Origin: Marmoricola sp. Leaf446
GTDB lineage: Bacteria; Actinomycetota; Actinomycetes; Propionibacteriales; Nocardioidaceae
Direction of reading: 5' to 3'
NCBI RefSeq assembly: GCF_001424755.1
Contig: NZ_LMRF01000006.1
Span: 157,606 to 221,605, forward strand
DNA: 64,000 nucleotides
How positions within the stretch are numbered: position 1 is the first letter of the stretch; the number at the start of each line of letters is the position of its first letter. The notes below the pieces were generated by a model. That model was not told the DNA's origin. It did not search any database and was given only the letters and a program-made list of their open reading frames with translations. Positions 1 through 64,000 of the stretch are shown piece by piece. Both the position numbers and the translations under genes were made by a program.

Positions 1-18
1 GCCCGCGGAGGCCGGCCC

Positions 19-1695
19 TCAGCCCTCCTGGTCGCGCAGCTCGCGCCGCAGGATCTTGCCCGTCGTGGTCTTGGGCAGCTCGTCCACGAACTCCACGGAG
101 CGGGGGTACTTGTAGGCCGCCATGCGCTCCTTGCAGAAGGCCACCACCTCCTCGGCCGTCACCTCCGCACCGGGCTTGAGGGAGACGAACGCCTTGACCG
201 ACTCGCCCCGGTAGGCGTCGGGCACGCCGACGACGGCGGCCTCGCGCACGGCGGGGTGGCCGTAGAGCACGTCCTCGACCTCGCGGGGCCACACCTTGTA
301 GCCGGCCGCGTTGATCATGTCCTTCTTGCGGTCGACGAGGTAGAACCAGCCGCGCTCGTCCATGAAGCCGACGTCGCCGGTGCGCAGCTCGCCGCCGGGC
401 AGGCTCTCGGCGGTGGCCTCGGGCTTGTTCCAGTAGCCCGGCACCACCTGCGGACCCGAGGTCGCGATCTCGCCGACCTCGCCCGGCGGCAGCTCCTCAC
501 CGTCCTCGCCGAGGATCCGCACCATCGTGCTCGGCACCGGCACCCCGACCGACAGCGCGCCCGAGTCGGGGTCGACCGGGGCGCGCACGCCGAGCGGCAC
601 GGCGTGCGAGGGCGAGTTGGTCTCGGTCAGGCCGTAGATGTTGTGGATGTAGAGGCCGGTGCGCTCCTCGAACTGGTCGGTGACCGCCGGGGCGATGGGT
701 GCGCCGCCGGAGTAGAGGCAGCGGAACGACGCCCAGTCCTCCCGCGTCGCGTCCGGGTGGTGCGAGAGCGCGATGAACACCGTGATCGACCCGATGGTGA
801 AGCGGGGCCGGTGCTCACGGACCGCGTCGAGCACGACGCCGGGCTCGAAGCGGTGGGCCAGCACCAGGGGCGCCCCGGTGAGCAGCGTGAGGGCGACGTG
901 CGCCACGAGCCCGGTGATGTGGAACAGCGGCGCGACGCCCAGCACCGCGTCGTCGGCGCCCAGGCCCATCCAGTCGCGGTAGGTCTGGGCGTTGAAGGCC
1001 ATGTTGGCGTGGGTGTTCATCGCCCCCTTGGGCACGCCGGTGGTGCCCGAGGTGTAGGTCAGCACCGCGACGTCGCCGGGCTCGGGCCGCGGGGCCTCCA
1101 CGGTGCGGCCCGCGTGCTGCTCGAGCAGCGTCGCGAGGTCGACGGCCCCCTCCGGCACGGGCCGCCGCGGGGAGGTCAGCACCCGGGCGTCGTCGCGGGT
1201 CTGCTCGTCCAGCGCCGAGCAGGTGAGGACCGAGCGCACCACGACCTCCCCGGCACCCGCCACGACCTCGCGGGCGACACCCTCGTAGAGGTCGTCGAGG
1301 CAGAGCAGCACCGTCGCGCCCGAGTCGCTGAGCAGGTAGGTCAGCTCGCGCTGCTTGTTCATCGGGTTGATCGCGACGGCGGCGCCGCCCGCCTTCCACG
1401 CGGCCAGCAGCCCGACCACGAAGGCCGGGTTGTTCTGCAGGTAGAGCGCGAGCCGGTCCCCCGGCGCGAACCCGTCCTCGACCAGGGCCGAGGCGAGCGC
1501 AGCCGCGCGGGCGTCGAGCTCGGCGAAGCTCATCGTCCCGTCGAAGTAGCGGATCGCGGGCGCGTCGGGCGTCGCCGCCACCGTGGCGTCGACCAGGTCG
1601 AGCATGGTGGCGTGCTCCTGCTCGAGCTCGTGCGGCACGCCTTCGGCGTACAGCTCGAGCCAGGGCCGCGACGACGAGGGACCGGCCTGCGTCAC
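19..1695 (-). CDS. AMP-binding acyl-CoA ligase
   Basis: This 558-residue enzyme of the ANL (adenylate-forming) superfamily should activate a carboxylic acid with ATP and join it to CoA. Visible motifs are the P-loop TYTSGTTGVPKG near residue 190, YGLTETN near 320, GDVGFMDERGWFYLVDRKKD near 440 and the C-terminal lysine motif TTTGKILRREL. Length is typical of long- or medium-chain acyl-CoA synthetases; the substrate cannot be read from sequence. The GTG start overlaps the stop of the upstream cyclase-family gene as GTGA, so the two are translationally coupled. The longer upstream reading frame is only a shadow of that neighbour. Confidence 0.9.
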   Translation of the reverse strand: MTQAGPSSSRPWLELYAEGVPHELEQEHATMLDLVDATVAATPDAPAIRYFDGTMSFAELDARAAALASALVEDGFAPGDRLALYLQNNPAFVVGLLAAWKAGGAAVAINPMNKQRELTYLLSDSGATVLLCLDDLYEGVAREVVAGAGEVVVRSVLTCSALDEQTRDDARVLTSPRRPVPEGAVDLATLLEQHAGRTVEAPRPEPGDVAVLTYTSGTTGVPKGAMNTHANMAFNAQTYRDWMGLGADDAVLGVAPLFHITGLVAHVALTLLTGAPLVLAHRFEPGVVLDAVREHRPRFTIGSITVFIALSHHPDATREDWASFRCLYSGGAPIAPAVTDQFEERTGLYIHNIYGLTETNSPSHAVPLGVRAPVDPDSGALSVGVPVPSTMVRILGEDGEELPPGEVGEIATSGPQVVPGYWNKPEATAESLPGGELRTGDVGFMDERGWFYLVDRKKDMINAAGYKVWPREVEDVLYGHPAVREAAVVGVPDAYRGESVKAFVSLKPGAEVTAEEVVAFCKERMAAYKYPRSVEFVDELPKTTTGKILRRELRDQEG

Positions 1696-2645
1696 TTGAT
1701 CACCACGGGGTTGACCGGCGACCCGCTGCCCTTGGCCACCTTGAGCGGAGCGGCGGTGTAGAGGAACGTGTAGCGCCCGTCGGCGGCGCACGAGGCCGCG
1801 AGCTCCTCGAGGTCGCAGATCTCGGTGAAGACCACCCCGAGGTTGCGCATCAGGGCGCAGTGCAGCGGCAGCGCCGCCCCGCTCCCGGGGTCGAAGGTGA
1901 CCTCGTTGGCGATGGTGTCGGTGACCAGGTTGGGGATCTCCATGTCCTGGAACCACTGCACCAGCTCGGGCGAGTAGGTCAGGCCCGGCTCGGCGAAGCC
2001 CTCGTAGAAGGCGTCGCCCTGCTCGAAGAAGAGCTTGAGGAAGTTGGTGCGGATGATGAGGATGTCGTTCTTCTCGATCGAGGTGCCCTGGGCCTCGGCG
2101 CACGCGACCAGGTCCTCGTGGCTGTAGACCTCGCCCTTCTCGAGGTTGTCCTTGCCCCGGAAGCGGGCCATGTCGAGCAGGATGCCGCGACCCACCACGC
2201 CCCGCTCGGCGATGGGCTGCACGCTGGCCTTGTCGAGCCCACCGGTCGAGGTGCGGGCGTCGTAGCCGTTGTAGAGCTGCCCGCCGTACCAGACGTGGCC
2301 GAGCGCGTCGTACTGCGTGGAGCCCTGGAGGAAGGCGTCGATCTTGTCGTCGGCGTAGTGCAGGCCGCCGGGGAAGGCCGGGGCGTCCGGGCCGTCCCAG
2401 GAGGACTCGTCGAGGATCTGGGTGCGTACGGCGGGCGAGCGGCCCGGCCACACGGGGTCGCCCTTGGGGTCGCCGATGAGCCGCTGCAGGGTGAAGACCT
2501 CGCCGCTGCTGACCTGCTGCACGGCGGCGAGCACCTGCGCGGGGCCGAGGTAGTTGAGCGAGCCGACCTCGTCGTCCTCGCCCCACTTGCCCCAGTTGGT
2601 CGGAGCGTCCTTCAAGATCTCGTCCATGCTGGGGACCTCGGCCAT
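1692..2645 (-). CDS. Cyclase-family metal-dependent hydrolase
   Basis: This 317-residue protein resembles the kynurenine formamidase / isatin hydrolase 'cyclase' family, which opens amide or lactone-like rings using a bound metal. The core signature near residues 110-120 reads QYDALGHVWY, the variant form of the family's D-x-x-x-H metal motif. Further His and Glu residues follow near 245-265. The ATG start has an AGAGGG ribosome site about 7 bases upstream. It is cotranscribed with the acyl-CoA ligase (4-base overlap), suggesting a short catabolic pathway in which the hydrolase releases an acid that the ligase activates. The substrate is unknown. Confidence 0.8.
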   Translation of the reverse strand: MAEVPSMDEILKDAPTNWGKWGEDDEVGSLNYLGPAQVLAAVQQVSSGEVFTLQRLIGDPKGDPVWPGRSPAVRTQILDESSWDGPDAPAFPGGLHYADDKIDAFLQGSTQYDALGHVWYGGQLYNGYDARTSTGGLDKASVQPIAERGVVGRGILLDMARFRGKDNLEKGEVYSHEDLVACAEAQGTSIEKNDILIIRTNFLKLFFEQGDAFYEGFAEPGLTYSPELVQWFQDMEIPNLVTDTIANEVTFDPGSGAALPLHCALMRNLGVVFTEICDLEELAASCAADGRYTFLYTAAPLKVAKGSGSPVNPVVIK

Positions 2646-2778
2646 GTCGCACCCTCTTCGTCTCGCGCTCGTCCCCGGGAGGTCGTGCTCGTGGGCGACG
2701 CCGACCGGGATGGTGTGACCACCCTCACAGCGGGCGCACCCCGCGTCAACGCCTCCCGCGCGAGGTCCCCGGACGCGG

Positions 2779-2814
2779 ACGGACCCTCCGCCGCGGGTGC
2801 GGTGGAGGGTCCGT
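2779..2814. terminator. Stem-loop terminator after acnA
   Basis: An 11-bp perfect stem (ACGGACCCTCC pairing with GGAGGGTCCGT) is extended inward by CCGC/GCGG around a GGGT loop. It lies 23 bases downstream of the aconitase stop. There is no U-tract, as is usual in high-GC actinobacteria. Confidence 0.65.
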
Positions 2815-2836
2815 CGTCGGACGTGCCGGGACCGGG

Positions 2837-5671
<2,835 letters not shown>

Positions 5672-5769
5672 GGTTCTCCTCGTGTCGCCTCGTCTGACCC
5701 GGTGGTGTCCGCTCCATCTTGCCGCCGTCACGGGAACGGTGGGAAGGAAGGGGACCCTCACTCGGAATG

Positions 5770-5787
5770 TATCTTGACGTCAAGATA
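5770..5787. promoter_or_regulatory. Perfect 18-bp palindrome, candidate operator
   Basis: TATCTTGACGTCAAGATA reads identically on both strands and stands out as A/T-rich in a G/C-rich region. It lies 98 bases upstream of acnA and 50 bases upstream of the aldo/keto reductase ATG. The TTGA-n-TCAA core resembles operators of MarR-family dimers. In Streptomyces the MarR-type TamR is known to act on aconitase, so TamR-like control is an inference. The TTGACG inside could also serve as a -35 element on either strand. Confidence 0.6.
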
Positions 5788-5824
5788 TCACGGTCGACCC
5801 AGTCCCGGGCGGAGACGCGAGGGC

Positions 5825-5830
5825 TACGGT
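5825..5830 (+). promoter_or_regulatory. Leaderless -10 box (TACGGT) for the AKR gene
   Basis: TACGGT lies 7 bases before ATG 5838, the spacing of leaderless actinobacterial promoters. This favours ATG 5838 over the GTG at 5829. Confidence 0.5.
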
Positions 5831-5837
5831 GACGGGC

Positions 5838-6866
5838 ATGCGCTACCGCACCCTGGGCCACAGCGGCTGCTCGGTCTCCGAGCTCTGCCTGGGCACGATG
5901 ACCTTCGGGGCCGAGACCGACGAGGCCGGCTCCCACGCCCAGCTCGACCGCTTCGTCGAGGCGGGCGGCACCCTCGTGGACACCGCCGACGTCTACTCGG
6001 CCGGCGTCTCGGAGGAGATCATCGGCCGCTGGTGGGCCGAGCGCCCGACCGACGTCACCGACCGGGTCGTGCTGGCCACCAAGGGCCGCTTCCCCACCGG
6101 CACCGGCCCCAACGACGTCGGCACCTCGCGCCGCCACCTGACGCGGGCGCTGGACGCCTCGCTGGCGCGGCTCGGCGTCGAGCACGTCGACCTCTACCAG
6201 GCCCACGCCTGGGACCCGCACACCCCGCTGGAGGAGACGCTGCGCACGCTCGACTCCTTCGTCCGCAGCGGCAAGGTCGGCTACTACGGCTTCTCGAACT
6301 TCTCCGGCTGGCAGCTGACCAAGGCGGTGCACCTGGCCCGGGCGCTCGGCCTCGCCGCCCCCGTCACGCTGCAGCCGCAGTACAGCCTGATCGTCCGCGA
6401 GATCGAGTGGGAGATCGTCCCGGCCGCCCTGGACGCCTCGATGGGGCTGCTCCCCTGGAGCCCCCTCGGCGGGGGCTGGCTGACCGGCAAGTACGACCGC
6501 GACCAGCGCCCCACCGGCACCACCCGGCTCGGCGAGGACCCCGGGCGGGGCATGGAGGCCTGGGACCGCCGCGGCACCGACCGGACCTGGGCGATCGTCG
6601 ACGCGGTCCAGTCGGTGGCCGAGGCCCGCGGTGTCTCGATGGCCCAGGTGGCGCTGTCCTGGGTCACGGACCGACCGGCCGTCACCTCGACCATCCTCGG
6701 CGCCCGCACCCTGGAGCAGCTGGAGGACAACCTGGGTGCGGTCGACGTACGCCTGGCTCCGGAGGAGACCGCCCGCCTCGACGAGGCCAGCGACCTCCAC
6801 GCCACCGACTACCCCTACGGCTCCCTCGGCCTCGACCAGCGCTCCCGGGACCTCGCCGGCGACTGA
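5838..6866 (+). CDS. Aldo/keto reductase
   Basis: This 342-residue NADPH-dependent oxidoreductase has the (beta/alpha)8 AKR fold. The catalytic tetrad is recognisable: Asp48 and Tyr53 in VDTADVY, Lys82 in LATKG, and His123 in YQAHAWDPH. A C-terminal cofactor segment near 280-290 reads STILGARTLEQLEDN. It most resembles general-purpose actinobacterial AKRs that reduce aldehydes or ketones; the substrate is unknown. It is divergent from acnA with the palindrome at 5770-5787 between them. The ATG start is supported by a leaderless -10 box. Confidence 0.9.
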   Translation: MRYRTLGHSGCSVSELCLGTMTFGAETDEAGSHAQLDRFVEAGGTLVDTADVYSAGVSEEIIGRWWAERPTDVTDRVVLATKGRFPTGTGPNDVGTSRRHLTRALDASLARLGVEHVDLYQAHAWDPHTPLEETLRTLDSFVRSGKVGYYGFSNFSGWQLTKAVHLARALGLAAPVTLQPQYSLIVREIEWEIVPAALDASMGLLPWSPLGGGWLTGKYDRDQRPTGTTRLGEDPGRGMEAWDRRGTDRTWAIVDAVQSVAEARGVSMAQVALSWVTDRPAVTSTILGARTLEQLEDNLGAVDVRLAPEETARLDEASDLHATDYPYGSLGLDQRSRDLAGD

Positions 6867-6906
6867 CGTTCGGCGGCTGGCGGGGGCGGCTGGCGGGGCC
6901 TGCGGC

Positions 6907-6989
6907 GGTTTCACAGGGTCCCCTGTGAAACCGCGCCCGCCGAACGCCAGGGACGCGACACGCCGTACGTCGGGGTCCGGGTGTTCGGA
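6907..6989 (+). repeat. Left 83-bp inverted repeat with two hairpins
   Basis: The repeat begins with the arms GGTTTCACAGGG and CCCTGTGAAACC separated by TC (6907-6932, extended by one GC on each side). It continues with a second stem formed by CCGAAC near 6940 and GTTCGG near 6983. It pairs with 8020-8102 in opposite orientation. Mismatches are the two spacer bases plus nine others. Confidence 0.8.
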
Positions 6990-7042
6990 GTTCGCGCGCT
7001 AGTCCCTGTGGACGACCGTTCGCGCACCGGGTCGGGCCGGGG

Positions 7043-7048
7043 CAGGGT
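7043..7048 (+). promoter_or_regulatory. Leaderless -10 box (CAGGGT) for the DUF559 gene
   Basis: CAGGGT lies 6 bases before GTG 7055 and inside the inverted-repeat element, so the nuclease gene seems to carry its own promoter. Confidence 0.4.
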
Positions 7049-7054
7049 CCACCC

Positions 7055-8008
7055 GTGGACCACCGCTGGCAGCCCCGAGCGCCCTGGCCACCCGACCTCG
7101 TGCGACCCGTCCCGGTCGACCCGAGCGGGGTGGCCGGCCCCACCAAGCGCCAGGCGGCCGGGCCCTACTGGCGTCGTACGTCGAGCGGGCTGCACGTCCC
7201 CGCCGACACCCGCTCCGACCGTGTCGAACAGCGGATCCTCGAGCAGTCGGCCCGGCTCCCACCCGGCGGTGCGGTCACCGGCTGGGCCGCGTGCCGCGTC
7301 CACGGCGCAGCCTTCTTCGACGGGCTCGCGCGCGACGGCCGCACCCGTGTCCCCGTCCAGGTCGCGGTCGGACCCGCCGGCCGACTGCGCGCCGGACCCG
7401 ACGCCGTCGGCGTCCACCACGTGCTCCTCGACGAGGACCTGGTGGTCCGCCACGGGATCCCGGTCGTGGTCGGAGTGCGGGCGGCGTACGACGCGGTCCG
7501 ACTGGCTCCCGACCCGCGGGCGGCTGTCGTCAGCCTCGACATGGCCCTGGCCGGGCGCATCGCGACGGTGCAGGACCTGGTGGCGTACGCCGCCCGGCAA
7601 CCTCGCGGCCGCTGGGTCGTCCACCGAGCGATCCGTCTGGCCAGCCCGCACAGCCGCTCACCGCGGGAGACCGAGCTCCGGCTGATCTGGATCCTGGACG
7701 CCGGGCTGCCGCAGCCGCTGGTCAACTGCGAGGTCCGCGACCTCGACGGACGGTTCCTCGGCATCGCCGACCTGATCGACGTCGAGGCCGGCCTGGTGGT
7801 GGAGTACGACGGCGCCCACCACCGAACAGCGGCCCGCCAGTCGGACGACCTGCGACGTGAGGACGGCCTGCGGAGGGTCGGGCTGGAGGTGGTACGGGTC
7901 GCGGGACAGGATCGGCGCGACCGCGTCGTACGTCGCCTGCAGGAGGCCCGGTCCCGGTGCCGGTTCGAGGCCCCGGAGAAGCGTCGGTGGGTCGTCATAC
8001 CGGCCTGA
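7055..8008 (+). CDS. AbiEi-like / DUF559 endonuclease-domain protein
   Basis: This 317-residue protein has an N-terminal half (about 30-170) like the winged-helix region found in AbiEi-related and DUF559 proteins. The C-terminal half (about 200-290) is a Vsr/PD-(D/E)XK-type nuclease fold. Candidate active-site residues are Glu205/Glu207 in SPRETELR, Asp239 in FLGIADL and Glu250-Asp252 in VVEYDGAHH. Such proteins often occur as several paralogues in Nocardioides-type genomes and their biological role is not established. The GTG start follows a CAGGGT box by 6 bases. The gene lies alone inside an 83-bp inverted-repeat pair, which suggests it may be the element's own enzyme. Confidence 0.75.
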   Translation: MDHRWQPRAPWPPDLVRPVPVDPSGVAGPTKRQAAGPYWRRTSSGLHVPADTRSDRVEQRILEQSARLPPGGAVTGWAACRVHGAAFFDGLARDGRTRVPVQVAVGPAGRLRAGPDAVGVHHVLLDEDLVVRHGIPVVVGVRAAYDAVRLAPDPRAAVVSLDMALAGRIATVQDLVAYAARQPRGRWVVHRAIRLASPHSRSPRETELRLIWILDAGLPQPLVNCEVRDLDGRFLGIADLIDVEAGLVVEYDGAHHRTAARQSDDLRREDGLRRVGLEVVRVAGQDRRDRVVRRLQEARSRCRFEAPEKRRWVVIPA

Positions 8009-8019
8009 GCGGCGGTTCC

Positions 8020-8102
8020 TCCGAACATCCGGACCCTCACGGTCGGCGTGTCGCGTGCCTGGTGTTCGGACGGCGCGGTTTCACAGGGTCCCCTGTGAAA
8101 CC
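8020..8102 (-). repeat. Right 83-bp inverted repeat with two hairpins
   Basis: This is the inverted partner of 6907-6989 and begins 11 bases after the DUF559 stop. Read on the minus strand it starts with the same GGTTTCACAGGG arm and ends with ATGTTCGGA. The hairpin at 8077-8102 is identical in top-strand sequence to the one at 6907-6932. It could also end transcription of the nuclease gene and of the convergent MmcQ-like gene. Confidence 0.8.
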
Positions 8103-8114
8103 ACCAGGACCCAC

Positions 8115-8462
8115 CTACTCCGGCAACCGCTCCCCGCGGGCGAAAACGAGGTCGGGCGGGGCGGTGAGGCGCCAGGCCTCGAAGACCAGCTCCGCGAGCT
8201 CGGCGCGGTCCACGCCGTCGAGGTGCACGACGACCCAGCCGAATCCGCCGGCGGTGAACTGGACCTCGAACACCTCGGGCCGCTCCCCCACCAGCGCCGC
8301 CTGCTCGACCAGGGTCTGCTTCAGGCCGACCGTGCGGGTGGGCTCCCAGAGGTAGCCGAAGGTGCGGCCCGCCACCTGGAACGACCGGTAGCGGCTGTGC
8401 TCGTGCACCGCCACGTCGTCGAGCTGGGCGACCAGGGTGAGGGCGTCGGCGGTGGTGGGCAC
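8115..8462 (-). CDS. MmcQ/YjbR-family DNA-binding-fold protein
   Basis: This 115-residue protein belongs to the MmcQ/YjbR (DUF419-like) family, small proteins with a double-wing DNA-binding-like fold and no settled function. The family features FGYLW near 40 and a Trp/Val/His-rich segment, GWVVVHLDG, are visible. I chose the GTG at 8462, 14 bases after the stop of the upstream RNA methyltransferase gene, because the longer form (start 8504) would overlap that gene. It is probably cotranscribed with it. Its 3' end faces the inverted-repeat element. Confidence 0.75.
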   Translation of the reverse strand: MPTTADALTLVAQLDDVAVHEHSRYRSFQVAGRTFGYLWEPTRTVGLKQTLVEQAALVGERPEVFEVQFTAGGFGWVVVHLDGVDRAELAELVFEAWRLTAPPDLVFARGERLPE

Positions 8463-8476
8463 GGGTCGGGGTCCGC

Positions 8477-9652
8477 TCAGGCGGGCACGAACAGCGCCAC
8501 GCACTCCACGTGGTGGGTCATCGGGAACAGGTCGAAGGCGCGCAGCGTCTCCAGGCGGTAGCCCTGCTCGGCGAAGTAGCCGACGTCGCGGGCCAGCGCG
8601 GCGGGGTCGCAGGCGACGTAGACGACCGCGCGGGGGGTCAGCGCGGTGATGTGGCGGACCACCTGACGCTTGGCACCCACCCGGGGCGGGTCGAGCACGA
8701 CCACGTCGGCGGGCCCGACGCCGTGGTGCAGCGCGCGGTCGACACGGCCGGTGACCACGCTGGCCGCGGGCACGTCGGCCAGGTTGCGGCGCGAGAGCCG
8801 CGAGGCCGCGCCGTCGCCCTCGACGGCGACGACCGAGCCCTCGGGACCGACCTCCTGACCGAGGTACGCCGCGAACAGGCCGACCCCGGCGTAGAGGTCG
8901 AGCACCCGCTCACCGAGCCGGAGCGCGGCCAGCTCCAGGACGGTCTCGACCAGCAGCCGCGGCGCCTCGACGTGGGGCTGCCAGAAGCCGTCGGCGGCCA
9001 CCTCGAAGGTCCGCGTCCCGGCGTACGTCGTGACGGTCTCGGTCACCGTCGCGGCCGGTGGGCCGCTCCGCGAGCCGGCCCCGGCCCGCCGGTCGTCCGC
9101 GGTCGTCGAGACGGTCACGACCGCCTCCGGCGACTGGATCAGGCAGTCCTCGACGGCGACGACGTCGTGGGAGCGGTGGGCCCGCAGGCCGACCTGGTCC
9201 TCGGGGAGCGCGACGTACTGCATCCGCGAGCGCCAGCGCAGGCCGTCGTCCCGTCCGACCGGCTCCACGACGACCTCGCGCTCGACACCGGCGAGGCGGG
9301 AGAGCTGCTCGGAGACGACGTCGGCCTTGAGCCGTCGCTGGGCGGGGAGCGCGACGTGCTGGAGGTCGCAGCCGCCGCAGGCGCCCGGGCCGGCGTAGGG
9401 GCAGGGCGGCTCGACGCGGTCGGGCGAAGCGTCGAGCACCTCGACGGCGTCGGCCCGCAGGAAGCGCCCGTCGTCCTCGGTCACCTCGGCGAGCACCCGC
9501 TCGCCGGGCAGGGCGTGGCGCACGAAGACCACGAGGCCGGACTCGCCGGTGCGGGCGACGACGTGGCCGCCGTGGGCGATCGGGCCCGCGACCAGCTCCA
9601 GCCGGTCGCCGACCTGCGGGCGGGGAGCGTCGACCTGCTCGGGGGTGCTCAC
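8477..9652 (-). CDS. TRAM-domain, TrmA/RlmD-like class I RNA methyltransferase
   Basis: This 391-residue protein should methylate C5 of a uridine in rRNA or tRNA using SAM. An N-terminal TRAM RNA-binding domain (about 1-65) is followed by a Cys cluster, CPY...CGGCDLQH near 82-97, likely an [4Fe-4S] site. The Rossmann methyltransferase domain has DLYAGVGLFA, DPPRVGA and the catalytic Cys in VYVACDP. Mycobacteria keep an equivalent gene beside the APC permease and ceoBC genes, as here. The GTG start overlaps the permease stop as GTGA, so translation is coupled. The exact target base is not deducible. Confidence 0.88.
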   Translation of the reverse strand: MSTPEQVDAPRPQVGDRLELVAGPIAHGGHVVARTGESGLVVFVRHALPGERVLAEVTEDDGRFLRADAVEVLDASPDRVEPPCPYAGPGACGGCDLQHVALPAQRRLKADVVSEQLSRLAGVEREVVVEPVGRDDGLRWRSRMQYVALPEDQVGLRAHRSHDVVAVEDCLIQSPEAVVTVSTTADDRRAGAGSRSGPPAATVTETVTTYAGTRTFEVAADGFWQPHVEAPRLLVETVLELAALRLGERVLDLYAGVGLFAAYLGQEVGPEGSVVAVEGDGAASRLSRRNLADVPAASVVTGRVDRALHHGVGPADVVVLDPPRVGAKRQVVRHITALTPRAVVYVACDPAALARDVGYFAEQGYRLETLRAFDLFPMTHHVECVALFVPA

Positions 9653-11676
9653 TTGCCCGTCCTCGTCCGGCCGCGTCGCTCGTCGCCGGGGCGCACCCGC
9701 GTGAAGTCGCGGTCGGTGCGGCGCTTGGCCTCCTCGGCACCGCGCAGCTGGTAGGGCACCGAGGTGACCATGACGCCGGGGCTGAACAGCAGCCGGCCCT
9801 TGAGCCGCAGCGCGGTCTGGTTGTGCAGCAGCTGCTCCCACCAGCGGCCCACGACGTACTCCGGGATGTAGACCGCCACCACGCCGCGCGGGTTGGACCG
9901 GCGGATCTCGGAGGTGTAGGCCACGATCGGGCGGATCACCTCGCGGTAGGGCGAGTAGAGCATCTTCAGCGGCACGTCGATCCGCATCGCGTCCCACTCG
10001 TCGACCAGGCGCGTGGTGCGCTCGCTGTCGGCGTCGACGAAGACCGCCTCGAGCACGTTGGGCCGCGTCGCCTTGGCGTAGGCGAGCGCCCGCATGGTCG
10101 GCTTGTGCAGCTTGGAGACGAGCACGATCGCGTGCACGCGGGTCGGCATGATCGGGTCGGAGTCACCGACCACCAGCTCGTCCTCGACCCGGTCGTAGTG
10201 ACGCCGGATCGCGGTCATGATGGCGTAGAAGGCGCCCATGGCCAGGATGGTGATCCAGGCCCCGGCGAGGAACTTGGTGATCAGCACGATCACCAGCACG
10301 ACCGCGGTCAGGCCCAGGCCGAAGGCGTTGATCAGCCGCGAGCGCACCATCCGGCGCCGGGTCGCCGGGTCGCGCTCGGTCTGCAGGTGGCGCGTCCAGT
10401 GGCGGATCATGCCGAGCTGGCTGAGGTTGAAGGAGACGAAGACGCCGACGATGTAGAGCTGGATCAGCTTGGTCGTCTGGGCGTCGAAGACCACGATCAG
10501 CACGATCGCGACGGCGGCCAGGAAGACGATGCCGTTGCTGTAGGCCAGCCGGTCGCCGCGGGAGCCGAAGGCACGTGGCATCAAGCCGTCCTTGGCCAGG
10601 ATCGAGCCCAGCACCGGGAAGCCGTTGAAGGCGGTGTTGGCCGCCAGCACCAGGATCACCCCGGTGACGACGACGACGAAGTAGAAGCCGGGCGGGAACT
10701 CGTCGAAGATCGCGCGGGCGAGCTGGGCGATCACGGTGTCCTGCACGTAGCCCTCGGGCAGCGCCCCGCCGCCGGGGAGCCGGAGGTTCTCCAGGTCGTT
10801 GGGGTCCACGAAGCGCAGCCCCATCTGGCGGGCCAGCGTGATGACGCTGACCATCATGGTGACCGCGATCAGGCCGAGCAGCAGCAGCGTGGTGGCGGCG
10901 TTGCGGCTCTTGGGCTTGCGGAACGCGGGCACCCCGTTGGAGATCGCCTCGACGCCGGTCAGCGCCGCGCAGCCCGACGAGAAGGCCCGGGCCAGCAGGA
11001 ACACCAGACCGATGGTGGTCAGCGGCTGCTCCCACCCCTCCTGCGGCACCACCTCGAGCTGGGCGCTGGCCACGTCGGGCAGCGTGCCGGTCGCCAGCTG
11101 GAGCAGGCCCAGCGCGCACATGCCGATGATGGCCGCCATGAAGAGGTAGGTCGGGACGGCGAAGAAGCCCCCGGACTCCCGGACGCCCCGCAGGTTCAGC
11201 GCGGCCAGCACGACCACCAGCACCGAGGCGACCACGACCTGGTGGTCGTGCACGAAGGGCACCGCCGCACCGGCGTACTGCGAGGCCGAGGAGATCGAGA
11301 CCGCGACGGTGAGGACGTAGTCGACGAGCAGCGCGCTCGCGACCGTCTTCCCGGCCGAGACACCGAGGTTGACCGTGGCCACCTCGTAGTCGCCGCCGCC
11401 CGAGGGGTAGGCGTGCACCGTCTGGCGGTACGACGCGACGACGGTCAGCATCACCAGCGCGACCGCGAGCGCGATCTTCCACGACCAGACGTAGGCCGAG
11501 CTGCCGGCGATGGCCAGCATGATGAAGACCTCGTCGGGCGCGTAGGCGACCGAGGACAGCGCGTCGCTGGCGAAGACGGGGAGGGCGATGCGCTTGGGCA
11601 GCAGGGTCTCGCCCAGCTGCGAGCTCCTCAGCTTGCGTCCGAGCAGGATGCGCTTGCTGACATTTCCCACGCCCAC
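9649..11676 (-). CDS. KimA-like APC-superfamily potassium importer
   Basis: This 675-residue membrane protein has about 12 transmembrane helices followed by a cytosolic USP-like C-terminal domain (about 515-650). Signature stretches ASDALSSVAYAPDE, YPSGGGDYEV, LLVDYVLTVAVSISS and ALTGVEAISNGVP match the KimA high-affinity potassium/proton importer of Bacillus (family knowledge). KimA is inhibited by c-di-AMP through its C-terminal domain. Two TrkA-type regulatory genes lie divergently 60 bases away, supporting a potassium role. The GTG start 11676 is preceded at 6 bases by a TAGCCT -10 box, as for a leaderless transcript. A generic amino-acid permease is the alternative. Confidence 0.82.
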   Translation of the reverse strand: MGVGNVSKRILLGRKLRSSQLGETLLPKRIALPVFASDALSSVAYAPDEVFIMLAIAGSSAYVWSWKIALAVALVMLTVVASYRQTVHAYPSGGGDYEVATVNLGVSAGKTVASALLVDYVLTVAVSISSASQYAGAAVPFVHDHQVVVASVLVVVLAALNLRGVRESGGFFAVPTYLFMAAIIGMCALGLLQLATGTLPDVASAQLEVVPQEGWEQPLTTIGLVFLLARAFSSGCAALTGVEAISNGVPAFRKPKSRNAATTLLLLGLIAVTMMVSVITLARQMGLRFVDPNDLENLRLPGGGALPEGYVQDTVIAQLARAIFDEFPPGFYFVVVVTGVILVLAANTAFNGFPVLGSILAKDGLMPRAFGSRGDRLAYSNGIVFLAAVAIVLIVVFDAQTTKLIQLYIVGVFVSFNLSQLGMIRHWTRHLQTERDPATRRRMVRSRLINAFGLGLTAVVLVIVLITKFLAGAWITILAMGAFYAIMTAIRRHYDRVEDELVVGDSDPIMPTRVHAIVLVSKLHKPTMRALAYAKATRPNVLEAVFVDADSERTTRLVDEWDAMRIDVPLKMLYSPYREVIRPIVAYTSEIRRSNPRGVVAVYIPEYVVGRWWEQLLHNQTALRLKGRLLFSPGVMVTSVPYQLRGAEEAKRRTDRDFTRVRPGDERRGRTRTGK

Positions 11677-11682
11677 CAGGCG

Positions 11683-11688
11683 AGGCTA
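11683..11688 (-). promoter_or_regulatory. Leaderless -10 box (TAGCCT) for the KimA-like gene
   Basis: The minus strand reads TAGCCT 6 bases before GTG 11676, supporting that start and a transcript without a leader. Confidence 0.5.
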
Positions 11689-11723
11689 TGGCACGCCCGA
11701 CCACCGGCGTGCCGTGACTCCAC

Positions 11724-11729
11724 TACTGT
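11724..11729 (+). promoter_or_regulatory. Leaderless -10 box (TACTGT) for ceoB
   Basis: TACTGT lies 7 bases before GTG 11737 and decides between the GTG codons at 11728 and 11737. Confidence 0.5.
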
Positions 11730-11736
11730 GCGAGAT

Positions 11737-12399
11737 GTGCACGTCGTGATCATGGGCTGCGGCCGCGTCGGATCGACGCTCGCCCGCAGCCTCGAGGACC
11801 GGAACCACACCGTCAGCGTGATCGACAGCAACCCCGACGCCTTCCGGCGGCTCGGTCCCTCGTTCAACGGCACCAAGGTCACCGGCTACGGCTTCGACCA
11901 GGCCGTGCTGACCGAGGCCGGCATCTCGCGCGCCGACGCCTTCGCGGCCGTCAGCAGCGGCGACAACTCCAACATCATCGCGGCGCGCGTGGCCCGGGAG
12001 TCCTTCGGGATCGACCAGGTCGTGGCCCGCATCTACGACCCCGGCCGCGCCGAGGTCTACCAGCGGCTCGGCATCACCACGGTCGCCACGGTGAAGTGGA
12101 CGGCCGACCAGGTGCTGCGCCGGATCCTGCCCGCCGGCGCCGAGCCCGACTTCCGCGACCCCTCGGGCACGATCCGCGTCGACCAGGTGCCGGTGCCCGA
12201 GCACTGGGTCGGTCAGCGCACGATCCACTTCCAGGAGCAGTCCGGCAGCCGGATCGCCTGGATCGACCGGCTCGGCGAGGGCATGCTCTCCAGCCGCGAG
12301 ACGGTGCTGCAGGAGGGCGACGTCCTCCACCTGGTGATGCGCGAGGAGAACGCCACCCGGGTCTACGACGTGCTCAAGAACCACCCGGAGACAGACTGA
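11737..12399 (+). CDS. ceoB: TrkA-family potassium uptake regulatory subunit
   Basis: This 220-residue cytosolic protein has an N-terminal RCK_N Rossmann domain (VIMGCGRVGSTLARSLE, GxGxxG type, nucleotide-binding) and an RCK_C domain from about 140. Such subunits gate potassium channels or transporters in response to NAD(H)/ATP and, in many Gram-positives, c-di-AMP. The name follows the mycobacterial gene at the same place. Its TGA overlaps the ATG of ceoC by one base, so the pair is cotranslated. No TrkH/KtrB pore gene lies in this window. The divergent KimA-like importer is the only local potassium transporter. Confidence 0.88.
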   Translation: MHVVIMGCGRVGSTLARSLEDRNHTVSVIDSNPDAFRRLGPSFNGTKVTGYGFDQAVLTEAGISRADAFAAVSSGDNSNIIAARVARESFGIDQVVARIYDPGRAEVYQRLGITTVATVKWTADQVLRRILPAGAEPDFRDPSGTIRVDQVPVPEHWVGQRTIHFQEQSGSRIAWIDRLGEGMLSSRETVLQEGDVLHLVMREENATRVYDVLKNHPETD

Positions 12400-13073
12400 T
12401 GAAGGTCGCCATCGCAGGAGCCGGCGCCGTCGGCCGCTCGATCGCCCGCGAGCTGATCGGCAACGGCCACCTCGTGCTGCTGATCGACAAGTCGCCGCAC
12501 GCCATCAAGCCCGACCGGGTGCCCGACGCCGAGTGGCTGCTGGCCGACTCCTGCGAGCTGTCCTCGCTGGAGGAGGCCCGCCTCCAGGAGTGCGACGTCG
12601 TCATCGCCGCCACTGGCGACGACAAGGTCAACCTGGTCACCTCGCTGCTGGCCAAGACCGAGTTCGGCGTGCCCCGCACGGTCGGCCGGGTCAACCACCC
12701 CAACAACGAGTGGCTGTTCACCGAGGCCTGGGGCGTCGACGTCAACGTCTCGACGCCGCGCATCATGTCGGCGCTGGTGGAGGAGGCCGTCACGGTCGGC
12801 GACCTGGTGCGGCTGTTCACCTTCCGCCAGGGCGGCGCCAACCTCGTGGAGATGACGCTGCCGGCGGACTCGCCGTACGTCGGGAAGCCGTCGGGGCTGA
12901 TCCCCTTCCCCGACAACTGCGCGTTGGTGACGATCCTGCGCGACGGCCAGGTCTACGTGCCCGACCCCGACCAGCCGGTCGAGGCGGGCGACGAGCTGCT
13001 CCTGGTCGTCCCCGCGGAGCTCGAGGACCAGCTCGAGGTGCTGCTGGCGCCCGAGGAGCACCGGGCGAAGTAG
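12399..13073 (+). CDS. ceoC: TrkA-family potassium uptake regulatory subunit
   Basis: This 224-residue paralogue of the preceding gene has RCK_N near 1-120 (VAIAGAGAVGRSIARELI and the acidic LLIDK that ends the second strand) and RCK_C near 135-220. It is expected to form a heteromer or act in the same ring as CeoB to regulate potassium uptake. The ATG shares its A with the TGA of ceoB. Downstream, the gene converges with the DUF3159 gene, only 7 bases away, and no terminator hairpin is obvious. Confidence 0.88.
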   Translation: MKVAIAGAGAVGRSIARELIGNGHLVLLIDKSPHAIKPDRVPDAEWLLADSCELSSLEEARLQECDVVIAATGDDKVNLVTSLLAKTEFGVPRTVGRVNHPNNEWLFTEAWGVDVNVSTPRIMSALVEEAVTVGDLVRLFTFRQGGANLVEMTLPADSPYVGKPSGLIPFPDNCALVTILRDGQVYVPDPDQPVEAGDELLLVVPAELEDQLEVLLAPEEHRAK

Positions 13074-13080
13074 CCGTCCG

Positions 13081-13827
13081 CTAGACCTGGGGCGCGGGCT
13101 CGCCCGGCTCGACCGGGGTCTTGTTGCGGGTCAGCACCCAGACCATGCCGGCCAGGCAGGCGACCTGCAGCGGCCAGCCCATCACCAGCTTGGCGACGCC
13201 GAGCGCGGCCACGGCCGACCCCGTCGACCACCAGCCCTCGGTGCCGGCGTACCAGATCGGCAGCTGGACGGCGACGCGCAGCAGGCACGGGAGCGCCAGC
13301 AGCCAGGTCAGCCGCGAGCACAGCCGCACCACCCGCCGGTCGGCGTGCCAGGCCGTGGGATCGCCGGTGACGCTGCCGACGATGAAGCCCACCAGCGGCC
13401 ACCGGATGGCGATGGTGAAGACCATCAGCGCGGCGTAGACGGCGTTGTAGATCAGGCCGGGCAGGAAGTAGGCCAGGGCCTGCTCCCCCTCGTCGCCCCC
13501 ACCGCGCGCGGCGCGCCACGCGAACAGCGCGCCGATGCCGATGCCGAAGAGCGCGTTGAGCACGAACTGCACCGAGGACCGCTGCACCAGGCGTACGACG
13601 AGCAGGACCGCCGCCGCCGCCACGCTGACCGTGATCGCCAGCCGGAGGTCGTGCAGGGTCAGGAACAGCACGGTGAAGCAAATCGTCGGCACCGCGGCCT
13701 CGAGCATGCCGCGGACCCCGCCGAGGGCCTCGCCGAGCTGCTTGCGCACGACCTCCTCGACCGTGGCCGCCGACGGGGCGGACGCAGCGGCGGGCGTCGT
13801 GGTGGCGGGCGCCTCCGGCTCGGTCAT
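13081..13827 (-). CDS. DUF3159 membrane protein
   Basis: This 248-residue integral membrane protein of the actinobacterial DUF3159 family has about six hydrophobic helices between 45 and 235 and an Ala/Thr/Pro-rich cytosolic N-terminus. The function is unknown. The same gene sits between the ceo genes and dut in many actinobacteria. Its ATG overlaps the stop of the OB-fold gene as ATGA, so it is coupled to the dut operon (dut, DUF3710, OB-fold, DUF3159). Confidence 0.85.
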   Translation of the reverse strand: MTEPEAPATTTPAAASAPSAATVEEVVRKQLGEALGGVRGMLEAAVPTICFTVLFLTLHDLRLAITVSVAAAAVLLVVRLVQRSSVQFVLNALFGIGIGALFAWRAARGGGDEGEQALAYFLPGLIYNAVYAALMVFTIAIRWPLVGFIVGSVTGDPTAWHADRRVVRLCSRLTWLLALPCLLRVAVQLPIWYAGTEGWWSTGSAVAALGVAKLVMGWPLQVACLAGMVWVLTRNKTPVEPGEPAPQV

Positions 13828-14303
13828 CGCGGCCTCAGGAAGTAGCGCGGGTTGTACATCACCCGGTGGCCGTCGTGGACGCCGACGCGACCCATCACCC
13901 GGATGCCGCGGCCGGGGGTGATCCCGGCGATCCGGCGCCGGCCGAGCCAGAGCACGGTGATCGACCCGGAGCCGTCGTAGAGCTCGGCCTCCAGCGCGGG
14001 CACCCCGCCCCGCGGGCGCAGCGACACCGTCTTGAGCGTGCCCTGGAGGATGACCGGCTCACGGTCGGGCGCCTCGGCGATGCTGACCAGGCCCGCCTTG
14101 CGGGTGTCCTGGCGCAGCTCGCGGGCCTCCTCGCGGTCGCTGCTGGCCCACCGGCTGATGGAGGCGCGCAACCGGCTGCGGTGCTTGTGCTCCTCGCCGT
14201 CGTGGTCGCGAGGGCGCTCGTGACCGCCGTAGCGGGGCTCGTCGACCGCGCGGTCGGCCTCCCGGGCCGCCCGGGCGGCCCGACGCTCGTGCTGCTCGGC
14301 CAT
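13824..14303 (-). CDS. OB-fold nucleic-acid-binding domain protein
   Basis: This 159-residue protein has a highly charged N-terminal 50 residues, rich in Arg, Glu and His. A compact OB-fold follows from about 75 to 155, with PVILQGTLKTVSL, SITVLWLGRRRIAGI and RVMGRVG as its strands. The fold, known from tRNA anticodon-binding and RecG wedge domains, points to nucleic-acid binding, but no target is known. It lies inside the dut operon, 11 bases after the DUF3710 gene, and overlaps the DUF3159 gene by 4 bases. Confidence 0.8.
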   Translation of the reverse strand: MAEQHERRAARAAREADRAVDEPRYGGHERPRDHDGEEHKHRSRLRASISRWASSDREEARELRQDTRKAGLVSIAEAPDREPVILQGTLKTVSLRPRGGVPALEAELYDGSGSITVLWLGRRRIAGITPGRGIRVMGRVGVHDGHRVMYNPRYFLRPR

Positions 14304-14314
14304 GTGCGGGGCCC

Positions 14315-14983
14315 CTACTCCGACGCGGGCCTGGCGTCGGGGGGCAGCACCAGCGGCAGCGGGGAGCCGGGCGGCATCGCCTCGGCGCCGCGACGCACGA
14401 CCGCCGAGCGGATCAGCTCGTCCCACGGCAACGCCTTCTCGGGGTCGACGGCGGGGTTGCCCATCAGGTTGGAGCGCAGCAGCCAGGTCGGCCCGACGTG
14501 GCCCACGAAGCGGCTCGCCTGCGTGGCGGACTCCCCCTCGGGCGAGGTGACCGGCACCAGGCACAGCAGCTCGGTGCCGAAGGGGCCCTCCTGCTCGGTG
14601 GCGGTGCCACCGACGCGCTCGGTCTCGGCCGCGATCCGGGGACGCAGCTCCTCCCAGGCCTCGCCGCCGCGGGAGGCGGCGAAGGGACGCAGCTCCAGGG
14701 CGCCGTCGGCCCCCACGAGCAGCACGGCCGCGACGTTGCCGGTGTCCTCCTCGACCTGGAGCCGCAGCTCCACGCCGTCGGCGGGCTCCAGGAGCAGGCT
14801 GCCCAGGTCGACCAGCCGGCGCTCCTCGAGGTCGACCTCGGAGACGTCGTAGGGGCCGGTCTCGGGGGCCTCGCGGGTGCGGGCCGGCGGCTCGACGCCG
14901 TCCCGGGCGTCGTCCTCGACCACCTCGTCGAGGGGAGCGGCTGCTCCCTCGTCGTGTCCCGAACGCCTGCGGCCGAACCTCAC
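14315..14983 (-). CDS. DUF3710 family protein
   Basis: This 222-residue actinobacteria-specific protein has an acidic N-terminal 50 residues followed by an alpha/beta core. It contains [15 protein letters not shown] near 180, a hallmark of the family. No enzymatic motif is evident and its function is unknown. The GTG start overlaps the dut stop as GTGA, which makes it the gene most tightly coupled to dUTPase. This pairing is conserved in mycobacteria and streptomycetes. Confidence 0.83.
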
Positions 14984-15465
14984 GATGGTGCGCCTTCCCT
15001 CGTCGACTGCTCCGCGGAGGCGAAGCCTCCCGTCGAACCGTAGCCCCCGGCGCCCCGGTCCGACGCGCCCAGGTCACCGACGTCGGCGACCTCCTCGAAG
15101 ACGGCCGTCTCGCAGCGCTGCACCACCAGCTGGGCGATCCGGTCGCCGCGGCGCACGGTGAACGGCGCCTCGCGGTCGGTGTTGACCAGGCACACCTGCA
15201 CCTCGCCGCGGTAGCCCGCGTCGATGGTCCCCGGCGCGTTGACGATGGAGATGCCGTGGCGCGCCGCCAGCCCGGAGCGCGGGTGCACCAGGCCGACGTG
15301 GCCCTCGGGCAGCGCGAGCGCGATCCCGGTCGGGACCAGCGCCCGCTCGCCGGGGGCCAGGGTGACCTCGGTGGCGGCGTGGAGGTCGGCGCCGGCGTCG
15401 CCGGGGTGGGCGTACGACGGGAGCGGCAGCCCGGGGTCCAGCCTGGTCACAGCGATCCGCACCAT
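14980..15465 (-). CDS. dut: dUTP diphosphatase (trimeric dUTPase)
   Basis: This 161-residue enzyme hydrolyses dUTP to dUMP and PPi, which keeps uracil out of DNA and feeds dTMP synthesis. The five trimeric dUTPase motifs are present: [35 protein letters not shown] and the C-terminal [10 protein letters not shown] lid. The ATG start is 8 bases from a TAGGGT box on the minus strand (15474-15479), a leaderless layout. It is the first gene of the operon ending with DUF3159, and it diverges from the DUF3093 gene. Confidence 0.97.
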
Positions 15466-15473
15466 GGGGCGCG

Positions 15474-15479
15474 ACCCTA
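15474..15479 (-). promoter_or_regulatory. Leaderless -10 box (TAGGGT) for dut
   Basis: The minus strand reads TAGGGT 8 bases before ATG 15465. The divergent DUF3093 gene has its own CAGGCT box at 15506-15511, 6 bases from its GTG. Confidence 0.5.
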
Positions 15480-15517
15480 CCCGCGCCGACGGACCGCGCG
15501 GGTGACAGGCTGGGACC

Positions 15518-16015
15518 GTGCCGCCGACCGACTCCCCCGCGCCGTCCGGCGCGTCCGGGACCACCTACTCCGAGCGCCTGCACGTGCCGCTGCGCTGGTG
15601 GGTGCAGGCCACGATGCTGCTGGCCACGGTGTGGCTGGCGTTCGTGGTGGCGATGCCCCCGTGGGTGGCGTCGGCGCTGGCGGGCGGGCTGCTGGTGGCG
15701 ACGTACGCCTTCTTCGCGTGGGTCGGGAGCGCGGTCGTCGCGGTCCGCGACGGGGAGCTGCGGGCCGGTCGCGCCCACGTCGCCACCCGGCTGCTCGGCC
15801 CCGCCGAGGCGCTCGACGCCGAGCAGACCCGCCGGGTGCACGGCGTGGACGCCGACGCCCGTGCGTTCCTGATGACCCGGCCCTACCTCAAGCGGGCGGT
15901 GCTGGTGCCGGTGCTCGACCCGGCCGACCCCACGCCGTACTGGCTGGTCTCCACGCGGCACCCCGGTCCGCTCGCGGCGGCCCTCGAGGGCTCGGCGGGC
16001 GCACCCGGCGCGTAG
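15518..16015 (+). CDS. DUF3093 membrane protein
   Basis: This 165-residue protein has two adjacent hydrophobic helices near 25-75, with the typical [13 protein letters not shown] entry, followed by a cytosolic beta-rich domain. It belongs to actinobacterial family DUF3093, of unknown function, found next to dut. The GTG start follows a CAGGCT box by 6 bases. The conserved C-terminal segment [15 protein letters not shown] is present. Confidence 0.82.
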
Positions 16016-16080
16016 CCCTAGGGTGGGTGGGTACCCCTGCAGGACCGTGGGGAACGCACCACGCACACGAGAGGCAGGAC

Positions 16081-16416
16081 ATGGCCAAGCACGACGAACC
16101 CGCGAAGGACAGCTCCAAGGTCTGGTCGATCTTCTCCCTGGCAGCGGCGCTGCTGGGGGCGACCGTGGCCCGCAAGACGGTGACGAAGTCCTGGCAGGCG
16201 GCCACGGGCAAGAACCCGCCCGCCAACCCCGCCGACCCCGACGTCCAGATGTGGGAGGCGGTGCTGTGGGCAGCCGCCAGCGGCATGGCCATCCAGATCG
16301 CCCGGATGCTGTTCTCCCGCAAGGCCGCGGACTACTACGCCAAGTCGACCGGACACCTGCCCCCCGGACTCGGCAAGGACGACCAGAGCACCAAGGCCGA
16401 CCCCGCCACGACCTGA
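16081..16416 (+). CDS. DUF4235 small membrane protein
   Basis: This 111-residue protein has two predicted membrane segments (about 14-30 and 58-78) and the family motif KNPPANPADPDV between them. DUF4235 proteins are short actinobacterial membrane proteins of unknown function. The ATG start is preceded by GAGAGGCAG. A strong bidirectional terminator follows immediately. Confidence 0.8.
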   Translation: MAKHDEPAKDSSKVWSIFSLAAALLGATVARKTVTKSWQAATGKNPPANPADPDVQMWEAVLWAAASGMAIQIARMLFSRKAADYYAKSTGHLPPGLGKDDQSTKADPATT

Positions 16417-16430
16417 GCAGGTCCCGCACC

Positions 16431-16477
16431 GCACGACGAAGGGCCGTCCCCCACCGGGGGACGGCCCTTCGTCGTGC
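16431..16477. terminator. Strong bidirectional terminator hairpin
   Basis: Perfect 22-bp arms (beginning GCACGACGAAGGGCC) flank a 3-base loop, ACC. It lies between the convergent DUF4235 and DUF4193 genes, so it can serve both. Confidence 0.9.
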
Positions 16478-16504
16478 CGCGCCGGCCCGGGGCCGGCACG
16501 CTGC

Positions 16505-16795
16505 TCAGATGCAGTCGCGGCAGATGAGCTTCTTCTCGTCGGCGAGCTGGCTGCGGTGGTGCACCAGGAAGCAGCTCATGCAGGTGAACTCGTCCATCTG
16601 CTTGGGCTTGACCTCGACGGCCAGCTCCTCGTGCGAGAGGTCAGCGCCGGGCAGCTCGAAGGACTCGGCCGCCTCGGCCTCGTCCTCGTCGACCTTGCCG
16701 GAGTTCTTGTCGTGCCGACGGGCCTTGAGCTCCTCGAGGCTGTCTTCGTTCTGCTCCTCCTCGGTCTTGCGAGGGGCGTCGTAGTCGGTTGCCAT
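16505..16795 (-). CDS. DUF4193 zinc-ribbon-like protein
   Basis: This 96-residue protein is acidic (Asp/Glu-rich, about 1-60) with a C-terminal Cys motif CMSC ... CRDC, spaced like a zinc ribbon. DUF4193 is restricted to actinobacteria and lies near dut and suhB in most. Its role is unknown, though a small zinc-binding regulator is plausible. The ATG start has a clear AGGAGAAG site. About 260 bases upstream, to 17055, hold no recognisable gene. Confidence 0.85.
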   Translation of the reverse strand: MATDYDAPRKTEEEQNEDSLEELKARRHDKNSGKVDEDEAEAAESFELPGADLSHEELAVEVKPKQMDEFTCMSCFLVHHRSQLADEKKLICRDCI

Positions 16796-17055
16796 GTTGC
16801 TTCTCCTGCTCCAGGTCCCAGTGGTGTCCGGCGGTGGACGGTCGGGCTGCGCTGCCCGGTGTCGTCCGCCGCTGCGCGTGACGCTCTCCGCGGTGACGGC
16901 GCGATTGTGCACCAGTCCCTGCGAAATAGCACACCCGGACCCCGGGGTCGGCCCCCGAGGTGGTGGACCTCACCTGAACGCGGGTCGCCACCGCGATGTT
17001 CCCGTAACCGAATCGGGCCGGTCCACACGCTCCGCGGGGCCGTGGTCGGGGGTCC

Positions 17056-17850
17056 TCAGCCCCGGAAGCCGCACTCCCGGACCAGCCGGTCGAACCCGTC
17101 GTACGCCGCGGCGGGGGCCGCCACGACGAGGTCCAGCTCGGGCCCCGCCGAGACCTCGACCACCGCCCCCGCCTCGGTGGCCACGAGCCCGGCGGCGGCG
17201 TGGTCCCACCAGTGCGGGCCCTCCTCGACGTAGCCGTCGACCGCGCCCTCGGCGAGCGCGCACAGGTCGAGGGCGCACGAGCCGCCCCGGCGCACGTCGC
17301 GGACCCGCGCCAGCAGCTCCGCCACCGCCCGGCCCTGGCGGGTCCGGACGTCGCGGGAGTAGCTGAACCCGGTGGCCACCAGGGCGGCCTCCGGCGCCGC
17401 GGGCTCGCGCACCCGCAGCGGCGCGCCGTCGCGCCAGGAGCCGGCGCCGCGGAGCGCGGCGTACTCGCGGCCGAGGACCGGGGCGACGACCGCGCCGGCC
17501 ACGACCTGCTCGACGCCGTCGACGGTGCGGGCCGCGGCGACCGAGACCGCCCAGTGCGGCAGGCCGTAGAGGTAGTTGACGGTGCCGTCGACGGGGTCGA
17601 GGACCCAGCGCACGCCGGAGGAGCCGACCACGTCGTCGCCCTCCTCCCCCACGATGGCGTCGTCGGGCCGGGCGGCCAGGATCCGCTCGCGCAGCAGCTC
17701 CTCGCTGGCGCGGTCGGCCCGGGTGACCACGTCGGTGTCGCTGGACTTGGTGGCGGCGACCTCCACGCCCTCGTGGCGCATCCGCAGCGCCAGCGCGCCG
17801 GCCTCGCGGGCGGCGGTCAGCGCGAGGTCGAGCAGCTCCCGGTCGTCCAC
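17056..17850 (-). CDS. suhB: Inositol monophosphatase family protein
   Basis: This 264-residue Mg-dependent phosphatase of the IMPase/FIG superfamily dephosphorylates inositol-1-phosphate or a related sugar phosphate. Metal-binding motifs are IVGEEG near 67, WVLDPVDGTVNY near 83-94 and WWDHAAAGLVATEAG near 213. The GTG start lies one base after the stop of hemH, so it is in the same operon. Actinobacteria carry several such enzymes; the position beside hemH and DUF4193 matches the one called suhB in mycobacteria. The precise substrate is not certain. Confidence 0.87.
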   Translation of the reverse strand: MDDRELLDLALTAAREAGALALRMRHEGVEVAATKSSDTDVVTRADRASEELLRERILAARPDDAIVGEEGDDVVGSSGVRWVLDPVDGTVNYLYGLPHWAVSVAAARTVDGVEQVVAGAVVAPVLGREYAALRGAGSWRDGAPLRVREPAAPEAALVATGFSYSRDVRTRQGRAVAELLARVRDVRRGGSCALDLCALAEGAVDGYVEEGPHWWDHAAAGLVATEAGAVVEVSAGPELDLVVAAPAAAYDGFDRLVRECGFRG

Positions 17851-17851
17851 G

Positions 17852-18943
17852 TCAGTCCTGCCCGCACAGCGCCGGACGCTCGCCGCGCGGGTTGGGGCAG
17901 CAGCCGACCGGGCACAGGTCCCACGACGCGGGGCCGCCCACCGCGGCCCGCTCGACCGGCTGCGAGGCGGGCTCGCCGGACTCCACCGCGGCCCGCTCGA
18001 GCAGCAGGTCGCGGGCCATCGCCACGAAGCGGGGGTCGACCCCGGCGGTGGCGGCGCGGGCGAAGGGCAGCCCGATCTCCTCGGCGGTGGCACGGGCCTC
18101 GGTGTCGAGGTCGTAGATGACCTCCATGTGGTCGGAGACGAAACCGATCGGCACCACCACCGCCCCGGGCACCTCGCGGGCGTGCAGGTCGCGCAGGTGG
18201 TCGTTGACGTCGGGCTCGAGCCACGGCACGTGCGGCGGGCCCGAGCGGGAGCAGAACACCAGCTCGGCCGGGTAGCGGTGACCGGTCTCCTGACGGACCC
18301 GGGCCACCACCTGCTCCATCACCAGGCGGTGCTGCGCGGTGTAGGCGTGGCCCTCCGGGCCGCTGCTGTCGTCCATCGAGACCGGGATCGAGTGCGTCAC
18401 GAAGGCCAGGTGACCGGCGCGGCGGGCCGCCTCGGGCAGCTCGGCCAGCGCCGCGAGCGTCGCGTCCACCATCGGCTCCACGAAGCCCGGGTGGTTGTAG
18501 TAGTGCCGCAGCTTGTCGATGCGGGGGGCGCCCGGCACCTCTGCGACGGCCGCGGCGAGGTTCTCGCGGTACTGCCGGCACCCGCTGTAGGAGGAGTAGG
18601 CGCTGGTGACCAGCGCGGCCGCCCGCTGCACCCCGTCGTCGCGCATCTGCGCCAGGGTGTCGGCGAGGTAGGGGTCCCAGTTGCGGTTGCCCCAGTAGAC
18701 CGGCACGTCGACGCCGTCGGCGGCCAGGTCGGCCCGCAGCGCCTCGACGAAGGCGCGGTTCTGGTCGTTGATCGGGCTGCGGCCGCCGAAGCCGTAGTAG
18801 TGCTCGCCGACCTCCTCGAGACGGGCGTCCGGGATGTTCTTCCCGGCGGTCACGTTGCGCAGGAACGGGACGACGTCCTCGGGCTTCTCGGGCCCTCCGA
18901 AGGAGACCAGCAGCAGGGCGTCGTACGGGGTCGGGGAGGGCAT
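17852..18943 (-). CDS. hemH: Coproporphyrin/protoporphyrin ferrochelatase
   Basis: This 363-residue enzyme inserts Fe2+ into the porphyrin to finish heme. In actinobacteria the substrate is coproporphyrin III (CpfC). Family motifs are [10 protein letters not shown] at the N-terminus, [14 protein letters not shown] near 110-125 and [12 protein letters not shown] near 255-266. Cys residues in SGCRQY and the C-terminal CPVGCC match the [2Fe-2S] ligands of actinobacterial ferrochelatases. The ATG 18943 follows a TAGGCT box by 7 bases. suhB lies immediately downstream in the same operon. Confidence 0.95.
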
Positions 18944-18950
18944 GGCGACC

Positions 18951-18960
18951 AGCCTAGAGT
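18951..18960. promoter_or_regulatory. Overlapping divergent leaderless promoters
   Basis: AGCCTAGAGT contains TAGAGT on the plus strand (8 bases before MFS ATG 18969). On the minus strand it contains TAGGCT (7 bases before hemH ATG 18943). The two -10 boxes overlap in a 25-base intergenic gap. Confidence 0.55.
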
Positions 18961-18968
18961 TCGACCCG

Positions 18969-20210
18969 ATGCTCACCTCCTACCGCCGGGTGTTCGCGCA
19001 TCCCGGCGCCGCCCTGTTCTCCGCCACCGGAGTGGTCGCCCGGCTGCCGATCTCGATGACGACGCTGGGCATCGTGCTCCTCGTCAGCGCGCTGTCGGGG
19101 TCCTACGCGCTCGCCGGTCAGGTGACCGCCGCCTTCATCGTCGGCAACGCCGGGTTCGCGGTGCCGCACGGCCGGCTCACCGACCGGTTCGGCCAGACCT
19201 GGGTGCTCACCGTGGACACGGTGGCCTTCGGGCTGTCCTCGAGCCTGATGGTCGTCGCGATCACCGAGGGCTGGCCGTTCCCGTGGCCCCACCTGCTGGC
19301 CGTGGTCGCCGGCGCGGCGATGCCCCAGGTCGGGAGCATGGTCCGCGCCCGGTGGGCCCACCTGCTCCACGACCCGGCCGAGCGCCACACCGCGTTCGCG
19401 GTCGAGGGGGTCGCCGACGAGGTCGTCTTCGTGACCGGCCCGGCGCTGGTGACCGTGCTGGCCACCAGCTTCGCCCCGCAGTCCGGGCTGGTGGTCGCGG
19501 TGGTGGCGGGCACCCTCGGCTCGGTCGCGCTCGCGGTGCAGCGTCGTACGGCGCCGCCGGTGCAGGTGCGCGCGGCCGACGCCGTGCGCCCGCCGATGCC
19601 CTGGCGGCTGCTGGTGCCGCTCGCCGTCGGCGCGCTGGCGCTCGGGTGCCTGTTCGGCGCGCTGGAGGTGGCCACGGTGGCGCTCGCCGAGGACGAGGGC
19701 CGCAAGGTGCTGTCGGGGCTGATGCTGGCCGCGTTCTCCTTCGGCAGCCTGGTGGCGGGCGTGGTCGCGGGCGCGATGACGATGCGTCGTACGCCGCTGG
19801 CCCGGGCGCGCCTGGGCATGACACTGCTGGCCGTCGGCACCTGCGCGCTGCCGCTGCTGCCCGGCTTGCTCGTCGTCTCGGTGGCGCTGCTGCTGACGGG
19901 GCTGGCCCTGGCCCCGACCCTGATCTCGCTGTTCTCCCTCATCGAGGCGGCCGTGCCCAGCGGGCGGCTCAACGAGGCGATGGGGTTCGTCCAGACGGGC
20001 ATGAGCGCCGGCATCGCCCCCGGCGCCTGGGGTGCGGGCGTGGTGGCCGACGCCGCCGGCGGGTCCGCGGCGTACTGGGTGTGCGTGGTCTCCGCCCTGC
20101 TGGCAGCCCTGGCCGGCGTCGCCGTGCCGAGCGGGACCGGCACGGGTGCCCGCGGCTACGCTCGGACGGGTGAGCACGTGGACCAGCTGGGCGGGGCTGA
20201 GCAGCTGTAG
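18969..20210 (+). CDS. MFS transporter
   Basis: This 413-residue membrane protein has 12 predicted helices and an MFS loop after helix 2, [12 protein letters not shown]. It resembles actinobacterial efflux-type MFS proteins of unassigned substrate. The ATG start is leaderless-like. Its 3' end overlaps the following lactone oxidase gene by 41 bases in another frame. It shares a 25-base divergent promoter region with hemH, so expression of the two may be linked. Confidence 0.85.
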
Positions 20211-21465
20211 CCCGGCGCAGGAACGCCGACCGGTCGACGTCGGGGACGTCGTCGAGGCCGTCCGCGACGCCGCGGACCGCGGCGGTCGCGTCAAGATGCC
20301 CGGCACCGGCCACTCCTTCAGCGACATCGCGCTGACCGACGGCACCCTGCTCCACCCCACCGCCCTGACCGGCGTGGTCGGAGTCGACCGTGCCGCCATG
20401 ACGGTCACCGCCCTGGCCGGCACCACGCTGCGCGAGCTGAACGCCACGCTCGCCCGCCTCGGCCTCTCGCTGCACAACATGGGCGACGTCGAGGAGCAGA
20501 CGGTCGCCGGCGCGATCTCGACCGGCACCCACGGCACCGGCGGCGTCAAGGCCTCCCTCAGCGCCCAGGTCGTCGGGCTGGAGCTGGTGACCGGCACCGG
20601 CGAGGTGCTGCGCGCCGACCGCACCCAGCACACCGACGTGCTCGAGGTCGCGCGTCTGGGGCTCGGTGCCACGGGCGTGCTGACCACGATCACCCTCGAG
20701 GTCGAGCCGCTGTTCCTGCTCCAGGCCCACGAGCGTCCCCTCCGGTGGCAGGAGGCGATCGCGGACTTCGACGCCCTGGCCGAGGACCACCACCACGCCG
20801 AGATGTACTGGTTCCCCCACACCGACCGGCTGCTGCTCAAGGCCAACGACCGCAGCCTCGAGGACCCCGAACCGCTCTCCCGGCTGCGGGAGTGGTGGGA
20901 CGACGAGCTCCTCTCCAACCGGGTCTTCGACCTCGTCAACCGGGCCGGCAACGCCCGCCCGTCGCTCGTCCCCCGGCTCAACGCGCTCTCGGCGCGTGCC
21001 CTGGGCGAGCGCCGCTACCGCGACGTCCCGCACCGCGTCTTCACCACGCGGCGCACCGTCCGCTTCCGCGAGATGGAGTACGCCGTCCCGCGGGCCGCCG
21101 GCCTCACCGCGCTCGCCGAGATCCGGGACCTCGTGGAGCGCTCGGGCTGGCGGATCGGCTTCCCCCTGGAGTACCGCGTCGCCCCGGCCGACGACGTCCC
21201 GCTCTCCCCCGCCCACGACCGCGACGTCGCCTGGATCGCGGTGCACGTCAACGCCGCCGCCGACCACACCGACTACTTCGCCGGGGTGGAGGCCGTGCTG
21301 CGCGCCCACGACGGCCGGCCGCACTGGGGCAAGCTGCACACCCGCACCGCGGCCGACCTGGCACCGGCGTACCCCCGGTGGAAGGACGCCCTGGCCGTCC
21401 GCGACCGGCTCGACCCCGAGCGGCTGTTCACCAACGACCACCTCGACCGGGTGCTCGGGGCCTGA
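20170..21465 (+). CDS. FAD-linked D-arabinono/gulono-1,4-lactone oxidase family enzyme
   Basis: This 431-residue protein has a VAO-type FAD-binding domain (about 10-180) with RVKMPGTGHSFSDIALTDG, and an ALO domain (about 190-430) ending in HWGKLHT and LDPERLFTNDHLDRVLG. Such enzymes oxidise aldonolactones or alditols; mycobacteria have an L-gulono-1,4-lactone dehydrogenase of this kind. The GTG start lies within the 3' end of the MFS gene, and the protein covers the full family length. No His attachment site for covalent FAD could be confirmed by eye. Confidence 0.88.
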   Translation: MSTWTSWAGLSSCSPAQERRPVDVGDVVEAVRDAADRGGRVKMPGTGHSFSDIALTDGTLLHPTALTGVVGVDRAAMTVTALAGTTLRELNATLARLGLSLHNMGDVEEQTVAGAISTGTHGTGGVKASLSAQVVGLELVTGTGEVLRADRTQHTDVLEVARLGLGATGVLTTITLEVEPLFLLQAHERPLRWQEAIADFDALAEDHHHAEMYWFPHTDRLLLKANDRSLEDPEPLSRLREWWDDELLSNRVFDLVNRAGNARPSLVPRLNALSARALGERRYRDVPHRVFTTRRTVRFREMEYAVPRAAGLTALAEIRDLVERSGWRIGFPLEYRVAPADDVPLSPAHDRDVAWIAVHVNAAADHTDYFAGVEAVLRAHDGRPHWGKLHTRTAADLAPAYPRWKDALAVRDRLDPERLFTNDHLDRVLGA

Positions 21466-21476
21466 GCCCCGCGGGT

Positions 21477-22118
21477 CTAGACGCTGGCCGGCCCGCGCGG
21501 CAGCGGGGCCTTCCAGTCCCGCCACAGCGCCAGCATCCGCAGCCCGAAGCACAGCAGGGCACCGGGCACCGTGACCGCGACCTCCACGAACCCGGCGAGG
21601 GTCGCCAGCACGGCCCACGTCGCACCCAGCAGCGCCGGCGTGGCGTAGAGCTCGCTGGAGAACACCGCCGGGGTTCGGCTGGCGAGCAGGTCGCGCGCGA
21701 TGCCGCCGCCGATGCCGGTGACCATGCCCATCAGCGCGGCCGGCACCGGGCCCAGGCCGTGCTCGAGCGCCTTGACCGCCCCCGTCACGCAGAACAGCCC
21801 GAGCCCCGCCGCGTCGAAGAGCGTCACCACGCGCTCGGCCCGGCCCAGCGCCGGGTGGAAGGCGAAGGTGAGCAGCCCCGCGAGCACCGGCACCAGCAGG
21901 TAGCGCCAGTCCGACAGCGCGGCCGGCGGGGTGGCGTCGATCAGCACGTCGCGCAGGAAGCCGCCGCCCAGCCCGGTGGTGCCGGCGAGCACCAGCACGC
22001 CGAAGACGTCGAGCCGTCGGCGTACGGCCACGAGGGCACCGGAGATGGCGAACACGAAGATCCCGCCCAGGTCGAGGACCAGGAGCAGGAGGCTCGGCCC
22101 GCCGGTCGCATCGCCCAC
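21477..22118 (-). CDS. TRIC-family (UPF0126) cation channel protein
   Basis: This 213-residue protein has about seven helices arranged as two repeats. Each repeat carries the signature GxGGGxxRDxL (GLGGGFLRDVL near 50 and GIGGGIARDLL near 140). Prokaryotic TRIC proteins are trimeric monovalent cation channels. The GTG start lies 8 bases from a TAGGCT box (22127-22132). A second TAGGCT (22135-22140) faces the other way towards sepH. Confidence 0.87.
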   Translation of the reverse strand: MGDATGGPSLLLLVLDLGGIFVFAISGALVAVRRRLDVFGVLVLAGTTGLGGGFLRDVLIDATPPAALSDWRYLLVPVLAGLLTFAFHPALGRAERVVTLFDAAGLGLFCVTGAVKALEHGLGPVPAALMGMVTGIGGGIARDLLASRTPAVFSSELYATPALLGATWAVLATLAGFVEVAVTVPGALLCFGLRMLALWRDWKAPLPRGPASV

Positions 22119-22134
22119 GGGAGCACAGCCTAGG

Positions 22135-22140
22135 TAGGCT
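22135..22140 (+). promoter_or_regulatory. -10 box (TAGGCT) for sepH
   Basis: TAGGCT lies 80 bases before the sepH ATG and back-to-back with the TRIC gene's TAGGCT at 22127-22132. It implies a leader of about 75 bases with an AGGAGAA ribosome site. Confidence 0.4.
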
Positions 22141-22220
22141 CGGGCACCACCACGACGTCAGGCACCCCAGCCCGACCGTGGGCCCGCAGGGCCCCGGTCG
22201 GCGCAGAAGCAGGAGAACCG

Positions 22221-23168
22221 ATGGACAGCGCCCTGCGGCCCCGCGACATCCAGGCGCGCATCCGCTCCGGCGAGTCGGCCGAGGAGGTCGCCGCCGCGGC
22301 CGGCACCTCGGTCGAGGTGATCATGCCCTACGCCTCGCCCGTGCTCGCCGAGCGCGCCCACGTCGCCTGGAACGCCCAGAAGTCCTCGCTGCGCCGCGCC
22401 TCCGGGCCCTCCGGCGGTGGCCGCACCCTGGGCGAGGCGGTCGAGCTGTTCCTCGCCGAGCACCGCCTCCACGACGACGACGTCGCGTGGGACTCCTGGC
22501 GCCGCGCCGACGGCCGCTGGGTGCTCACCGCCGACATCGACGCCCAGGGCGTACGCCGCTCCGCGGAGTTCGTGCACGACGTGGCGGGTCGCTACGTGGT
22601 GGCCGAGAACGACGACGCCCGGACCCTCACCGGCGAGCTCGGCGCGAGCCCGGCCGGGCCCGCACCCCGCCGGCTGACCTCGCTGGCCGGCGGCCACGAC
22701 CAGGACCTGCCGCTCGGCGACGACGCCATCGAGCTGGTCCGCGACCGCGAGGCCGAGCCCTTCGACGTGCCCGCGGGCGACGCCGACTGGATGGCCGTGG
22801 ACGGCGCCGCCCCGGTGGAGGAGCCGGTGGAGGAGCCCGTCGCGGAGCCGGTCGAGGAGCCTGCTGGCGAGCCGGCGGAAGAGCCCGTCGAGGAGCCCGG
22901 AGCGTCGGCCGACGAGGAGACGACCGAGATCGCCGTCGCCGCGGCCGACCCGGAGGTGGAGGCCGAGGTCCGCGAGCAGCGGACCCAGCGGCCCGCCGGG
23001 TCCGAGCGGCCCGCCGAGCCGGAGCGGTCCGCCGAGCCCGAGGAGCCCGAGCTCGACCTGGGCGTGGAGCCGCAGGAGACGCCCGCGCAGAAGTCGGCGA
23101 AGCGCAAGGGACGCGCCTCCGTGCCGTCGTGGGACGAGATCATGTTCGGCGGCGGCCCCGACAGCTGA
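22221..23168 (+). CDS. sepH: Septation protein SepH, N-terminally short
   Basis: This 315-residue protein contains the SepH/DUF3071 helix-turn-helix region from residue 1 (SALRPRDIQARIRSGESAEE). It also has an acidic Glu/Pro repeat (about 196-230, EEPVEEPVAEPVEEP) and a Lys-rich C-terminal end. SepH stimulates FtsZ assembly at the septum in actinobacteria. Family members normally begin some 50 residues earlier with a beta-rich segment. Here an in-frame TAG at 22131 and non-homologous sequence exclude that extension. The AGGAGAA site 6 bases upstream supports this start. Confidence 0.82.
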   Translation: MDSALRPRDIQARIRSGESAEEVAAAAGTSVEVIMPYASPVLAERAHVAWNAQKSSLRRASGPSGGGRTLGEAVELFLAEHRLHDDDVAWDSWRRADGRWVLTADIDAQGVRRSAEFVHDVAGRYVVAENDDARTLTGELGASPAGPAPRRLTSLAGGHDQDLPLGDDAIELVRDREAEPFDVPAGDADWMAVDGAAPVEEPVEEPVAEPVEEPAGEPAEEPVEEPGASADEETTEIAVAAADPEVEAEVREQRTQRPAGSERPAEPERSAEPEEPELDLGVEPQETPAQKSAKRKGRASVPSWDEIMFGGGPDS

Positions 23169-23209
23169 CGCCGGCTCCCTCCCGCGCTCCGCGCCCCTCG
23201 ACGCTGTCG

Positions 23210-23223
23210 TTACCGGACGGTAA
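23210..23223. promoter_or_regulatory. TetR-type operator candidate TTACCG-GA-CGGTAA
   Basis: Six-base arms TTACCG and CGGTAA are separated by two bases, 88 bases upstream of the reductase gene at 23311. TACCG/CGGTA half-sites are common for TetR-family repressors of lipid genes in actinobacteria. No regulator gene is adjacent. Confidence 0.5.
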
Positions 23224-23310
23224 TCTCGGGCGACACGCGGACCTCCACCCGCATCCGGGGTTGGATGGGGGACCTCGCGCATCCGACGCAACCCGAGAGT
23301 GGTGGGGCCC

Positions 23311-25320
23311 GTGGCCTACTTCGTGACCGGCGCGACCGGCTTCATCGGTCGCTACCTCGTGCAGCAGCTCGTGGACAACCGGGAGGGCACGGTCTACGCG
23401 CTCTGCCGGGAGGGGTCCCGGCACCGGCTCGACGCGCTCGTCGAGCAGTGGGGCACCGACCGGGTCGTCCCCGTCGTGGGCGACCTCTCCGAGCCCGACC
23501 TGGGGGTGGACCCGGAGTGGATCGCCTCGGAGGCGGGCGAGGTCGAGCACTTCTTCCACCTCGCGGCGATCTACGACATGACGGCCTCCGACGAGCTCAA
23601 CGAGCAGCTCAACGTCGGCGGCACCCGCAACGCCCTCGACCTCGCCGCCCGGCTGCGGGTGGGGCACTTCCACCAGGTGTCCTCGATCGCCGCCTCAGGC
23701 GACTTCCGCGGCGTCTTCGACGAGTCGATGTTCGACGAGGGCCAGCGGCTGCCCTCGCCCTACCACCGCACCAAGTTCGAGTCCGAGCGGATCGTGCGCG
23801 AGCAGGCCGAGGTGCCGTGGCGGGTCTACCGCCCCGCCGTCGTGGTCGGCGACTCCGAGACCGGTGCGATGGACAAGGTCGACGGGCCCTACTACTTCTT
23901 CCCGCTGCTCAAGCGGATGCGCGACCTGCTGCCCGGCTGGGTGCCGCTCGTGGGCATCGACCTCGGCGACACCAACGTGGTGCCCGTCGACTACGTCGCC
24001 AGCGCGATGGACCACCTGGCCCACCAGCCCGGCCTCGACGGGCGCGCGTTCCACCTGGTCAACCCCGAGCCGCAGAGCACCGTCGGGCTGATCAACACCT
24101 TCGCCGCCGCGGCCAGCGCGCCGCAGTTCGCGGTCCCGGTCGACCGCACCGTCACCTCGCGCGCCACCGGCCTGCTCCCCCGCGGCCTGCAGCCGGCCTC
24201 GCTCGTCGCCCGCGCCGTGCGGCTGGCCCCGGTGCACGCCGCCCTCGACCAGACCCTCGGTCGCCTCGGCATCCCGCCCGAGGTGCTCGAGCACGTCTCG
24301 TTCCCGACCGTCTACGCCTCGCGCGAGACCGAGAGGGCGCTGTCCGGATCCGGCATCTCGGTGCCCGACATCGACTCCTACGCCTCGGTGCTGTGGTCGT
24401 GGTGGGAGGAGAAGCTCGACGAGTCGATCCGCTCCGACGCGCCGGTCGTGCGGGCGCTGGCCAACAAGACCGTCGTCATCACCGGCGCCTCCTCGGGCAT
24501 CGGGCTGGTCACCGCCATCCAGGTCGCCAAGGCCGGCGGCGTGCCGATCCTGGTGGCCCGCGGCCAGGAGAAGCTGGAGGAGACGGTCCGGCTGATCGAG
24601 AGCCAGGGCGGCACGGCGTACGCCTATCCGTGCGACCTCTCCGACCTCGACGCCATCGACGCCCTCACCAAGCAGCTGCGCGAGGACTTCGACCACCTCG
24701 ACTTCGTGGTCAACAACGCGGGTCGCTCGATCCGGCGGTCGCTCAAGCTCAGCGAGGACCGGTTCCACGACTTCGAGCGCACCATGCAGCTCAACTACTA
24801 CGGCGCGATCCGGCTGGTCATGGGCATCCTGCCCGCGATGCGCGAGCAGGGCTCGGGCCACGTCGTCAACATCTCGAGCATCGGGGTGCTCACCAGCCCG
24901 CCGCGGTTCTCGGCGTACGTCGCCTCCAAGGCCGCCCTCGACGCCTGGAGCAACGTCGTGTCCAGCGAGCTGGTCGGCGACGGCATCTCGTTCACCACGA
25001 TCCACATGCCGCTGGTGCGGACCCCGATGATCGCGCCGACCAAGCTCTACGACCGGTTCCCGACGATCAGCCCCGGGCAGGCCGCCCGCAAGGTGATCAC
25101 CGCGATGGTCGAACGGCCGCACGAGATCAACACCCTCACCGGCAGCCTGGGCGCGCTGGCGCACTACCTGGCGCCCAAGTCGGCCTTCCGGGTGCTGCAC
25201 CTCGCCTACCAGGTCTTCCCCGACTCCACCGCCGCCAAGGGCGGCAGCAGCGGCGAGAAGCAGCACTCCGAGAACGAGCAGCTGATGCTGGCGCGGCTGC
25301 TCAAGGGGGTGCACTGGTAG
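23311..25320 (+). CDS. Two-domain SDR reductase (fatty acyl-CoA reductase-like fusion)
   Basis: This 669-residue protein fuses two Rossmann reductases. Residues 1-370 are an extended SDR of the NAD_binding_4 / acyl-CoA reductase type (FVTGATGFIGRYL, SPYHRTKFE as Tyr-x-x-x-Lys). Residues 385-610 are a classical SDR (VVITGASSGIGLV, NNAGRS, YVASKAALD). Mycobacterial Acr-type proteins with this layout reduce fatty acyl-CoA towards aldehyde or alcohol, so a lipid role is inferred. I chose GTG 23311, giving the normal MAYFVTGATG N-terminus, over GTG 23299. A TetR-like operator lies upstream, and a DUF952 gene follows at 2 bases. Confidence 0.85.
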   Translation: MAYFVTGATGFIGRYLVQQLVDNREGTVYALCREGSRHRLDALVEQWGTDRVVPVVGDLSEPDLGVDPEWIASEAGEVEHFFHLAAIYDMTASDELNEQLNVGGTRNALDLAARLRVGHFHQVSSIAASGDFRGVFDESMFDEGQRLPSPYHRTKFESERIVREQAEVPWRVYRPAVVVGDSETGAMDKVDGPYYFFPLLKRMRDLLPGWVPLVGIDLGDTNVVPVDYVASAMDHLAHQPGLDGRAFHLVNPEPQSTVGLINTFAAAASAPQFAVPVDRTVTSRATGLLPRGLQPASLVARAVRLAPVHAALDQTLGRLGIPPEVLEHVSFPTVYASRETERALSGSGISVPDIDSYASVLWSWWEEKLDESIRSDAPVVRALANKTVVITGASSGIGLVTAIQVAKAGGVPILVARGQEKLEETVRLIESQGGTAYAYPCDLSDLDAIDALTKQLREDFDHLDFVVNNAGRSIRRSLKLSEDRFHDFERTMQLNYYGAIRLVMGILPAMREQGSGHVVNISSIGVLTSPPRFSAYVASKAALDAWSNVVSSELVGDGISFTTIHMPLVRTPMIAPTKLYDRFPTISPGQAARKVITAMVERPHEINTLTGSLGALAHYLAPKSAFRVLHLAYQVFPDSTAAKGGSSGEKQHSENEQLMLARLLKGVHW

Positions 25321-25322
25321 GC

Positions 25323-25838
25323 GTGCAGGTCTTCCACGTCGCCACCGCCGCGGACTGGGAGGAGGCGCAGCGCACCGGCGCCTACACCACCTCCACCCGC
25401 GGCCGCACCCTCGAGCAGGAGGGCTTCATCCACGCCGCCCGCCGCGAGCAGGTGCCCGGGGTCTACCAGCGCTACTACGCCGACCTCGCCGAGCCGATGG
25501 TGCTGCTCACCATCGACACCGACCGCCTCGACGTGCCGTGGCGCGAGGACCCGGTGGGCGAGGACACCTACCCCCACCTCTACGGCCCGCTCCACCCCCG
25601 CGCCGTCGTCACCGCCCAGCCCTTCGGCGCCGGCGGCAGCACCGACTCCTTCACCTCGATGTTCGTCTCCGAGATGCTGTGGCGGGTCGGGCTGGCCGTC
25701 GTCGCGATGGTGCTGGCGGGCGTCGGCAGCGTGCTGCTCGGTCTCACCGGGTGGGCGCAGGGCCCGCTCGTCGGCGCCCTGGCCGGCCTGGCCGTGGGCG
25801 TCGTCGTCCTCGTGCTGGTGCTCCGCCGGCGGCGCTAG
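25323..25838 (+). CDS. DUF952 protein with a C-terminal membrane hairpin
   Basis: This 171-residue protein has a DUF952 domain at about 1-105, with VFHVATAADWEEA, EGFIHAA and HLYGPL in the expected order. DUF952 has an ADP-ribosyl-transferase/ART-like fold, and its function is unproven. Beyond 118 come two transmembrane helices (about 121-143 and 146-166), which are not part of the usual domain of about 110 residues. The GTG start is two bases after the reductase stop, so the pair is cotranscribed. Its stop overlaps the stop of the convergent methyltransferase gene. Confidence 0.78.
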   Translation: MQVFHVATAADWEEAQRTGAYTTSTRGRTLEQEGFIHAARREQVPGVYQRYYADLAEPMVLLTIDTDRLDVPWREDPVGEDTYPHLYGPLHPRAVVTAQPFGAGGSTDSFTSMFVSEMLWRVGLAVVAMVLAGVGSVLLGLTGWAQGPLVGALAGLAVGVVVLVLVLRRRR

Positions 25839-26599
25839 CGTGCGGCGCGGGTGGCGCTGACCATGACCCTGCGGGTGAGGTCGAAGGTCTCCAGGACGGT
25901 GCGGGCCTCCTCGCGCAGCTCCAGCAGGGCCCGGTCCTCACCGGGGGCGAGGGTGGCGGCCTCCTCCCAGAACGCGCGCTCCAGGGCGGCCCAGTCGGGG
26001 CACTCCTCGACCTCGACCTCCTCGAAGCCGGCCACGGTCAGTCCGTCGTGCCAGCGGCGGCCGCGCAGGCCCGGGGCGACCCGCTCGTCGTCGGGGTCGC
26101 GCGCCTCCCAGGCCGTCAGCACCAGCCGTCCGTCCACGTCGAGCACCCGCGCCGCCTCGGCGAAGGCCCGCTCGGGCAGGTCGACGAACTGGACGGCGTC
26201 CACGCACAGCACCGCGTCGACGCTCGCGTCGGGCAGCCCGGTGTCGGTGAGCGAGCCGACCTCGAAGGCCGCGTCGCGGTCCTGGGCAGCGGCGTTGGCC
26301 GTGGCCTGGCGCACGGCCTCGGCGGAGAAGTCCATGCCGAGCAGGCGGGCGCGGGTGCGGCTGGCCACCTCCAGGCCGTAGCCGCCCCGGCCGCAGGCCA
26401 GGTCCAGCAGCACCTCGCCGGGCACGAGCCGCAGCGCGGTGGTGACGGCGTCGAGCCCGGTCCACGGCACCAGGCTGGTCGAGAGCATCTCCGGCGGCAG
26501 CCCGAGGTGACGGCGGACCAGGTCGTCCTTGACCCGCGAGACCGCGAGGTCGGCGTACCACCGGTCGAAGGCCTGGCTCGAGGTGCTGTCGTCGCTCAC
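25835..26599 (-). CDS. Class I SAM-dependent methyltransferase
   Basis: This 254-residue protein has motif I VLLDLACGRGGYGLEV near 63-78, the acidic motif II region LLGMDFS, and AVLCVDAVQFVDLP, in the layout of Methyltransf_11/25 domains. The substrate cannot be inferred. The GTG start overlaps the stop of the EamA transporter as GTGA, so it is coupled to an exporter. Modification and export of a small metabolite is possible. Confidence 0.8.
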   Translation of the reverse strand: MSDDSTSSQAFDRWYADLAVSRVKDDLVRRHLGLPPEMLSTSLVPWTGLDAVTTALRLVPGEVLLDLACGRGGYGLEVASRTRARLLGMDFSAEAVRQATANAAAQDRDAAFEVGSLTDTGLPDASVDAVLCVDAVQFVDLPERAFAEAARVLDVDGRLVLTAWEARDPDDERVAPGLRGRRWHDGLTVAGFEEVEVEECPDWAALERAFWEEAATLAPGEDRALLELREEARTVLETFDLTRRVMVSATRAAR

Positions 26600-27519
26600 G
26601 CCCTCGACCCTAGTGCTCCGACCGGCTCGGGCACCGGCACCGGAGCAGCGCGTACGCCGCGGCGCAGCGTGGCCAGCAGCACCCCGCCCACCACGAGGGT
26701 CGCACCGGCCAGCTCCAGCGGCGCCGCCCGCTCGCCCAGCGCCACCCAGGCGCCGCTCATGCCCACCACCGGCACCAGCATCGAGAACGGCGCCACCTGG
26801 CTGGCCGGGTGCCGCGCCATCAGCCAGGTCCACACGCCCGAGCCGACCACGGTGCCGACGAGCACGGTGTAGGCCAGCCCGGCCAGCGCCAGCGCCCCGC
26901 TCGGGCTGACCAGGGTGGTCAGCGACGTGCCGATCCGCTGGGGTCCCTCCACGGCCAGGGCGAGCGCGAGCATCGGCACCGGCGGCACCACCGACATCCA
27001 CAGTGTCAGGTGCAGCGGCTGCGGCGGCCGGGCGAGCCGGCTGCACAGGTTGCCGATCGCCCAGCCGAGCGCGCCGGCGAGGACCAGCAGGAACGGCAGC
27101 AGCCCGGCCGCCTCGGCACGGTGCCAGCCCACGACGCCCAGTCCGGCCCCGGCGAGCACCACCCCGAGCACGCCCCGCGAGCCGACCCGCTCGCCCAGCA
27201 GCGCGGCGCCGAGCACGAGGGTGAACGGCGCGGAGGCCTGCAGCACCAGCGAGGCCATCCCGGCCGGCATGCCCGCCTCCATCCCCCAGTAGAGGAAGAG
27301 GAACTGCAGCGTCCCGAACCCCAGCCCGTAGCCGACCAGCCACCGCACCGGCACCTGCGGTCGCGGCAGCAGCAGCACGGTCGGGACCGCGATGACGGCG
27401 AACCGGAGCGCGACGAGGAAGAACGGCGGGAAGTGCCCGAGCGAGGCGTCGATGGCGAGGAAGTTCAGGCCCCAGGTGCAGGCGACGAGGACGGCGAGGA
27501 GCTGGTGACGGGGAGGCAC
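26596..27519 (-). CDS. EamA/DMT-family transporter
   Basis: This 307-residue membrane protein has ten predicted helices in two EamA repeats (about 5-130 and 145-290), with VACTWGLNFLAIDASL at the first helix. Such DMT proteins usually export amino acids or metabolites. The GTG start gives the correct first helix. The longer frame to 27570 would enter the LysR promoter region. It is divergent from a LysR gene with 71 bases between, a standard arrangement for LysR control of its neighbour. Confidence 0.85.
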   Translation of the reverse strand: MPPRHQLLAVLVACTWGLNFLAIDASLGHFPPFFLVALRFAVIAVPTVLLLPRPQVPVRWLVGYGLGFGTLQFLFLYWGMEAGMPAGMASLVLQASAPFTLVLGAALLGERVGSRGVLGVVLAGAGLGVVGWHRAEAAGLLPFLLVLAGALGWAIGNLCSRLARPPQPLHLTLWMSVVPPVPMLALALAVEGPQRIGTSLTTLVSPSGALALAGLAYTVLVGTVVGSGVWTWLMARHPASQVAPFSMLVPVVGMSGAWVALGERAAPLELAGATLVVGGVLLATLRRGVRAAPVPVPEPVGALGSRA

Positions 27520-27578
27520 GCGACCATCGTGGGCCCCGCCACCGTGAAGGACAATCGACACCTGGGACACCTGCTCGT

Positions 27579-27584
27579 TAGGTT
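27579..27584 (+). promoter_or_regulatory. Leaderless -10 box (TAGGTT) for the LysR gene
   Basis: TAGGTT lies 6 bases before ATG 27591 in the 71-base gap shared with the EamA gene. Confidence 0.45.
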
Positions 27585-27590
27585 GACTTC

Positions 27591-28493
27591 ATGGACGTCC
27601 GCCACCTCGAGCTGCTGCGCGAGCTCGCCGACCGGGGCAGCCTCACGGCGGTCGCGCACGCCACCCACCGCACCCCCTCGGCCCTCTCGCAGCAGCTGCG
27701 GACCGCCGAGCGGGCCTTCGGTGCCGCCCTGGTCGAGCCGCACGGCCGGGGGCTGCGGCTGACCGAGGCCGGGACGCTGCTCGCGCGAGGCGGCGCCGAG
27801 GTGGCCACGGCGGTGGCCCGGGTGGCCGCGGCGTGGGAGGACTACCGCGGCGGTCCCCGCGGCACCGTCTCGGTGGCGGCGCTGCCGAGCGCCGCCACCT
27901 TCCTGCTGCCCGGGTTGCAGCGCCGCCTGGCCGGCACCGGCCTGGAGCTGCGCTGCCGCGACTACGACCTGGCCGAGACCGACTTCGCCGGGCTGACGGC
28001 CGACAACGACCTGGTGGTCGGGCACAGCGTGACCGCGCGACGTCCCGCCGGCACCGACGGGCTGACGGTGACCCCCCTGGCCACCGAGCCGCTGGACGTC
28101 GCCCTGGCCGAGGACCACCCGCTGGCCACCCGGCCCTGGCTGCACTGCCGCGACCTCGTCGACCAGCCGTGGATCGGGGTGCCGCCGGGCTATCCCTTCG
28201 ACAGCGTGCTGACCTCGGTCGAGCAGGCCACCGGGGCCACGCTCGACGTCCGCCAGCGGCTGCGCGACAACCGGCTGGTGGAGGCGCTGGTGGCGTCCTC
28301 CCACCACGTGGCGATGCTGCCCCGGTTCACCACGCCGGCGGGCCAGGGCGTGGTGCTGCGCGAGCTGCGCGGCGTACGCGCCCAGCGGCACGTGGTCGCC
28401 ATCTCCCGGCCCGACCGCGCGGCCCGACTGGCCGTGCGCACCGTGCTCGACGAGCTGGTCGCCGTGGCCGCCGAGGTCGCGGCCGGCGGCTGA
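27591..28493 (+). CDS. LysR-family transcriptional regulator
   Basis: This 300-residue protein has an N-terminal winged helix-turn-helix (about 1-60, HLELLRELADRGSLTAVA, SALSQQLRTAE) and a LysR substrate-binding domain from about 90 to 290. It probably controls the divergent EamA-methyltransferase pair and itself. The co-inducer is unknown. Its TGA ends two bases before the convergent sulfurtransferase stop. Confidence 0.9.
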   Translation: MDVRHLELLRELADRGSLTAVAHATHRTPSALSQQLRTAERAFGAALVEPHGRGLRLTEAGTLLARGGAEVATAVARVAAAWEDYRGGPRGTVSVAALPSAATFLLPGLQRRLAGTGLELRCRDYDLAETDFAGLTADNDLVVGHSVTARRPAGTDGLTVTPLATEPLDVALAEDHPLATRPWLHCRDLVDQPWIGVPPGYPFDSVLTSVEQATGATLDVRQRLRDNRLVEALVASSHHVAMLPRFTTPAGQGVVLRELRGVRAQRHVVAISRPDRAARLAVRTVLDELVAVAAEVAAGG

Positions 28494-28494
28494 C

Positions 28495-29331
28495 TCAGCC
28501 CTCGTCGCGGCCGGTCGCCACCGGGCGCGACGGGTCGGTGACCCACTCGCTCCACGAGCCGGGGTAGAGCGCGGCCCCCGGCATCCCCGCGACCTCCAGC
28601 GCCAGCACGTCGTGGGCGGCGGTGATGCCGGAGCCGCAGTAGACCGCCGTGGGGCGGTCGCGCGCCGCGGCGTACACCTCGGCGAGGGCGGCGGGGTCGA
28701 GGAACCGGCCGTCGTCGCCGAGGTTGGCCCCGGTCGGGAGGTTGCGCGCGCCCGGGACGTGCCCGGCCACGGGGTCGACCGGCTCGGTCTCCCCGGCGTA
28801 GCGCGCGGGGTCGCGGGCGTCGAGCACCACCCCGGACGCCACCACCCCCGGCAGCTCGTCGGCGGTCACCGTCGGCATCGCCCCGGGGCGCACGACGACG
28901 TCACCGGGCTCGGCGACCACCGGGCCGGTGGCGACCTCGAGGCCGGCCGCGACCCAGGCGCCCCAGCCGCCGTCGAGCACGGCGGTGTCGGCGTGGCCGG
29001 CCCACCGCAGCAGCCACCAGCACCGCGCGGCGGCACGCCCCTGCCAGTCGTCGTAGACCACGACCGGGCGGTCCTCCCGCACGCCGGCGGCCCGCAACGC
29101 GTCCTGCAGCCGCGCGGGGTCGGGCAGCGGGTGGCGGCCACGGTCGCCGGGCGGGTCGGCGAGCGCCGTGTCGAGGTCGACGTACGCCGCCCCGGGGACG
29201 TGCCCCGCGGCGTGCTCCTGCGCGCCCGGCGGCCCGCCGAGGCGCCACCGGACGTCGAGCACGGTGACCTCGTCGAGCCGCTCGGCGAGACGGCCGACAC
29301 TGATCAGGGGGCTGGGCGAGGAGGGCTGCAT
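28495..29331 (-). CDS. Sulfurtransferase (two-domain rhodanese)
   Basis: This 278-residue protein has two rhodanese domains (about 8-125 and 155-275). Only the second carries the active loop AVYCGSGITAAHD with the persulfide Cys near 232. The first has DDWQGRAAAR at that place and is inactive, as normal for thiosulfate or 3-mercaptopyruvate sulfurtransferases. The ATG is 6 bases from a CAGGAT box on the minus strand (29338-29343), overlapping the tdk promoter. Confidence 0.9.
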   Translation of the reverse strand: MQPSSPSPLISVGRLAERLDEVTVLDVRWRLGGPPGAQEHAAGHVPGAAYVDLDTALADPPGDRGRHPLPDPARLQDALRAAGVREDRPVVVYDDWQGRAAARCWWLLRWAGHADTAVLDGGWGAWVAAGLEVATGPVVAEPGDVVVRPGAMPTVTADELPGVVASGVVLDARDPARYAGETEPVDPVAGHVPGARNLPTGANLGDDGRFLDPAALAEVYAAARDRPTAVYCGSGITAAHDVLALEVAGMPGAALYPGSWSEWVTDPSRPVATGRDEG

Positions 29332-29333
29332 GG

Positions 29334-29343
29334 CATGATCCTG
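29334..29343. promoter_or_regulatory. Overlapping divergent -10 boxes for tdk and sulfurtransferase
   Basis: CATGAT (29334-29339, plus) lies 8 bases before tdk GTG 29348. CAGGAT (29343-29338, minus) lies 6 bases before the sulfurtransferase ATG 29331. They share two bases inside a 16-base gap. Confidence 0.45.
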
Positions 29344-29347
29344 CCCC

Positions 29348-30007
29348 GTGGCCGAGCTCCAGTTCTTCACCGGCACCATGGACTCCGGCAAGAGCACCCT
29401 GGCGCTGCAGACCAACCACAACCACGCCGCCCGCGGTCGCGCCGGGCGCATCTTCACCAGCCACGACCGCGCCGGCCAGGCGCTGGTGTCCTCGCGGCTG
29501 GGCCTGACCCACGACGCGCTCGAGGTCGACGAGGACTTCGACTTCTGGCGCTACGTCGTCGACGAGCTGACCCACGGCGCCCGCATCGACTACCTGATCT
29601 GCGACGAGGCCCAGTTCTACTCCGGCCGTCAGGTCGAGGACCTGGCCAAGGTCGTCGACGAGCTGCAGATCGACGTCTTCGCGTTCGGGATCCTCTCGGA
29701 CTTCCGCACCGAGCTGTTCGCCGGCTCCCGCCGCCTGGTCGAGCTCGCCGACCGGATGCACGTGCTCCAGGTCGAGGCGCTGTGCTGGTGCGGCAAGCGG
29801 GCCACGCACAACGCCCGGTCGGTCGACGGCGCGATGGTCGTCGAGGGCGAGCAGGTGGTGGTCGGCGACGTCGAGGGCGACGATCCCGACGCGGCCGTGC
29901 CCGAGGTGGTCTACGAGGTGCTGTGCCGCGCCCACCACCGTCGCCGGATGACCGCCGCCCGCGCCCGCGCGGTGTCGATGGTCGCCGAGCCGCTGCCGTT
30001 CGCCTGA
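29348..30007 (+). CDS. tdk: Thymidine kinase (type II)
   Basis: This 219-residue enzyme phosphorylates deoxythymidine with ATP for dTMP salvage. It shows the Walker A motif GTMDSGKST (near 9-17), the Walker B-type ICDEAQFY near 84-91, and a lasso segment with zinc cysteines CWCGKRATHNAR near 147. Some actinobacteria lack this gene, so its presence is notable but not unusual. It is followed by a terminator hairpin. Confidence 0.93.
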   Translation: MAELQFFTGTMDSGKSTLALQTNHNHAARGRAGRIFTSHDRAGQALVSSRLGLTHDALEVDEDFDFWRYVVDELTHGARIDYLICDEAQFYSGRQVEDLAKVVDELQIDVFAFGILSDFRTELFAGSRRLVELADRMHVLQVEALCWCGKRATHNARSVDGAMVVEGEQVVVGDVEGDDPDAAVPEVVYEVLCRAHHRRRMTAARARAVSMVAEPLPFA

Positions 30008-30040
30008 GCGACCGGCCGCGGCGCCCGACCACTGCGTGAA

Positions 30041-30082
30041 GGGCTCGGGAGAGGGTGGCACGTGCCACGGTCTCCCGAGCCC
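30041..30082. terminator. Bidirectional terminator hairpin
   Basis: Arms GGGCTCGGGAGA and TCTCCCGAGCCC enclose a second palindrome, GTGGCACGTGCCAC. It lies between the tdk gene and the convergent phosphodiesterase gene. Confidence 0.85.
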
Positions 30083-30117
30083 CCCTGGACCGGCCCCCCG
30101 CCGACCGCGGCACGGCC

Positions 30118-31269
30118 TCAGCAGACCAGCAGCGGGATCTCCATCTCGCGCGCGGTGAGCGAGCCGTGCAGGCCCACGAGGCGCATCTCGTAGGCGAAGT
30201 CGACGGAGCTGAACAGCGCCCAGTCGTCGTGGGCGGCGACGACGACGTCGCCGATCCGCAGCCGTACGCCGGCGTCGACCCGGCCGAACCAGCCGCGGGC
30301 CACCGCCTCGTCGCGGGTCAGCACCGTCGCCCGGCCGGCGAGCTGCTCGCGCCAGGCGGCCGCCACGTCGTCGCGGGCCCCGGCGTGGCAGTAGACGTGA
30401 CGGAACCGCGCCTCCCCGCCCAGCAGGGTGACGCCGTCGCGCAGGCCGGGCAGGGCGTCGAGGTCGAGGCTGGTCGCCGGGGTGGTGTCGACCATGCCGT
30501 GGTCGGCCACCACCACCAGTCGCACGTCGGCGGGCAGCGCGTCGCGCAGCTCCTGGACGTCCTCGTCGATGTCCCGCAGCTGGTGGCGCCAGCGCTGGGA
30601 GTCCACGCCCGCGCGGTGGCCGTGCCAGTCGAGGTCGCCGTCGTAGACGTAGGTCACCGACGGCCGGTGGACGGACGCGGCGACGGCGCCGGCGACCCGC
30701 TCGGCGACGTCGTCGGCCCCGACGTAGGACGCGCCCCGCTGGCCGGCCCGGGTCAGCCCGGACCCGGCGAAGTCGCGCTTGCTGACCACGGTGGTGTGCA
30801 CGCCGGCCGCGCCGAGCCGGTCGAAGGCGGTGGCGTGCGGCTGCCACACGGTCGGCTCGACGGGCTGGTTCCAGAACAGCGCGTTGAGCAGCTCGCCGCT
30901 CTCGGGGACCCGCGAGGTGAAGCCGACCAGGCCGTGCTGCCCCGCGGGCAGGGCGGTGCCCAGCGAGGTGAGCGAGGTGGCGGTGGTCGAGGGCACCCCG
31001 CAGGTGACCGGCGCCTCGCCGAGCAGCGAGTGCAGGAAGGGCGCCTGGGACCGGTGCTCGGCGAGCAGGCGGTGGCCGAGGCCGTCGACCAGCATCACGA
31101 CGTACGCCGGGGCGGGGGGCAGCTCGAGACCACCGGTCGGCAGCCCTGCGTCGACCCCGAGGGCGCGCGAGACGGCGGGCAGCACGTCGGTGAGGGTGCG
31201 GCCCGCGCCGGAGAGGTCGGGCTCGACGAAGTCGGTGTCCGCGGGGACGGGCCCGAAGGGTGCGGGCAC
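30118..31269 (-). CDS. Alkaline-phosphatase-superfamily nucleotide pyrophosphatase/phosphodiesterase
   Basis: This 383-residue protein is related to type I phosphodiesterases/nucleotide pyrophosphatases. The metal site is readable: Asp in YVVMLVDGLG near 60, the nucleophile Thr/Ser in VPSTTATSLTS near 94, Asp/His in YVYDGDLDWHGH near 205-216, and DHG near 253. There is no signal peptide, so it should act in the cytosol. It is 5 bases downstream of the DUF5998 gene, with which it forms an operon that recurs in actinobacteria. Substrate unknown. Confidence 0.83.
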   Translation of the reverse strand: MPAPFGPVPADTDFVEPDLSGAGRTLTDVLPAVSRALGVDAGLPTGGLELPPAPAYVVMLVDGLGHRLLAEHRSQAPFLHSLLGEAPVTCGVPSTTATSLTSLGTALPAGQHGLVGFTSRVPESGELLNALFWNQPVEPTVWQPHATAFDRLGAAGVHTTVVSKRDFAGSGLTRAGQRGASYVGADDVAERVAGAVAASVHRPSVTYVYDGDLDWHGHRAGVDSQRWRHQLRDIDEDVQELRDALPADVRLVVVADHGMVDTTPATSLDLDALPGLRDGVTLLGGEARFRHVYCHAGARDDVAAAWREQLAGRATVLTRDEAVARGWFGRVDAGVRLRIGDVVVAAHDDWALFSSVDFAYEMRLVGLHGSLTAREMEIPLLVC

Positions 31270-31274
31270 CCGCC

Positions 31275-31865
31275 TCAGCCCCGGGTGCGGGCCGACAGGC
31301 TCTCGGCGAAGACGAGCAGGTCGTCGACCGCGCCCTGGCCCTCGGCCGCGGAGCTGACGCGCAGCGAGAAGTCGTCGGAGGCCAGCACGCCGGTGTAGCC
31401 GTGGTCGGCCTCGCAGTCGGGGTCCGAGCAGGCGGCCGGCTCGAGGTCGAGCCGGTTGAGCCCGCCCCAGCCGACGGTCAGCACGGCCTCGCTAGGCACG
31501 GGCTGGCCGCCGCCGGCGAACTTCTCGGGGTTGGCCACCATCCGGTTGACGACCACCGAGCGCACGGCCGAGAGCCGCACCGCCTCGGTCGAGGTCGAGG
31601 TGTAGGGCTCGGGCAGCAGGTCGTCGGGGGCGTACTCGTCGGTGTGGCACAGGATCAGCCGGCTGGCGGTGAGCACGACGACGGTGATGTGGCGACGGAC
31701 CTCGTCGCGGTCGATGGTCGGCTCGTGGTGGACGAGGAACGCCTCGACCTGCTCGCCGGCGACCGCGGCGCCGACCCCGGCGGCCACGACCTGGGGGTAG
31801 TAGCCGGTCTTCTCGATGGCGGCCACCAGGTCGCCGAAGCGGTCCTGGGCGGTTGCGGGACGCAT
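31275..31865 (-). CDS. DUF5998 family protein
   Basis: This 196-residue actinobacterial protein of unknown function has conserved AIEKTGYYPQVV near the N-terminus, FLVHHEPTIDRDEVRRH near 45-60 and ACSDPDCEADHGYTG near 145. ATG 31865 was chosen because CAAGAT lies 7 bases upstream on the minus strand. ATG 31874 is the alternative. It is cotranscribed with the phosphodiesterase downstream, hinting at a shared, uncharacterised task. Confidence 0.75.
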   Translation of the reverse strand: MRPATAQDRFGDLVAAIEKTGYYPQVVAAGVGAAVAGEQVEAFLVHHEPTIDRDEVRRHITVVVLTASRLILCHTDEYAPDDLLPEPYTSTSTEAVRLSAVRSVVVNRMVANPEKFAGGGQPVPSEAVLTVGWGGLNRLDLEPAACSDPDCEADHGYTGVLASDDFSLRVSSAAEGQGAVDDLLVFAESLSARTRG

Positions 31866-31944
31866 GGGCGTCATCTTGTCACGCCCGTGGGGCAGCGGCT
31901 CCCGGCCGCGCACACGCCGTCGCACCGGGGGCTCCGACCGCGCC

Positions 31945-34662
31945 TCAGCCGGGCAGCGTGTCGGCCGCGGGAGCGGTCAGACGACGCACGAAGAGGTCGG
32001 AGCGGGCGTCGGCGACCTGGTCGACGCGCGCGGTGGCGTGCAGCACGCTGACGCCCTCGGCGTTGGCGTGCACCAGGACGAGGTCGAGGGTGCTGACCTG
32101 CGGCAGGTCGATCTTGAGCTGGGCCACCCGGCGGATCAGCTCCTCCACCGCCTCGACGTCGACCTGCTCGCTGCCGCGGAAGCCGAACAGCAGCGGCGCG
32201 GCCTTGACCGAGCGCACCGTCTCGGCCGCGTCGAGGGGGCTGATCGGGGGGATCCGGAAGGCCCGGTCGCCCACCAGGTCGGTGAGCGCCCCGGCGATGC
32301 CGAAGGAGACGGCCGGGCCGAAGAGCGGGTCCTCGAGCCCGTTGACCGCGATGGGCACGCCGGGAGGGGCGGTGCGCTGCACGACGAACTCCGCGTCGGC
32401 GGGGTTGCTCACCAGCTGGGTGAGCGACTCCCAGGCGTCGGCCATCTCGGCGGCGTCGTCGATGTTGCGCCACACGTGGGCCTGGTCGGGCCGCTGCCGC
32501 AACCGCTCGGCCGTCGCCTTCAGCACGACGTCCCAGCCCAGCCGCTCGCCGGCCGCCACCGCCTCGTCGGCGGTCGAGACGAACGCGCGCTCCCACAGGT
32601 CGATGCCGTAGCAGGCGAGCAGGGCGCGCAGCTGCGCGTCGTCGAGCTGGTGGCCCTCGGGGTGGTGCATCAGCATCTCGTTGACCTGGCGGGTGGCCTG
32701 GTCGACCTCGATGCCCTCGAGCACGGCGGCCGACTCGTCGTCGCGGGTGCGCCACGCGGCGTACTCCGAGACGCGGGCCAGCGCCCGCACGGCCGCCTCG
32801 ACGGCGGGGTAGGAGGGCACCGACCCGCGGCCGGCGGTGTCGCCGGACAGGTCGGGCACGCGCAGCAGCTCGGGCACGCCCTCGCGGCCGAGGAAGGTGG
32901 AGACCAGCGGCTTGTCGGACTGTTCCCCCACCGCGGCCAGCACGTTGGCGACCTCCTCGCCGCCCGCGTCCAGCGGCGGGATGTAGACCGCGACCACGGC
33001 GTCGACGTGGTCGTCGTCGATGGCCGCGTCGAGCGCGTCCTCGAAGTCCTCCGCGGTGGCCTCGGAGCCCAGCGCCGTCGCGCTGGTGACGGTGAGGCCC
33101 TGCGCGACGGCCGCATCGACGGCCAGCAGTCCGAGCGCGTCGGAGTTGCCCACGATCGCCACCCGGGAGCCCGAGGGCAGCGGCTGGTGGGCGAGCAGCT
33201 GGGCGACGTCGAACATCTCGTCGAGGGTGTCGACCTGGATGATCCCGGCCTGCTTGAACATCGCGTCCACGGCCTCGGGCGGCGCCGCGATGTGGCGCAC
33301 CGCGTGGCCCATCGGGACGCCCTGGGTGGTGCGACCGGAGCGCACGGCGATGATCGGCTTGGCCCGCGAGACGCGGCGCGCGATCCGGGAGAACTTGCGC
33401 GGGTTACCGATCGACTCCAGGTAGAGCAGGATCACCTCGGTGGCGTCGTCCTCCTCCCAGTACTGCAGGAGGTCGTTGCCGGAGACGTCGGCGCGGTTGC
33501 CGGCGCTGACGAAGGTCGAGAGCCCGAGACCGCGGCCCCGCACCTTCTCCAGGATCGCGGTGCCGAGCGCACCGGACTGGCAGAAGAAGCCCGCGCGCCC
33601 GCGCGGCGGCATCACCGGCGCCAGCGAGGCGTTGAGCGAGACCTCGGAGGCGGTGTTGATGACGCCGAGGCAGTTGGGCCCGATCAGCCGCAGGCCGTAG
33701 GAGCGGGCGAGGCCGACCAGCTTGCGCTGCCGCCGCCGGCCCTCCTCGCCGGTCTCGGCGAAGCCGCTGGAGATGACCACGAGCCCGTGCACGCCCTTGG
33801 CGGCGCAGTCGAGCACGACGTCCTGGACCGCCTCGGCCGGCACCGCGACGATCGCGACGTCGACCTCGCCGGGGATGTCGCTCACCGTGGGGTAGGACGG
33901 CATCCCGGCCACCGAGTCGGCGGCGGGGTTCACGACGTAGACCCGCCCGGAGTAGTCGCCGAGCACCAGGTTGCGCACCAGCAGCGCGCCGATGGTGTCG
34001 CGGCGGCGGGAGGCGCCGATGACCGCCACGGACCGGGCGGTGAGGAACGCGGCGATGGAGGCGGCCTCGGATCGGTGCTCGCGGGCGGCGATCACCCCGA
34101 TGGAGGTCTCGGTGGGGTCGATGTCGAACTCGAGGTGCATCACCCCCTCCTCCCAGCCGCCCTTGACCGAGTAGCCCTGCTCGCGGAAGACCTGGATCAT
34201 CCGGCGGTTCTCGGGCAGCACCTCGGCCACGAACCGCTTCACGCCACGCTCGCGGCCGGCCTGCGCGAGGTGCTCGAGCAGCAGCTGCCCGATGCCGCGG
34301 CCCTGGTGCTGGTCCTGGACGAGGAAGGCGACCTCGGCCCGCTCGGGGTCGATGACGTCGTAGCGGCCCACCGCGAGGATCTTCTGGGCCAGCGTGATCA
34401 CGAAGGCCACCCGCTGGCGGTGGTCGACGTTGGTGAAGCGCTCCACATCGCGGTCCGAGAGCGTCGGCATCGGCGCGAAGAAGCGGTAGTACTTCGACTG
34501 CTGGCCGACCAGGGCGTAGAACTCGACCAGCCCCTCGGCGTCGGTCGGCAGGATCGGCCGCAGGTGGGCGGTCCTGCCGTCGCGCAGCAGGACGTCGGCC
34601 TCCCAGTGGTCGGGGTAGTCACGGGGGGTGGGAGACGGGGTCGTGGTCTCCGGGGTGCTCAC
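31945..34662 (-). CDS. GNAT acetyltransferase / NDP-forming acyl-CoA ligase fusion (Pat-like)
   Basis: This 905-residue protein has an N-terminal GNAT domain (about 20-175, with the acetyl-CoA loop [16 protein letters not shown]), a CoA-binding Rossmann domain (about 185-290), a succinyl-CoA-ligase-like domain (about 305-480) and a C-terminal ATP-grasp domain (about 675-900). This composition is that of Pat-type protein lysine acetyltransferases, which silence acyl-CoA synthetases. In Salmonella Pat the GNAT domain is C-terminal, here N-terminal. The usual SHTGS loop is altered to VRHIAAPP, so ligase activity is doubtful. Leaderless promoter TACATT is at 34670-34675. Confidence 0.85.
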
Positions 34663-34669
34663 GGTGCGA

Positions 34670-34675
34670 AATGTA
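34670..34675 (-). promoter_or_regulatory. Leaderless -10 box (TACATT) for the GNAT fusion gene
   Basis: The minus strand reads TACATT 7 bases before GTG 34662. Weak ACGGT/ACCGT arms around it could form an operator. Confidence 0.5.
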
Positions 34676-34726
34676 CCGTCAGCCCCCCTCCGGCGTGCCC
34701 GGTCGAGGCTCGGGGGCCGGGCCGGG

Positions 34727-34732
34727 GAGAAT
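34727..34732 (+). promoter_or_regulatory. Leaderless -10 box (GAGAAT) for parC
   Basis: GAGAAT lies 7 bases before ATG 34740 and supports that start over ATG 34731. Confidence 0.4.
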
Positions 34733-34739
34733 GCCGGCC

Positions 34740-37217
34740 ATGGCCCGACGTACGACGACACCGCCCCCCGAGGACTTCGAGGAGCACATCGTCGACATCG
34801 ACGTCGGCGAGGAGATGCGCAGCAGCTTCCTGGAGTACGCCTACTCCGTCATCTACTCCCGCGCCCTGCCCGACGCCCGCGACGGCCTCAAGCCGGTGCA
34901 GCGCCGGATCCTGTACGCCATGCACGACATGGGCCTGCGGCCCGACCGCGGCCACGTCAAGTCCTCCCGCGTGGTCGGCGAGGTGATGGGCCGCTTCCAC
35001 CCCCACGGCGACGGCGCGATCTACGACGCCCTGGTCCGGATGGCCCAGCCCTGGTCGATGCGGCTGCCGACCGTCGACGGGCACGGCAACTTCGGCTCGC
35101 CCGACGACTCCCCCGCCGCGATGCGCTACACCGAGGCCCGGATGGCCCCGGCGGCCGTCGCGATGACCGCCACCATCGACGAGGACACCGTCGACTTCCG
35201 GCCCAACTACGACGGCCGCGAGCAGGAGCCCGCGGTGCTCCCCGCCGCGATCCCGCACCTGCTGGTCAACGGCGCCGCGGGCATCGCGGTCGGTATGGCC
35301 ACCAACATCGCGCCCCACAACCTGGTCGAGGTGGTCCAGGCGCTGCGCCACCTGGTCAAGCACCCGGGTGCCGACCTCGACACCCTGATGCGGTTCGTCC
35401 CGGGCCCCGACCTGCCCACGGGCGGCAAGATCATCGGCCTCGACGGCATCCGCGACGCCTACGAGAGCGGCCGGGGCAGCTTCCGGATGCGGGCCACCAC
35501 CCGGATCGAGTCGGTCACGCCCCGTCGCAAGGGCATCGTGGTCACCGAGATGCCGTACGGCGTCGGCACCGAGCGCGTGGTGGCCGCCATCAAGAAGCTC
35601 GTGCAGGGCAAGAAGCTCCAGGGCGTCAGCGACATCGTCGACCTCACCGACGGCGCCCACGGGCTGCGGCTGGTGATCGAGGTCAAGAACGGCTTCCACC
35701 CCGAGGCGATCCTCGAGCAGCTGTTCCGCAGCACGCCGCTCGAGGAGTCCTTCGGCATCAACAACGTCGCCCTGGTCGACGGCCAGCCGCGCACGCTGGG
35801 CCTCAAGGAGATGCTCGAGGTCTTCCTGGCCCACCGCTACGACGTCGTACGCCGCCGCTCGGCCCACCGCCGCGGCAAGGCCGCCGACCGCCTGCACCTC
35901 GTGGAGGGCCTGCTCACCGCCATCCTCGACATCGACGAGGTCATCCAGCTGATCCGCTCCAGCGACGACGCCGCGACCGCGCGGACACGGCTGATCGAGG
36001 TCTTCGAGCTGACCGAGGTGCAGGCGACGTACATCCTCGACATGCCGCTGCGCCGGCTGACGAAGTTCTCCAGGCTCGAGCTCGACGCCGAGGCCGACGA
36101 GCTGCGGGCCACGATCGCGGCGCTGGAGGAGATCCTCGGCGACGACGAGAAGCTGCGCGCGGTGGTCTCCGAGGAGCTCGCCGAGGTCGCCAAGACCTAC
36201 GGCACGCCGCGCCGCACCGTCCTGCTGGAGTCCTCCGGCCAGACCGCGAAGGCGACCACGCCGCTCGAGGTGGCCGACGACCCGTGCTGGGTGTTCCTGT
36301 CCTCCTCCGGCCTGCTGGCCCGCACCACCTCGCTCGACCGGCCCGGCGACGAGGGCGGCCGGGTGCGCCACGACGTCGTGGTCTCGGCCGTGGCCACCAC
36401 CGCCCGCGGCGAGGTCGGCGTGGTCACCTCCGCGGGTCGCGTCGTCAAGCTGCCCGTGCTCGACCTGCCGACGCTGCCCAGCACCGCCAGCCACCCGCAC
36501 CTGCAGGGCGGGGCGCCCGTCGGCGAGTTCGTGACGCTGGACGGCGAGCGCGCGCTGGCCCTGACCGGCTTCGACCCCGGCTCCCCCGGCCTGGCGCTCG
36601 GCACCCGTCAGGGCGTGGTCAAGCGGGTCGTCCCGGAGTTCCTCGCCGGCAAGGACGACTGGGAGGTGATCGCGCTCAAGGACGGCGACGTCGTGGTGGG
36701 GGCGGTCGAGCTCACGACCGGCCAGGAGCAGCTCTGCTTCGTGACCAGCGACGCCCAGCTGCTGCACTTCGGGGCCGCCGCGGTGCGGCCGCAGGGTCGC
36801 GGCGGCGGCGGCATCGTCGGGATCAAGCTCGCGGCCGGGGCCCGGGTGGTCTCCTTCACCGCGCTCGACCCCGCCGACGCCGTGCTCGTCTCGGTCTCCG
36901 GCGCCTCCAGCGCGCTGCCCGGCACCGAGACCGGGTCGGTCAAGGTCACGCCGTTCAGCGAGTACCCCGCCAAGGGCCGCGCCACGGGCGGCGTGCGCTG
37001 CCACCGGTTCCTGCGCGGCGAGGACGCCCTCGTCTTCGCCTGGGCCGGCCCGGGGCCCGCCCAGGCCGCCGCCGACAGCGGCGCGCCGGTCGACCTGCCC
37101 GAGCCGGTGCAGCGGCGTGACGGCTCGGGGGTGCCCTCGGCGCAGCCCGTGGTCGCCTGCTCCGGGCCCGTCGCCCGCCTGCTGGGGGCCTCCGCCTCGG
37201 GCGACGTGGCAGGCTGA
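34740..37217 (+). CDS. parC: DNA topoisomerase IV subunit A
   Basis: This 825-residue type IIA topoisomerase subunit cleaves and rejoins DNA for decatenation. The breakage-reunion domain contains [20 protein letters not shown] near 40-60, the quinolone-region [18 protein letters not shown] near 85-102 and the catalytic Tyr in [10 protein letters not shown] near 130. A beta-pinwheel C-terminal domain starts at about 505. Proximity of parE (41646-43823), as in Streptomyces, favours ParC rather than GyrA; a GyrA box was not seen. Confidence 0.92.
37210..37215 (+). promoter_or_regulatory. Leaderless -10 box (CAGGCT) for the LprG-like gene
   Basis: CAGGCT lies 6 bases before ATG 37222 and overlaps the parC stop, so the lipoprotein gene may have its own promoter. 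Confidence 0.35.
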
Positions 37218-37221
37218 CGCC

Positions 37222-37932
37222 ATGCCTGCGCCCACCCGCCGCCTCGCCTCCGCGCTGTCCGTCCTCGTGCTCGCCGCCACGGCCGCGGGCTGCGGCGGGG
37301 GCGGTGACGAGGCGGCCGACAAGCCCACCCCCACCGAGGTGATGCAGTCGGCCAAGAAGGCCTTCGACGACGCCGCGAGCGTGCGCGTCCAGCTCGCCAC
37401 GACGTCCACGCCGACCGAGGGCAACGGCGTCCTGGGCGCCTCGGGCGTCGTGACCCCCGCGCCGGCCTTCGAGGGCGACGTCAAGGTGCTGCTCAGCGGG
37501 CTCACCGCCACCGTGCCGGTCACCTCCGTCGACGGCACGGTCTACGCCAAGCTCCCGCTGACCACGACGTACGCCGAGATCGACCCGACCGAGTACGGCG
37601 CCCCCGACCCGGCGAGCTTCGGCAGGGCCGAGGGCGGGCTCTCCTCGCTGCTGACCGACCTCGACGGGCTGAAGGAGGACGGGCAGACCCGCGACGGCGA
37701 GCAGGTCCTCACGACGTACGCCGGCACGCTGCCCGGCGACGCGGTCAAGCGGATCGTGCCCAGCGCCGACGCGCAGGCCGACTACCCGACCAAGGTCGGC
37801 GTGGACGACGACGGCCGCGCGACCACCGTGCGGATCACCGGCCCGTTCTTCGCCGACGGTGCCGACGTGACCTACGACGTCGACTTCTCCGACTACGACC
37901 GCGAGGTCACCGTCGACGCCCCGGCCACCTAG
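37222..37932 (+). CDS. LppX/LprAFG-family lipoprotein (LprG-like)
   Basis: This 236-residue lipoprotein has a signal peptide with lipobox TAAGC (Cys about 24), so it is anchored outside the membrane. The mature part is a beta-sandwich lipid-carrier fold of the LppX_LprAFG family (VMQSAKKAFDDAASVRVQLA near 40-60, ending in VTYDVDFSDYDREV). In mycobacteria LprG works with the P55 exporter to move triacylated lipids. The next gene, 7 bases on, encodes a large MFS protein, an arrangement like lprG-p55. That function is inferred from context. Confidence 0.82.
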   Translation: MPAPTRRLASALSVLVLAATAAGCGGGGDEAADKPTPTEVMQSAKKAFDDAASVRVQLATTSTPTEGNGVLGASGVVTPAPAFEGDVKVLLSGLTATVPVTSVDGTVYAKLPLTTTYAEIDPTEYGAPDPASFGRAEGGLSSLLTDLDGLKEDGQTRDGEQVLTTYAGTLPGDAVKRIVPSADAQADYPTKVGVDDDGRATTVRITGPFFADGADVTYDVDFSDYDREVTVDAPAT

Positions 37933-37939
37933 GCCTCCC

Positions 37940-39736
37940 GTGCCCGACGCCCCGGCCGCACGTCCCGACCCGGCCGCGCGGGTCCTGCTCGCGCTGGCGG
38001 CGGTCGCCGTGGCGTTCGCCGCGGCCGACACCTACGTCGTCGTGCTCGCCCTGCCCGACATGATGGGCTCGGTCGGGCTCTCGGTCGACCAGCTCCAGCG
38101 CGCGGCCCCGATCGTCAGCGGCTTCCTGCTCGGCTACGTCGCGATGCTGCCCCTCATCGGCCGGATCGCCGACCTGCGCGGGCGCACCCCGGTGCTGCTC
38201 GCCTCGCTGGTGGTCTTCGCGCTCGGCTCGCTGGTCACCGCCGCGGCGTACGACCTGCCGAGCCTGGTGGCCGGTCGCTTCCTGCAGGGCGTCGGCGGCG
38301 GTGGGCTCGTGCCGGTCACCCTGGCGCTGGTCGCCGACCTCTACCCCGCCGAGCGGCGCGGCGTACCCCTGGGCGTGGTGGGGGCGGTGCAGGAGCTCGG
38401 CAGCGTGCTCGGCCCCCTGCTCGGCGCCGTCGTGCTCGCCGTGGGCGACTGGCGCGACATCTTCTGGCTCAACCTCGCCGTCGGCCTGGTCCTGGCCGCC
38501 GCGATCCGGGTGCTCACGGTCCGGGGGGCGGATAGTCCGAGACGAAAAGCACCACCGGACGCCGGAGAGTCGACCGTCTCGTCTCGGACTACCGGGCGGC
38601 GGGTGCCCGACGTCGTCGGACTCCTGCTGCTCGCGCTGACCTTGACCGCCGGGCTGCTGGTGATGCGCCAGCCCGACGCCCTGGTCACCTCGGTCGCCTG
38701 GGGCGCCCCCTTCGTGCCGTACGCCGAGGGCGGGTCGGTCTGGCTCTCCCCGCTCGGCACCGCCGCGATCGTGCTCGCGCTGCTGCTGCTGGCGTGGTGC
38801 GTGCTGGCCCCGCGGCCGCTGTTCGACGCCCGCGGCTGGTGGGGCTCGGTGCGCGAGGCCGACCTGGTCGGGGCGGCGCTGCTCTCGGTCGCGCTCGGCG
38901 GCGTCATCCTCGCCTTCGCCACCGCCGACCCCGAGGTGCAGGTGTTCTCCGAGGCGGGGCCGGTCTACCTCGGCGTCGCCGCCGTGGCGGCGGTGCTCTT
39001 CGTGCTGCACAACCGCCGCGCGACCCACCCGCTGGTGCCGCACGGCGCGTTCCGCGAGCGGCCGGCGTGGGGCGCGGTGCTGGTGAGCTTCTTCGTCGGC
39101 TCGGCGCTCATCGCCGCGCTGGTCGACATCCCCATCTTCGCCCGGCTCACCGTCGCCGACGGCGACCAGCTGCAGGCGGCCCTGGTGCTGGTGGAGTTCC
39201 TGGTCGCGCTCCCGGTCGGGGCGCTCGTCGGCGGGTTCCTCGTGCGTCGGGTGCCGGTCGCGCTGGTCGCGGCGGGCGGGATGCTGCTGGCAGCGGCCGG
39301 CTTCGCGGTGATGACGACCTGGGGACCCGACTCGATGGGGCAGCTCTCCTCGGTCGCGGTGCTCGCAGCGGCCGGACTCGGGTTCGGCCTCGCTCTGGCA
39401 CCGGTCAACGCCGCGCTGCTGGCCGCCACCCCCGACGCCGTCCACGGAGTGGCGAGCGCGCTGCTCGTGGTGGCCCGGATGGTCGGCATGCTGGTCGGGA
39501 TCTCGGCGCTGACCACGATCGGGCTGCGGCGCTACTACAGCGTGCAGACCGACATCCCCTCCCCGCTCGAGGTGTGCGGCGACGGCCGGACCCGCTGCCC
39601 GGCGTACACCGAGGCGCTGTCGCTGGCCGGTCTGGAGCAGCTGCAGGCGATCTTCGCGGGGGCGGCGGTGTGCGCGGTCGTGGCGGCGGTGCTGGCGCTG
39701 CTCACCCTGCGGGCGGCGCGTCCGCAGCGCGGCTGA
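37940..39736 (+). CDS. Large MFS (DHA2-type) exporter, P55-like
   Basis: This 598-residue protein has about 14 helices and MFS signatures GRIADLRGRTPVL near 73-85 and VGAVQELGSVLGPLLGAVV near 147-165. The GTG start lies 7 bases after the LprG-like gene, so lipid or drug export with that lipoprotein is likely. The cytosolic loop near 195-215 (DSPRRKAPPDAGESTVSSRT) is encoded by a 59-bp palindromic element (38533-38591), apparently inserted in frame. The 3' end overlaps the convergent hypothetical gene by 35 bases. Confidence 0.87.
   Translation: MPDAPAARPDPAARVLLALAAVAVAFAAADTYVVVLALPDMMGSVGLSVDQLQRAAPIVSGFLLGYVAMLPLIGRIADLRGRTPVLLASLVVFALGSLVTAAAYDLPSLVAGRFLQGVGGGGLVPVTLALVADLYPAERRGVPLGVVGAVQELGSVLGPLLGAVVLAVGDWRDIFWLNLAVGLVLAAAIRVLTVRGADSPRRKAPPDAGESTVSSRTTGRRVPDVVGLLLLALTLTAGLLVMRQPDALVTSVAWGAPFVPYAEGGSVWLSPLGTAAIVLALLLLAWCVLAPRPLFDARGWWGSVREADLVGAALLSVALGGVILAFATADPEVQVFSEAGPVYLGVAAVAAVLFVLHNRRATHPLVPHGAFRERPAWGAVLVSFFVGSALIAALVDIPIFARLTVADGDQLQAALVLVEFLVALPVGALVGGFLVRRVPVALVAAGGMLLAAAGFAVMTTWGPDSMGQLSSVAVLAAAGLGFGLALAPVNAALLAATPDAVHGVASALLVVARMVGMLVGISALTTIGLRRYYSVQTDIPSPLEVCGDGRTRCPAYTEALSLAGLEQLQAIFAGAAVCAVVAAVLALLTLRAARPQRG
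38533..38591. repeat. 59-bp palindromic element inside the MFS gene
   Basis: Thirteen-base perfect arms TAGTCCGAGACGA and TCGTCTCGGACTA bound a 33-base interior that holds the smaller stem CCGG-ACG-CCGG. Base use differs from the gene around it (AAAAGC, TAGT). The element keeps the frame open and encodes a charged loop. It looks like a small mobile palindrome (REP or MITE type). No second copy is seen in this window. Confidence 0.65.
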
Positions 39737-40517
39737 GCCCGAGGCCGCCCGCGTCGACCGGCGTACGCCGGAACGCGGCGAGCAGCCAGTCCGCCGGCTC
39801 GAACCCGGGGAGGCCGGTGCCCTTGCCGGCCAGGTCCGAGGCGGCGGCCCACGGGGCCCACCAGTCGTCACCGAGGTCGCTGCGCCACTCCAGGCTCCGG
39901 AAGGTGCCGTACAGGCCCAGCGGATCGTCCACGGGGCGCTCCGTGGTGGACCGCCCGGGCCACCACCGCGCGGAGGTGAGGGCCCGGTCGACCCCGAGCC
40001 CCCCGCCACGCGCAGCGGCGAGGTCGGCCGAGAGCCGTCTGAGCCGGTCCTCCGCGACGTCGTACGCCGCGCAGCGGTGTCGCACCAGGGTGTCGGGCAC
40101 CTCCTCGGCCGGCACCGTCCCGGGCACCCACCGCATCGCTCCCGCGAGCTCGTCGTCGAGTCCGCGGAACCAGCCCGATGTGCCGACCAGGGCGACCTCC
40201 GCCGCGCCGTAGGTCTCCAGCAGCGGCACCGGGGGCTCGACCCCGGAGCGCCGCAGCGCGTCGACCAGGACCCCGGGCCGCGGGCCCAGGGCACGCAGGT
40301 GCCGGCCCTCCGCCCACGGCCGGTGGACCCAGCCGACGAAGCGACGGCCCAGCGCGCCGTCCAGACCCAGGAGCAGCTCGGTCGCGGCGACGTCGAGCGC
40401 GCGGGCGAGCGGGCGGGCCGCCTCCCGGGCCGCTTCCTGGTCGGCCTGCTGCCGCTCCCGGCGGAGCCGCTCGCGCTCCTGCTCGCGTCGCGCTGTCCGC
40501 CGTCCGAAGATCCGCAC
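39702..40517 (-). CDS. Hypothetical protein
   Basis: This 271-residue protein is not recognised. It has a basic, Glu/Arg-rich helical N-terminus (about 5-45, likely coiled coil) followed by a mixed domain rich in Trp (RFVGWVHRPWAEGRHL, GTSGWFRGL, WWAPWAAASDL). No signal peptide or membrane helix is visible. The GTG start 40517 is preceded by GAGGGG. The next GTG upstream (40523) is equally possible. Codon use and length support a real gene. Confidence 0.7.
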   Translation of the reverse strand: MRIFGRRTARREQERERLRRERQQADQEAAREAARPLARALDVAATELLLGLDGALGRRFVGWVHRPWAEGRHLRALGPRPGVLVDALRRSGVEPPVPLLETYGAAEVALVGTSGWFRGLDDELAGAMRWVPGTVPAEEVPDTLVRHRCAAYDVAEDRLRRLSADLAAARGGGLGVDRALTSARWWPGRSTTERPVDDPLGLYGTFRSLEWRSDLGDDWWAPWAAASDLAGKGTGLPGFEPADWLLAAFRRTPVDAGGLGLSRAADAPPAG

Positions 40518-40605
40518 CGTCACCCCTCGTGTCACGGGCAGCCTGGCACGGCGGCGTGACCCACGTCGCGTCCGTCTCGCCTCGCGGGGCACCGTGGGGA
40601 CGCAC

Positions 40606-40611
40606 TACCGT
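40606..40611 (+). promoter_or_regulatory. Leaderless -10 box (TACCGT) for the carbonic anhydrase gene
   Basis: TACCGT lies 6 bases before GTG 40618, which fixes that start against the GTG at 40594. Confidence 0.5.
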
Positions 40612-40617
40612 CGGCAC

Positions 40618-41118
40618 GTGGCCACCGCTGACTTCGACGACCTGCTCACCGCCAACCGCCGCTTCGCCGAGAGCTTCGACCTCGGCGGGTTCGACGGCGT
40701 CGCCCACGCCGGCATCGCCATCGTCACCTGCATGGACTCGCGCATCGACCCGCTGGGGATGCTCGGGCTCAAGCCCGGCGACGCCAAGATCTTCCGCAAC
40801 CCCGGCGGCCGCGTGACGCCCCAGGCGCTCGAGGCGCTCGTGCTGGGCGTCCACCTGCTGCGCGTCGAGCGCATCCTGGTGGTGCCCCACACCCGCTGCG
40901 CCATGGCCTCGGCCACCCAGGAGGAGCTGCGCGAGCGCGTCTCCACCTCCGCCGGCCAGGACGCCTCGTGGCAGACCTTCGGCGTCGTGGAGGACCAGCG
41001 AGCCGCCCTGGCCGACGACGTCCACAAGGTCGTCGCCCACCCCCTCATCCCCGAGGGCACCGCCGTCGGCGGGTTCCTGTACGACGTCGACTCGGGTCTG
41101 CTCGAGCAGCTCGTCTAG
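40618..41118 (+). CDS. Beta-class carbonic anhydrase
   Basis: This 166-residue enzyme should interconvert CO2 and bicarbonate. Zinc ligands are visible: Cys in VTCMDSRIDP (with the Asp-Arg dyad) near 36-45, then His and Cys in VVPHTRCAM near 89-97. Its length matches the short actinobacterial beta-CAs that end in GGFLYDVDSG. It converges with the small secreted-peptide gene at 13 bases. Confidence 0.9.
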   Translation: MATADFDDLLTANRRFAESFDLGGFDGVAHAGIAIVTCMDSRIDPLGMLGLKPGDAKIFRNPGGRVTPQALEALVLGVHLLRVERILVVPHTRCAMASATQEELRERVSTSAGQDASWQTFGVVEDQRAALADDVHKVVAHPLIPEGTAVGGFLYDVDSGLLEQLV

Positions 41119-41131
41119 CGCGGCCCGCGGC

Positions 41132-41317
41132 TCAGTCCTCGCGGCCGGGCAGCAGCGAGGTGCCCGTGGCCACCGTGGTGGCGTACGCCGGTACGCTCCT
41201 CACCCCCGCGGCGCTGGCCGTCTCCGGCGCGAGCGCGCCGACGCCCACCACGCCGATCATCGTCGCGGCCGCCAGGGCCGCCGTGGTCCGCCTGATCCGT
41301 GCGCTGATCGTCTCCAT
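41132..41317 (-). CDS. Small secreted peptide
   Basis: This is a 61-residue product with a clear signal peptide: a basic n-region ISARIRR, a hydrophobic Ala/Val core to about 30 and a cleavage-like ASA-AG near 37. The predicted mature peptide has only about 24 residues and ends in Asp. The ATG lies 7 bases after GAGGCT on the minus strand. No homologue is recognised. The gene could be the degenerate end of a longer secreted protein. Upstream lies the longest gene-free stretch of the window. Confidence 0.45.
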   Translation of the reverse strand: METISARIRRTTAALAAATMIGVVGVGALAPETASAAGVRSVPAYATTVATGTSLLPGRED

Positions 41318-41645
41318 GCCCCGGAGCCTCGACCCGGTCGCTGTGGTCGGCGTACGTCGTGGCTGTGGGGTTGCTCTGGGGCCTGTGGGGGCCTGTGGGG
41401 CCCGCTGGTTCCCCGGACGTCCGGGGAACCTGGTGCTCGGCAGGCGTCGCGATGCCTGCCAAGCGACAGGAAAGGCTGCCGAGACTCCGATTCGTCCGGT
41501 ATGCCGGGCCTGCGGCTCGTCGACCGGGCCCCGACCCATCTGGTGCGGTGCTGTGGTGCCCGAGTGCGGCGTACACCCCTTGTTCAGAAGCAATAACTCC
41601 GCGTTACATGGCGCCCGGCGCCCGGCCCCGCCCCGGGCCCGGACG
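41318..41645. other. 328-base gene-free stretch with palindromes
   Basis: This region lies between the small secreted-peptide gene and the 3' end of parE. It holds the tandem GGGGCCTGTG repeats near 41380-41400, a two-hairpin element at 41407-41483, an A/T-rich patch near 41585-41610 and GC-rich inverted segments near 41610-41640 that may end parE transcription. No convincing additional gene was found. If the peptide gene is transcribed from the A/T-rich patch, this would be a long structured leader. Confidence 0.6.
41407..41483. repeat. Two-hairpin palindromic element
   Basis: A 24-base perfect palindrome (GGTTCCCCGGAC and its complement, 41407-41430) is followed by nested stems CTCGGCAG/CTGCCGAG (41436-41443 and 41476-41483) and GGCAGGC/GCCTGCC. 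The order is a short GGTT...AACC hairpin, then a wider stem. This resembles the inverted repeats at 6907-6989 and 8020-8102, although the sequence differs. Confidence 0.6.
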
Positions 41646-43823
41646 TCAGGCGTCGATCTGGTCGGCGTCGACCTCGTAGGCGCCGGCGACGATGAAGTCC
41701 TTGCGGGGGGCGACCTCGCTGCCCATCAGCAGCTCGAAGACCTCGCTCGCCCGGGCGGCGTCGTCGGCGGTGATGCGGCGCAGGGTGCGCTTGCGGGGGT
41801 CCATCGTGGTCTCGGCCAGCTGGTCGGCGTCCATCTCGCCGAGGCCCTTGTAGCGCTGCACGGGGTCCTTCCAGCGGACGCCCTTCTTGGCCAGCTCGGC
41901 GAGCTTGCGCTGCAGCTCGGGGTCGGAGTAGGTGTAGACGTACTTCTCCATCCCCTTCTTGGGATTGGTCAGCTCGATGCGGTGCAGCGGCGGCACGGCG
42001 GTGAACAGCCGCCCCGAGGTCACCAGCTCGGGCATGTACTTGAAGAACAGCGTGGCCAGCAGGCAGCGGATGTGCGCGCCGTCGGAGTCGGCGTCGGCCA
42101 TCAGGATGATGCGGCCGTAGCGCGCGGCGTCGAGGTCGAAGGTGCGGCCCGAGCCCGCGCCCACGACCTGGATGATCGAGGCACACTCGGCGTTTTTGAG
42201 CACGTCGGCGACGGTGGCCTTCTGGACGTTGAGGATCTTGCCGCGGATCGGCAGCAGCGCCTGGAACTCCGAGCTGCGCGCCACCTTGGCCGTGCCGAGC
42301 GCCGAGTCGCCCTCGACGATGAACAGCTCCGACATCTCGACGTCGTTGGAGCGGCAGTCGACCAGCTTGGCGGGGAGAGCAGAGGACTCCAGGGCGTTCT
42401 TGCGGCGCTGGGTCTCGCGGTGCTGACGGGCGGCCAGCCGCGTCTTGGCGGCGCCCGCGACCTTCTCCATCACCAGCTTGGCCTGGGCCTTCTCGGCCCG
42501 CTTGGTCGTGGTCAGGAACTCCTTGAGCTCGCGGGCGACGACCTTGCGCACCACCGAGCGGGCGGCGGGGGTGCCGAGCACCTCCTTGGTCTGGCCCTCG
42601 AACTGCGGCTCGGCCAGGCGCACCGTCACCACCGAGGTGAGGCCCTCGAGCACGTCGTCCTTGACCACGTCGGTGTCACCGGTCTTGAGCACCCGGCCCG
42701 CCCGCATCGCCTCGTTGAAGGTCTTGGTCAGCGCGGCCTCGAAACCGGCCACGTGGGTGCCGCCCTTGGGGGTGGCGATGACGTTGACGAAGGAGCGCAG
42801 CTCGGTCTCGTAGCCGGTCCCCCAGCGCAGCGCCACGTCGACGAGGAGCTCGCGCTCGACGTCCTGCGGGGTCATGTGGCCCTGGTCGTCGAGCAGCGGG
42901 ACGGTCTCGGTGAAGGTGTCCCCGCCCTGCAGCCGCAGCACGTCGGTGACCGCCTCGTCGTGGGCCAGGAAGGTGCAGAACTCGGTGATGCCGCCGTCGT
43001 GGCGGAACGACTCGGTCACCGGTTCCGCGCCGCGGGCGTCGGTCAGCGTCAGCTCGAGGCCGGGCACGATGAAGGAGGTCTGGCGGGCGCGGGTGACCAG
43101 CTCGTCCCAGGTGAAGGTGGCGTCCTTGGTGAAGATCTGCCGGTCGGGCCAGAACCGCACCCGGGTGCCGGTGACCCCCTTCTTGACCCGGGCACCCTTG
43201 TGCAGCCCGGAGGCGGCCTCGAAGTCGCCGACCGGCCCCGCGTCGGCGAACACGCCCGGGACGCCGCGTCGGAAGGACATCCGCTGGGTGGCCGGCGAGC
43301 GGTCGACCTCGACGTCGAGCCGTGCGGACAGCGCGTTGACGACCGAGGCGCCGACGCCGTGCAGGCCACCGGTCGCGGCGTAGGACCCGCCGCCGAACTT
43401 GCCGCCCGCGTGGAGCTTGGTGAAGACGACCTCGAGGCCCGACAGCCCCGTCTTGGGCTCCTTGTCGACCGGGATGCCGCGGCCGTCGTCGTGCACCTCG
43501 GCCGAGCCGTCGGCGTGCAGCGTCACCAGCACGCGGGAGCAGAAGCCGCCGAGCGCCTCGTCGACCGCGTTGTCGATGATCTCCCACAGGCAGTGCATCA
43601 GCCCGCGGGTGTCGGTGGAGCCGATGTACATGCCCGGCCGCTTGCGGACGGCCTCCAACCCCTCGAGGACGAGGAGGTGCTGGGCGTTGTAGGTGTTGTC
43701 GATGACGATGACCTCGGGTCCGGGAGGGGCGGGTGCGGCGTACGTCGAATCTACCCAGGGCCGTCTCGCGGGGACGCGCCGCCACGCGTGGGTCCGGGGA
43801 GGTGTTGGCGGTGTGTGCTGCAC
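41646..43823 (-). CDS. parE: DNA topoisomerase IV subunit B
   Basis: This roughly 725-residue ATPase subunit has a GHKL ATP site (WEIIDNAVDEALGG, DDGRGIPVD, GGLHGVGASVVNALS), a transducer domain and a Toprim domain (ELFIVEGDSALGTAK, LMADADSDGAHIR). It ends at the GLGEMDADQL region. It partners ParC (34740-37217). Homology begins at about 43715 (DNTYNAQHLLVLEGLEAVRK), but no ATG, GTG or TTG lies just before it. The nearest in-frame start is GTG 43823, without a ribosome site. A TAGATT box lies inside the extension near 43750, so the true start is uncertain. Confidence 0.9.
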   Translation of the reverse strand: MQHTPPTPPRTHAWRRVPARRPWVDSTYAAPAPPGPEVIVIDNTYNAQHLLVLEGLEAVRKRPGMYIGSTDTRGLMHCLWEIIDNAVDEALGGFCSRVLVTLHADGSAEVHDDGRGIPVDKEPKTGLSGLEVVFTKLHAGGKFGGGSYAATGGLHGVGASVVNALSARLDVEVDRSPATQRMSFRRGVPGVFADAGPVGDFEAASGLHKGARVKKGVTGTRVRFWPDRQIFTKDATFTWDELVTRARQTSFIVPGLELTLTDARGAEPVTESFRHDGGITEFCTFLAHDEAVTDVLRLQGGDTFTETVPLLDDQGHMTPQDVERELLVDVALRWGTGYETELRSFVNVIATPKGGTHVAGFEAALTKTFNEAMRAGRVLKTGDTDVVKDDVLEGLTSVVTVRLAEPQFEGQTKEVLGTPAARSVVRKVVARELKEFLTTTKRAEKAQAKLVMEKVAGAAKTRLAARQHRETQRRKNALESSALPAKLVDCRSNDVEMSELFIVEGDSALGTAKVARSSEFQALLPIRGKILNVQKATVADVLKNAECASIIQVVGAGSGRTFDLDAARYGRIILMADADSDGAHIRCLLATLFFKYMPELVTSGRLFTAVPPLHRIELTNPKKGMEKYVYTYSDPELQRKLAELAKKGVRWKDPVQRYKGLGEMDADQLAETTMDPRKRTLRRITADDAARASEVFELLMGSEVAPRKDFIVAGAYEVDADQIDA

Positions 43824-44057
43824 TGGGCAGGGACGGACAGAGCACGACCCGAACGCGGGTCTTTGTCGGTTTCGCTCCCCCTCCACCGGGGAGCGGGCAG
43901 ACTCGGATCCACGACCTGTGAGGCGCACCACCCCCACCGCGACGGTGGACACCTCGCCAACGGGAAGCATCGACCGTGGTTGACTGTTGTGACTGTCGAG
44001 ATGAACGACCTGGCTTTTCCCCCCTCCCAGTCCCCCCGAACGAGAGTGAGGCCCGAC

Positions 44058-44282
44058 GTGACCACTGCGACAGCCCCGAGCGCGCCGCTCACCGCCATCG
44101 ACCGCTGCGACCGCTGCGGCGCGCAGGCCTACCTCCGCGTCCAGCTCAAGGGCGGTGGCGAGCTGCTCTTCTGCGCCCACCACGCCCGCGAGCACGGCGA
44201 GAAGCTCCGTGAGGTCGCCGAGCACGTGCAGGACGAGACCGACAAGCTCGGCACCCCGACCCCGAGCCCCGAGGCCGGCTGA
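44058..44282 (+). CDS. DUF7455-type small zinc-ribbon protein
   Basis: This 74-residue protein has CDRCGAQAYLRVQL and FCAHHAREH, four metal-binding positions typical of a small actinobacterial zinc-ribbon family found beside parE. The function is unknown. GTG 44058 gives the usual MTTATAPSAPL start and follows a GTGAGG site. The 234 bases upstream, to parE, contain a short hairpin (GCTCCCC/GGGGAGC at 43874-43894) and a TTGACT -35-like element near 43980. Confidence 0.8.
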   Translation: MTTATAPSAPLTAIDRCDRCGAQAYLRVQLKGGGELLFCAHHAREHGEKLREVAEHVQDETDKLGTPTPSPEAG

Positions 44283-44306
44283 CCCGGCCGACCCACCCCG
44301 CACCTC

Positions 44307-44341
44307 CGACGAGACCCCGGTCAGCGACCGGGGTCTCGTCG
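44307..44341. terminator. Terminator hairpin after the DUF7455 gene
   Basis: Perfect 16-base arms (CGACGAGACCCCGGTC and its complement) flank a three-base AGC loop, 24 bases beyond the stop. Confidence 0.9.
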
Positions 44342-44370
44342 CGTCCCGGGGGCCGTGAGACCGTCGGGCC

Positions 44371-44856
44371 ATGAGCACCCTGGCCGTGGTCGAGACCCTG
44401 GTGGCGCTGGCGATCCTGGTGGGCCTGGTCGGCGTCGTCGTCCCCCTGCTGCCCGGCTCGCTGCTGGTCGGCGGCGCCGTGCTGGTCTGGGCGCTGTACG
44501 TCGGCACGTCAGCCGCCTGGGTCACCTTCGCCGTCGTGGTGACACTGCTGATGGTCGGCCAGGTCGCGATGTACCTCGTGCCGGGGCGACGCCTCCAGGC
44601 CGCCGGCGTGCCGGGACGCACCCTGGTCGCCGGGGCCGCGCTCGGCGTGGTCGGCTTCTTCGTCATCCCCGTGGTCGGGCTGTTCGTCGGCTTCGTCGGC
44701 GGCGTCTACCTCTCCGAGCTGGCCCGCGTCGGCTCCCGCGAGGCGTGGCCGGCCACGGTGCACGCCCTCAAGGCGGCCGGGCTGTCGATCCTGATCGAGC
44801 TCACCGCCTGCCTGCTCGCCGGCAGCGCCTGGGTGGTGGGAGTGGTGCTGCGGTGA
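44371..44856 (+). CDS. DUF456 membrane protein
   Basis: This 161-residue protein has five hydrophobic segments. It carries the DUF456 glycine-rich pattern GVVVPLLPGSLLV near 21-33 and FVIPVVGLFVGFVGGVYL near 96-113. Its function is unknown. The gene overlaps the next as GTGA, so it is translated with the DMT transporter. Confidence 0.83.
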   Translation: MSTLAVVETLVALAILVGLVGVVVPLLPGSLLVGGAVLVWALYVGTSAAWVTFAVVVTLLMVGQVAMYLVPGRRLQAAGVPGRTLVAGAALGVVGFFVIPVVGLFVGFVGGVYLSELARVGSREAWPATVHALKAAGLSILIELTACLLAGSAWVVGVVLR

Positions 44857-45695
44857 CCGCGGTGCTGCTCGCGCTGGCCTCGGCGGCGGCGTACGGCACC
44901 TCGGACTTCGTCGCCGGTGTCGCGTCGCGGCGTACGTCGGCCTGGGCGGTGGCCGTGGTCGGGTCGGCCGTCGGCGGCCTGCTCGCCCTGGCCCTGGCGC
45001 TGCTGCTGCCGGGTCGACCGAGCGCGGGCGACCTCGCCTGGGGCGCCCTGGCCGGCGTCGGCAACGGCCTCGGCGGTGCCTTCCTCTACCGCGGGCTCTC
45101 CCGCGGCCGGATGGGCGTCGTGGGCCCGGTCTCGGCCGTCGGGGCGGCGGTGCTGCCCGTGGCGGTCGGCGTCGTGGGCGGCGAGCGGCCGGCCGCGCTG
45201 GTCTGGCTCGGCATCCTGGTCGCCCTGCCCGGCATCTGGCTCGTCGCCCGCGAGCCCTCCACCGGGGCCGCGACCTCCACCGGTGCAGCCGCGCTCGTCG
45301 ACGGGCTGCTCGCGGGGGCCGGCTTCGGCCTGCTGTTCGCGGCGCTCGGGCAGGTGCCCGACGGGGCGGGCTACTGGCCCGTCGCGCTCAGCCAGGCGGT
45401 CGCCGTCCTGGCCGTGGCGCTGCTCGCGACGACCCTCGGCGCCACCTGGGTGCCCCGTGACCGGGCGGCCGCGGTCGGCGGAGCGGGCGCCGGCGCGCTG
45501 TCGGCGGCGGCCGTCGTGGGGTTCCTACTCGCGACCCAGCAGGGCCTGCTCACCGTCTCGGCCGTGCTGGCCTCGCTCTACCCGGCCGTGACCGTGCTGC
45601 TGGCGGCGGTGCTGCTGCACGAGCGGGTCCACCGCGTGCAGGGCGCCGGTCTGGCGCTGTGCGCGGTCTCGGTGGTGTGCGTCGCGGTGGGCTGA
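44853..45695 (+). CDS. EamA/DMT-family transporter
   Basis: This 280-residue protein has ten predicted helices in two EamA repeats, with the first helix ALASAAAYGTSDFVAGVASR. This type is related to small multidrug or metabolite exporters. The GTG start overlaps the stop of the DUF456 gene by 4 bases. A 101-base gap with a promoter-like TAGAGT separates it from the phosphatase-glycosyltransferase operon. Confidence 0.83.
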   Translation: MTAVLLALASAAAYGTSDFVAGVASRRTSAWAVAVVGSAVGGLLALALALLLPGRPSAGDLAWGALAGVGNGLGGAFLYRGLSRGRMGVVGPVSAVGAAVLPVAVGVVGGERPAALVWLGILVALPGIWLVAREPSTGAATSTGAAALVDGLLAGAGFGLLFAALGQVPDGAGYWPVALSQAVAVLAVALLATTLGATWVPRDRAAAVGGAGAGALSAAAVVGFLLATQQGLLTVSAVLASLYPAVTVLLAAVLLHERVHRVQGAGLALCAVSVVCVAVG

Positions 45696-45759
45696 GGTCG
45701 CCGACGACGGGAGGTGCCACGACCTGGACACCGTGGGTACGGACGGCCGTCGGGCTCGC

Positions 45760-45765
45760 TAGAGT
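45760..45765 (+). promoter_or_regulatory. -10 box (TAGAGT) for the partner-switch/glycosyltransferase operon
   Basis: TAGAGT lies 31 bases before ATG 45797, which is preceded by a GTGAGG ribosome site. A GGGTAC seen at 45735-45740 lacks a GTTT partner at the spacing used by stress sigma factors. Confidence 0.4.
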
Positions 45766-45796
45766 CCACCGACATCCGCGGAAATGTGAGGTTTGC

Positions 45797-46960
45797 ATGG
45801 ATACCAGTGCTGAGGCCGAGCGGCTCCGGGCCCTCCGTGACCTCGCCGTCCTCGACGCCCCGCCGGAGGACCGGTTCGACCGCGTGGTCCGGCTGGCGCA
45901 GCACGTCTTCGACGTCCCGATGGTGGCGGTCAACCTCGTCGACGAGGACCGCGTCGTCCCGCACGCCCAGGTCGGCCTGGGGTCCGGCGACATCCCGAGG
46001 TCGGTGGCGTTCTGCTCCACCACGGTGCAGGGCGAGGGTCAGCTCCTCGTCGCCGACGCCCAGGTGGACCAACGGTTCGCGAGCAACCCGCTGGTCCAGC
46101 AGGACCCCCACATCCGTTTCTACGCCGGACAGCCGCTGCGGGCCGCAGGGCAGAACGTGGGGACGCTCTGCCTGCTCGACAGCCGCCCCCGCGACCTGAC
46201 CGCCGAGCAGAGCCGCATGCTCCGCGACCTGGCCCAGTGGGTCGAGAACGAGCTGACGCTGAGCCAGGAGACCGTGCAGGCGCGCGAGGTGCAGCGCCGC
46301 CTGCTGCCGTCCCGGGCGCCGGACGTGCCTGGGCTCGACCTCGCCGGCCGCTGCGTCCCGGCCCGCGACGTGGGCGGCGACTTCTTCGACTGGCAGCGGG
46401 TCGAGGGTGGCCTCCAGGTCGTCGTGGCCGACGTGATGGGCAAGGGCATGACCGCCGCCATCCTGGCCGCCGGTGTCCGGGCGGTGCTCCGTGCCGGCTC
46501 CCTCTTCCACGACCTCGCGACCTCCCTGGAGCGCACCGCCACCAGCATGGCCGACGACCTCGACGGTGCAGCGAGCTTCGTGACCCTCTTCGCCGGACGC
46601 CTCGACCCGGGTTCTGGTGACCTGGAGTACGTCGACGCCGGCCATGGCCTGGCCGTGGTGCTCTCCCCGACCGGCGGAGCCCGACGGCTCGTCTCGGTCG
46701 GGATGCCGGTCGGCGCCGACCCCGGCGAGTCCTGGCCGGCGCGGACCGAGCGGCTCGCGCCCGGTGAGGCCCTCCTGGTCGTCAGCGACGGCGTGCTCGA
46801 CGCGTTCGAGACGGCCGAGGAGGCGGTGGCCGAGGCCGAGCGGCTGGCACGTCGCGGTCTCCGGGCCGACCAGCTCGTCGAGGCGGTCCTGGAGCGCACC
46901 TCGCACCGGCTCTCCCCCGACGACGTCACCGTGGTCGTCGTACGACGGGAGCAGGACTGA
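45797..46960 (+). CDS. GAF-domain PP2C (SpoIIE-type) phosphatase
   Basis: This 387-residue cytosolic protein has a GAF sensory domain (about 15-155, ending GTLCLLDSRPRDL) and a SpoIIE/RsbU-type PP2C domain (about 175-385). Metal-binding motifs are PARDVGGDFFDW, VADVMGKGMTAA, YVDAGHGLA, VVSDGVLDAFE and SPDDVTVVVV. It should dephosphorylate the STAS protein encoded three genes downstream in response to a ligand. It is the first gene of a four-gene operon; its TGA shares a base with the glycosyltransferase ATG. Confidence 0.9.
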   Translation: MDTSAEAERLRALRDLAVLDAPPEDRFDRVVRLAQHVFDVPMVAVNLVDEDRVVPHAQVGLGSGDIPRSVAFCSTTVQGEGQLLVADAQVDQRFASNPLVQQDPHIRFYAGQPLRAAGQNVGTLCLLDSRPRDLTAEQSRMLRDLAQWVENELTLSQETVQAREVQRRLLPSRAPDVPGLDLAGRCVPARDVGGDFFDWQRVEGGLQVVVADVMGKGMTAAILAAGVRAVLRAGSLFHDLATSLERTATSMADDLDGAASFVTLFAGRLDPGSGDLEYVDAGHGLAVVLSPTGGARRLVSVGMPVGADPGESWPARTERLAPGEALLVVSDGVLDAFETAEEAVAEAERLARRGLRADQLVEAVLERTSHRLSPDDVTVVVVRREQD

Positions 46961-48927
46961 TGCTGCGTCGGCTCGCCATCCGGGTCATGGTCCTGCTCGT
47001 CCTCACCTCCGGGACCGTCTACGTGGGGTGGCGGTGGCTGTTCTCGGTCAACTGGCCCAACTGGTGGATCGCCCTGCCGCTGGTGCTCGCCGAGACCTAC
47101 TCGCTGATCGACGCCTACCTCTTCGGCACCACGATGTGGCGGCTCAAGGAGCGTGGCGAGGCCCCGCCTCCGCCCGCCGGGGCCACCGTCGACGTCTTCA
47201 TCACGACCTACAACGAGCCGGTCGAGATGGTGGCGGCCACGGCCGCGGCGGCCCGCGCGATCGCCCACCCGCACAGCACCTGGGTGCTCGACGACGGTGA
47301 CCGCCCGGAGATGCGGGCCGCCTGCGAGGAGCTGGGCGTGGGCTACGTGACCCGCAGCCAGGACTGGGCGGACCGTCCGCGGCACGCCAAGGCCGGCAAC
47401 CTCAACAACGCGCTGTTCCGCACCGAGGGCGAGTTCCTGCTGATCCTCGACGCCGACCAGGTGCCCGACCCCACGATCCTGGACCGCACGCTGGGCTGGT
47501 TCACCGATCCCGAGGTGGCCCTGGTGCAGACACCGCAGTACTTCACCAACGTCACCGGGTCCGACCCCCTGGGCAGTCAGGCACCGCTCTTCTACGGGCC
47601 GATCCAGCAGGGCAAGGACGGGTGGAACGCCGCGTTCTTCTGCGGTTCCAACGCCGTGCTCCGGCGCGAGGCCCTGATGCAGCTCGGGATCGTCGGCTAC
47701 GTCCGCCAGGTCGACGACGCCGTCCGCGAGGCCCTGCGCACCTCCGGTCGCATCCTCGACCGCGCTGCGAGGCGCAGCTCACGCTCCGACCTCGCCACCG
47801 CTACCGCCATCCGTGCGGTGCGCGCCGCGGTCCGCCAGGCCCGCAGCGACCTCGACGGGGGCGCCCCGGTCTCCGAGGTGACCTACGCCTTCCAGCGCGA
47901 GCTCGACGTGGTCAGCCGGTCCACCGTCGACCGCGACGTCGAGGCCATCCGGGCCGACCTCGCTGCCCTCGCGGCCGAGCACCCGGTCGAGGAGGACGAG
48001 GAGCTGGGCTTGCCCGTCATCGACGAGGAGGCCATGGCGCGGCTGGCCCAGCGCGAGTGGTCCCCCCTCGGAGCCGTGGCGTCCGTGCGTGCGCTGGTGG
48101 ACTCGGTGGACGTCCACCGTCACGACGAGGCCCAGCCGATGATGCCGCTGGCGACGGTGTCGGTGACCGAGGACATGGCCACCTGCATGCGACTGCACGG
48201 GCTCGGCTGGCGCTCGGTCTACCACCACGAGGTGCTGGCCCACGGCCTGGCCCCGGAGGACCTGCAGACGATGCTCCAGCAGCGGCTGCGGTGGTCCCAG
48301 GGCACCCTCCAGGTGATGCTGCGGGAGAACCCGCTGGTCCAGCGAGGTCTCTCGCTCGGACAACGCCTCATGTACTTCGCGACCATGTGGAGCTACCTGT
48401 CCGGCTTCGCGGCGGTGGCCTACCTCGCCGCCCCGATCGTCTACCTGTGCTTCGGGGTGCTCCCGGTCAAGGCCTACGGGCTGGAGTTCCTGTCCTACTT
48501 CCTGCCCTACGTCGTGCTCAACCAGCTGTTGTTCTTCGTGGTGGGCTACGGCGTGAAGACCTGGCGGGGCCACCAGTACAGCCTGGCGCTGTTCCCGCTG
48601 TGGATCCGTGCCTGCTGGACCGCCGCCGCCAACGTCTGGTTCGGCAAGCCGCTCGGCTTCGTGGTGACGCCCAAGACGCGGCCCACCGGGCACCGACCGT
48701 TCCCGTGGCGCCTGGTGTGGCCCCAGCTGCTCGCCATGGCCGCGTTGGTGGTGGCGGTCGTGATCGGCGTGCTCCGCCTGGTCCTCGACCTGAGTGACTC
48801 GTTCATCGGCACCGGGGTCAACACGCTCTGGGTGGCCTACGACCTGCTGGTGCTGAGTGTCATCATCGAGGCCGCCCGTTTCCGGGCGCCCGAGGAGGAA
48901 CGGACCGTCCAGGAGGAGAGCGCGTGA
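46960..48927 (+). CDS. Cellulose-synthase-like processive glycosyltransferase (GT2)
   Basis: This 655-residue membrane enzyme has two N-terminal helices, a GT-A domain and about five C-terminal helices. The BcsA-type catalytic set is complete: Asp78 in VDVFITTYNEP, DDG 111-113, DAD 164-166, CGSNAVLRR 228-236, TED 403-405 and QQRLRW 440-445. Uniquely, about 150 residues (about 246-400, helical, Arg/Glu-rich) separate CGSNAVLRR from TED, where BcsA has about 20. There is no PilZ domain, so c-di-GMP control is unlikely. It is embedded between a phosphatase and its STAS/kinase partners, suggesting partner-switch control of a beta-glucan-like exopolysaccharide. Confidence 0.87.
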   Translation: MLRRLAIRVMVLLVLTSGTVYVGWRWLFSVNWPNWWIALPLVLAETYSLIDAYLFGTTMWRLKERGEAPPPPAGATVDVFITTYNEPVEMVAATAAAARAIAHPHSTWVLDDGDRPEMRAACEELGVGYVTRSQDWADRPRHAKAGNLNNALFRTEGEFLLILDADQVPDPTILDRTLGWFTDPEVALVQTPQYFTNVTGSDPLGSQAPLFYGPIQQGKDGWNAAFFCGSNAVLRREALMQLGIVGYVRQVDDAVREALRTSGRILDRAARRSSRSDLATATAIRAVRAAVRQARSDLDGGAPVSEVTYAFQRELDVVSRSTVDRDVEAIRADLAALAAEHPVEEDEELGLPVIDEEAMARLAQREWSPLGAVASVRALVDSVDVHRHDEAQPMMPLATVSVTEDMATCMRLHGLGWRSVYHHEVLAHGLAPEDLQTMLQQRLRWSQGTLQVMLRENPLVQRGLSLGQRLMYFATMWSYLSGFAAVAYLAAPIVYLCFGVLPVKAYGLEFLSYFLPYVVLNQLLFFVVGYGVKTWRGHQYSLALFPLWIRACWTAAANVWFGKPLGFVVTPKTRPTGHRPFPWRLVWPQLLAMAALVVAVVIGVLRLVLDLSDSFIGTGVNTLWVAYDLLVLSVIIEAARFRAPEEERTVQEESA

Positions 48928-49259
48928 ACGAGTACGAGACCCAGGTCCACGGCGGCGTCACGGTGGTGCGCGCGCCCGACAGGCTCGACATGGTGGCCGC
49001 CCCCAAGCTCAAGCAGCTGGTCGACCGCACGGTGCAGGAGGGCGACGGCCGGGTGGTGGTGGACCTCGGAGGCACCTCGTTCGTCGACAGCTCCGGCCTG
49101 GGCGCCCTGATCGGTGGGCTGAAGACGGCTCGCCAGGCCGGTGGCGACCTGCGGATCGCTGCGGCGGGCGAGCAGGTCACGATGGTGCTGCGGCTGACCA
49201 ACCTCGACCGCATCCTGAAGCCCCACCCCGGGGTCGAGGACGCCGCACGTGGCTGGTGA
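48924..49259 (+). CDS. STAS-domain anti-sigma-factor antagonist-like protein
   Basis: This 111-residue STAS protein has the phosphorylation motif SFVDSSGLGALIGGL, with Ser56/Ser57 as phosphoacceptors. In partner switching such proteins are phosphorylated by a HATPase kinase and reset by a PP2C phosphatase; all three occur in this operon. The GTG overlaps the glycosyltransferase stop as GTGA and the 3' end overlaps the kinase gene by 11 bases, ensuring matched production. Confidence 0.9.
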   Translation: MNEYETQVHGGVTVVRAPDRLDMVAAPKLKQLVDRTVQEGDGRVVVDLGGTSFVDSSGLGALIGGLKTARQAGGDLRIAAAGEQVTMVLRLTNLDRILKPHPGVEDAARGW

Positions 49260-49716
49260 GACCTACCGGCTCGACGGTCTCGCGGTCCCGGACCAGCTGC
49301 GCCGCCTGCACGGGCTGCTGGCCACCGCCGCGGCCGAGCACCCCCAGGTCGACCCCGGAGCCCTGATGGCCCTGGAGACCGCCGCCCTCGAGGTCGCCAA
49401 CAACGTCGTCGAGCACGCACGTCCGCTGGGCCAGGTGCGCTGGCGCTTCGAGGTCAGGGTCGAGGAGGACCGGGTCGTCGCGGAGCTCTCGGACTCCGGC
49501 GAGGCGGGGGACACCCCCTGGCTGCCACCCGCGGGCCGGGCGGCCGCTTCGGGCTCGACCGCCTCGGGGACGCTGGTCGTGGGCGGTCCGGCAGACGATC
49601 TCGAGGAGACCGGTCGCGGGCTTCCCCTGGCAGCGGCCCTGCTCGACGACCTGGCCTACCGGCGCGAGCCCGGCCGCAACGTGTGGACCATGCGCAAGGC
49701 CCTCGGGGGGCGCTGA
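49249..49716 (+). CDS. RsbW-like HATPase serine kinase
   Basis: This 155-residue GHKL ATPase has the N-box ALEVANNVVEHAR (Glu48, Asn51/52, His56), DSGEAG near 82 and the G2 loop ETGRGLPLAAAL near 120-131. It resembles anti-sigma kinases that phosphorylate STAS partners. No sigma factor gene is adjacent, so its output could be the glycosyltransferase itself or a remote sigma factor. It ends the operon, converging on egtD at 12 bases. Confidence 0.87.
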   Translation: MAGETYRLDGLAVPDQLRRLHGLLATAAAEHPQVDPGALMALETAALEVANNVVEHARPLGQVRWRFEVRVEEDRVVAELSDSGEAGDTPWLPPAGRAAASGSTASGTLVVGGPADDLEETGRGLPLAAALLDDLAYRREPGRNVWTMRKALGGR

Positions 49717-49728
49717 GGAGCGCCGGTC

Positions 49729-50700
49729 TCAGCCGGGCACCGACAGCGACAGCGCGAAGTCCCCGGCTGCGTCGGTCCACCAGTGGGTCAGCCGCAGCCC
49801 GGCGGCGGCCAGCTCACGCTCGACGCCCTCCCGGCGGAACTTGGTGGAGATCTCGGTGCGGACCTGCTCCCCCGCGGTCAGCTCGACGTCGAGGTCGAGG
49901 GCACCGATGCGGATCGTCTGGTCGCGCACCGACTCCAGCCGCATCTCGATCCGCTCCTCCTCGGCCACCCACACCGCGCGGTGCTCGAAGGCGTCGGGGT
50001 CGAGCTCGGCGCCGAGCTCGCGCTGCAGCACCCGCAGCACGTTGAGGTCGAACTGCGCCGTCACGCCCGCGGCGTCGTCGTAGGCCGCCACGAGGCGGTC
50101 CTCGGCCTTGACCAGGTCGGTGCCGAGCAGGAAGGCGTCGCCCTCGACGAGCGTGGCCCGCACCCGGCCCAGGAAGTCGGCCCGCTGGTCGGGGTCGAGG
50201 TTGCCGATGGTGGAGCCGAGGAAGGCCAGCAGCCGACGCGGGTGCCGCGGCAGCAGCGTGAGGTGCCGCTCGAAGTCGGCCACGACGGGGGCCACGGTGA
50301 CACCGGGGTACTCCTGCGCCACCGCGGCCGCCGCCTCGGCGAGGATCGCGGGGTCGACGTCCAGCGGCACGAACGTCTCCAGGGTCCCGGTGTCGCGCAG
50401 CGCGTCGAGCAGCAGCCGGGTCTTCTCCGAGGTGCCGCTGCCCAGCTCGACCAGCGAGCGGGCCTCGGTGGCGAGCGCGACGTCCTTCGCGTGCTCCTCG
50501 AGGATCGCGCGCTCGGTGCGGGTCGGGTAGTACTCCGGCAGCCGCGTGATCTCGTCGAAGAGCAGGCTGCCGCGAGCGTCGTAGAAGTACTTCGGCGGGA
50601 TCGTGCGCGGCATCGCGGTCAGCCCGGCGCGGACGTCGTCGGCCATCTGGTCGGCGAGCGCCCCCGGCGCGAGGTGGACCTCGGTGGGCAGGATCGGCAT
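49729..50700 (-). CDS. egtD: L-histidine N(alpha)-methyltransferase
   Basis: This 323-residue enzyme makes hercynine by adding three methyl groups to histidine with SAM, the first committed step of ergothioneine synthesis. EgtD features are PPKYFYDARGSLLFDEIT near 35-52, LVELGSGTSEKTRLLL near 84-99, and FLGSTIGNL near 160. The ATG shares a base with the egtC stop. It is the last gene of the egt operon. Length agrees with the mycobacterial enzyme. Confidence 0.96.
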   Translation of the reverse strand: MPILPTEVHLAPGALADQMADDVRAGLTAMPRTIPPKYFYDARGSLLFDEITRLPEYYPTRTERAILEEHAKDVALATEARSLVELGSGTSEKTRLLLDALRDTGTLETFVPLDVDPAILAEAAAAVAQEYPGVTVAPVVADFERHLTLLPRHPRRLLAFLGSTIGNLDPDQRADFLGRVRATLVEGDAFLLGTDLVKAEDRLVAAYDDAAGVTAQFDLNVLRVLQRELGAELDPDAFEHRAVWVAEEERIEMRLESVRDQTIRIGALDLDVELTAGEQVRTEISTKFRREGVERELAAAGLRLTHWWTDAAGDFALSLSVPG

Positions 50701-51392
50701 CAGGGCTCCAGGGCGGTCACGACGACCCCGTCGCGGGTCGCCTCGAGGTGGTGGTGGTCGGGCACGTCGACCCAGCCGGGGTCGTCGTCGTAGGGCTCGC
50801 TGGCCACCACGACGCCCTCGGCGGTGTGGCGGTAGGACAGCCCGTCGCCCCAGGTCGTCGCGAGGACCCGCTCCCCGTCGAGGAGCAGCAGGCTCAGCCG
50901 CGCCGTCGGGTCGAGGCCGGCCACCTCGACGACGGTCTCCCCCAGCCGGTCGACCCCCCTCGCGAGCACGTGCGCCGCCAGGACCGCGGCGTCGCACACC
51001 GACTCCGCCTCGGCGTACGACGGGAGGACGGACCGCTCGACGCGGCCGTTGTGCGAGACCAGCCAGCGGCCGCCGGCGAACGGCGCCGCCGCGGACTCGT
51101 CGGCCGGCATGCCGGGCGTGGCCGACCGGACCGCGGCCAGCACCGAGCCCGAGGCGATCGTCGGCGCGACCGAGGCGAACGACGCGTCGCTCCACAGCGG
51201 CCGGGCCGAGCGCCAGCGGGCGGGCTCCTCGCGGCCGGGAACGTGGAAGCCCACACCCCAGCCGTCGGCGTTCATGGTGCCGTGCGACTGGCGTCGCGGG
51301 TGGTGGCTCTGCCGGAGCAGGCCGTGCTCGGGGGCGAGCACGAGCGCGTCGAGGGTGCGTGGCTCACCGAGCCACGCGAGGTGCCGGCACAC
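50700..51392 (-). CDS. egtC: Gamma-glutamyl-hercynylcysteine S-oxide hydrolase
   Basis: This 230-residue class II glutamine amidotransferase-type hydrolase uses Cys2 (MCRHLAWLG) as nucleophile after Met removal. NADGWGVGFHV near 41-51 and VSHNGRVE near 112 line the glutamyl site. It removes glutamate from the S-oxide intermediate in ergothioneine synthesis. GTG 51392 directly abuts the egtB stop. Confidence 0.95.
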   Translation of the reverse strand: MCRHLAWLGEPRTLDALVLAPEHGLLRQSHHPRRQSHGTMNADGWGVGFHVPGREEPARWRSARPLWSDASFASVAPTIASGSVLAAVRSATPGMPADESAAAPFAGGRWLVSHNGRVERSVLPSYAEAESVCDAAVLAAHVLARGVDRLGETVVEVAGLDPTARLSLLLLDGERVLATTWGDGLSYRHTAEGVVVASEPYDDDPGWVDVPDHHHLEATRDGVVVTALEP

Positions 51393-52751
51393 TCAGGCGC
51401 CCCCCTCGGCACGGCCGTCGTCCTCGACGTCCCACGCCAGGCGCAGGCCGGTGAAGATCTGCCGCCGCACCGGGTGGTCCCAGTTGCGGAACGACGGCCG
51501 CACCGCGCCCTCCCCCACGGCCCACGAGCCACCGCGCAGCACGCGGTAGTCGCCGCCGAAGAACGGCGCGCTGTACTGCGCGTAGAGCATCGGCTCGAAG
51601 CCGGGCCAGGGCTCGAAGGAGGAGGACGTCCACTCCCACACGTCGCCCATCAGCTGCTCCACGCCGTAGGCCGAGGCGCCGGCGGGGTAGGCCCCCACGG
51701 GGGCCGGTCGCAGCGCCTCGCCGCCGAGGTTGGCCAGCTCGCGGGTCCACACCGAGTCGCCCCACGGCCAGCGCCGCCGACGGCCCAGGGCGGGGTCCCA
51801 GGTGCACGCCTTCTCCCACTCCTGCTCGGTGGGGAGCCGGGCGCCGGCCCAGGCGGCGTACGCCTCGGCCTCGAAGAAGCAGACGTGCTGCACCGGCTCG
51901 TCGGGGAGGAGCTCCTCGTGGTGGCCGAAGCGGCGACGGGAGCCGTCGCCGGCCCAGAACAGCGGGCGCTCGAGGCCGGCCTCCTGGCGGTGGGCCCAGC
52001 CGCGGACCGACCACCAGCGGGGCTCGGCGTAACCGCCCGCGTCGACGAAGCCCTGCCACTCCGCGTTGGTCACCGGCACCCGACCGATCCGGAAGGCCGG
52101 GAGATCGACCACGTGGGCCGGGCGCTCGTTGTCGAGCGACCACGGCTCGGCGTGGCCGTCGACACCGAGCTCGAAGGGCCCCGCGGGCACGAGCACGGCG
52201 TCGTGCGCCACGTCGCGACCGGGCGGCAGCGGCGTGCCGGTGCCGAGCAGCGGTGCGCCGTCGCGCAGCTGGTGGGTCGCGAGCATGGTCTCGACGTGCT
52301 GCTGCTCGTGCTGCAGCACCATGTGCGTGGGGAACAGCGCGTCGGCGCTGTCGTCGGCGATCGCGTCGAGCCCGCCGACCACGCGGCTGCGGACGTCGGC
52401 CAGGTAGCGCCGCGCCTCGTCGGGCCCGAGCAGCGGCAGCGAGACCCGCGAGGCGCGGGGGTGCTCGAAGGCGTCGTACAGCTGCTCGACGCGGCAGGAG
52501 AGGACTCCCTGCGCCGCGCTGTCGCCGCCGCGCAGCAGCCAGAGGTCCTCCTGCTGGCCGATGTGGGCGAGGTCCCACACGAGCGGGCTCATCAGCGGGC
52601 TGTGCTGGGCGGTCAGCTCGGGCTCGTCGACGTCGGTGAGCGCGAGCGTGCGCCGCCGCGCCTCGTCGAGGGCCCGGGCGGCGGCCTCGCGGCCGCCGGG
52701 CACCTCGGTGGGCGAGGAGGGGGTCGTCAGGGTGGTCCGGGGCTCAGGCAC
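51393..52751 (-). CDS. egtB: Hercynine oxygenase (ergothioneine sulfoxide synthase)
   Basis: This 452-residue nonheme iron enzyme joins gamma-glutamylcysteine to hercynine with O2. The N-terminal DinB-like domain bears the iron ligands, with His in [10 protein letters not shown] and HEQQHVE near 155-161. The C-terminal FGE-sulfatase domain is [18 protein letters not shown] ... RVLRGGSW. It overlaps egtA by 8 bases. The GTG start yields a normal-length protein. Confidence 0.95.
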
Positions 52752-54096
52752 GGGCTTCCTCCAGCAGCACTGCCAGCGGGCCGACGGCCTCGACGCGGGA
52801 CCGCAGCTCCTCGGCCGGGCTGCTGCCGCGGGCGAACACCTCGTGCAGCGCCAGCAGCTCGCTGCGCAGCTCGACCGGACCGCGGCTGACCGCCAGCTCG
52901 ACGCACCCGAGCACCGCGCGTCGCACCGCCGGGTCGGCGAGGCCCTCGCGGGCCGCCGTCTCCCACCGGTCGTGGACGGGCGCGACGATCTCGGCCGCGA
53001 GGTCGGCGGCCACCGGGTCGTCGACCAGCGTCACGGTCAGCGCCGTCATGGCCGGCCACCAGCGGTCGGGCAGCGCGTCGAGGCAGCGCAGCTCGAGGTA
53101 GCCGCGCGGACGCACCGGCGGGAACAGCGTGGTCAGGTGGTAGTCGAGGTCGGCCTGCACCGCCGGCCGCGAGAACGGCGCGTCCCCGCTCAGCCAGTCG
53201 CGGAAGCGCACCCGCTCGGTCACCGGGCGGAGCACGCCGTCGTCCAGGATCAGCATCACCGGCGCGTCCAGGGCGTACGCCGCCCACGCGGCCGCCGGGG
53301 GGCCGGCCGGGAACGGGTCGCTGCGACCGTGGTCGATGCCCTGCCACACGCCCTGGCGCATCGAGTGCCAGCCGCTGGCCTCGCCGGCGAGGTAGGGCGA
53401 GGTCGAGGAGGCCGCGACCAGCACCGGCACCAGCGCCCGGAGGTGGGCCATCCGGCACGACCACTCGGCCTCGGGCCCGGCGTCGAGGTTGACCTGGAGC
53501 GCCGCGGTGGCGCTCATCATCGCCTTGCCGGCCCCGGCGCAGCCGAGGGCGTCGAAGTGACGCTCCATCGCGCTGTAGCGCGGGGCGGGGTTGACCCGGC
53601 GCACGGGCCGGGCGGGGTCGGTGCCGAGCGGGGCGGCCCCGAAGCCGGCGGCGGCGAGACCACGACGCAGGTGGTCGCGGTCGATGCCGAGCGCGGCGAT
53701 CGAGAGCACGACGTCGTCGGCGGGCGGGGTCGAGAGCTCGACCTGGCCCCCGGGTTCGACGGTGACCGAGCTGCCCATCGGCAGCGCGGGCAGGTCGTGG
53801 ACGAGCCGGCGCACCTCGTCCCAGATGGGCCGGCGCCCGGGGCGCTCGAGGTCGACCAGGTGCATCTCGAGCTCGAGCCCGACGCGGCCGCCGCCCTCGG
53901 GGCCCGGTGGCGTCTCGCGCAGGGCGGTGGCGGCGACGTGCTCCTCGGCGGCGGCGACGGGGTCCGCCGCACGCAGCAGCGGGTCGCTGGAGACGTCGGG
54001 GAGCCGGCGGCGGGCCAGGACCGAGGGGGCCTCGCCGTCCCGGTCGGTGGTGGTCGGGGTGGTGAGGCCCTCGGGACGGGTCTCCTGGCTGGTCAT
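52744..54096 (-). CDS. egtA: Glutamate-cysteine ligase of ergothioneine synthesis
   Basis: This 450-residue GCS2-type ligase makes gamma-glutamylcysteine from glutamate and cysteine with ATP. Motifs are [11 protein letters not shown] near 73-83, [13 protein letters not shown] near 113-125 and [13 protein letters not shown] near 330. The ATG start has a strong AGGAGGGG site. A 163-base gap separates it from egtE upstream. That gap contains a 9-bp hairpin (AGCGGCTGC/GCAGCCGCT, 54180-54210), possibly an internal promoter or attenuator. Confidence 0.93.
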
Positions 54097-54259
54097 CGGT
54101 GCTGCCCCTCCTGGTCCGGACCGGTCGCCTCGTGCGACCGCGGGTCGGTGCGGGGCCGGCCGCGGGGGCCGTCCTCGTCAGCGGCTGCCACTCGTGCTCG
54201 AGCAGCCGCTGCTCAACACTGGCACACGGGACCCGTCGGTCCAAGTGGCCACCGGGGGT

Positions 54260-55399
54260 TCACCCCCCGGTCGCGGCGAGCCCCCGGACGAGCGCGTCGA
54301 GGTCCTCGCTGGTCACGTCCACGTGCGGGCTGACGCGCAGGCTGCCCGGGTCGTCGACCGACATCTCACCGGGGGCGCGCCACGGCAGGCACAGGGTGGT
54401 CAGGACACCGGCGTCGAGCAGGTCGGCCCGGGCCCGGGCGGGGTCCTGGCCGGCCGTGGGCGCCACGGCCGTGATCGCGCCCGCGGGGGCGTCGGGCGCC
54501 ACCACCCGCCAGCCCGGCACCTCGGCCAGCCGGTCGCGGAGCTCGCGGCCCACCTCGGCGAGCCGCGCCGCGACCGCCGTGGGCCCGACGGCCAGCAGCT
54601 CGGCCGCCGCGACGCCGAGGCCGATCCGGCCGGCGACGTGCGCCTCGTCGGACTCGAGCAGGGCGACCGGCCCGGTGCCCGGGTGCTTGGCCCGCGCGGG
54701 CACCCGGAGCCGCTCGTGGTGCGCGGCGGCGACGCCGACCAGCCCGACGCCGCGGGGTCCGGTCAGCCACTTGCGGCTGGTGGCCACCACCGCGTCCGCA
54801 CCGGTGTCCGCGCCGACGTGCCCCAGGCCCTGCGCCACGTCGACCCACAGCGGGACGCCGTGACGACGTGCCACCGCGGCCAGCTCCCGTGCCGGCTGCA
54901 CCAGACCGCGGTGGGCGGCGACCAGGTCGAGCAGCACCAGGTCGGGCGGGTCCGTCCCGAGCGCGGCGTCGAGCAGGTCGGGCGTCAGCACGCCGGCCCC
55001 GTCGACGGGCAGCGCGACGGGGCGGTGGCCGCGGCGGCGTACGAGCTCGACGTTGGGGCCCCACGCCGACGGCGGCACCCCGACGCGGGCCCCGGCAGGC
55101 AGCGGCCAGACGTCGAGCACCACGTCGAGGGCGGCCGTCGCGCTCTCGACGAAGGCCAGGTCGTCGGCCCCGAGGCCCAGCAGCCGGCCCAGGTCGGTGC
55201 GCGCCCGCGCCAGGGCGGGCGCCGCCTGCTCGGCGGCGACGTAGCCGCCCACCTCGGCCTCGCGCAGCAGGTGGTCGCCGACCGCCTCCAGCACGGCGTA
55301 CGACGACCGCCCGGCCGACGCGCTGTCGAGGTGCACCAGCCGGGCCGGTGGGCGCCGCTCCCGCCAGGCCGCCCAGGGGTCGGGGATCGAGGTCGTCAC
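54260..55399 (-). CDS. egtE: PLP-dependent C-S lyase of ergothioneine synthesis
   Basis: This 379-residue aminotransferase class V protein should cleave the C-S bond of hercynylcysteine sulfoxide to yield ergothioneine. The PLP lysine lies in VATSRKWLTGPRGVGL near 206-221, and LVLLDLVAAHRGLVQP precedes it. Here egtE is the first gene of the cluster; in mycobacteria it is last. GTG 55399 is preceded by a CAGGTT box at 6 bases. Confidence 0.9.
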   Translation of the reverse strand: MTTSIPDPWAAWRERRPPARLVHLDSASAGRSSYAVLEAVGDHLLREAEVGGYVAAEQAAPALARARTDLGRLLGLGADDLAFVESATAALDVVLDVWPLPAGARVGVPPSAWGPNVELVRRRGHRPVALPVDGAGVLTPDLLDAALGTDPPDLVLLDLVAAHRGLVQPARELAAVARRHGVPLWVDVAQGLGHVGADTGADAVVATSRKWLTGPRGVGLVGVAAAHHERLRVPARAKHPGTGPVALLESDEAHVAGRIGLGVAAAELLAVGPTAVAARLAEVGRELRDRLAEVPGWRVVAPDAPAGAITAVAPTAGQDPARARADLLDAGVLTTLCLPWRAPGEMSVDDPGSLRVSPHVDVTSEDLDALVRGLAATGG

Positions 55400-55405
55400 G
55401 GGCCC

Positions 55406-55411
55406 AACCTG
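55406..55411 (-). promoter_or_regulatory. Leaderless -10 box (CAGGTT) for egtE
   Basis: The minus strand reads CAGGTT 6 bases before GTG 55399, placing a separate promoter at the head of the egt cluster. Confidence 0.45.
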
Positions 55412-55501
55412 CCACGCACGGACCCACCTCGGGACACCAGCGTCGTCGCACCCGCGTCCCAGGGACGCTCACGTCCCGAGGTCGCGGACTCCCGCGGCGC
55501 G

Positions 55502-56221
55502 TCAGCCCCTGGTCGCGAGCGTGGCGGCCTCGACCAGCGCCCGAAAGAGCTGCGCGTCGCCGTGGACCTCGGGGTGCCACTGCACGCCGACCCAGAAGTC
55601 GTCGCCGGGCCGCTCGACGGCCTCGACGGTGCCGTCGTCGGCCCAGGCGACCGGGGTGAGGCCCGGGTGGGTGGCCACGGCCTGGTGGTGGTGGCACCGT
55701 ACGCCGGTCCGCTCGGCGCCCAGCAGGTCCGCGAGCCGGCTCCCGGGCTGCAGCCGCACCTCGACCGCGCCGAAGCCGTCGCCGCCCGGGTCGTGCGCCG
55801 GCGTGCCGGTGACCTCGGGCAGGTGCTGCACCAGAGACCCGCCGGCCGCCACCGACATCACCTGCATGCCCCGGCAGACCCCCAGGACGGGCAGGCCGCG
55901 CTCCTCGGCTGCCGTCAGCAGGGCCAGCTCCCAGGCGTCGCGGTCGCGCCGGGGCGGACCGGTCGCCGGGTGCGGCGCCTCGTCGTACAGGCTCGGCTCG
56001 ACGTCGGCGCCACCGGAGACCACGAGGGCGTCGAGCCGGGCCACGACGGCCTCGGCCGCCGCGGCGTACGGCAGCGTGGGCGGGAGCAGCACCGGCACGC
56101 CCCCGGCCACCTCGACGGCGCGGGCGTAGGAGGACGGGAGCAGGTCGGCGGACTGGTCCCAGACCCCCCACCGCGCGGGTTCGCGGTAGGTGGTGAGCCC
56201 GACGAGCGGCGCGGTCGTCAT
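55502..56221 (-). CDS. Gamma-glutamyl-gamma-aminobutyrate hydrolase-type class I glutamine amidotransferase
   Basis: This 239-residue PuuD-like hydrolase has nucleophile Cys in VLGVCRGMQVMSV near 113-125 and catalytic His-Glu in WVGVQWHPEVHGD near 210. LVVSGGADVEPSLYDE near 66-81 is the family signature. It should release GABA and glutamate at the end of the gamma-glutamyl polyamine route. The ATG shares a base with the SDR stop. It is the last gene of a four-gene operon. Confidence 0.9.
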   Translation of the reverse strand: MTTAPLVGLTTYREPARWGVWDQSADLLPSSYARAVEVAGGVPVLLPPTLPYAAAAEAVVARLDALVVSGGADVEPSLYDEAPHPATGPPRRDRDAWELALLTAAEERGLPVLGVCRGMQVMSVAAGGSLVQHLPEVTGTPAHDPGGDGFGAVEVRLQPGSRLADLLGAERTGVRCHHHQAVATHPGLTPVAWADDGTVEAVERPGDDFWVGVQWHPEVHGDAQLFRALVEAATLATRG

Positions 56222-57000
56222 CAGACCGGCGTGACGTAGGCCCCGCTGATGCCGCCGTCCACGAGGAACGTCGAGGCGGTCATGAAGCTGGACTCGTCGG
56301 AGGCGAGGAAGAGCACGGCGTTGGCCATCTCCTCGGGCTCGCCGAACCGGCCCATCGGCACGTGCACCAGCCGGCGCGCGGCGCGCTCGGCGTCGCTGGC
56401 GAACAGCTCTTGCAGCAGCGGGGTGTTGACCGGTCCGGGGCACAGCGCGTTGACGCGCACGCCCTGGCGCGCGAACTGCACGCCGAGCTCGCGGCTCATC
56501 GACAGCACGCCGCCCTTGGAGGCGGAGTAGGAGATCTGGCTGGTGGCCGCGCCCATGACCGCGACGAAGGAGGCGGTGTTGATGATCGAGCCCTTGCCCT
56601 GCTCGATCATGTGGGGCAGCGCGGCCTTGCAGCACAGGTAGACGCTGGTCAGGTTGACCTCCTGCACCTTGCGCCAGGCCTCGAGGTCGGTGGTGAGGAT
56701 GGAGTCGTCCTCCGGCGGGGAGATGCCGGCGTTGTTGAAGGCGACGTCGACCGAGCCGTAGGTGTCCTTGGCCGTCTGGAACAGCGCGTCGACCTGCTCG
56801 GCGTCGGTGACGTCGACGTGGACGAAGCTCAGCAGGTCGGTGCCGCCGAGCTGGCCCACGACCTCGTGGCCGCGCTGGTCGTCGAGGTCGCCGATGACGA
56901 CCTTGGCACCCTCCTCGACGAACCGCTTCACGGTCGCCAGGCCGATGCCGCTGCAGCCGCCCGTGACGACGGCGACCTTGCCGTCGAGACGTCCCGCCAT
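56221..57000 (-). CDS. SDR-family oxidoreductase
   Basis: This 259-residue classical SDR has the NAD-binding TGGCSGIG near 14-21, NNAGIS near 90, and catalytic Ser/Tyr/Lys in NTASF and YSASKGG near 158-164. It ends GGISGAYVTPV. It lies between the aldehyde dehydrogenase and PuuD-like genes. This is a combination seen in actinobacterial polyamine operons in which the SDR's step is undefined. The ATG has a GAGGAG site. Confidence 0.9.
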   Translation of the reverse strand: MAGRLDGKVAVVTGGCSGIGLATVKRFVEEGAKVVIGDLDDQRGHEVVGQLGGTDLLSFVHVDVTDAEQVDALFQTAKDTYGSVDVAFNNAGISPPEDDSILTTDLEAWRKVQEVNLTSVYLCCKAALPHMIEQGKGSIINTASFVAVMGAATSQISYSASKGGVLSMSRELGVQFARQGVRVNALCPGPVNTPLLQELFASDAERAARRLVHVPMGRFGEPEEMANAVLFLASDESSFMTASTFLVDGGISGAYVTPV

Positions 57001-57063
57001 GTGGTGCTCCTCCCCCGACCGTCCCCGGTCGAGTCTCGTGGTCCCCTCGCACGGAGGGGTCGG

Positions 57064-58425
57064 TCAGTAGCTGATGAAGACGTTCTTGGTCTCGGTGAAC
57101 GCCTCGGGGGCGTCCGGACCGAGCTCGCGGCCGAGGCCGGACTGCTTGAAGCCGCCGAAGGGCGTCCAGTAGCGCACCGCCGAGTGGCTGTTGACGCTGA
57201 GGTTGCCGGACTCCACGCCGCGGGCCACGCGCAGCGCGCGGCCGACGTCGCGGGTGAAGATCGACCCGGAGAGGCCGTACTCGCTGTCGTTGGCCAGCGC
57301 CACCGCCTCGGCCTCGTCGTCGAAGGGCATCACCGCCACGACGGGTCCGAACACCTCCTCACGCCACACCGGCTCGGCGACGTCGTGGCTGAGCACGACC
57401 GTCGGCGGCACCCAGAAGCCCGGCAGGTCGGGCACGTCGCCGGTGAAGGCCACCTCGCGGGCGCCGTCGACGTAGCCCTGCACCCGCTGCTGCTGGGTGG
57501 CCGAGATCAGCGGCCCCATCTCGCTGTCGGGGTCCTCGCCGGGGTGGGTGACCCGCATGCCGCGGACCGCGGTCTCCAGACGTCCCAGGAACTCGTCGTA
57601 CGCCGAGCGCTGCACCAGGATCCGCGAGCGGGCGCAGCAGTCCTGGCCGGCGTTGTCGAACACGGCGTACGGCGCGCTGGCGGCCGCCGCGGCGAGGTCG
57701 GCGTCGTCGAAGACGATGTTGGCGCTCTTGCCGCCCAGCTCCAGGGTCACCCGCTTGACCTGGTCGGCGGCGCCGGCCATGACCTGCTTGCCGACCCGCG
57801 TGGAGCCGGTGAAGCAGACCTTGCGCACCAGCGGGTGGGTCACGAACCGCTCCCCCACGACCGGCCCCTCGCCGGGCAGGACCGTGAGCACGCCCTCGGG
57901 CAGGCCGGCCTCGCGGGCCAGCTCGCCGATCCGGATAGCGGTCAGCGGGGTCAGCTCGGCGGGCTTGAGCACCACGGTGTTGCCCGCGGCCAGCGCCGGG
58001 GCCGTCCCCCAGGCCAGGATCGGCATCGGGAAGTTCCAGGGCACGATGATGCCGACCACGCCGAGCGGCTCGTGGAAGGTGACGTCGATGCCGCCCTCGA
58101 CAGGGATCTGGCGGCCGTGCAGCCGCTCCGGGGCGGCGCTGTAGTAGTTGAGGCAGTCGCGGACGTTGCCGGCCTCCCAGCGGGCGTTGCCCAGGGTGTG
58201 CCCGGCGTTGCGCACCTCGAGCGCGGCCAGCTCCTCGACGTGGGCGTCGACCACGGCGGCGAAGGCCCGCAGCAACCGGGCGCGCTCGCCCGGGGAGACC
58301 GCGCGCCAGGAGGCGAACGCCTCGTGCGCCCGCTCGATCGCGGCGTCGGTGGCGGCCAGGTCGGCCATCTCGACCTCGGTCACCGCCTCGGCGGTGGTGG
58401 GGTCGACCACGGTGTAGGTGGACAT
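57064..58425 (-). CDS. Aldehyde dehydrogenase (PuuC-like)
   Basis: This 453-residue NAD(P)-dependent dehydrogenase has the catalytic Cys in NAGQDCCARSR near 262 and Glu in VTLELGGKSANIVF near 225. GSTRVGKQVM (cofactor) and PFGGFKQSGLGRELG near the end are present. It should oxidise gamma-glutamyl-gamma-aminobutyraldehyde, consistent with its neighbours. The ATG is preceded by AGGAGCG. It is 57 bases downstream of the glutamine-synthetase-like gene. Confidence 0.92.
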   Translation of the reverse strand: MSTYTVVDPTTAEAVTEVEMADLAATDAAIERAHEAFASWRAVSPGERARLLRAFAAVVDAHVEELAALEVRNAGHTLGNARWEAGNVRDCLNYYSAAPERLHGRQIPVEGGIDVTFHEPLGVVGIIVPWNFPMPILAWGTAPALAAGNTVVLKPAELTPLTAIRIGELAREAGLPEGVLTVLPGEGPVVGERFVTHPLVRKVCFTGSTRVGKQVMAGAADQVKRVTLELGGKSANIVFDDADLAAAAASAPYAVFDNAGQDCCARSRILVQRSAYDEFLGRLETAVRGMRVTHPGEDPDSEMGPLISATQQQRVQGYVDGAREVAFTGDVPDLPGFWVPPTVVLSHDVAEPVWREEVFGPVVAVMPFDDEAEAVALANDSEYGLSGSIFTRDVGRALRVARGVESGNLSVNSHSAVRYWTPFGGFKQSGLGRELGPDAPEAFTETKNVFISY

Positions 58426-58482
58426 GCGGGCGCTCCTGCGGTGCGTGGTGGTGCGGGCGGTGAGGCGGTCCCGAGCGCCTCG

Positions 58483-59847
58483 CTACATGCGCTCGAAGCT
58501 GCGGCGGCGCTCCCAGTCGGTGACGGCCGACTCGAACGCGGCCAGCTCGACGTCGGCCATGTTGGTGTAATGCTCCACCACGTCCTCGCCGAGCGTGCGC
58601 CGGGTCAGCTCGGAGGTGGCGAACGCCTCACGCGCGGCTCGCAGCGTGCGCGGCACGGTCGGCTTGCCCGAGGTGTAGGCGTTGCCCTCGGTCGGGTCCT
58701 CCAGCTCCAGCCCGCGCTCGATGCCGTCCAGGCCGCAGGCCAGCATCGCGGCGATCGCGAGGTAGGGGTTGACGTCGCCGCCGGGCACGCGGTTCTCCAT
58801 CCGGGCGCCGGCTCCGTGGCCCACCAGCCGCACCGCGCAGGTGCGGTTGTCCTCGCCCCACGCGATCGCGGTCGGGGCGAAGGAGCCGTCGGCGAAGCGC
58901 TTGTAGGAGTTCACGTTGGGGGCGTAGAGCAGCGTGAAGTCGGCCAGCCCGTCGAGGATGCCCGCCACGAAGGAGTCGTAGAGCGGCGTACGGGCCCCGG
59001 CCTCGTCGTCCCAGAAGACGATCTCGCCGTCGAGGCCGCGCAGCGAGAGGTGGATGTGGCAGGAGTTGCCCTCGCGCTCGTCGTACTTCGCCATGAAGGT
59101 CAGCGACTGGCCGTGCAGCGCGGCGACCTCCTTGGCCACGGTCTTGTAGACCGCGTGGTTGTCGGCGGTCTCCATCACCTCGGCGAACAGGAACCCGATC
59201 TCGTGCTGGCCCAGGTTGCACTCGCCCTTGGCGCTCTCCACGTCCAGCCCCGCGGCGTACATCGTGTTGCGGATGTCGCGCAGCAGCGGCTCGACCCGCG
59301 TGGTGCCGAGGATCGAGTAGTCGACGTTGTACTGGTTGACCGGTGTCAGCCCGGTGTAGTTGAGCCGGCTCGCCTGCTCGTAGGTGTCGTCGAACGCGAT
59401 GAACTCCAGCTCGGTGCCCGCCACCGCGCCCCAGCCGCTCCCGGCCGCCTTGTCGATCTGCTTCTTCAGGATCGAGCGCGGGCTCTGCACCACCGGAGAG
59501 CCGTCGGGCCAGGCCAGGTCGCACTGGATCAGCGCGGTCGCGGGCAGGTGCGGCAGCAGCCGGATGGTGTCGTAGTCGATGACGAACTCCATGTCGCCGT
59601 ACCCCCGCTCCCACGAGGTGATGGCGTAGCCCTCGACGGTGTTCATGTCGATGTCGACGCCGAGCAGGTAGTTGCAGCCCTCGGTGCCGTGCCCGAGCAC
59701 CTGGTCGCGGAAGTACGCCGCGTGCAGCCGCTTGCCCTGCAACCGGCCCTGCATGTCGGTGAAGGCCACCACGACCGTGTCGATGGTGCCCGCGTCGATC
59801 CGGGTGACGAGGTCCTCGGTGGACAGGTGCCGGTCGTTGCGGGTCAT
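58483..59847 (-). CDS. Glutamine synthetase-like gamma-glutamylpolyamine ligase
   Basis: This 454-residue type I glutamine synthetase fold protein has GTELEFIAF near 143-151, CNLGQHEIGFLF near 215 and NSCHIHLSL near 265. It also has NSYKRFADGSFAPTAIAWGEDNR (shown in parts: NSYKRF, APTAIAWG) and RMENRVPGGDVNPYLAIAA. The adenylylation Tyr loop of true GlnA is absent. This and the neighbouring genes point to gamma-glutamylation of polyamines or amines (PuuA/GlnA3-like) rather than ammonia assimilation. It is the first gene of the operon, with a GGAGA site. Confidence 0.9.
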   Translation of the reverse strand: MTRNDRHLSTEDLVTRIDAGTIDTVVVAFTDMQGRLQGKRLHAAYFRDQVLGHGTEGCNYLLGVDIDMNTVEGYAITSWERGYGDMEFVIDYDTIRLLPHLPATALIQCDLAWPDGSPVVQSPRSILKKQIDKAAGSGWGAVAGTELEFIAFDDTYEQASRLNYTGLTPVNQYNVDYSILGTTRVEPLLRDIRNTMYAAGLDVESAKGECNLGQHEIGFLFAEVMETADNHAVYKTVAKEVAALHGQSLTFMAKYDEREGNSCHIHLSLRGLDGEIVFWDDEAGARTPLYDSFVAGILDGLADFTLLYAPNVNSYKRFADGSFAPTAIAWGEDNRTCAVRLVGHGAGARMENRVPGGDVNPYLAIAAMLACGLDGIERGLELEDPTEGNAYTSGKPTVPRTLRAAREAFATSELTRRTLGEDVVEHYTNMADVELAAFESAVTDWERRRSFERM

Positions 59848-60071
59848 GGGGTCTCCGTGTCGTCAGGGTGGTCGGTCCCGGCGGGACCGAGCCGTCGTGG
59901 GCGCCCGAGCACGCACGGTGGTGGTCGAACTCTGCTGCCACGACGGGGTGATGTCGACCCCGGCCCGCCGTCCTCACGGATCTCGGCGTTCCCAGGACGA
60001 CATGATGTCCGATTTGTCATAGTCATCGGTGGGCGCGCACCGGGCGCGCCCGTCTCCCCCGGAGGACCACC
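59848..60071. promoter_or_regulatory. Divergent promoter region of the polyamine operon
   Basis: This 224-base gap contains an A/T-richer island at about 60001-60028 (CATGATGTCC, GATTTGTCAT, AGTCATC) with repeated TGTC/GTCAT words, a plausible operator. It must hold promoters for glnA-like (minus) and the secreted-protein gene (plus). No clear -10/-35 pair could be assigned. Confidence 0.4.
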
Positions 60072-60686
60072 ATGAGCCACACCCTCACCCGCCTGGCGGC
60101 AGCCGGCGCCCTGACCGCGCTCGTCCTGGGTGGCGCTGCCGCCCCGGCCCTGGCCGACGACGCCCCCGCCCCCGCGCCGACCTGCGACGTCGCGGCCCTG
60201 ACCGCGGGCGTCGACGCCGCGGGCGTCACCGCCCGCGCCGCCCAGAAGGCCTTCACCGAGCACACCCGCGGCACCGCCCACCAGCAGGCAGACCGCCACC
60301 GCGCCACGCAGGCGCGCGAGTCCCGCGACGCCGCCAAGGCCGCCCGCGACGCGGCTCGCGAGGCGGCCCGCACCAAGGGCGCCGAGGGCCGGGCGGCGCG
60401 CGACGCCGCCCGCGCCGCCGCAGCGAAGGCGAAGGCCGAGGCCCGCGAGGCCGCCACCGCCAAGCGCGCCAGCGACCGCCAGCTCCAGGCCGCCGTCAAG
60501 GTCGAGCGGGCCCGGCTCAAGGCCGTCTGGGACACCGCGAAGAAGGCGCTGCACACCGCGCAGGACGCGCTCGAGGACTGCGCCCCGGCCACCGCCCCGG
60601 CCGCGACCCCCGCCCCCGTCGTCCCGGTCCCGGTGCCTCCGGGCGCGGGCGCACCCCCCACCAGCACCCAGCCGATCGCCCCCTGA
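60072..60686 (+). CDS. Secreted Ala/Arg-rich helical protein
   Basis: This 204-residue protein has a signal peptide (basic start, Ala/Leu core, cleavage near APALA-DD at 28). A long charged alpha-helical region (about 55-165) is built of Ala, Arg, Lys and Asp/Glu and looks like a coiled coil. The tail (170-204) is Pro/Ala-rich. Cys39 and Cys169 could form a disulfide. No homologue with known function is recognised; low-complexity composition limits inference. GGAGGACC precedes the ATG. Confidence 0.75.
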   Translation: MSHTLTRLAAAGALTALVLGGAAAPALADDAPAPAPTCDVAALTAGVDAAGVTARAAQKAFTEHTRGTAHQQADRHRATQARESRDAAKAARDAAREAARTKGAEGRAARDAARAAAAKAKAEAREAATAKRASDRQLQAAVKVERARLKAVWDTAKKALHTAQDALEDCAPATAPAATPAPVVPVPVPPGAGAPPTSTQPIAP

Positions 60687-60735
60687 GCACCGCAGCACAC
60701 GAACCAGCTCCCGGGGACGACACAGCCCGGACACG

Positions 60736-60772
60736 ACGCAGCCCCCGGCCACGAGATGGCCGGGGGCTGCGT
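60736..60772. terminator. Bidirectional terminator hairpin
   Basis: Perfect 16-base arms (ACGCAGCCCCCGGCCA and its complement) flank a five-base loop. It lies between the secreted-protein gene and the convergent sigA. Confidence 0.9.
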
Positions 60773-60790
60773 GCGTCGGTGCGGGAGGAC

Positions 60791-61987
60791 TCAGTCGAGG
60801 TAGTCGCGCAGCACCTGCGAGCGGCTCGGGTGGCGCAGCTTGGACATCGTCTTGGACTCGATCTGACGGATGCGCTCACGCGTCACGCCGTAGACCTTGC
60901 CGATCTCGTCGAGGGTCTTCGGCTGGCCGTCGGTGAGGCCGAAGCGCATCGAGACCACGCCGGCCTCACGCTCGGAGAGGGTGTCGAGCACGGCGTGCAG
61001 CTGCTCCTGGAGCAGCGTGAAGGACACCGCGTCGGCCGGGACGATGGCCTCGGAGTCCTCGATGAGGTCACCGAACTCCGAGTCGCCGTCCTCGCCCAGG
61101 GGCGTGTGCAGCGAGATCGGCTCGCGGCCGTACTTCTGCACCTCGATGACCTTCTCGGGGGTCATGTCGAGCTCCTTGGCGAGCTCCTCGGGCGTGGGCT
61201 CGCGACCCAGGTCCTGCAGCATCTGCCGCTGGACGCGGGCCAGCTTGTTGATGACCTCGACCATGTGCACCGGGATCCGGATGGTGCGGGCCTGGTCGGC
61301 CATGGCGCGGGTGATGGCTTGCCGGATCCACCAGGTGGCGTACGTCGAGAACTTGTAGCCCTTGGTGTAGTCGAACTTCTCGACCGCGCGGATCAGGCCG
61401 AGGTTGCCCTCCTGGATGAGGTCGAGGAAGAGCATGCCGCGTCCTGTGTAGCGCTTGGCCAGCGAGACCACGAGGCGCAGGTTGGCCTCGAGCAGGTGGT
61501 TCTTGGCGCGACGGCCGTCCTGGCAGATCCACTCCAGCTCTTCGTGGACCTTGGGCGTGATCTTGCCGCCCTTGGCGAGCTTCTCCTCCGAGAACAGGCC
61601 GGCCTCGATGCGCTTGGCCAGCTCGACCTCCATCTCGGCGTTGAGGAGCGGGACCTTGCCGATCTGCTTGAGGTAGTCCTTGACCGGGTCGGCGGTGGCG
61701 CCGGCGACCATGACCTGCTGCTCGGGCTCGTCGGTCTCGTCGGCCGAGGAGACGATGAAGGTGGCGTCCTTCTCGTCCTCCTTGATGGAGGGGTCGTTCT
61801 TCACGTCCTTCTCGAACTGCTCGTCCGGGACGTCGGCGAGGAGACGCTTGCCGTCGGGTCCCACGGCGGCGGCCACGGCCTGGATCTGCTCAGCTGTCTT
61901 GGCCGGAGCCTTGGCGGCAGCCCGCTTGGCGGGGGCCTTCTTCGCCGCCGTCTTCTTGGCGGTCGAACTTGCTGAGGTAGGGGACAC
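60791..61987 (-). CDS. sigA: Principal RNA polymerase sigma factor
   Basis: This 398-residue group 1 sigma factor has a Lys/Ala/Pro-rich N-terminal tail (about 5-45) and region 1.2 ([16 protein letters not shown] near 102-117). Region 2 includes the -10 recognition helix [14 protein letters not shown] near 220-233, region 3 follows, and region 4.2 is [20 protein letters not shown] at the C-terminus. It directs housekeeping transcription, presumably from the NANNNT boxes noted in this window. The GTG start follows GGAGAG at 7 bases. A TTGACA lies upstream on the minus strand at 62059-62054. Confidence 0.97.
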
Positions 61988-62177
61988 GAACCAACTCTCC
62001 AAAGCGTTCAGGGAATGTTCAGGAAATCGCGGAGGCGCGACTCGACCCGCTGGTGTCAATGACTCGGCTTCATCATGTCACGCCCCCCAAGGGATCCTGA
62101 AAACGGGAGGTGGGGCGCGACGCGACGTGCTATCCGGTGCGTGGGCGTCCGGGGAGACTGCCCGGCCGAGCGGGGTC

Positions 62178-62738
62178 CTACGCCTGGGCGGCGGCCTTCT
62201 TCTGCTTCTTGAACGCCCGCACCCGGGCCAGCGAGTCGGCGTCGACGACGTCGGCCACCGAGCGGTGCCCCTCCAACGCGTAGTCCCCCGCGACGTCCTC
62301 CCACCCCTCCGGCCGCACGCCGCACTGCTTGGCCAGCAGCGCCACGAAGATGCGCGCCTTCTGCTCGCCGAAGCCCGGCAGCGCCTTCACGCGACGGAGC
62401 AGCTCGCGGGCGTCGGCGGCCTCGTTCCACAGCCGGGCGGTGTCGCCGTCGTACTCCGAGACGACGATGCGGGCGACGTCCTGGATCTTGCCGGCCATCG
62501 ACCCGGGGAAGCGGTGCACCGCGGGCGGCTCGGCGACCATGCCGGCGAACTGCTCGGGGTCGGCAGCGGCCACCTCGGCCGGCTCCAGCGACCCGAAGCG
62601 CTCCAGCACCGTGGCCGGACCGGCGAAGGCCCGCTCCATCGGGAACTGCTGGTCGAGCAGCATGCCGGTGAGCAGCGCGAAGGGACTGTCCTCGAGCACC
62701 TGGTCGGCGTGGTCGTCGCCGGTGATGTGGATGGCCAT
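62178..62738 (-). CDS. HhH-GPD-type base-excision DNA glycosylase-like protein
   Basis: This 186-residue protein has an HhH-GPD core: LLTGMLLDQQFPMERAFAG near 22-40, the helix-hairpin-helix LPGFGEQKARIFVALL near 120-135 and an acidic residue region GDYA near 151. It is shorter than AlkA or EndoIII and lacks an Fe-S cluster. Actinobacterial proteins of this size are annotated as base excision repair proteins without known substrate. ATG 62738 has a CAGGAT box at 7 bases on the minus strand (62746-62751). Confidence 0.8.
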   Translation of the reverse strand: MAIHITGDDHADQVLEDSPFALLTGMLLDQQFPMERAFAGPATVLERFGSLEPAEVAAADPEQFAGMVAEPPAVHRFPGSMAGKIQDVARIVVSEYDGDTARLWNEAADARELLRRVKALPGFGEQKARIFVALLAKQCGVRPEGWEDVAGDYALEGHRSVADVVDADSLARVRAFKKQKKAAAQA

Positions 62739-62745
62739 GCCCGTC

Positions 62746-62751
62746 ATCCTG
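62746..62751 (-). promoter_or_regulatory. Leaderless -10 box (CAGGAT) for the glycosylase gene
   Basis: The minus strand reads CAGGAT 7 bases before ATG 62738, favouring it over ATG 62747. The divergent hypothetical gene has CAGGGT at 62804-62809, 6 bases before its GTG. Confidence 0.45.
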
Positions 62752-62815
62752 CCACCGGCCCGCAGCCTGTGGACGGGCGCCGACACCGACCGCGCGACCG
62801 GGGCAGGGTGGGCCG

Positions 62816-63298
62816 GTGAGCGACCCCTCCCCCGCCGACTCCCCGGCCCTCGCGCTCCCGCGGGCGCTGCTGCGCGCCGAGGCCCGTCGGAGCGTGACCG
62901 CGGCCGGGCGCCGCCGGCTGCTGCCCGCGCGCTGCCGGGTCGGTCGACCTGGCGGGCAGGCGGTGGAGCTGCCCGCGGAGGCCGACGCGTCCGACGCCGG
63001 CCTGCTGGCCGACCTGGTGGAGCGGGCGCTCGACGGGCTCGACCACCTCGCCCCGCCACCGGACGCGACCGGCCTCCCGGTGATCGCCTGGGTGGTGCGT
63101 TCGGGCGAGCTCCGGGCCGGCGACACCGACCTCGCCTGGGTGCGCGCGGCGCACAGCGGCTTCGCCCGGCACGGGCTGGTGCTGCCATGCTTCCTGGTCA
63201 TCGGCCGCCACGGCTGGGTCGACCTGCTCCACGAGGCCGGTCACGAGTGGTCCCGGGTGCGGTCCTCCCGGTCCGGCGGCGGGGCCGGACGGACCTAG
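62816..63298 (+). CDS. Hypothetical protein
   Basis: This 160-residue protein is not recognised. It has an Arg/Ala-rich first third, then a compact region with GLPVIAWVVRSGELRAGD and LVLPCFLVIGRHGWVDL that looks like an alpha/beta fold. The C-terminal tail is Ser/Gly/Arg-rich. No signal peptide is clear. The GTG start follows CAGGGT by 6 bases. Its stop overlaps the stop of the convergent GCS2-type gene by 3 bases. Confidence 0.65.
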   Translation: MSDPSPADSPALALPRALLRAEARRSVTAAGRRRLLPARCRVGRPGGQAVELPAEADASDAGLLADLVERALDGLDHLAPPPDATGLPVIAWVVRSGELRAGDTDLAWVRAAHSGFARHGLVLPCFLVIGRHGWVDLLHEAGHEWSRVRSSRSGGGAGRT

Positions 63299-64000
63299 GA
63301 GGGCACCGGCCAGGTGTGCACCGGCTCGTTGGCGTGCATCCGCTCGCGGTACTCCAGCAGCGTCAGTCGCAGCGCCTCGTGGCGGTCGGTGCCGGACGCC
63401 TCGTGGGCGGCCACGCGGTCGATCGTCCAGGAGGCGCCGTTGCGCTGGAGCACGCACCGCTGCTCGATGATCCCCAGCAGCCGGTCGGCCTCGTCGCCGT
63501 CGACGCCCCACCGGGTGAGCCCGTCGCGAGCGACGGGCAGCAGCCGGCGCAGCAGCAGCTCGGTGGCCGGCACCTCGCCGACCCCCGGCCAGTAGACGCG
63601 GGCGTCGATGCCGTGCTGGGCGGCGACGTGGAAGTTCTCCTCGGCGGCCGAGAAGGACATCCGCGACCACACCGGCCGGTCGTCCTCGGCCAGGGCCCGC
63701 ACCAGCCCGAAGTAGAGCGCCGCGTTGGCCATGGTGTCCACGACCGTCGGGCCGGCGGCGAGCACGCGGTTCTCGACCCGCAGGTGCGGGACGTCGTCGA
63801 CGACGTCGTACACCGGGCGGTTCCAGCGGTAGATCGTGCCGTTGTGCAGCTTGAGCTCGGCCAGCGATGGCGTGCCGCCCCGCTCGAGGACCTCGACGGG
63901 GTCCTCGTCCTCGGTGATCGGCAGCAGCGCCGGGAAGTAGCGGACGTTCTCCTCGAACAGGTCGAAGATCGAGGTGATCCACCGCTCCCCGAACCACACC
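63295..64000 (-). CDS. GCS2-type glutamate-cysteine ligase-like protein (partial)
   Basis: Only the C-terminal 234 residues lie in the window; the gene continues past the end. The segment LKLHNGTIYRWNRPVYD near the window edge and VENRVLAAGPTVVDTMANAA (in parts: VENRVLAAGP, VVDTMANAALYFG) match actinobacterial proteins annotated as glutamate-cysteine ligases. It is a second such ligase besides egtA. It could make gamma-glutamyl compounds, but the substrate is uncertain. Confidence 0.75.
   Translation of the reverse strand, partial: VWFGERWITSIFDLFEENVRYFPALLPITEDEDPVEVLERGGTPSLAELKLHNGTIYRWNRPVYDVVDDVPHLRVENRVLAAGPTVVDTMANAALYFGLVRALAEDDRPVWSRMSFSAAEENFHVAAQHGIDARVYWPGVGEVPATELLLRRLLPVARDGLTRWGVDGDEADRLLGIIEQRCVLQRNGASWTIDRVAAHEASGTDRHEALRLTLLEYRERMHANEPVHTWPVPS

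Follow-up and report, generated by a model that had tools for sequence, protein, structure and literature searches.

A gene for a DUF559/AbiEi-like nuclease lies between an aldo/keto reductase (AKR) gene and a convergent YjbR/MmcQ-like gene in the 64,000-nucleotide stretch of DNA analyzed here (the window), and is enclosed by two inverted repeat arms, designated type A (Table 1). The start of the nuclease gene is uncertain, being placed at position 7055 in the list of open reading frames and at 7130 by our script. The first-pass annotation had aligned the flanks by hand, with 72 of 83 positions matching in inverted orientation, and an inverted-repeat search of the window bore this out, returning arms of 87 nt each that are 86% complementary and separated by 1028 nt. 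Both arms combine a perfect 12-bp hairpin with a longer and looser stem that comes after it. The hairpin, GGTTTCACAGGGTCCCCTGTGAAACC, is found at 6907–6932 and 8077–8102, two matches in the window versus none in 100 shuffled sequences. The CCGAAC/GTTCGG stem that had been described next to the hairpin was likewise located in both arms, with 6940–6945 pairing with 6983–6988 on the left and 8021–8026 with 8064–8069 on the right.

Arms were scored by the best local alignment of the upstream flank with the reverse complement of the downstream flank. The window locus has a score of 116, compared to a maximum of 32 among 81 control genes (57 genes of the window and 24 neighbors). A chance origin of the arm pair is excluded.

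Table 1. Features of the nuclease locus, in window coordinates
Feature	Position	Strand	Basis
Aldo/keto reductase (AKR), left neighbor, outside the element	5838..6866	+	Pfam PF00248
Left repeat arm, type A (hairpin and second stem)	6904..6990	+	Inverted match to 8019-8105; two-stem fold
Left-arm perfect hairpin	6905..6934	+	Repeat and pattern search; compensated changes across copies
Left-arm second stem, CCGAAC...GTTCGG	6940..6988	+	Sequence; fold
DUF559/AbiEi-like nuclease gene (listed with 317 aa and a GTG start)	7055..8008	+	Pfam DUF559, ORF list
Right repeat arm, type A, inverted	8019..8105	-	Inverted match to 6904-6990; fold
Right-arm perfect hairpin	8077..8102	-	Repeat and pattern search
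YjbR/MmcQ-like gene, right neighbor, outside the element, convergent	8115..8462	-	Pfam PF04237

The window protein and its relatives

The window protein matches the Pfam family DUF559 (PF04480) with an E value of 1.6e-4, above the cut-off, and a match to PF04480 at E ≤ 0.01 is displayed by just 2 of 30 members of the subfamily. An alignment of 30 homologues reveals that Glu205, Asp239, His256 and Asp265 are invariant, and Glu250 and Asp252 nearly so, a pattern that by eye recalls Vsr-like and EDxHD nucleases. The structure of the protein was predicted with a pLDDT of 93.5. When this model was searched with Foldseek, none of the solved structures reached E ≤ 0.001; chains of the Toxoplasma mitoribosome ranked first (E 0.01, low TM), and weak nuclease matches included PvuRts1I (E 0.06) and the catalytic domain of I-Bth0305I (E 1.1, target TM 0.62). 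The members of the family are probably PD-(D/E)XK (Vsr-like) nucleases of the DUF559/AbiEi-like kind, an activity predicted from the sequence. No near-identical copies occur among the aligned paralogues, whose identity to the window protein is 21–30% in one alignment and 43–49% in another.

Several paralogues contain the AbiEi-like N-terminal domain PF13338, and the AbiEi models of PADLOC match 10 of 11 paralogues and leave the window protein unmatched. These matches favor an AbiE toxin-antitoxin system, in which an AbiEi-type repressor would act on inverted repeats of its own promoter, and PMC7319586 describes AbiEi proteins that bind inverted repeats in their own promoters. However, a search for the AbiEii toxin (PF08843) had no match in the genome and was positive in 4 of 14 control genomes, which makes the label of AbiEi antitoxin doubtful. 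The repeats are also located downstream of the gene and beside unrelated genes, and the nuclease signature is conserved, so that we regard a toxin-antitoxin system as extremely improbable. The Y1_Tnp HuH transposase domain (PF01797) had no match in the genome either, with 6 of the 14 control genomes positive in the same search. An ordinary RAYT as the owner of the repeats is disfavored on this account.

Repeat arms across the gene family and beyond

The repeat is not confined to the window locus. The left window arm has at least 35 matches in the 3.81-Mb genome at E ≤ 0.001, with both strands of the palindrome counted and the best 40 of 63 candidates scored, and these correspond to about 19 places by manual count. 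The exact hairpin pattern is found at 8 places in the genome. The second stem varies among the hairpins, being of type A at some and of a different type (type B) at others. A type-B repeat encloses another AbiEi-like gene, which provided the lead to the whole family of 16 genes in this genome (profile built from 11 paralogues). The element that had been annotated as a single case is thus real and one of 16 such genes.

Inverted arms with scores of 42 to 116 are present at 13 of the 16 members. In a wider control comprising the 737 genes of an 800-kb sample, a score above 36 was reached by 4 genes in inverted and by 11 in direct orientation. With flanks of 450 bp, the control numbers are 7 inverted, 16 direct and 20 in either orientation, compared to 15 of the 16 members in either orientation, two of which score only 42–43. 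L074, which lies outside the 13, has a score of 46 when its own frame and 400-bp flanks are used. Its reading frame (L074:1848-2906, G000:C3 at about 206 kb) appears broken near the 3' end, and inverted arms still enclose the gene. A test of the catalytic link through repeat-free paralogues was dropped, because the pair is absent at L071, in which the catalytic signature with its acidic residues is lost, but also at L069, in which it is intact; L071 lacks a pair with the standard flanks and has a weak one (43) with longer flanks.

The sequences of the arms differ between most genes of the family. One hairpin is common to L064, L073 and L076, and another one to L065 and L072; the pairing of nucleases and repeats is, therefore, not strictly one-to-one.

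Solo copies were searched with the arms of 14 loci in an 800-kb sample, or 21% of the genome. Matches were obtained for 11 of the 14 arm families, at 32 distinct places, 28 of them beyond the two nuclease loci of the sample, and the reversed arms used as a control had no match in the same 800 kb. Twenty places are in convergent spaces, 9 in tandem spaces, 1 in a divergent space (the upstream arm of a nuclease gene itself) and 2 within called genes, against a background of 38 convergent spaces out of 291 longer than 60 bp. This distribution is that of extragenic palindromes. One spacer (L026, G000:C1:1297.8-1298.4 kb) contains several type-A copies clustered with related hairpins and runs of N; the cluster is missing in the relative G002, which has 3 bp in its place.

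The position of the hairpins directly after stop codons and their preference for convergent spaces would also suit ordinary transcription terminators, or structural intergenic hairpins that are functionally unconnected to the nuclease. Against plain terminators, the first-pass annotation had argued that the homology runs beyond the hairpin, and the second stem and the remainder of the arm indeed extend past it. In addition, no T-run follows the hairpins of the window as read from the sequence, and an inverted pair of this kind is found in only 4 of the 737 control genes. Terminators are a very unlikely explanation, also in view of the comparison between species described below.

The strongest inverted-pair outlier among the 737 controls is a gene for a GIY-YIG nuclease (PF01541, E 2e-14; L191:9150-9897, G000:C1:449150-449897), which lies inside inverted arms of 48 nt that are 98% complementary. 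Since this gene occurs in the same genome, the paired-repeat way of life may have been adopted by nucleases of more than one fold. Ssn, a family of GIY-YIG site-specific single-stranded nucleases, has dispersed repeats and a role in policing DNA and in the control of transformation. By analogy, the window protein might be a site-specific nuclease with dispersed targets that polices or channels incoming DNA, in self/non-self discrimination or transformation control, with the repeats marking DNA for it and their mobility being secondary. The GIY-YIG gene and the location of the repeats mainly at convergent gene ends are in line with such a role; we consider it quite unlikely.

The same layout recurs outside this genome. 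When named genomes were scanned with the window subfamily, 52 loci emerged, mainly from Nocardioides and Marmoricola. Inverted arms with a score above 36 occur at 39 of the 50 usable loci and at 42 when direct pairs are included; L150 and L157 were left out, and L107 and L158, in which the called gene ends far past the match, were counted as misses. The corresponding null of 1,500 mismatched pairs, in which some loci are wrongly oriented, has its 95th percentile at 32, its 99th at 43 and its maximum at 402, and the extreme values probably stem from overlapping or orthologous loci. In the relatives G002 and G008, 19 of 28 loci have inverted pairs and 23 have pairs in either orientation, versus 5.8% and 7.5% of mismatched pairs. 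In a sample of the phylum (28 loci from 28 genomes) the numbers are 13 inverted and 17 in either orientation, with a mismatched-pair null of 0.13%. These locus sets omit L182 and L184, which together make up a single broken gene, as well as L261, which is too close to a contig end. Neither an inverted nor a direct pair was detected at 11 of the 28 phylum loci and at 5 of the 28 loci of G002 and G008.

Flanking pairs are thus mostly inverted and sometimes direct, an orientation that fits poorly with a strict terminal-repeat transposon. The family was found in 58 of 149 genomes of the phylum (E ≤ 1e-10), with at least 14–16 copies in some; the counts across the phylum are lower bounds, as 15 candidates were scored per genome. 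Dispersed copies surround the two distant loci examined, within 200 kb in each case, at 4 places for one and 14 for the other, their own flanks counted. The denser of the two (L249, G085:C1:2095.8 kb) has the gene of a distant relative amid copies of GTGATCATGCA(A/G)TCCCGCCACC.

Turnover and concerted change of the arms

The first-pass annotation had called for a search of related genomes, and these contain the repeat in pairs around nuclease genes as well as alone, and both empty and occupied junctions between AKR and YjbR. The genome of the window (G000) clusters with G002 and G008 by the identity of AKR and YjbR; aconitase is less clear, with G008 being 93% identical to G000 and G002 and 92.6% to G013. 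The nearest relative, G002, is without the window element despite an AKR identity of 95.8%, and its AKR–YjbR spacer measures 47 bp instead of the 1242 bp of the window. The element is present in G008 (AKR 89%), with a protein that is 68% identical and flanks that correspond to the window arms and have diverged along with them, so that the same gene is not found between unrelated flanks. In G014 there is no element between AKR and YjbR, and G013 and G009 have a short-chain dehydrogenase-like gene (named by eye) in that position. A loss in G002 would explain this more simply, although a second insertion is possible.

The abundance of the repeat was compared at E ≤ 1e-8. The type-A arm has 12 matches in G000, 4 in G008, which has the orthologue, and 1 diverged match in G002, which is without it; none was found in the other 21 of the 24 genomes of the genus. 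In this one case gene and repeat occur together, and the scarcity of repeats where the gene is missing argues against terminators. G013 displays hairpin-only matches of about 30 bp, and sites in G002 keep two degraded type-A relics.

Individual sites also differ. A second element, L076, is absent at its site in G002. The G002 site of the type-B element L065 (L291, G002:C1:366665-367952) holds two small genes inside an inverted hairpin family, GGTTTCCCGAGGTCGCTCGGGAAACC; by eye, these genes are DUF4190-like and DUF2752-like. A comparison of solo sites used 21 of 24 rows, the 3 without a syntenic stretch being left out, and found 11 sites absent and 10 present in G002, two of the latter near the maximum of the null. 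Retention was 7 of 8 at sites whose nuclease has an orthologue with 88–94% identity, versus 3 of 13 at the rest (Fisher test, about 0.007 by hand). The sites were grouped after seeing the data, and a retention that follows the type of nuclease is suggestive only. Repeat counts in 800 kb per genome go in the same direction with small numbers, and the arms of the two G002 nucleases that lack an orthologue in G000 had no copies in either 800-kb sample.

The turnover of repeats and gene bears on the initial description of the locus as a single-gene mobile element, of which the coming and going of both components stands. It would be expected of a classical single-gene transposon whose transposase would be the nuclease, whose terminal inverted repeats would be the arms, and whose deletion derivatives (MITEs) would account for the solo copies. 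The empty and occupied AKR–YjbR sites, the lack of the L076 element in G002 and the existence of short full-palindrome copies (e.g., C6:261.7k) agree with it. In contrast, neither a target duplication nor a base-precise end was seen at the junctions read by eye, and the precise insertion point expected from aligning junctions did not emerge; sites scored as absent often have an altogether different spacer. Pairs in direct orientation, the lack of near-identical copies among the aligned paralogues, and one orthologue group that nine species keep at a single locus, apparently through long vertical residence, do not support mobility of the classical kind either. We therefore judge a transposon unlikely.

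This retained locus allows the two arms to be compared across species. Among the named loci, 44 of 990 pairs are alike on both sides, and the nine loci with similar sequence on both sides represent one orthologous site in nine species, with proteins that are 41–84% identical. Left and right arms match within a species with a mean score of 62.4 (lowest 36), and across species with a mean of 24.1 (highest 67). When right arms were reassigned at random to left arms 20,000 times, the observed sum was never reached. In two of the nine, L127 and L153, the direct match beats the inverted one. The stem sequence varies between species, examples being GATAGTCCCTGACG, GGTAGTTAGGGACG, GGTATCTAGGGACG and GGTAGTCCCCTGA, and both the partner strand and the opposite arm carry the corresponding changes. 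In five of the nine species (L131, L143, L144, L147 and L151) the arms start with GTAG, which resembles the tag of proteobacterial REPs but lies inside the stem and is possibly a coincidence.

An alignment of 14 type-A copies from three genomes shows the standard pairs in 87.7% of pair cells, versus 30–53% when the pairing is slid. The covariation score is 0.190, compared to 0.139 in shuffled alignments, and was reached by none of 500 shuffles in a control that keeps relatedness. Six pairs changed on both sides, a number that was equalled in 44 of 500 shuffles. The covariation of both arms at the nine-species locus constitutes the strongest evidence for the partnership, and a joint change of the arms between species is not anticipated for terminators. 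Such concerted change suggests that something recognizes the arms, and the enclosed gene is the obvious candidate. Recognition of the cognate arms by the protein is supported in this indirect manner.

A nuclease–repeat partnership and known systems

Taken together, the data point to a partnership in actinobacteria that has been overlooked, in which a nuclease is paired with DNA repeats of its own. Our main reading, to which we assign a probability of about 0.58, is that many actinobacterial DUF559/AbiEi-like nucleases have their own hairpin-repeat family, with a cognate pair at the gene and further copies alone, and work in a REPtron-like manner. It brings together the observed pairing, dispersion and largely gene-specific sequences, the arm covariation at one locus, and the turnover that both gene and repeats undergo from species to species. 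The protein would recognize its cognate hairpin, in extruded or single-stranded form, and nick or cut it; the ensuing repair or recombination may copy, delete or swap repeats, and gene and repeats would stay linked through the flanking pair. We infer the cutting of hairpins and the spreading of repeats from the type of enzyme and from the turnover. The working would be that of a REPtron, a transposase gene with dispersed palindromes, on an unrelated enzyme. It is likely that nuclease–repeat partnerships without HuH transposases occur throughout the phylum, each DUF559/AbiEi-like enzyme recognizing and propagating its own hairpin family.

The family is common in actinobacteria, and defense-system models match many of its members (10 of 11 here). 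If the proposed partnership is true, it would provide a function for many of the genes that currently carry the label DUF559 or 'AbiEi antitoxin'. Actinomycetota would have evolved their own REPtron on an unrelated enzyme, an instance of convergent evolution of repeat-spreading systems. If each gene has a cognate hairpin family, the genome sequence itself would reveal the likely substrate, and the role of the protein becomes a matter of a simple cleavage assay.

No paper that ties DUF559/AbiEi-like nucleases to dispersed repeats was found among the matches listed in a search of titles and the starts of abstracts in openly licensed PubMed Central. The N-terminal domain of several paralogues is shared with AbiEi antitoxins, which differ in having an AbiEii partner, not found here, and in lacking the nuclease-like C-terminus. 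The family resembles Ssn in combining a nuclease gene with a cognate dispersed repeat, but the folds are unrelated; a GIY-YIG gene in the same genome does have inverted arms of its own. The order of Glu205, Asp239, His256 and Asp265 is by eye reminiscent of the signature of EDxHD homing endonucleases, a family named in PMC6083498; unlike those, the genes described here are free-standing between repeats, outside introns and inteins.

Vsr-like/DUF559 nucleases such as VsrA of Caulobacter share the DUF559 domain and the PD-(D/E)XK superfamily. According to PMC12907096, VsrA is required for a DNA damage response that arises in a methyltransferase mutant, and no repeat family is reported in the excerpted text; the nucleases studied here have cognate repeats and, in several paralogues, an AbiEi-like N-terminal part.

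The closest parallel is with REPtrons, which PMC8266576 and PMC8049555 define as a TnpA-REP (RAYT) with its REP/REPIN repeats. The RAYT/REP parallel drawn at the outset holds for layout, dispersion, cognate pairing and covariation. By the definitions of REPtrons in those papers, in both systems the gene adjoins palindromic repeats and has gene-specific cognate repeats, solo copies are mostly intergenic (here 30 of 32 places lie outside called genes, in modest numbers and not hundreds), and genomes without the gene have fewer repeats. The differences are in the enzyme, which is DUF559/AbiEi-like and not HuH in a genome without Y1_Tnp, in the longer, two-stem arms, and in the up to 16 diverged genes per genome. 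There is also no general GTAG tag, which is absent from the window arms and occurs in five of the nine species of one orthologue group. The locus is thus a REPtron by layout, not by enzyme.
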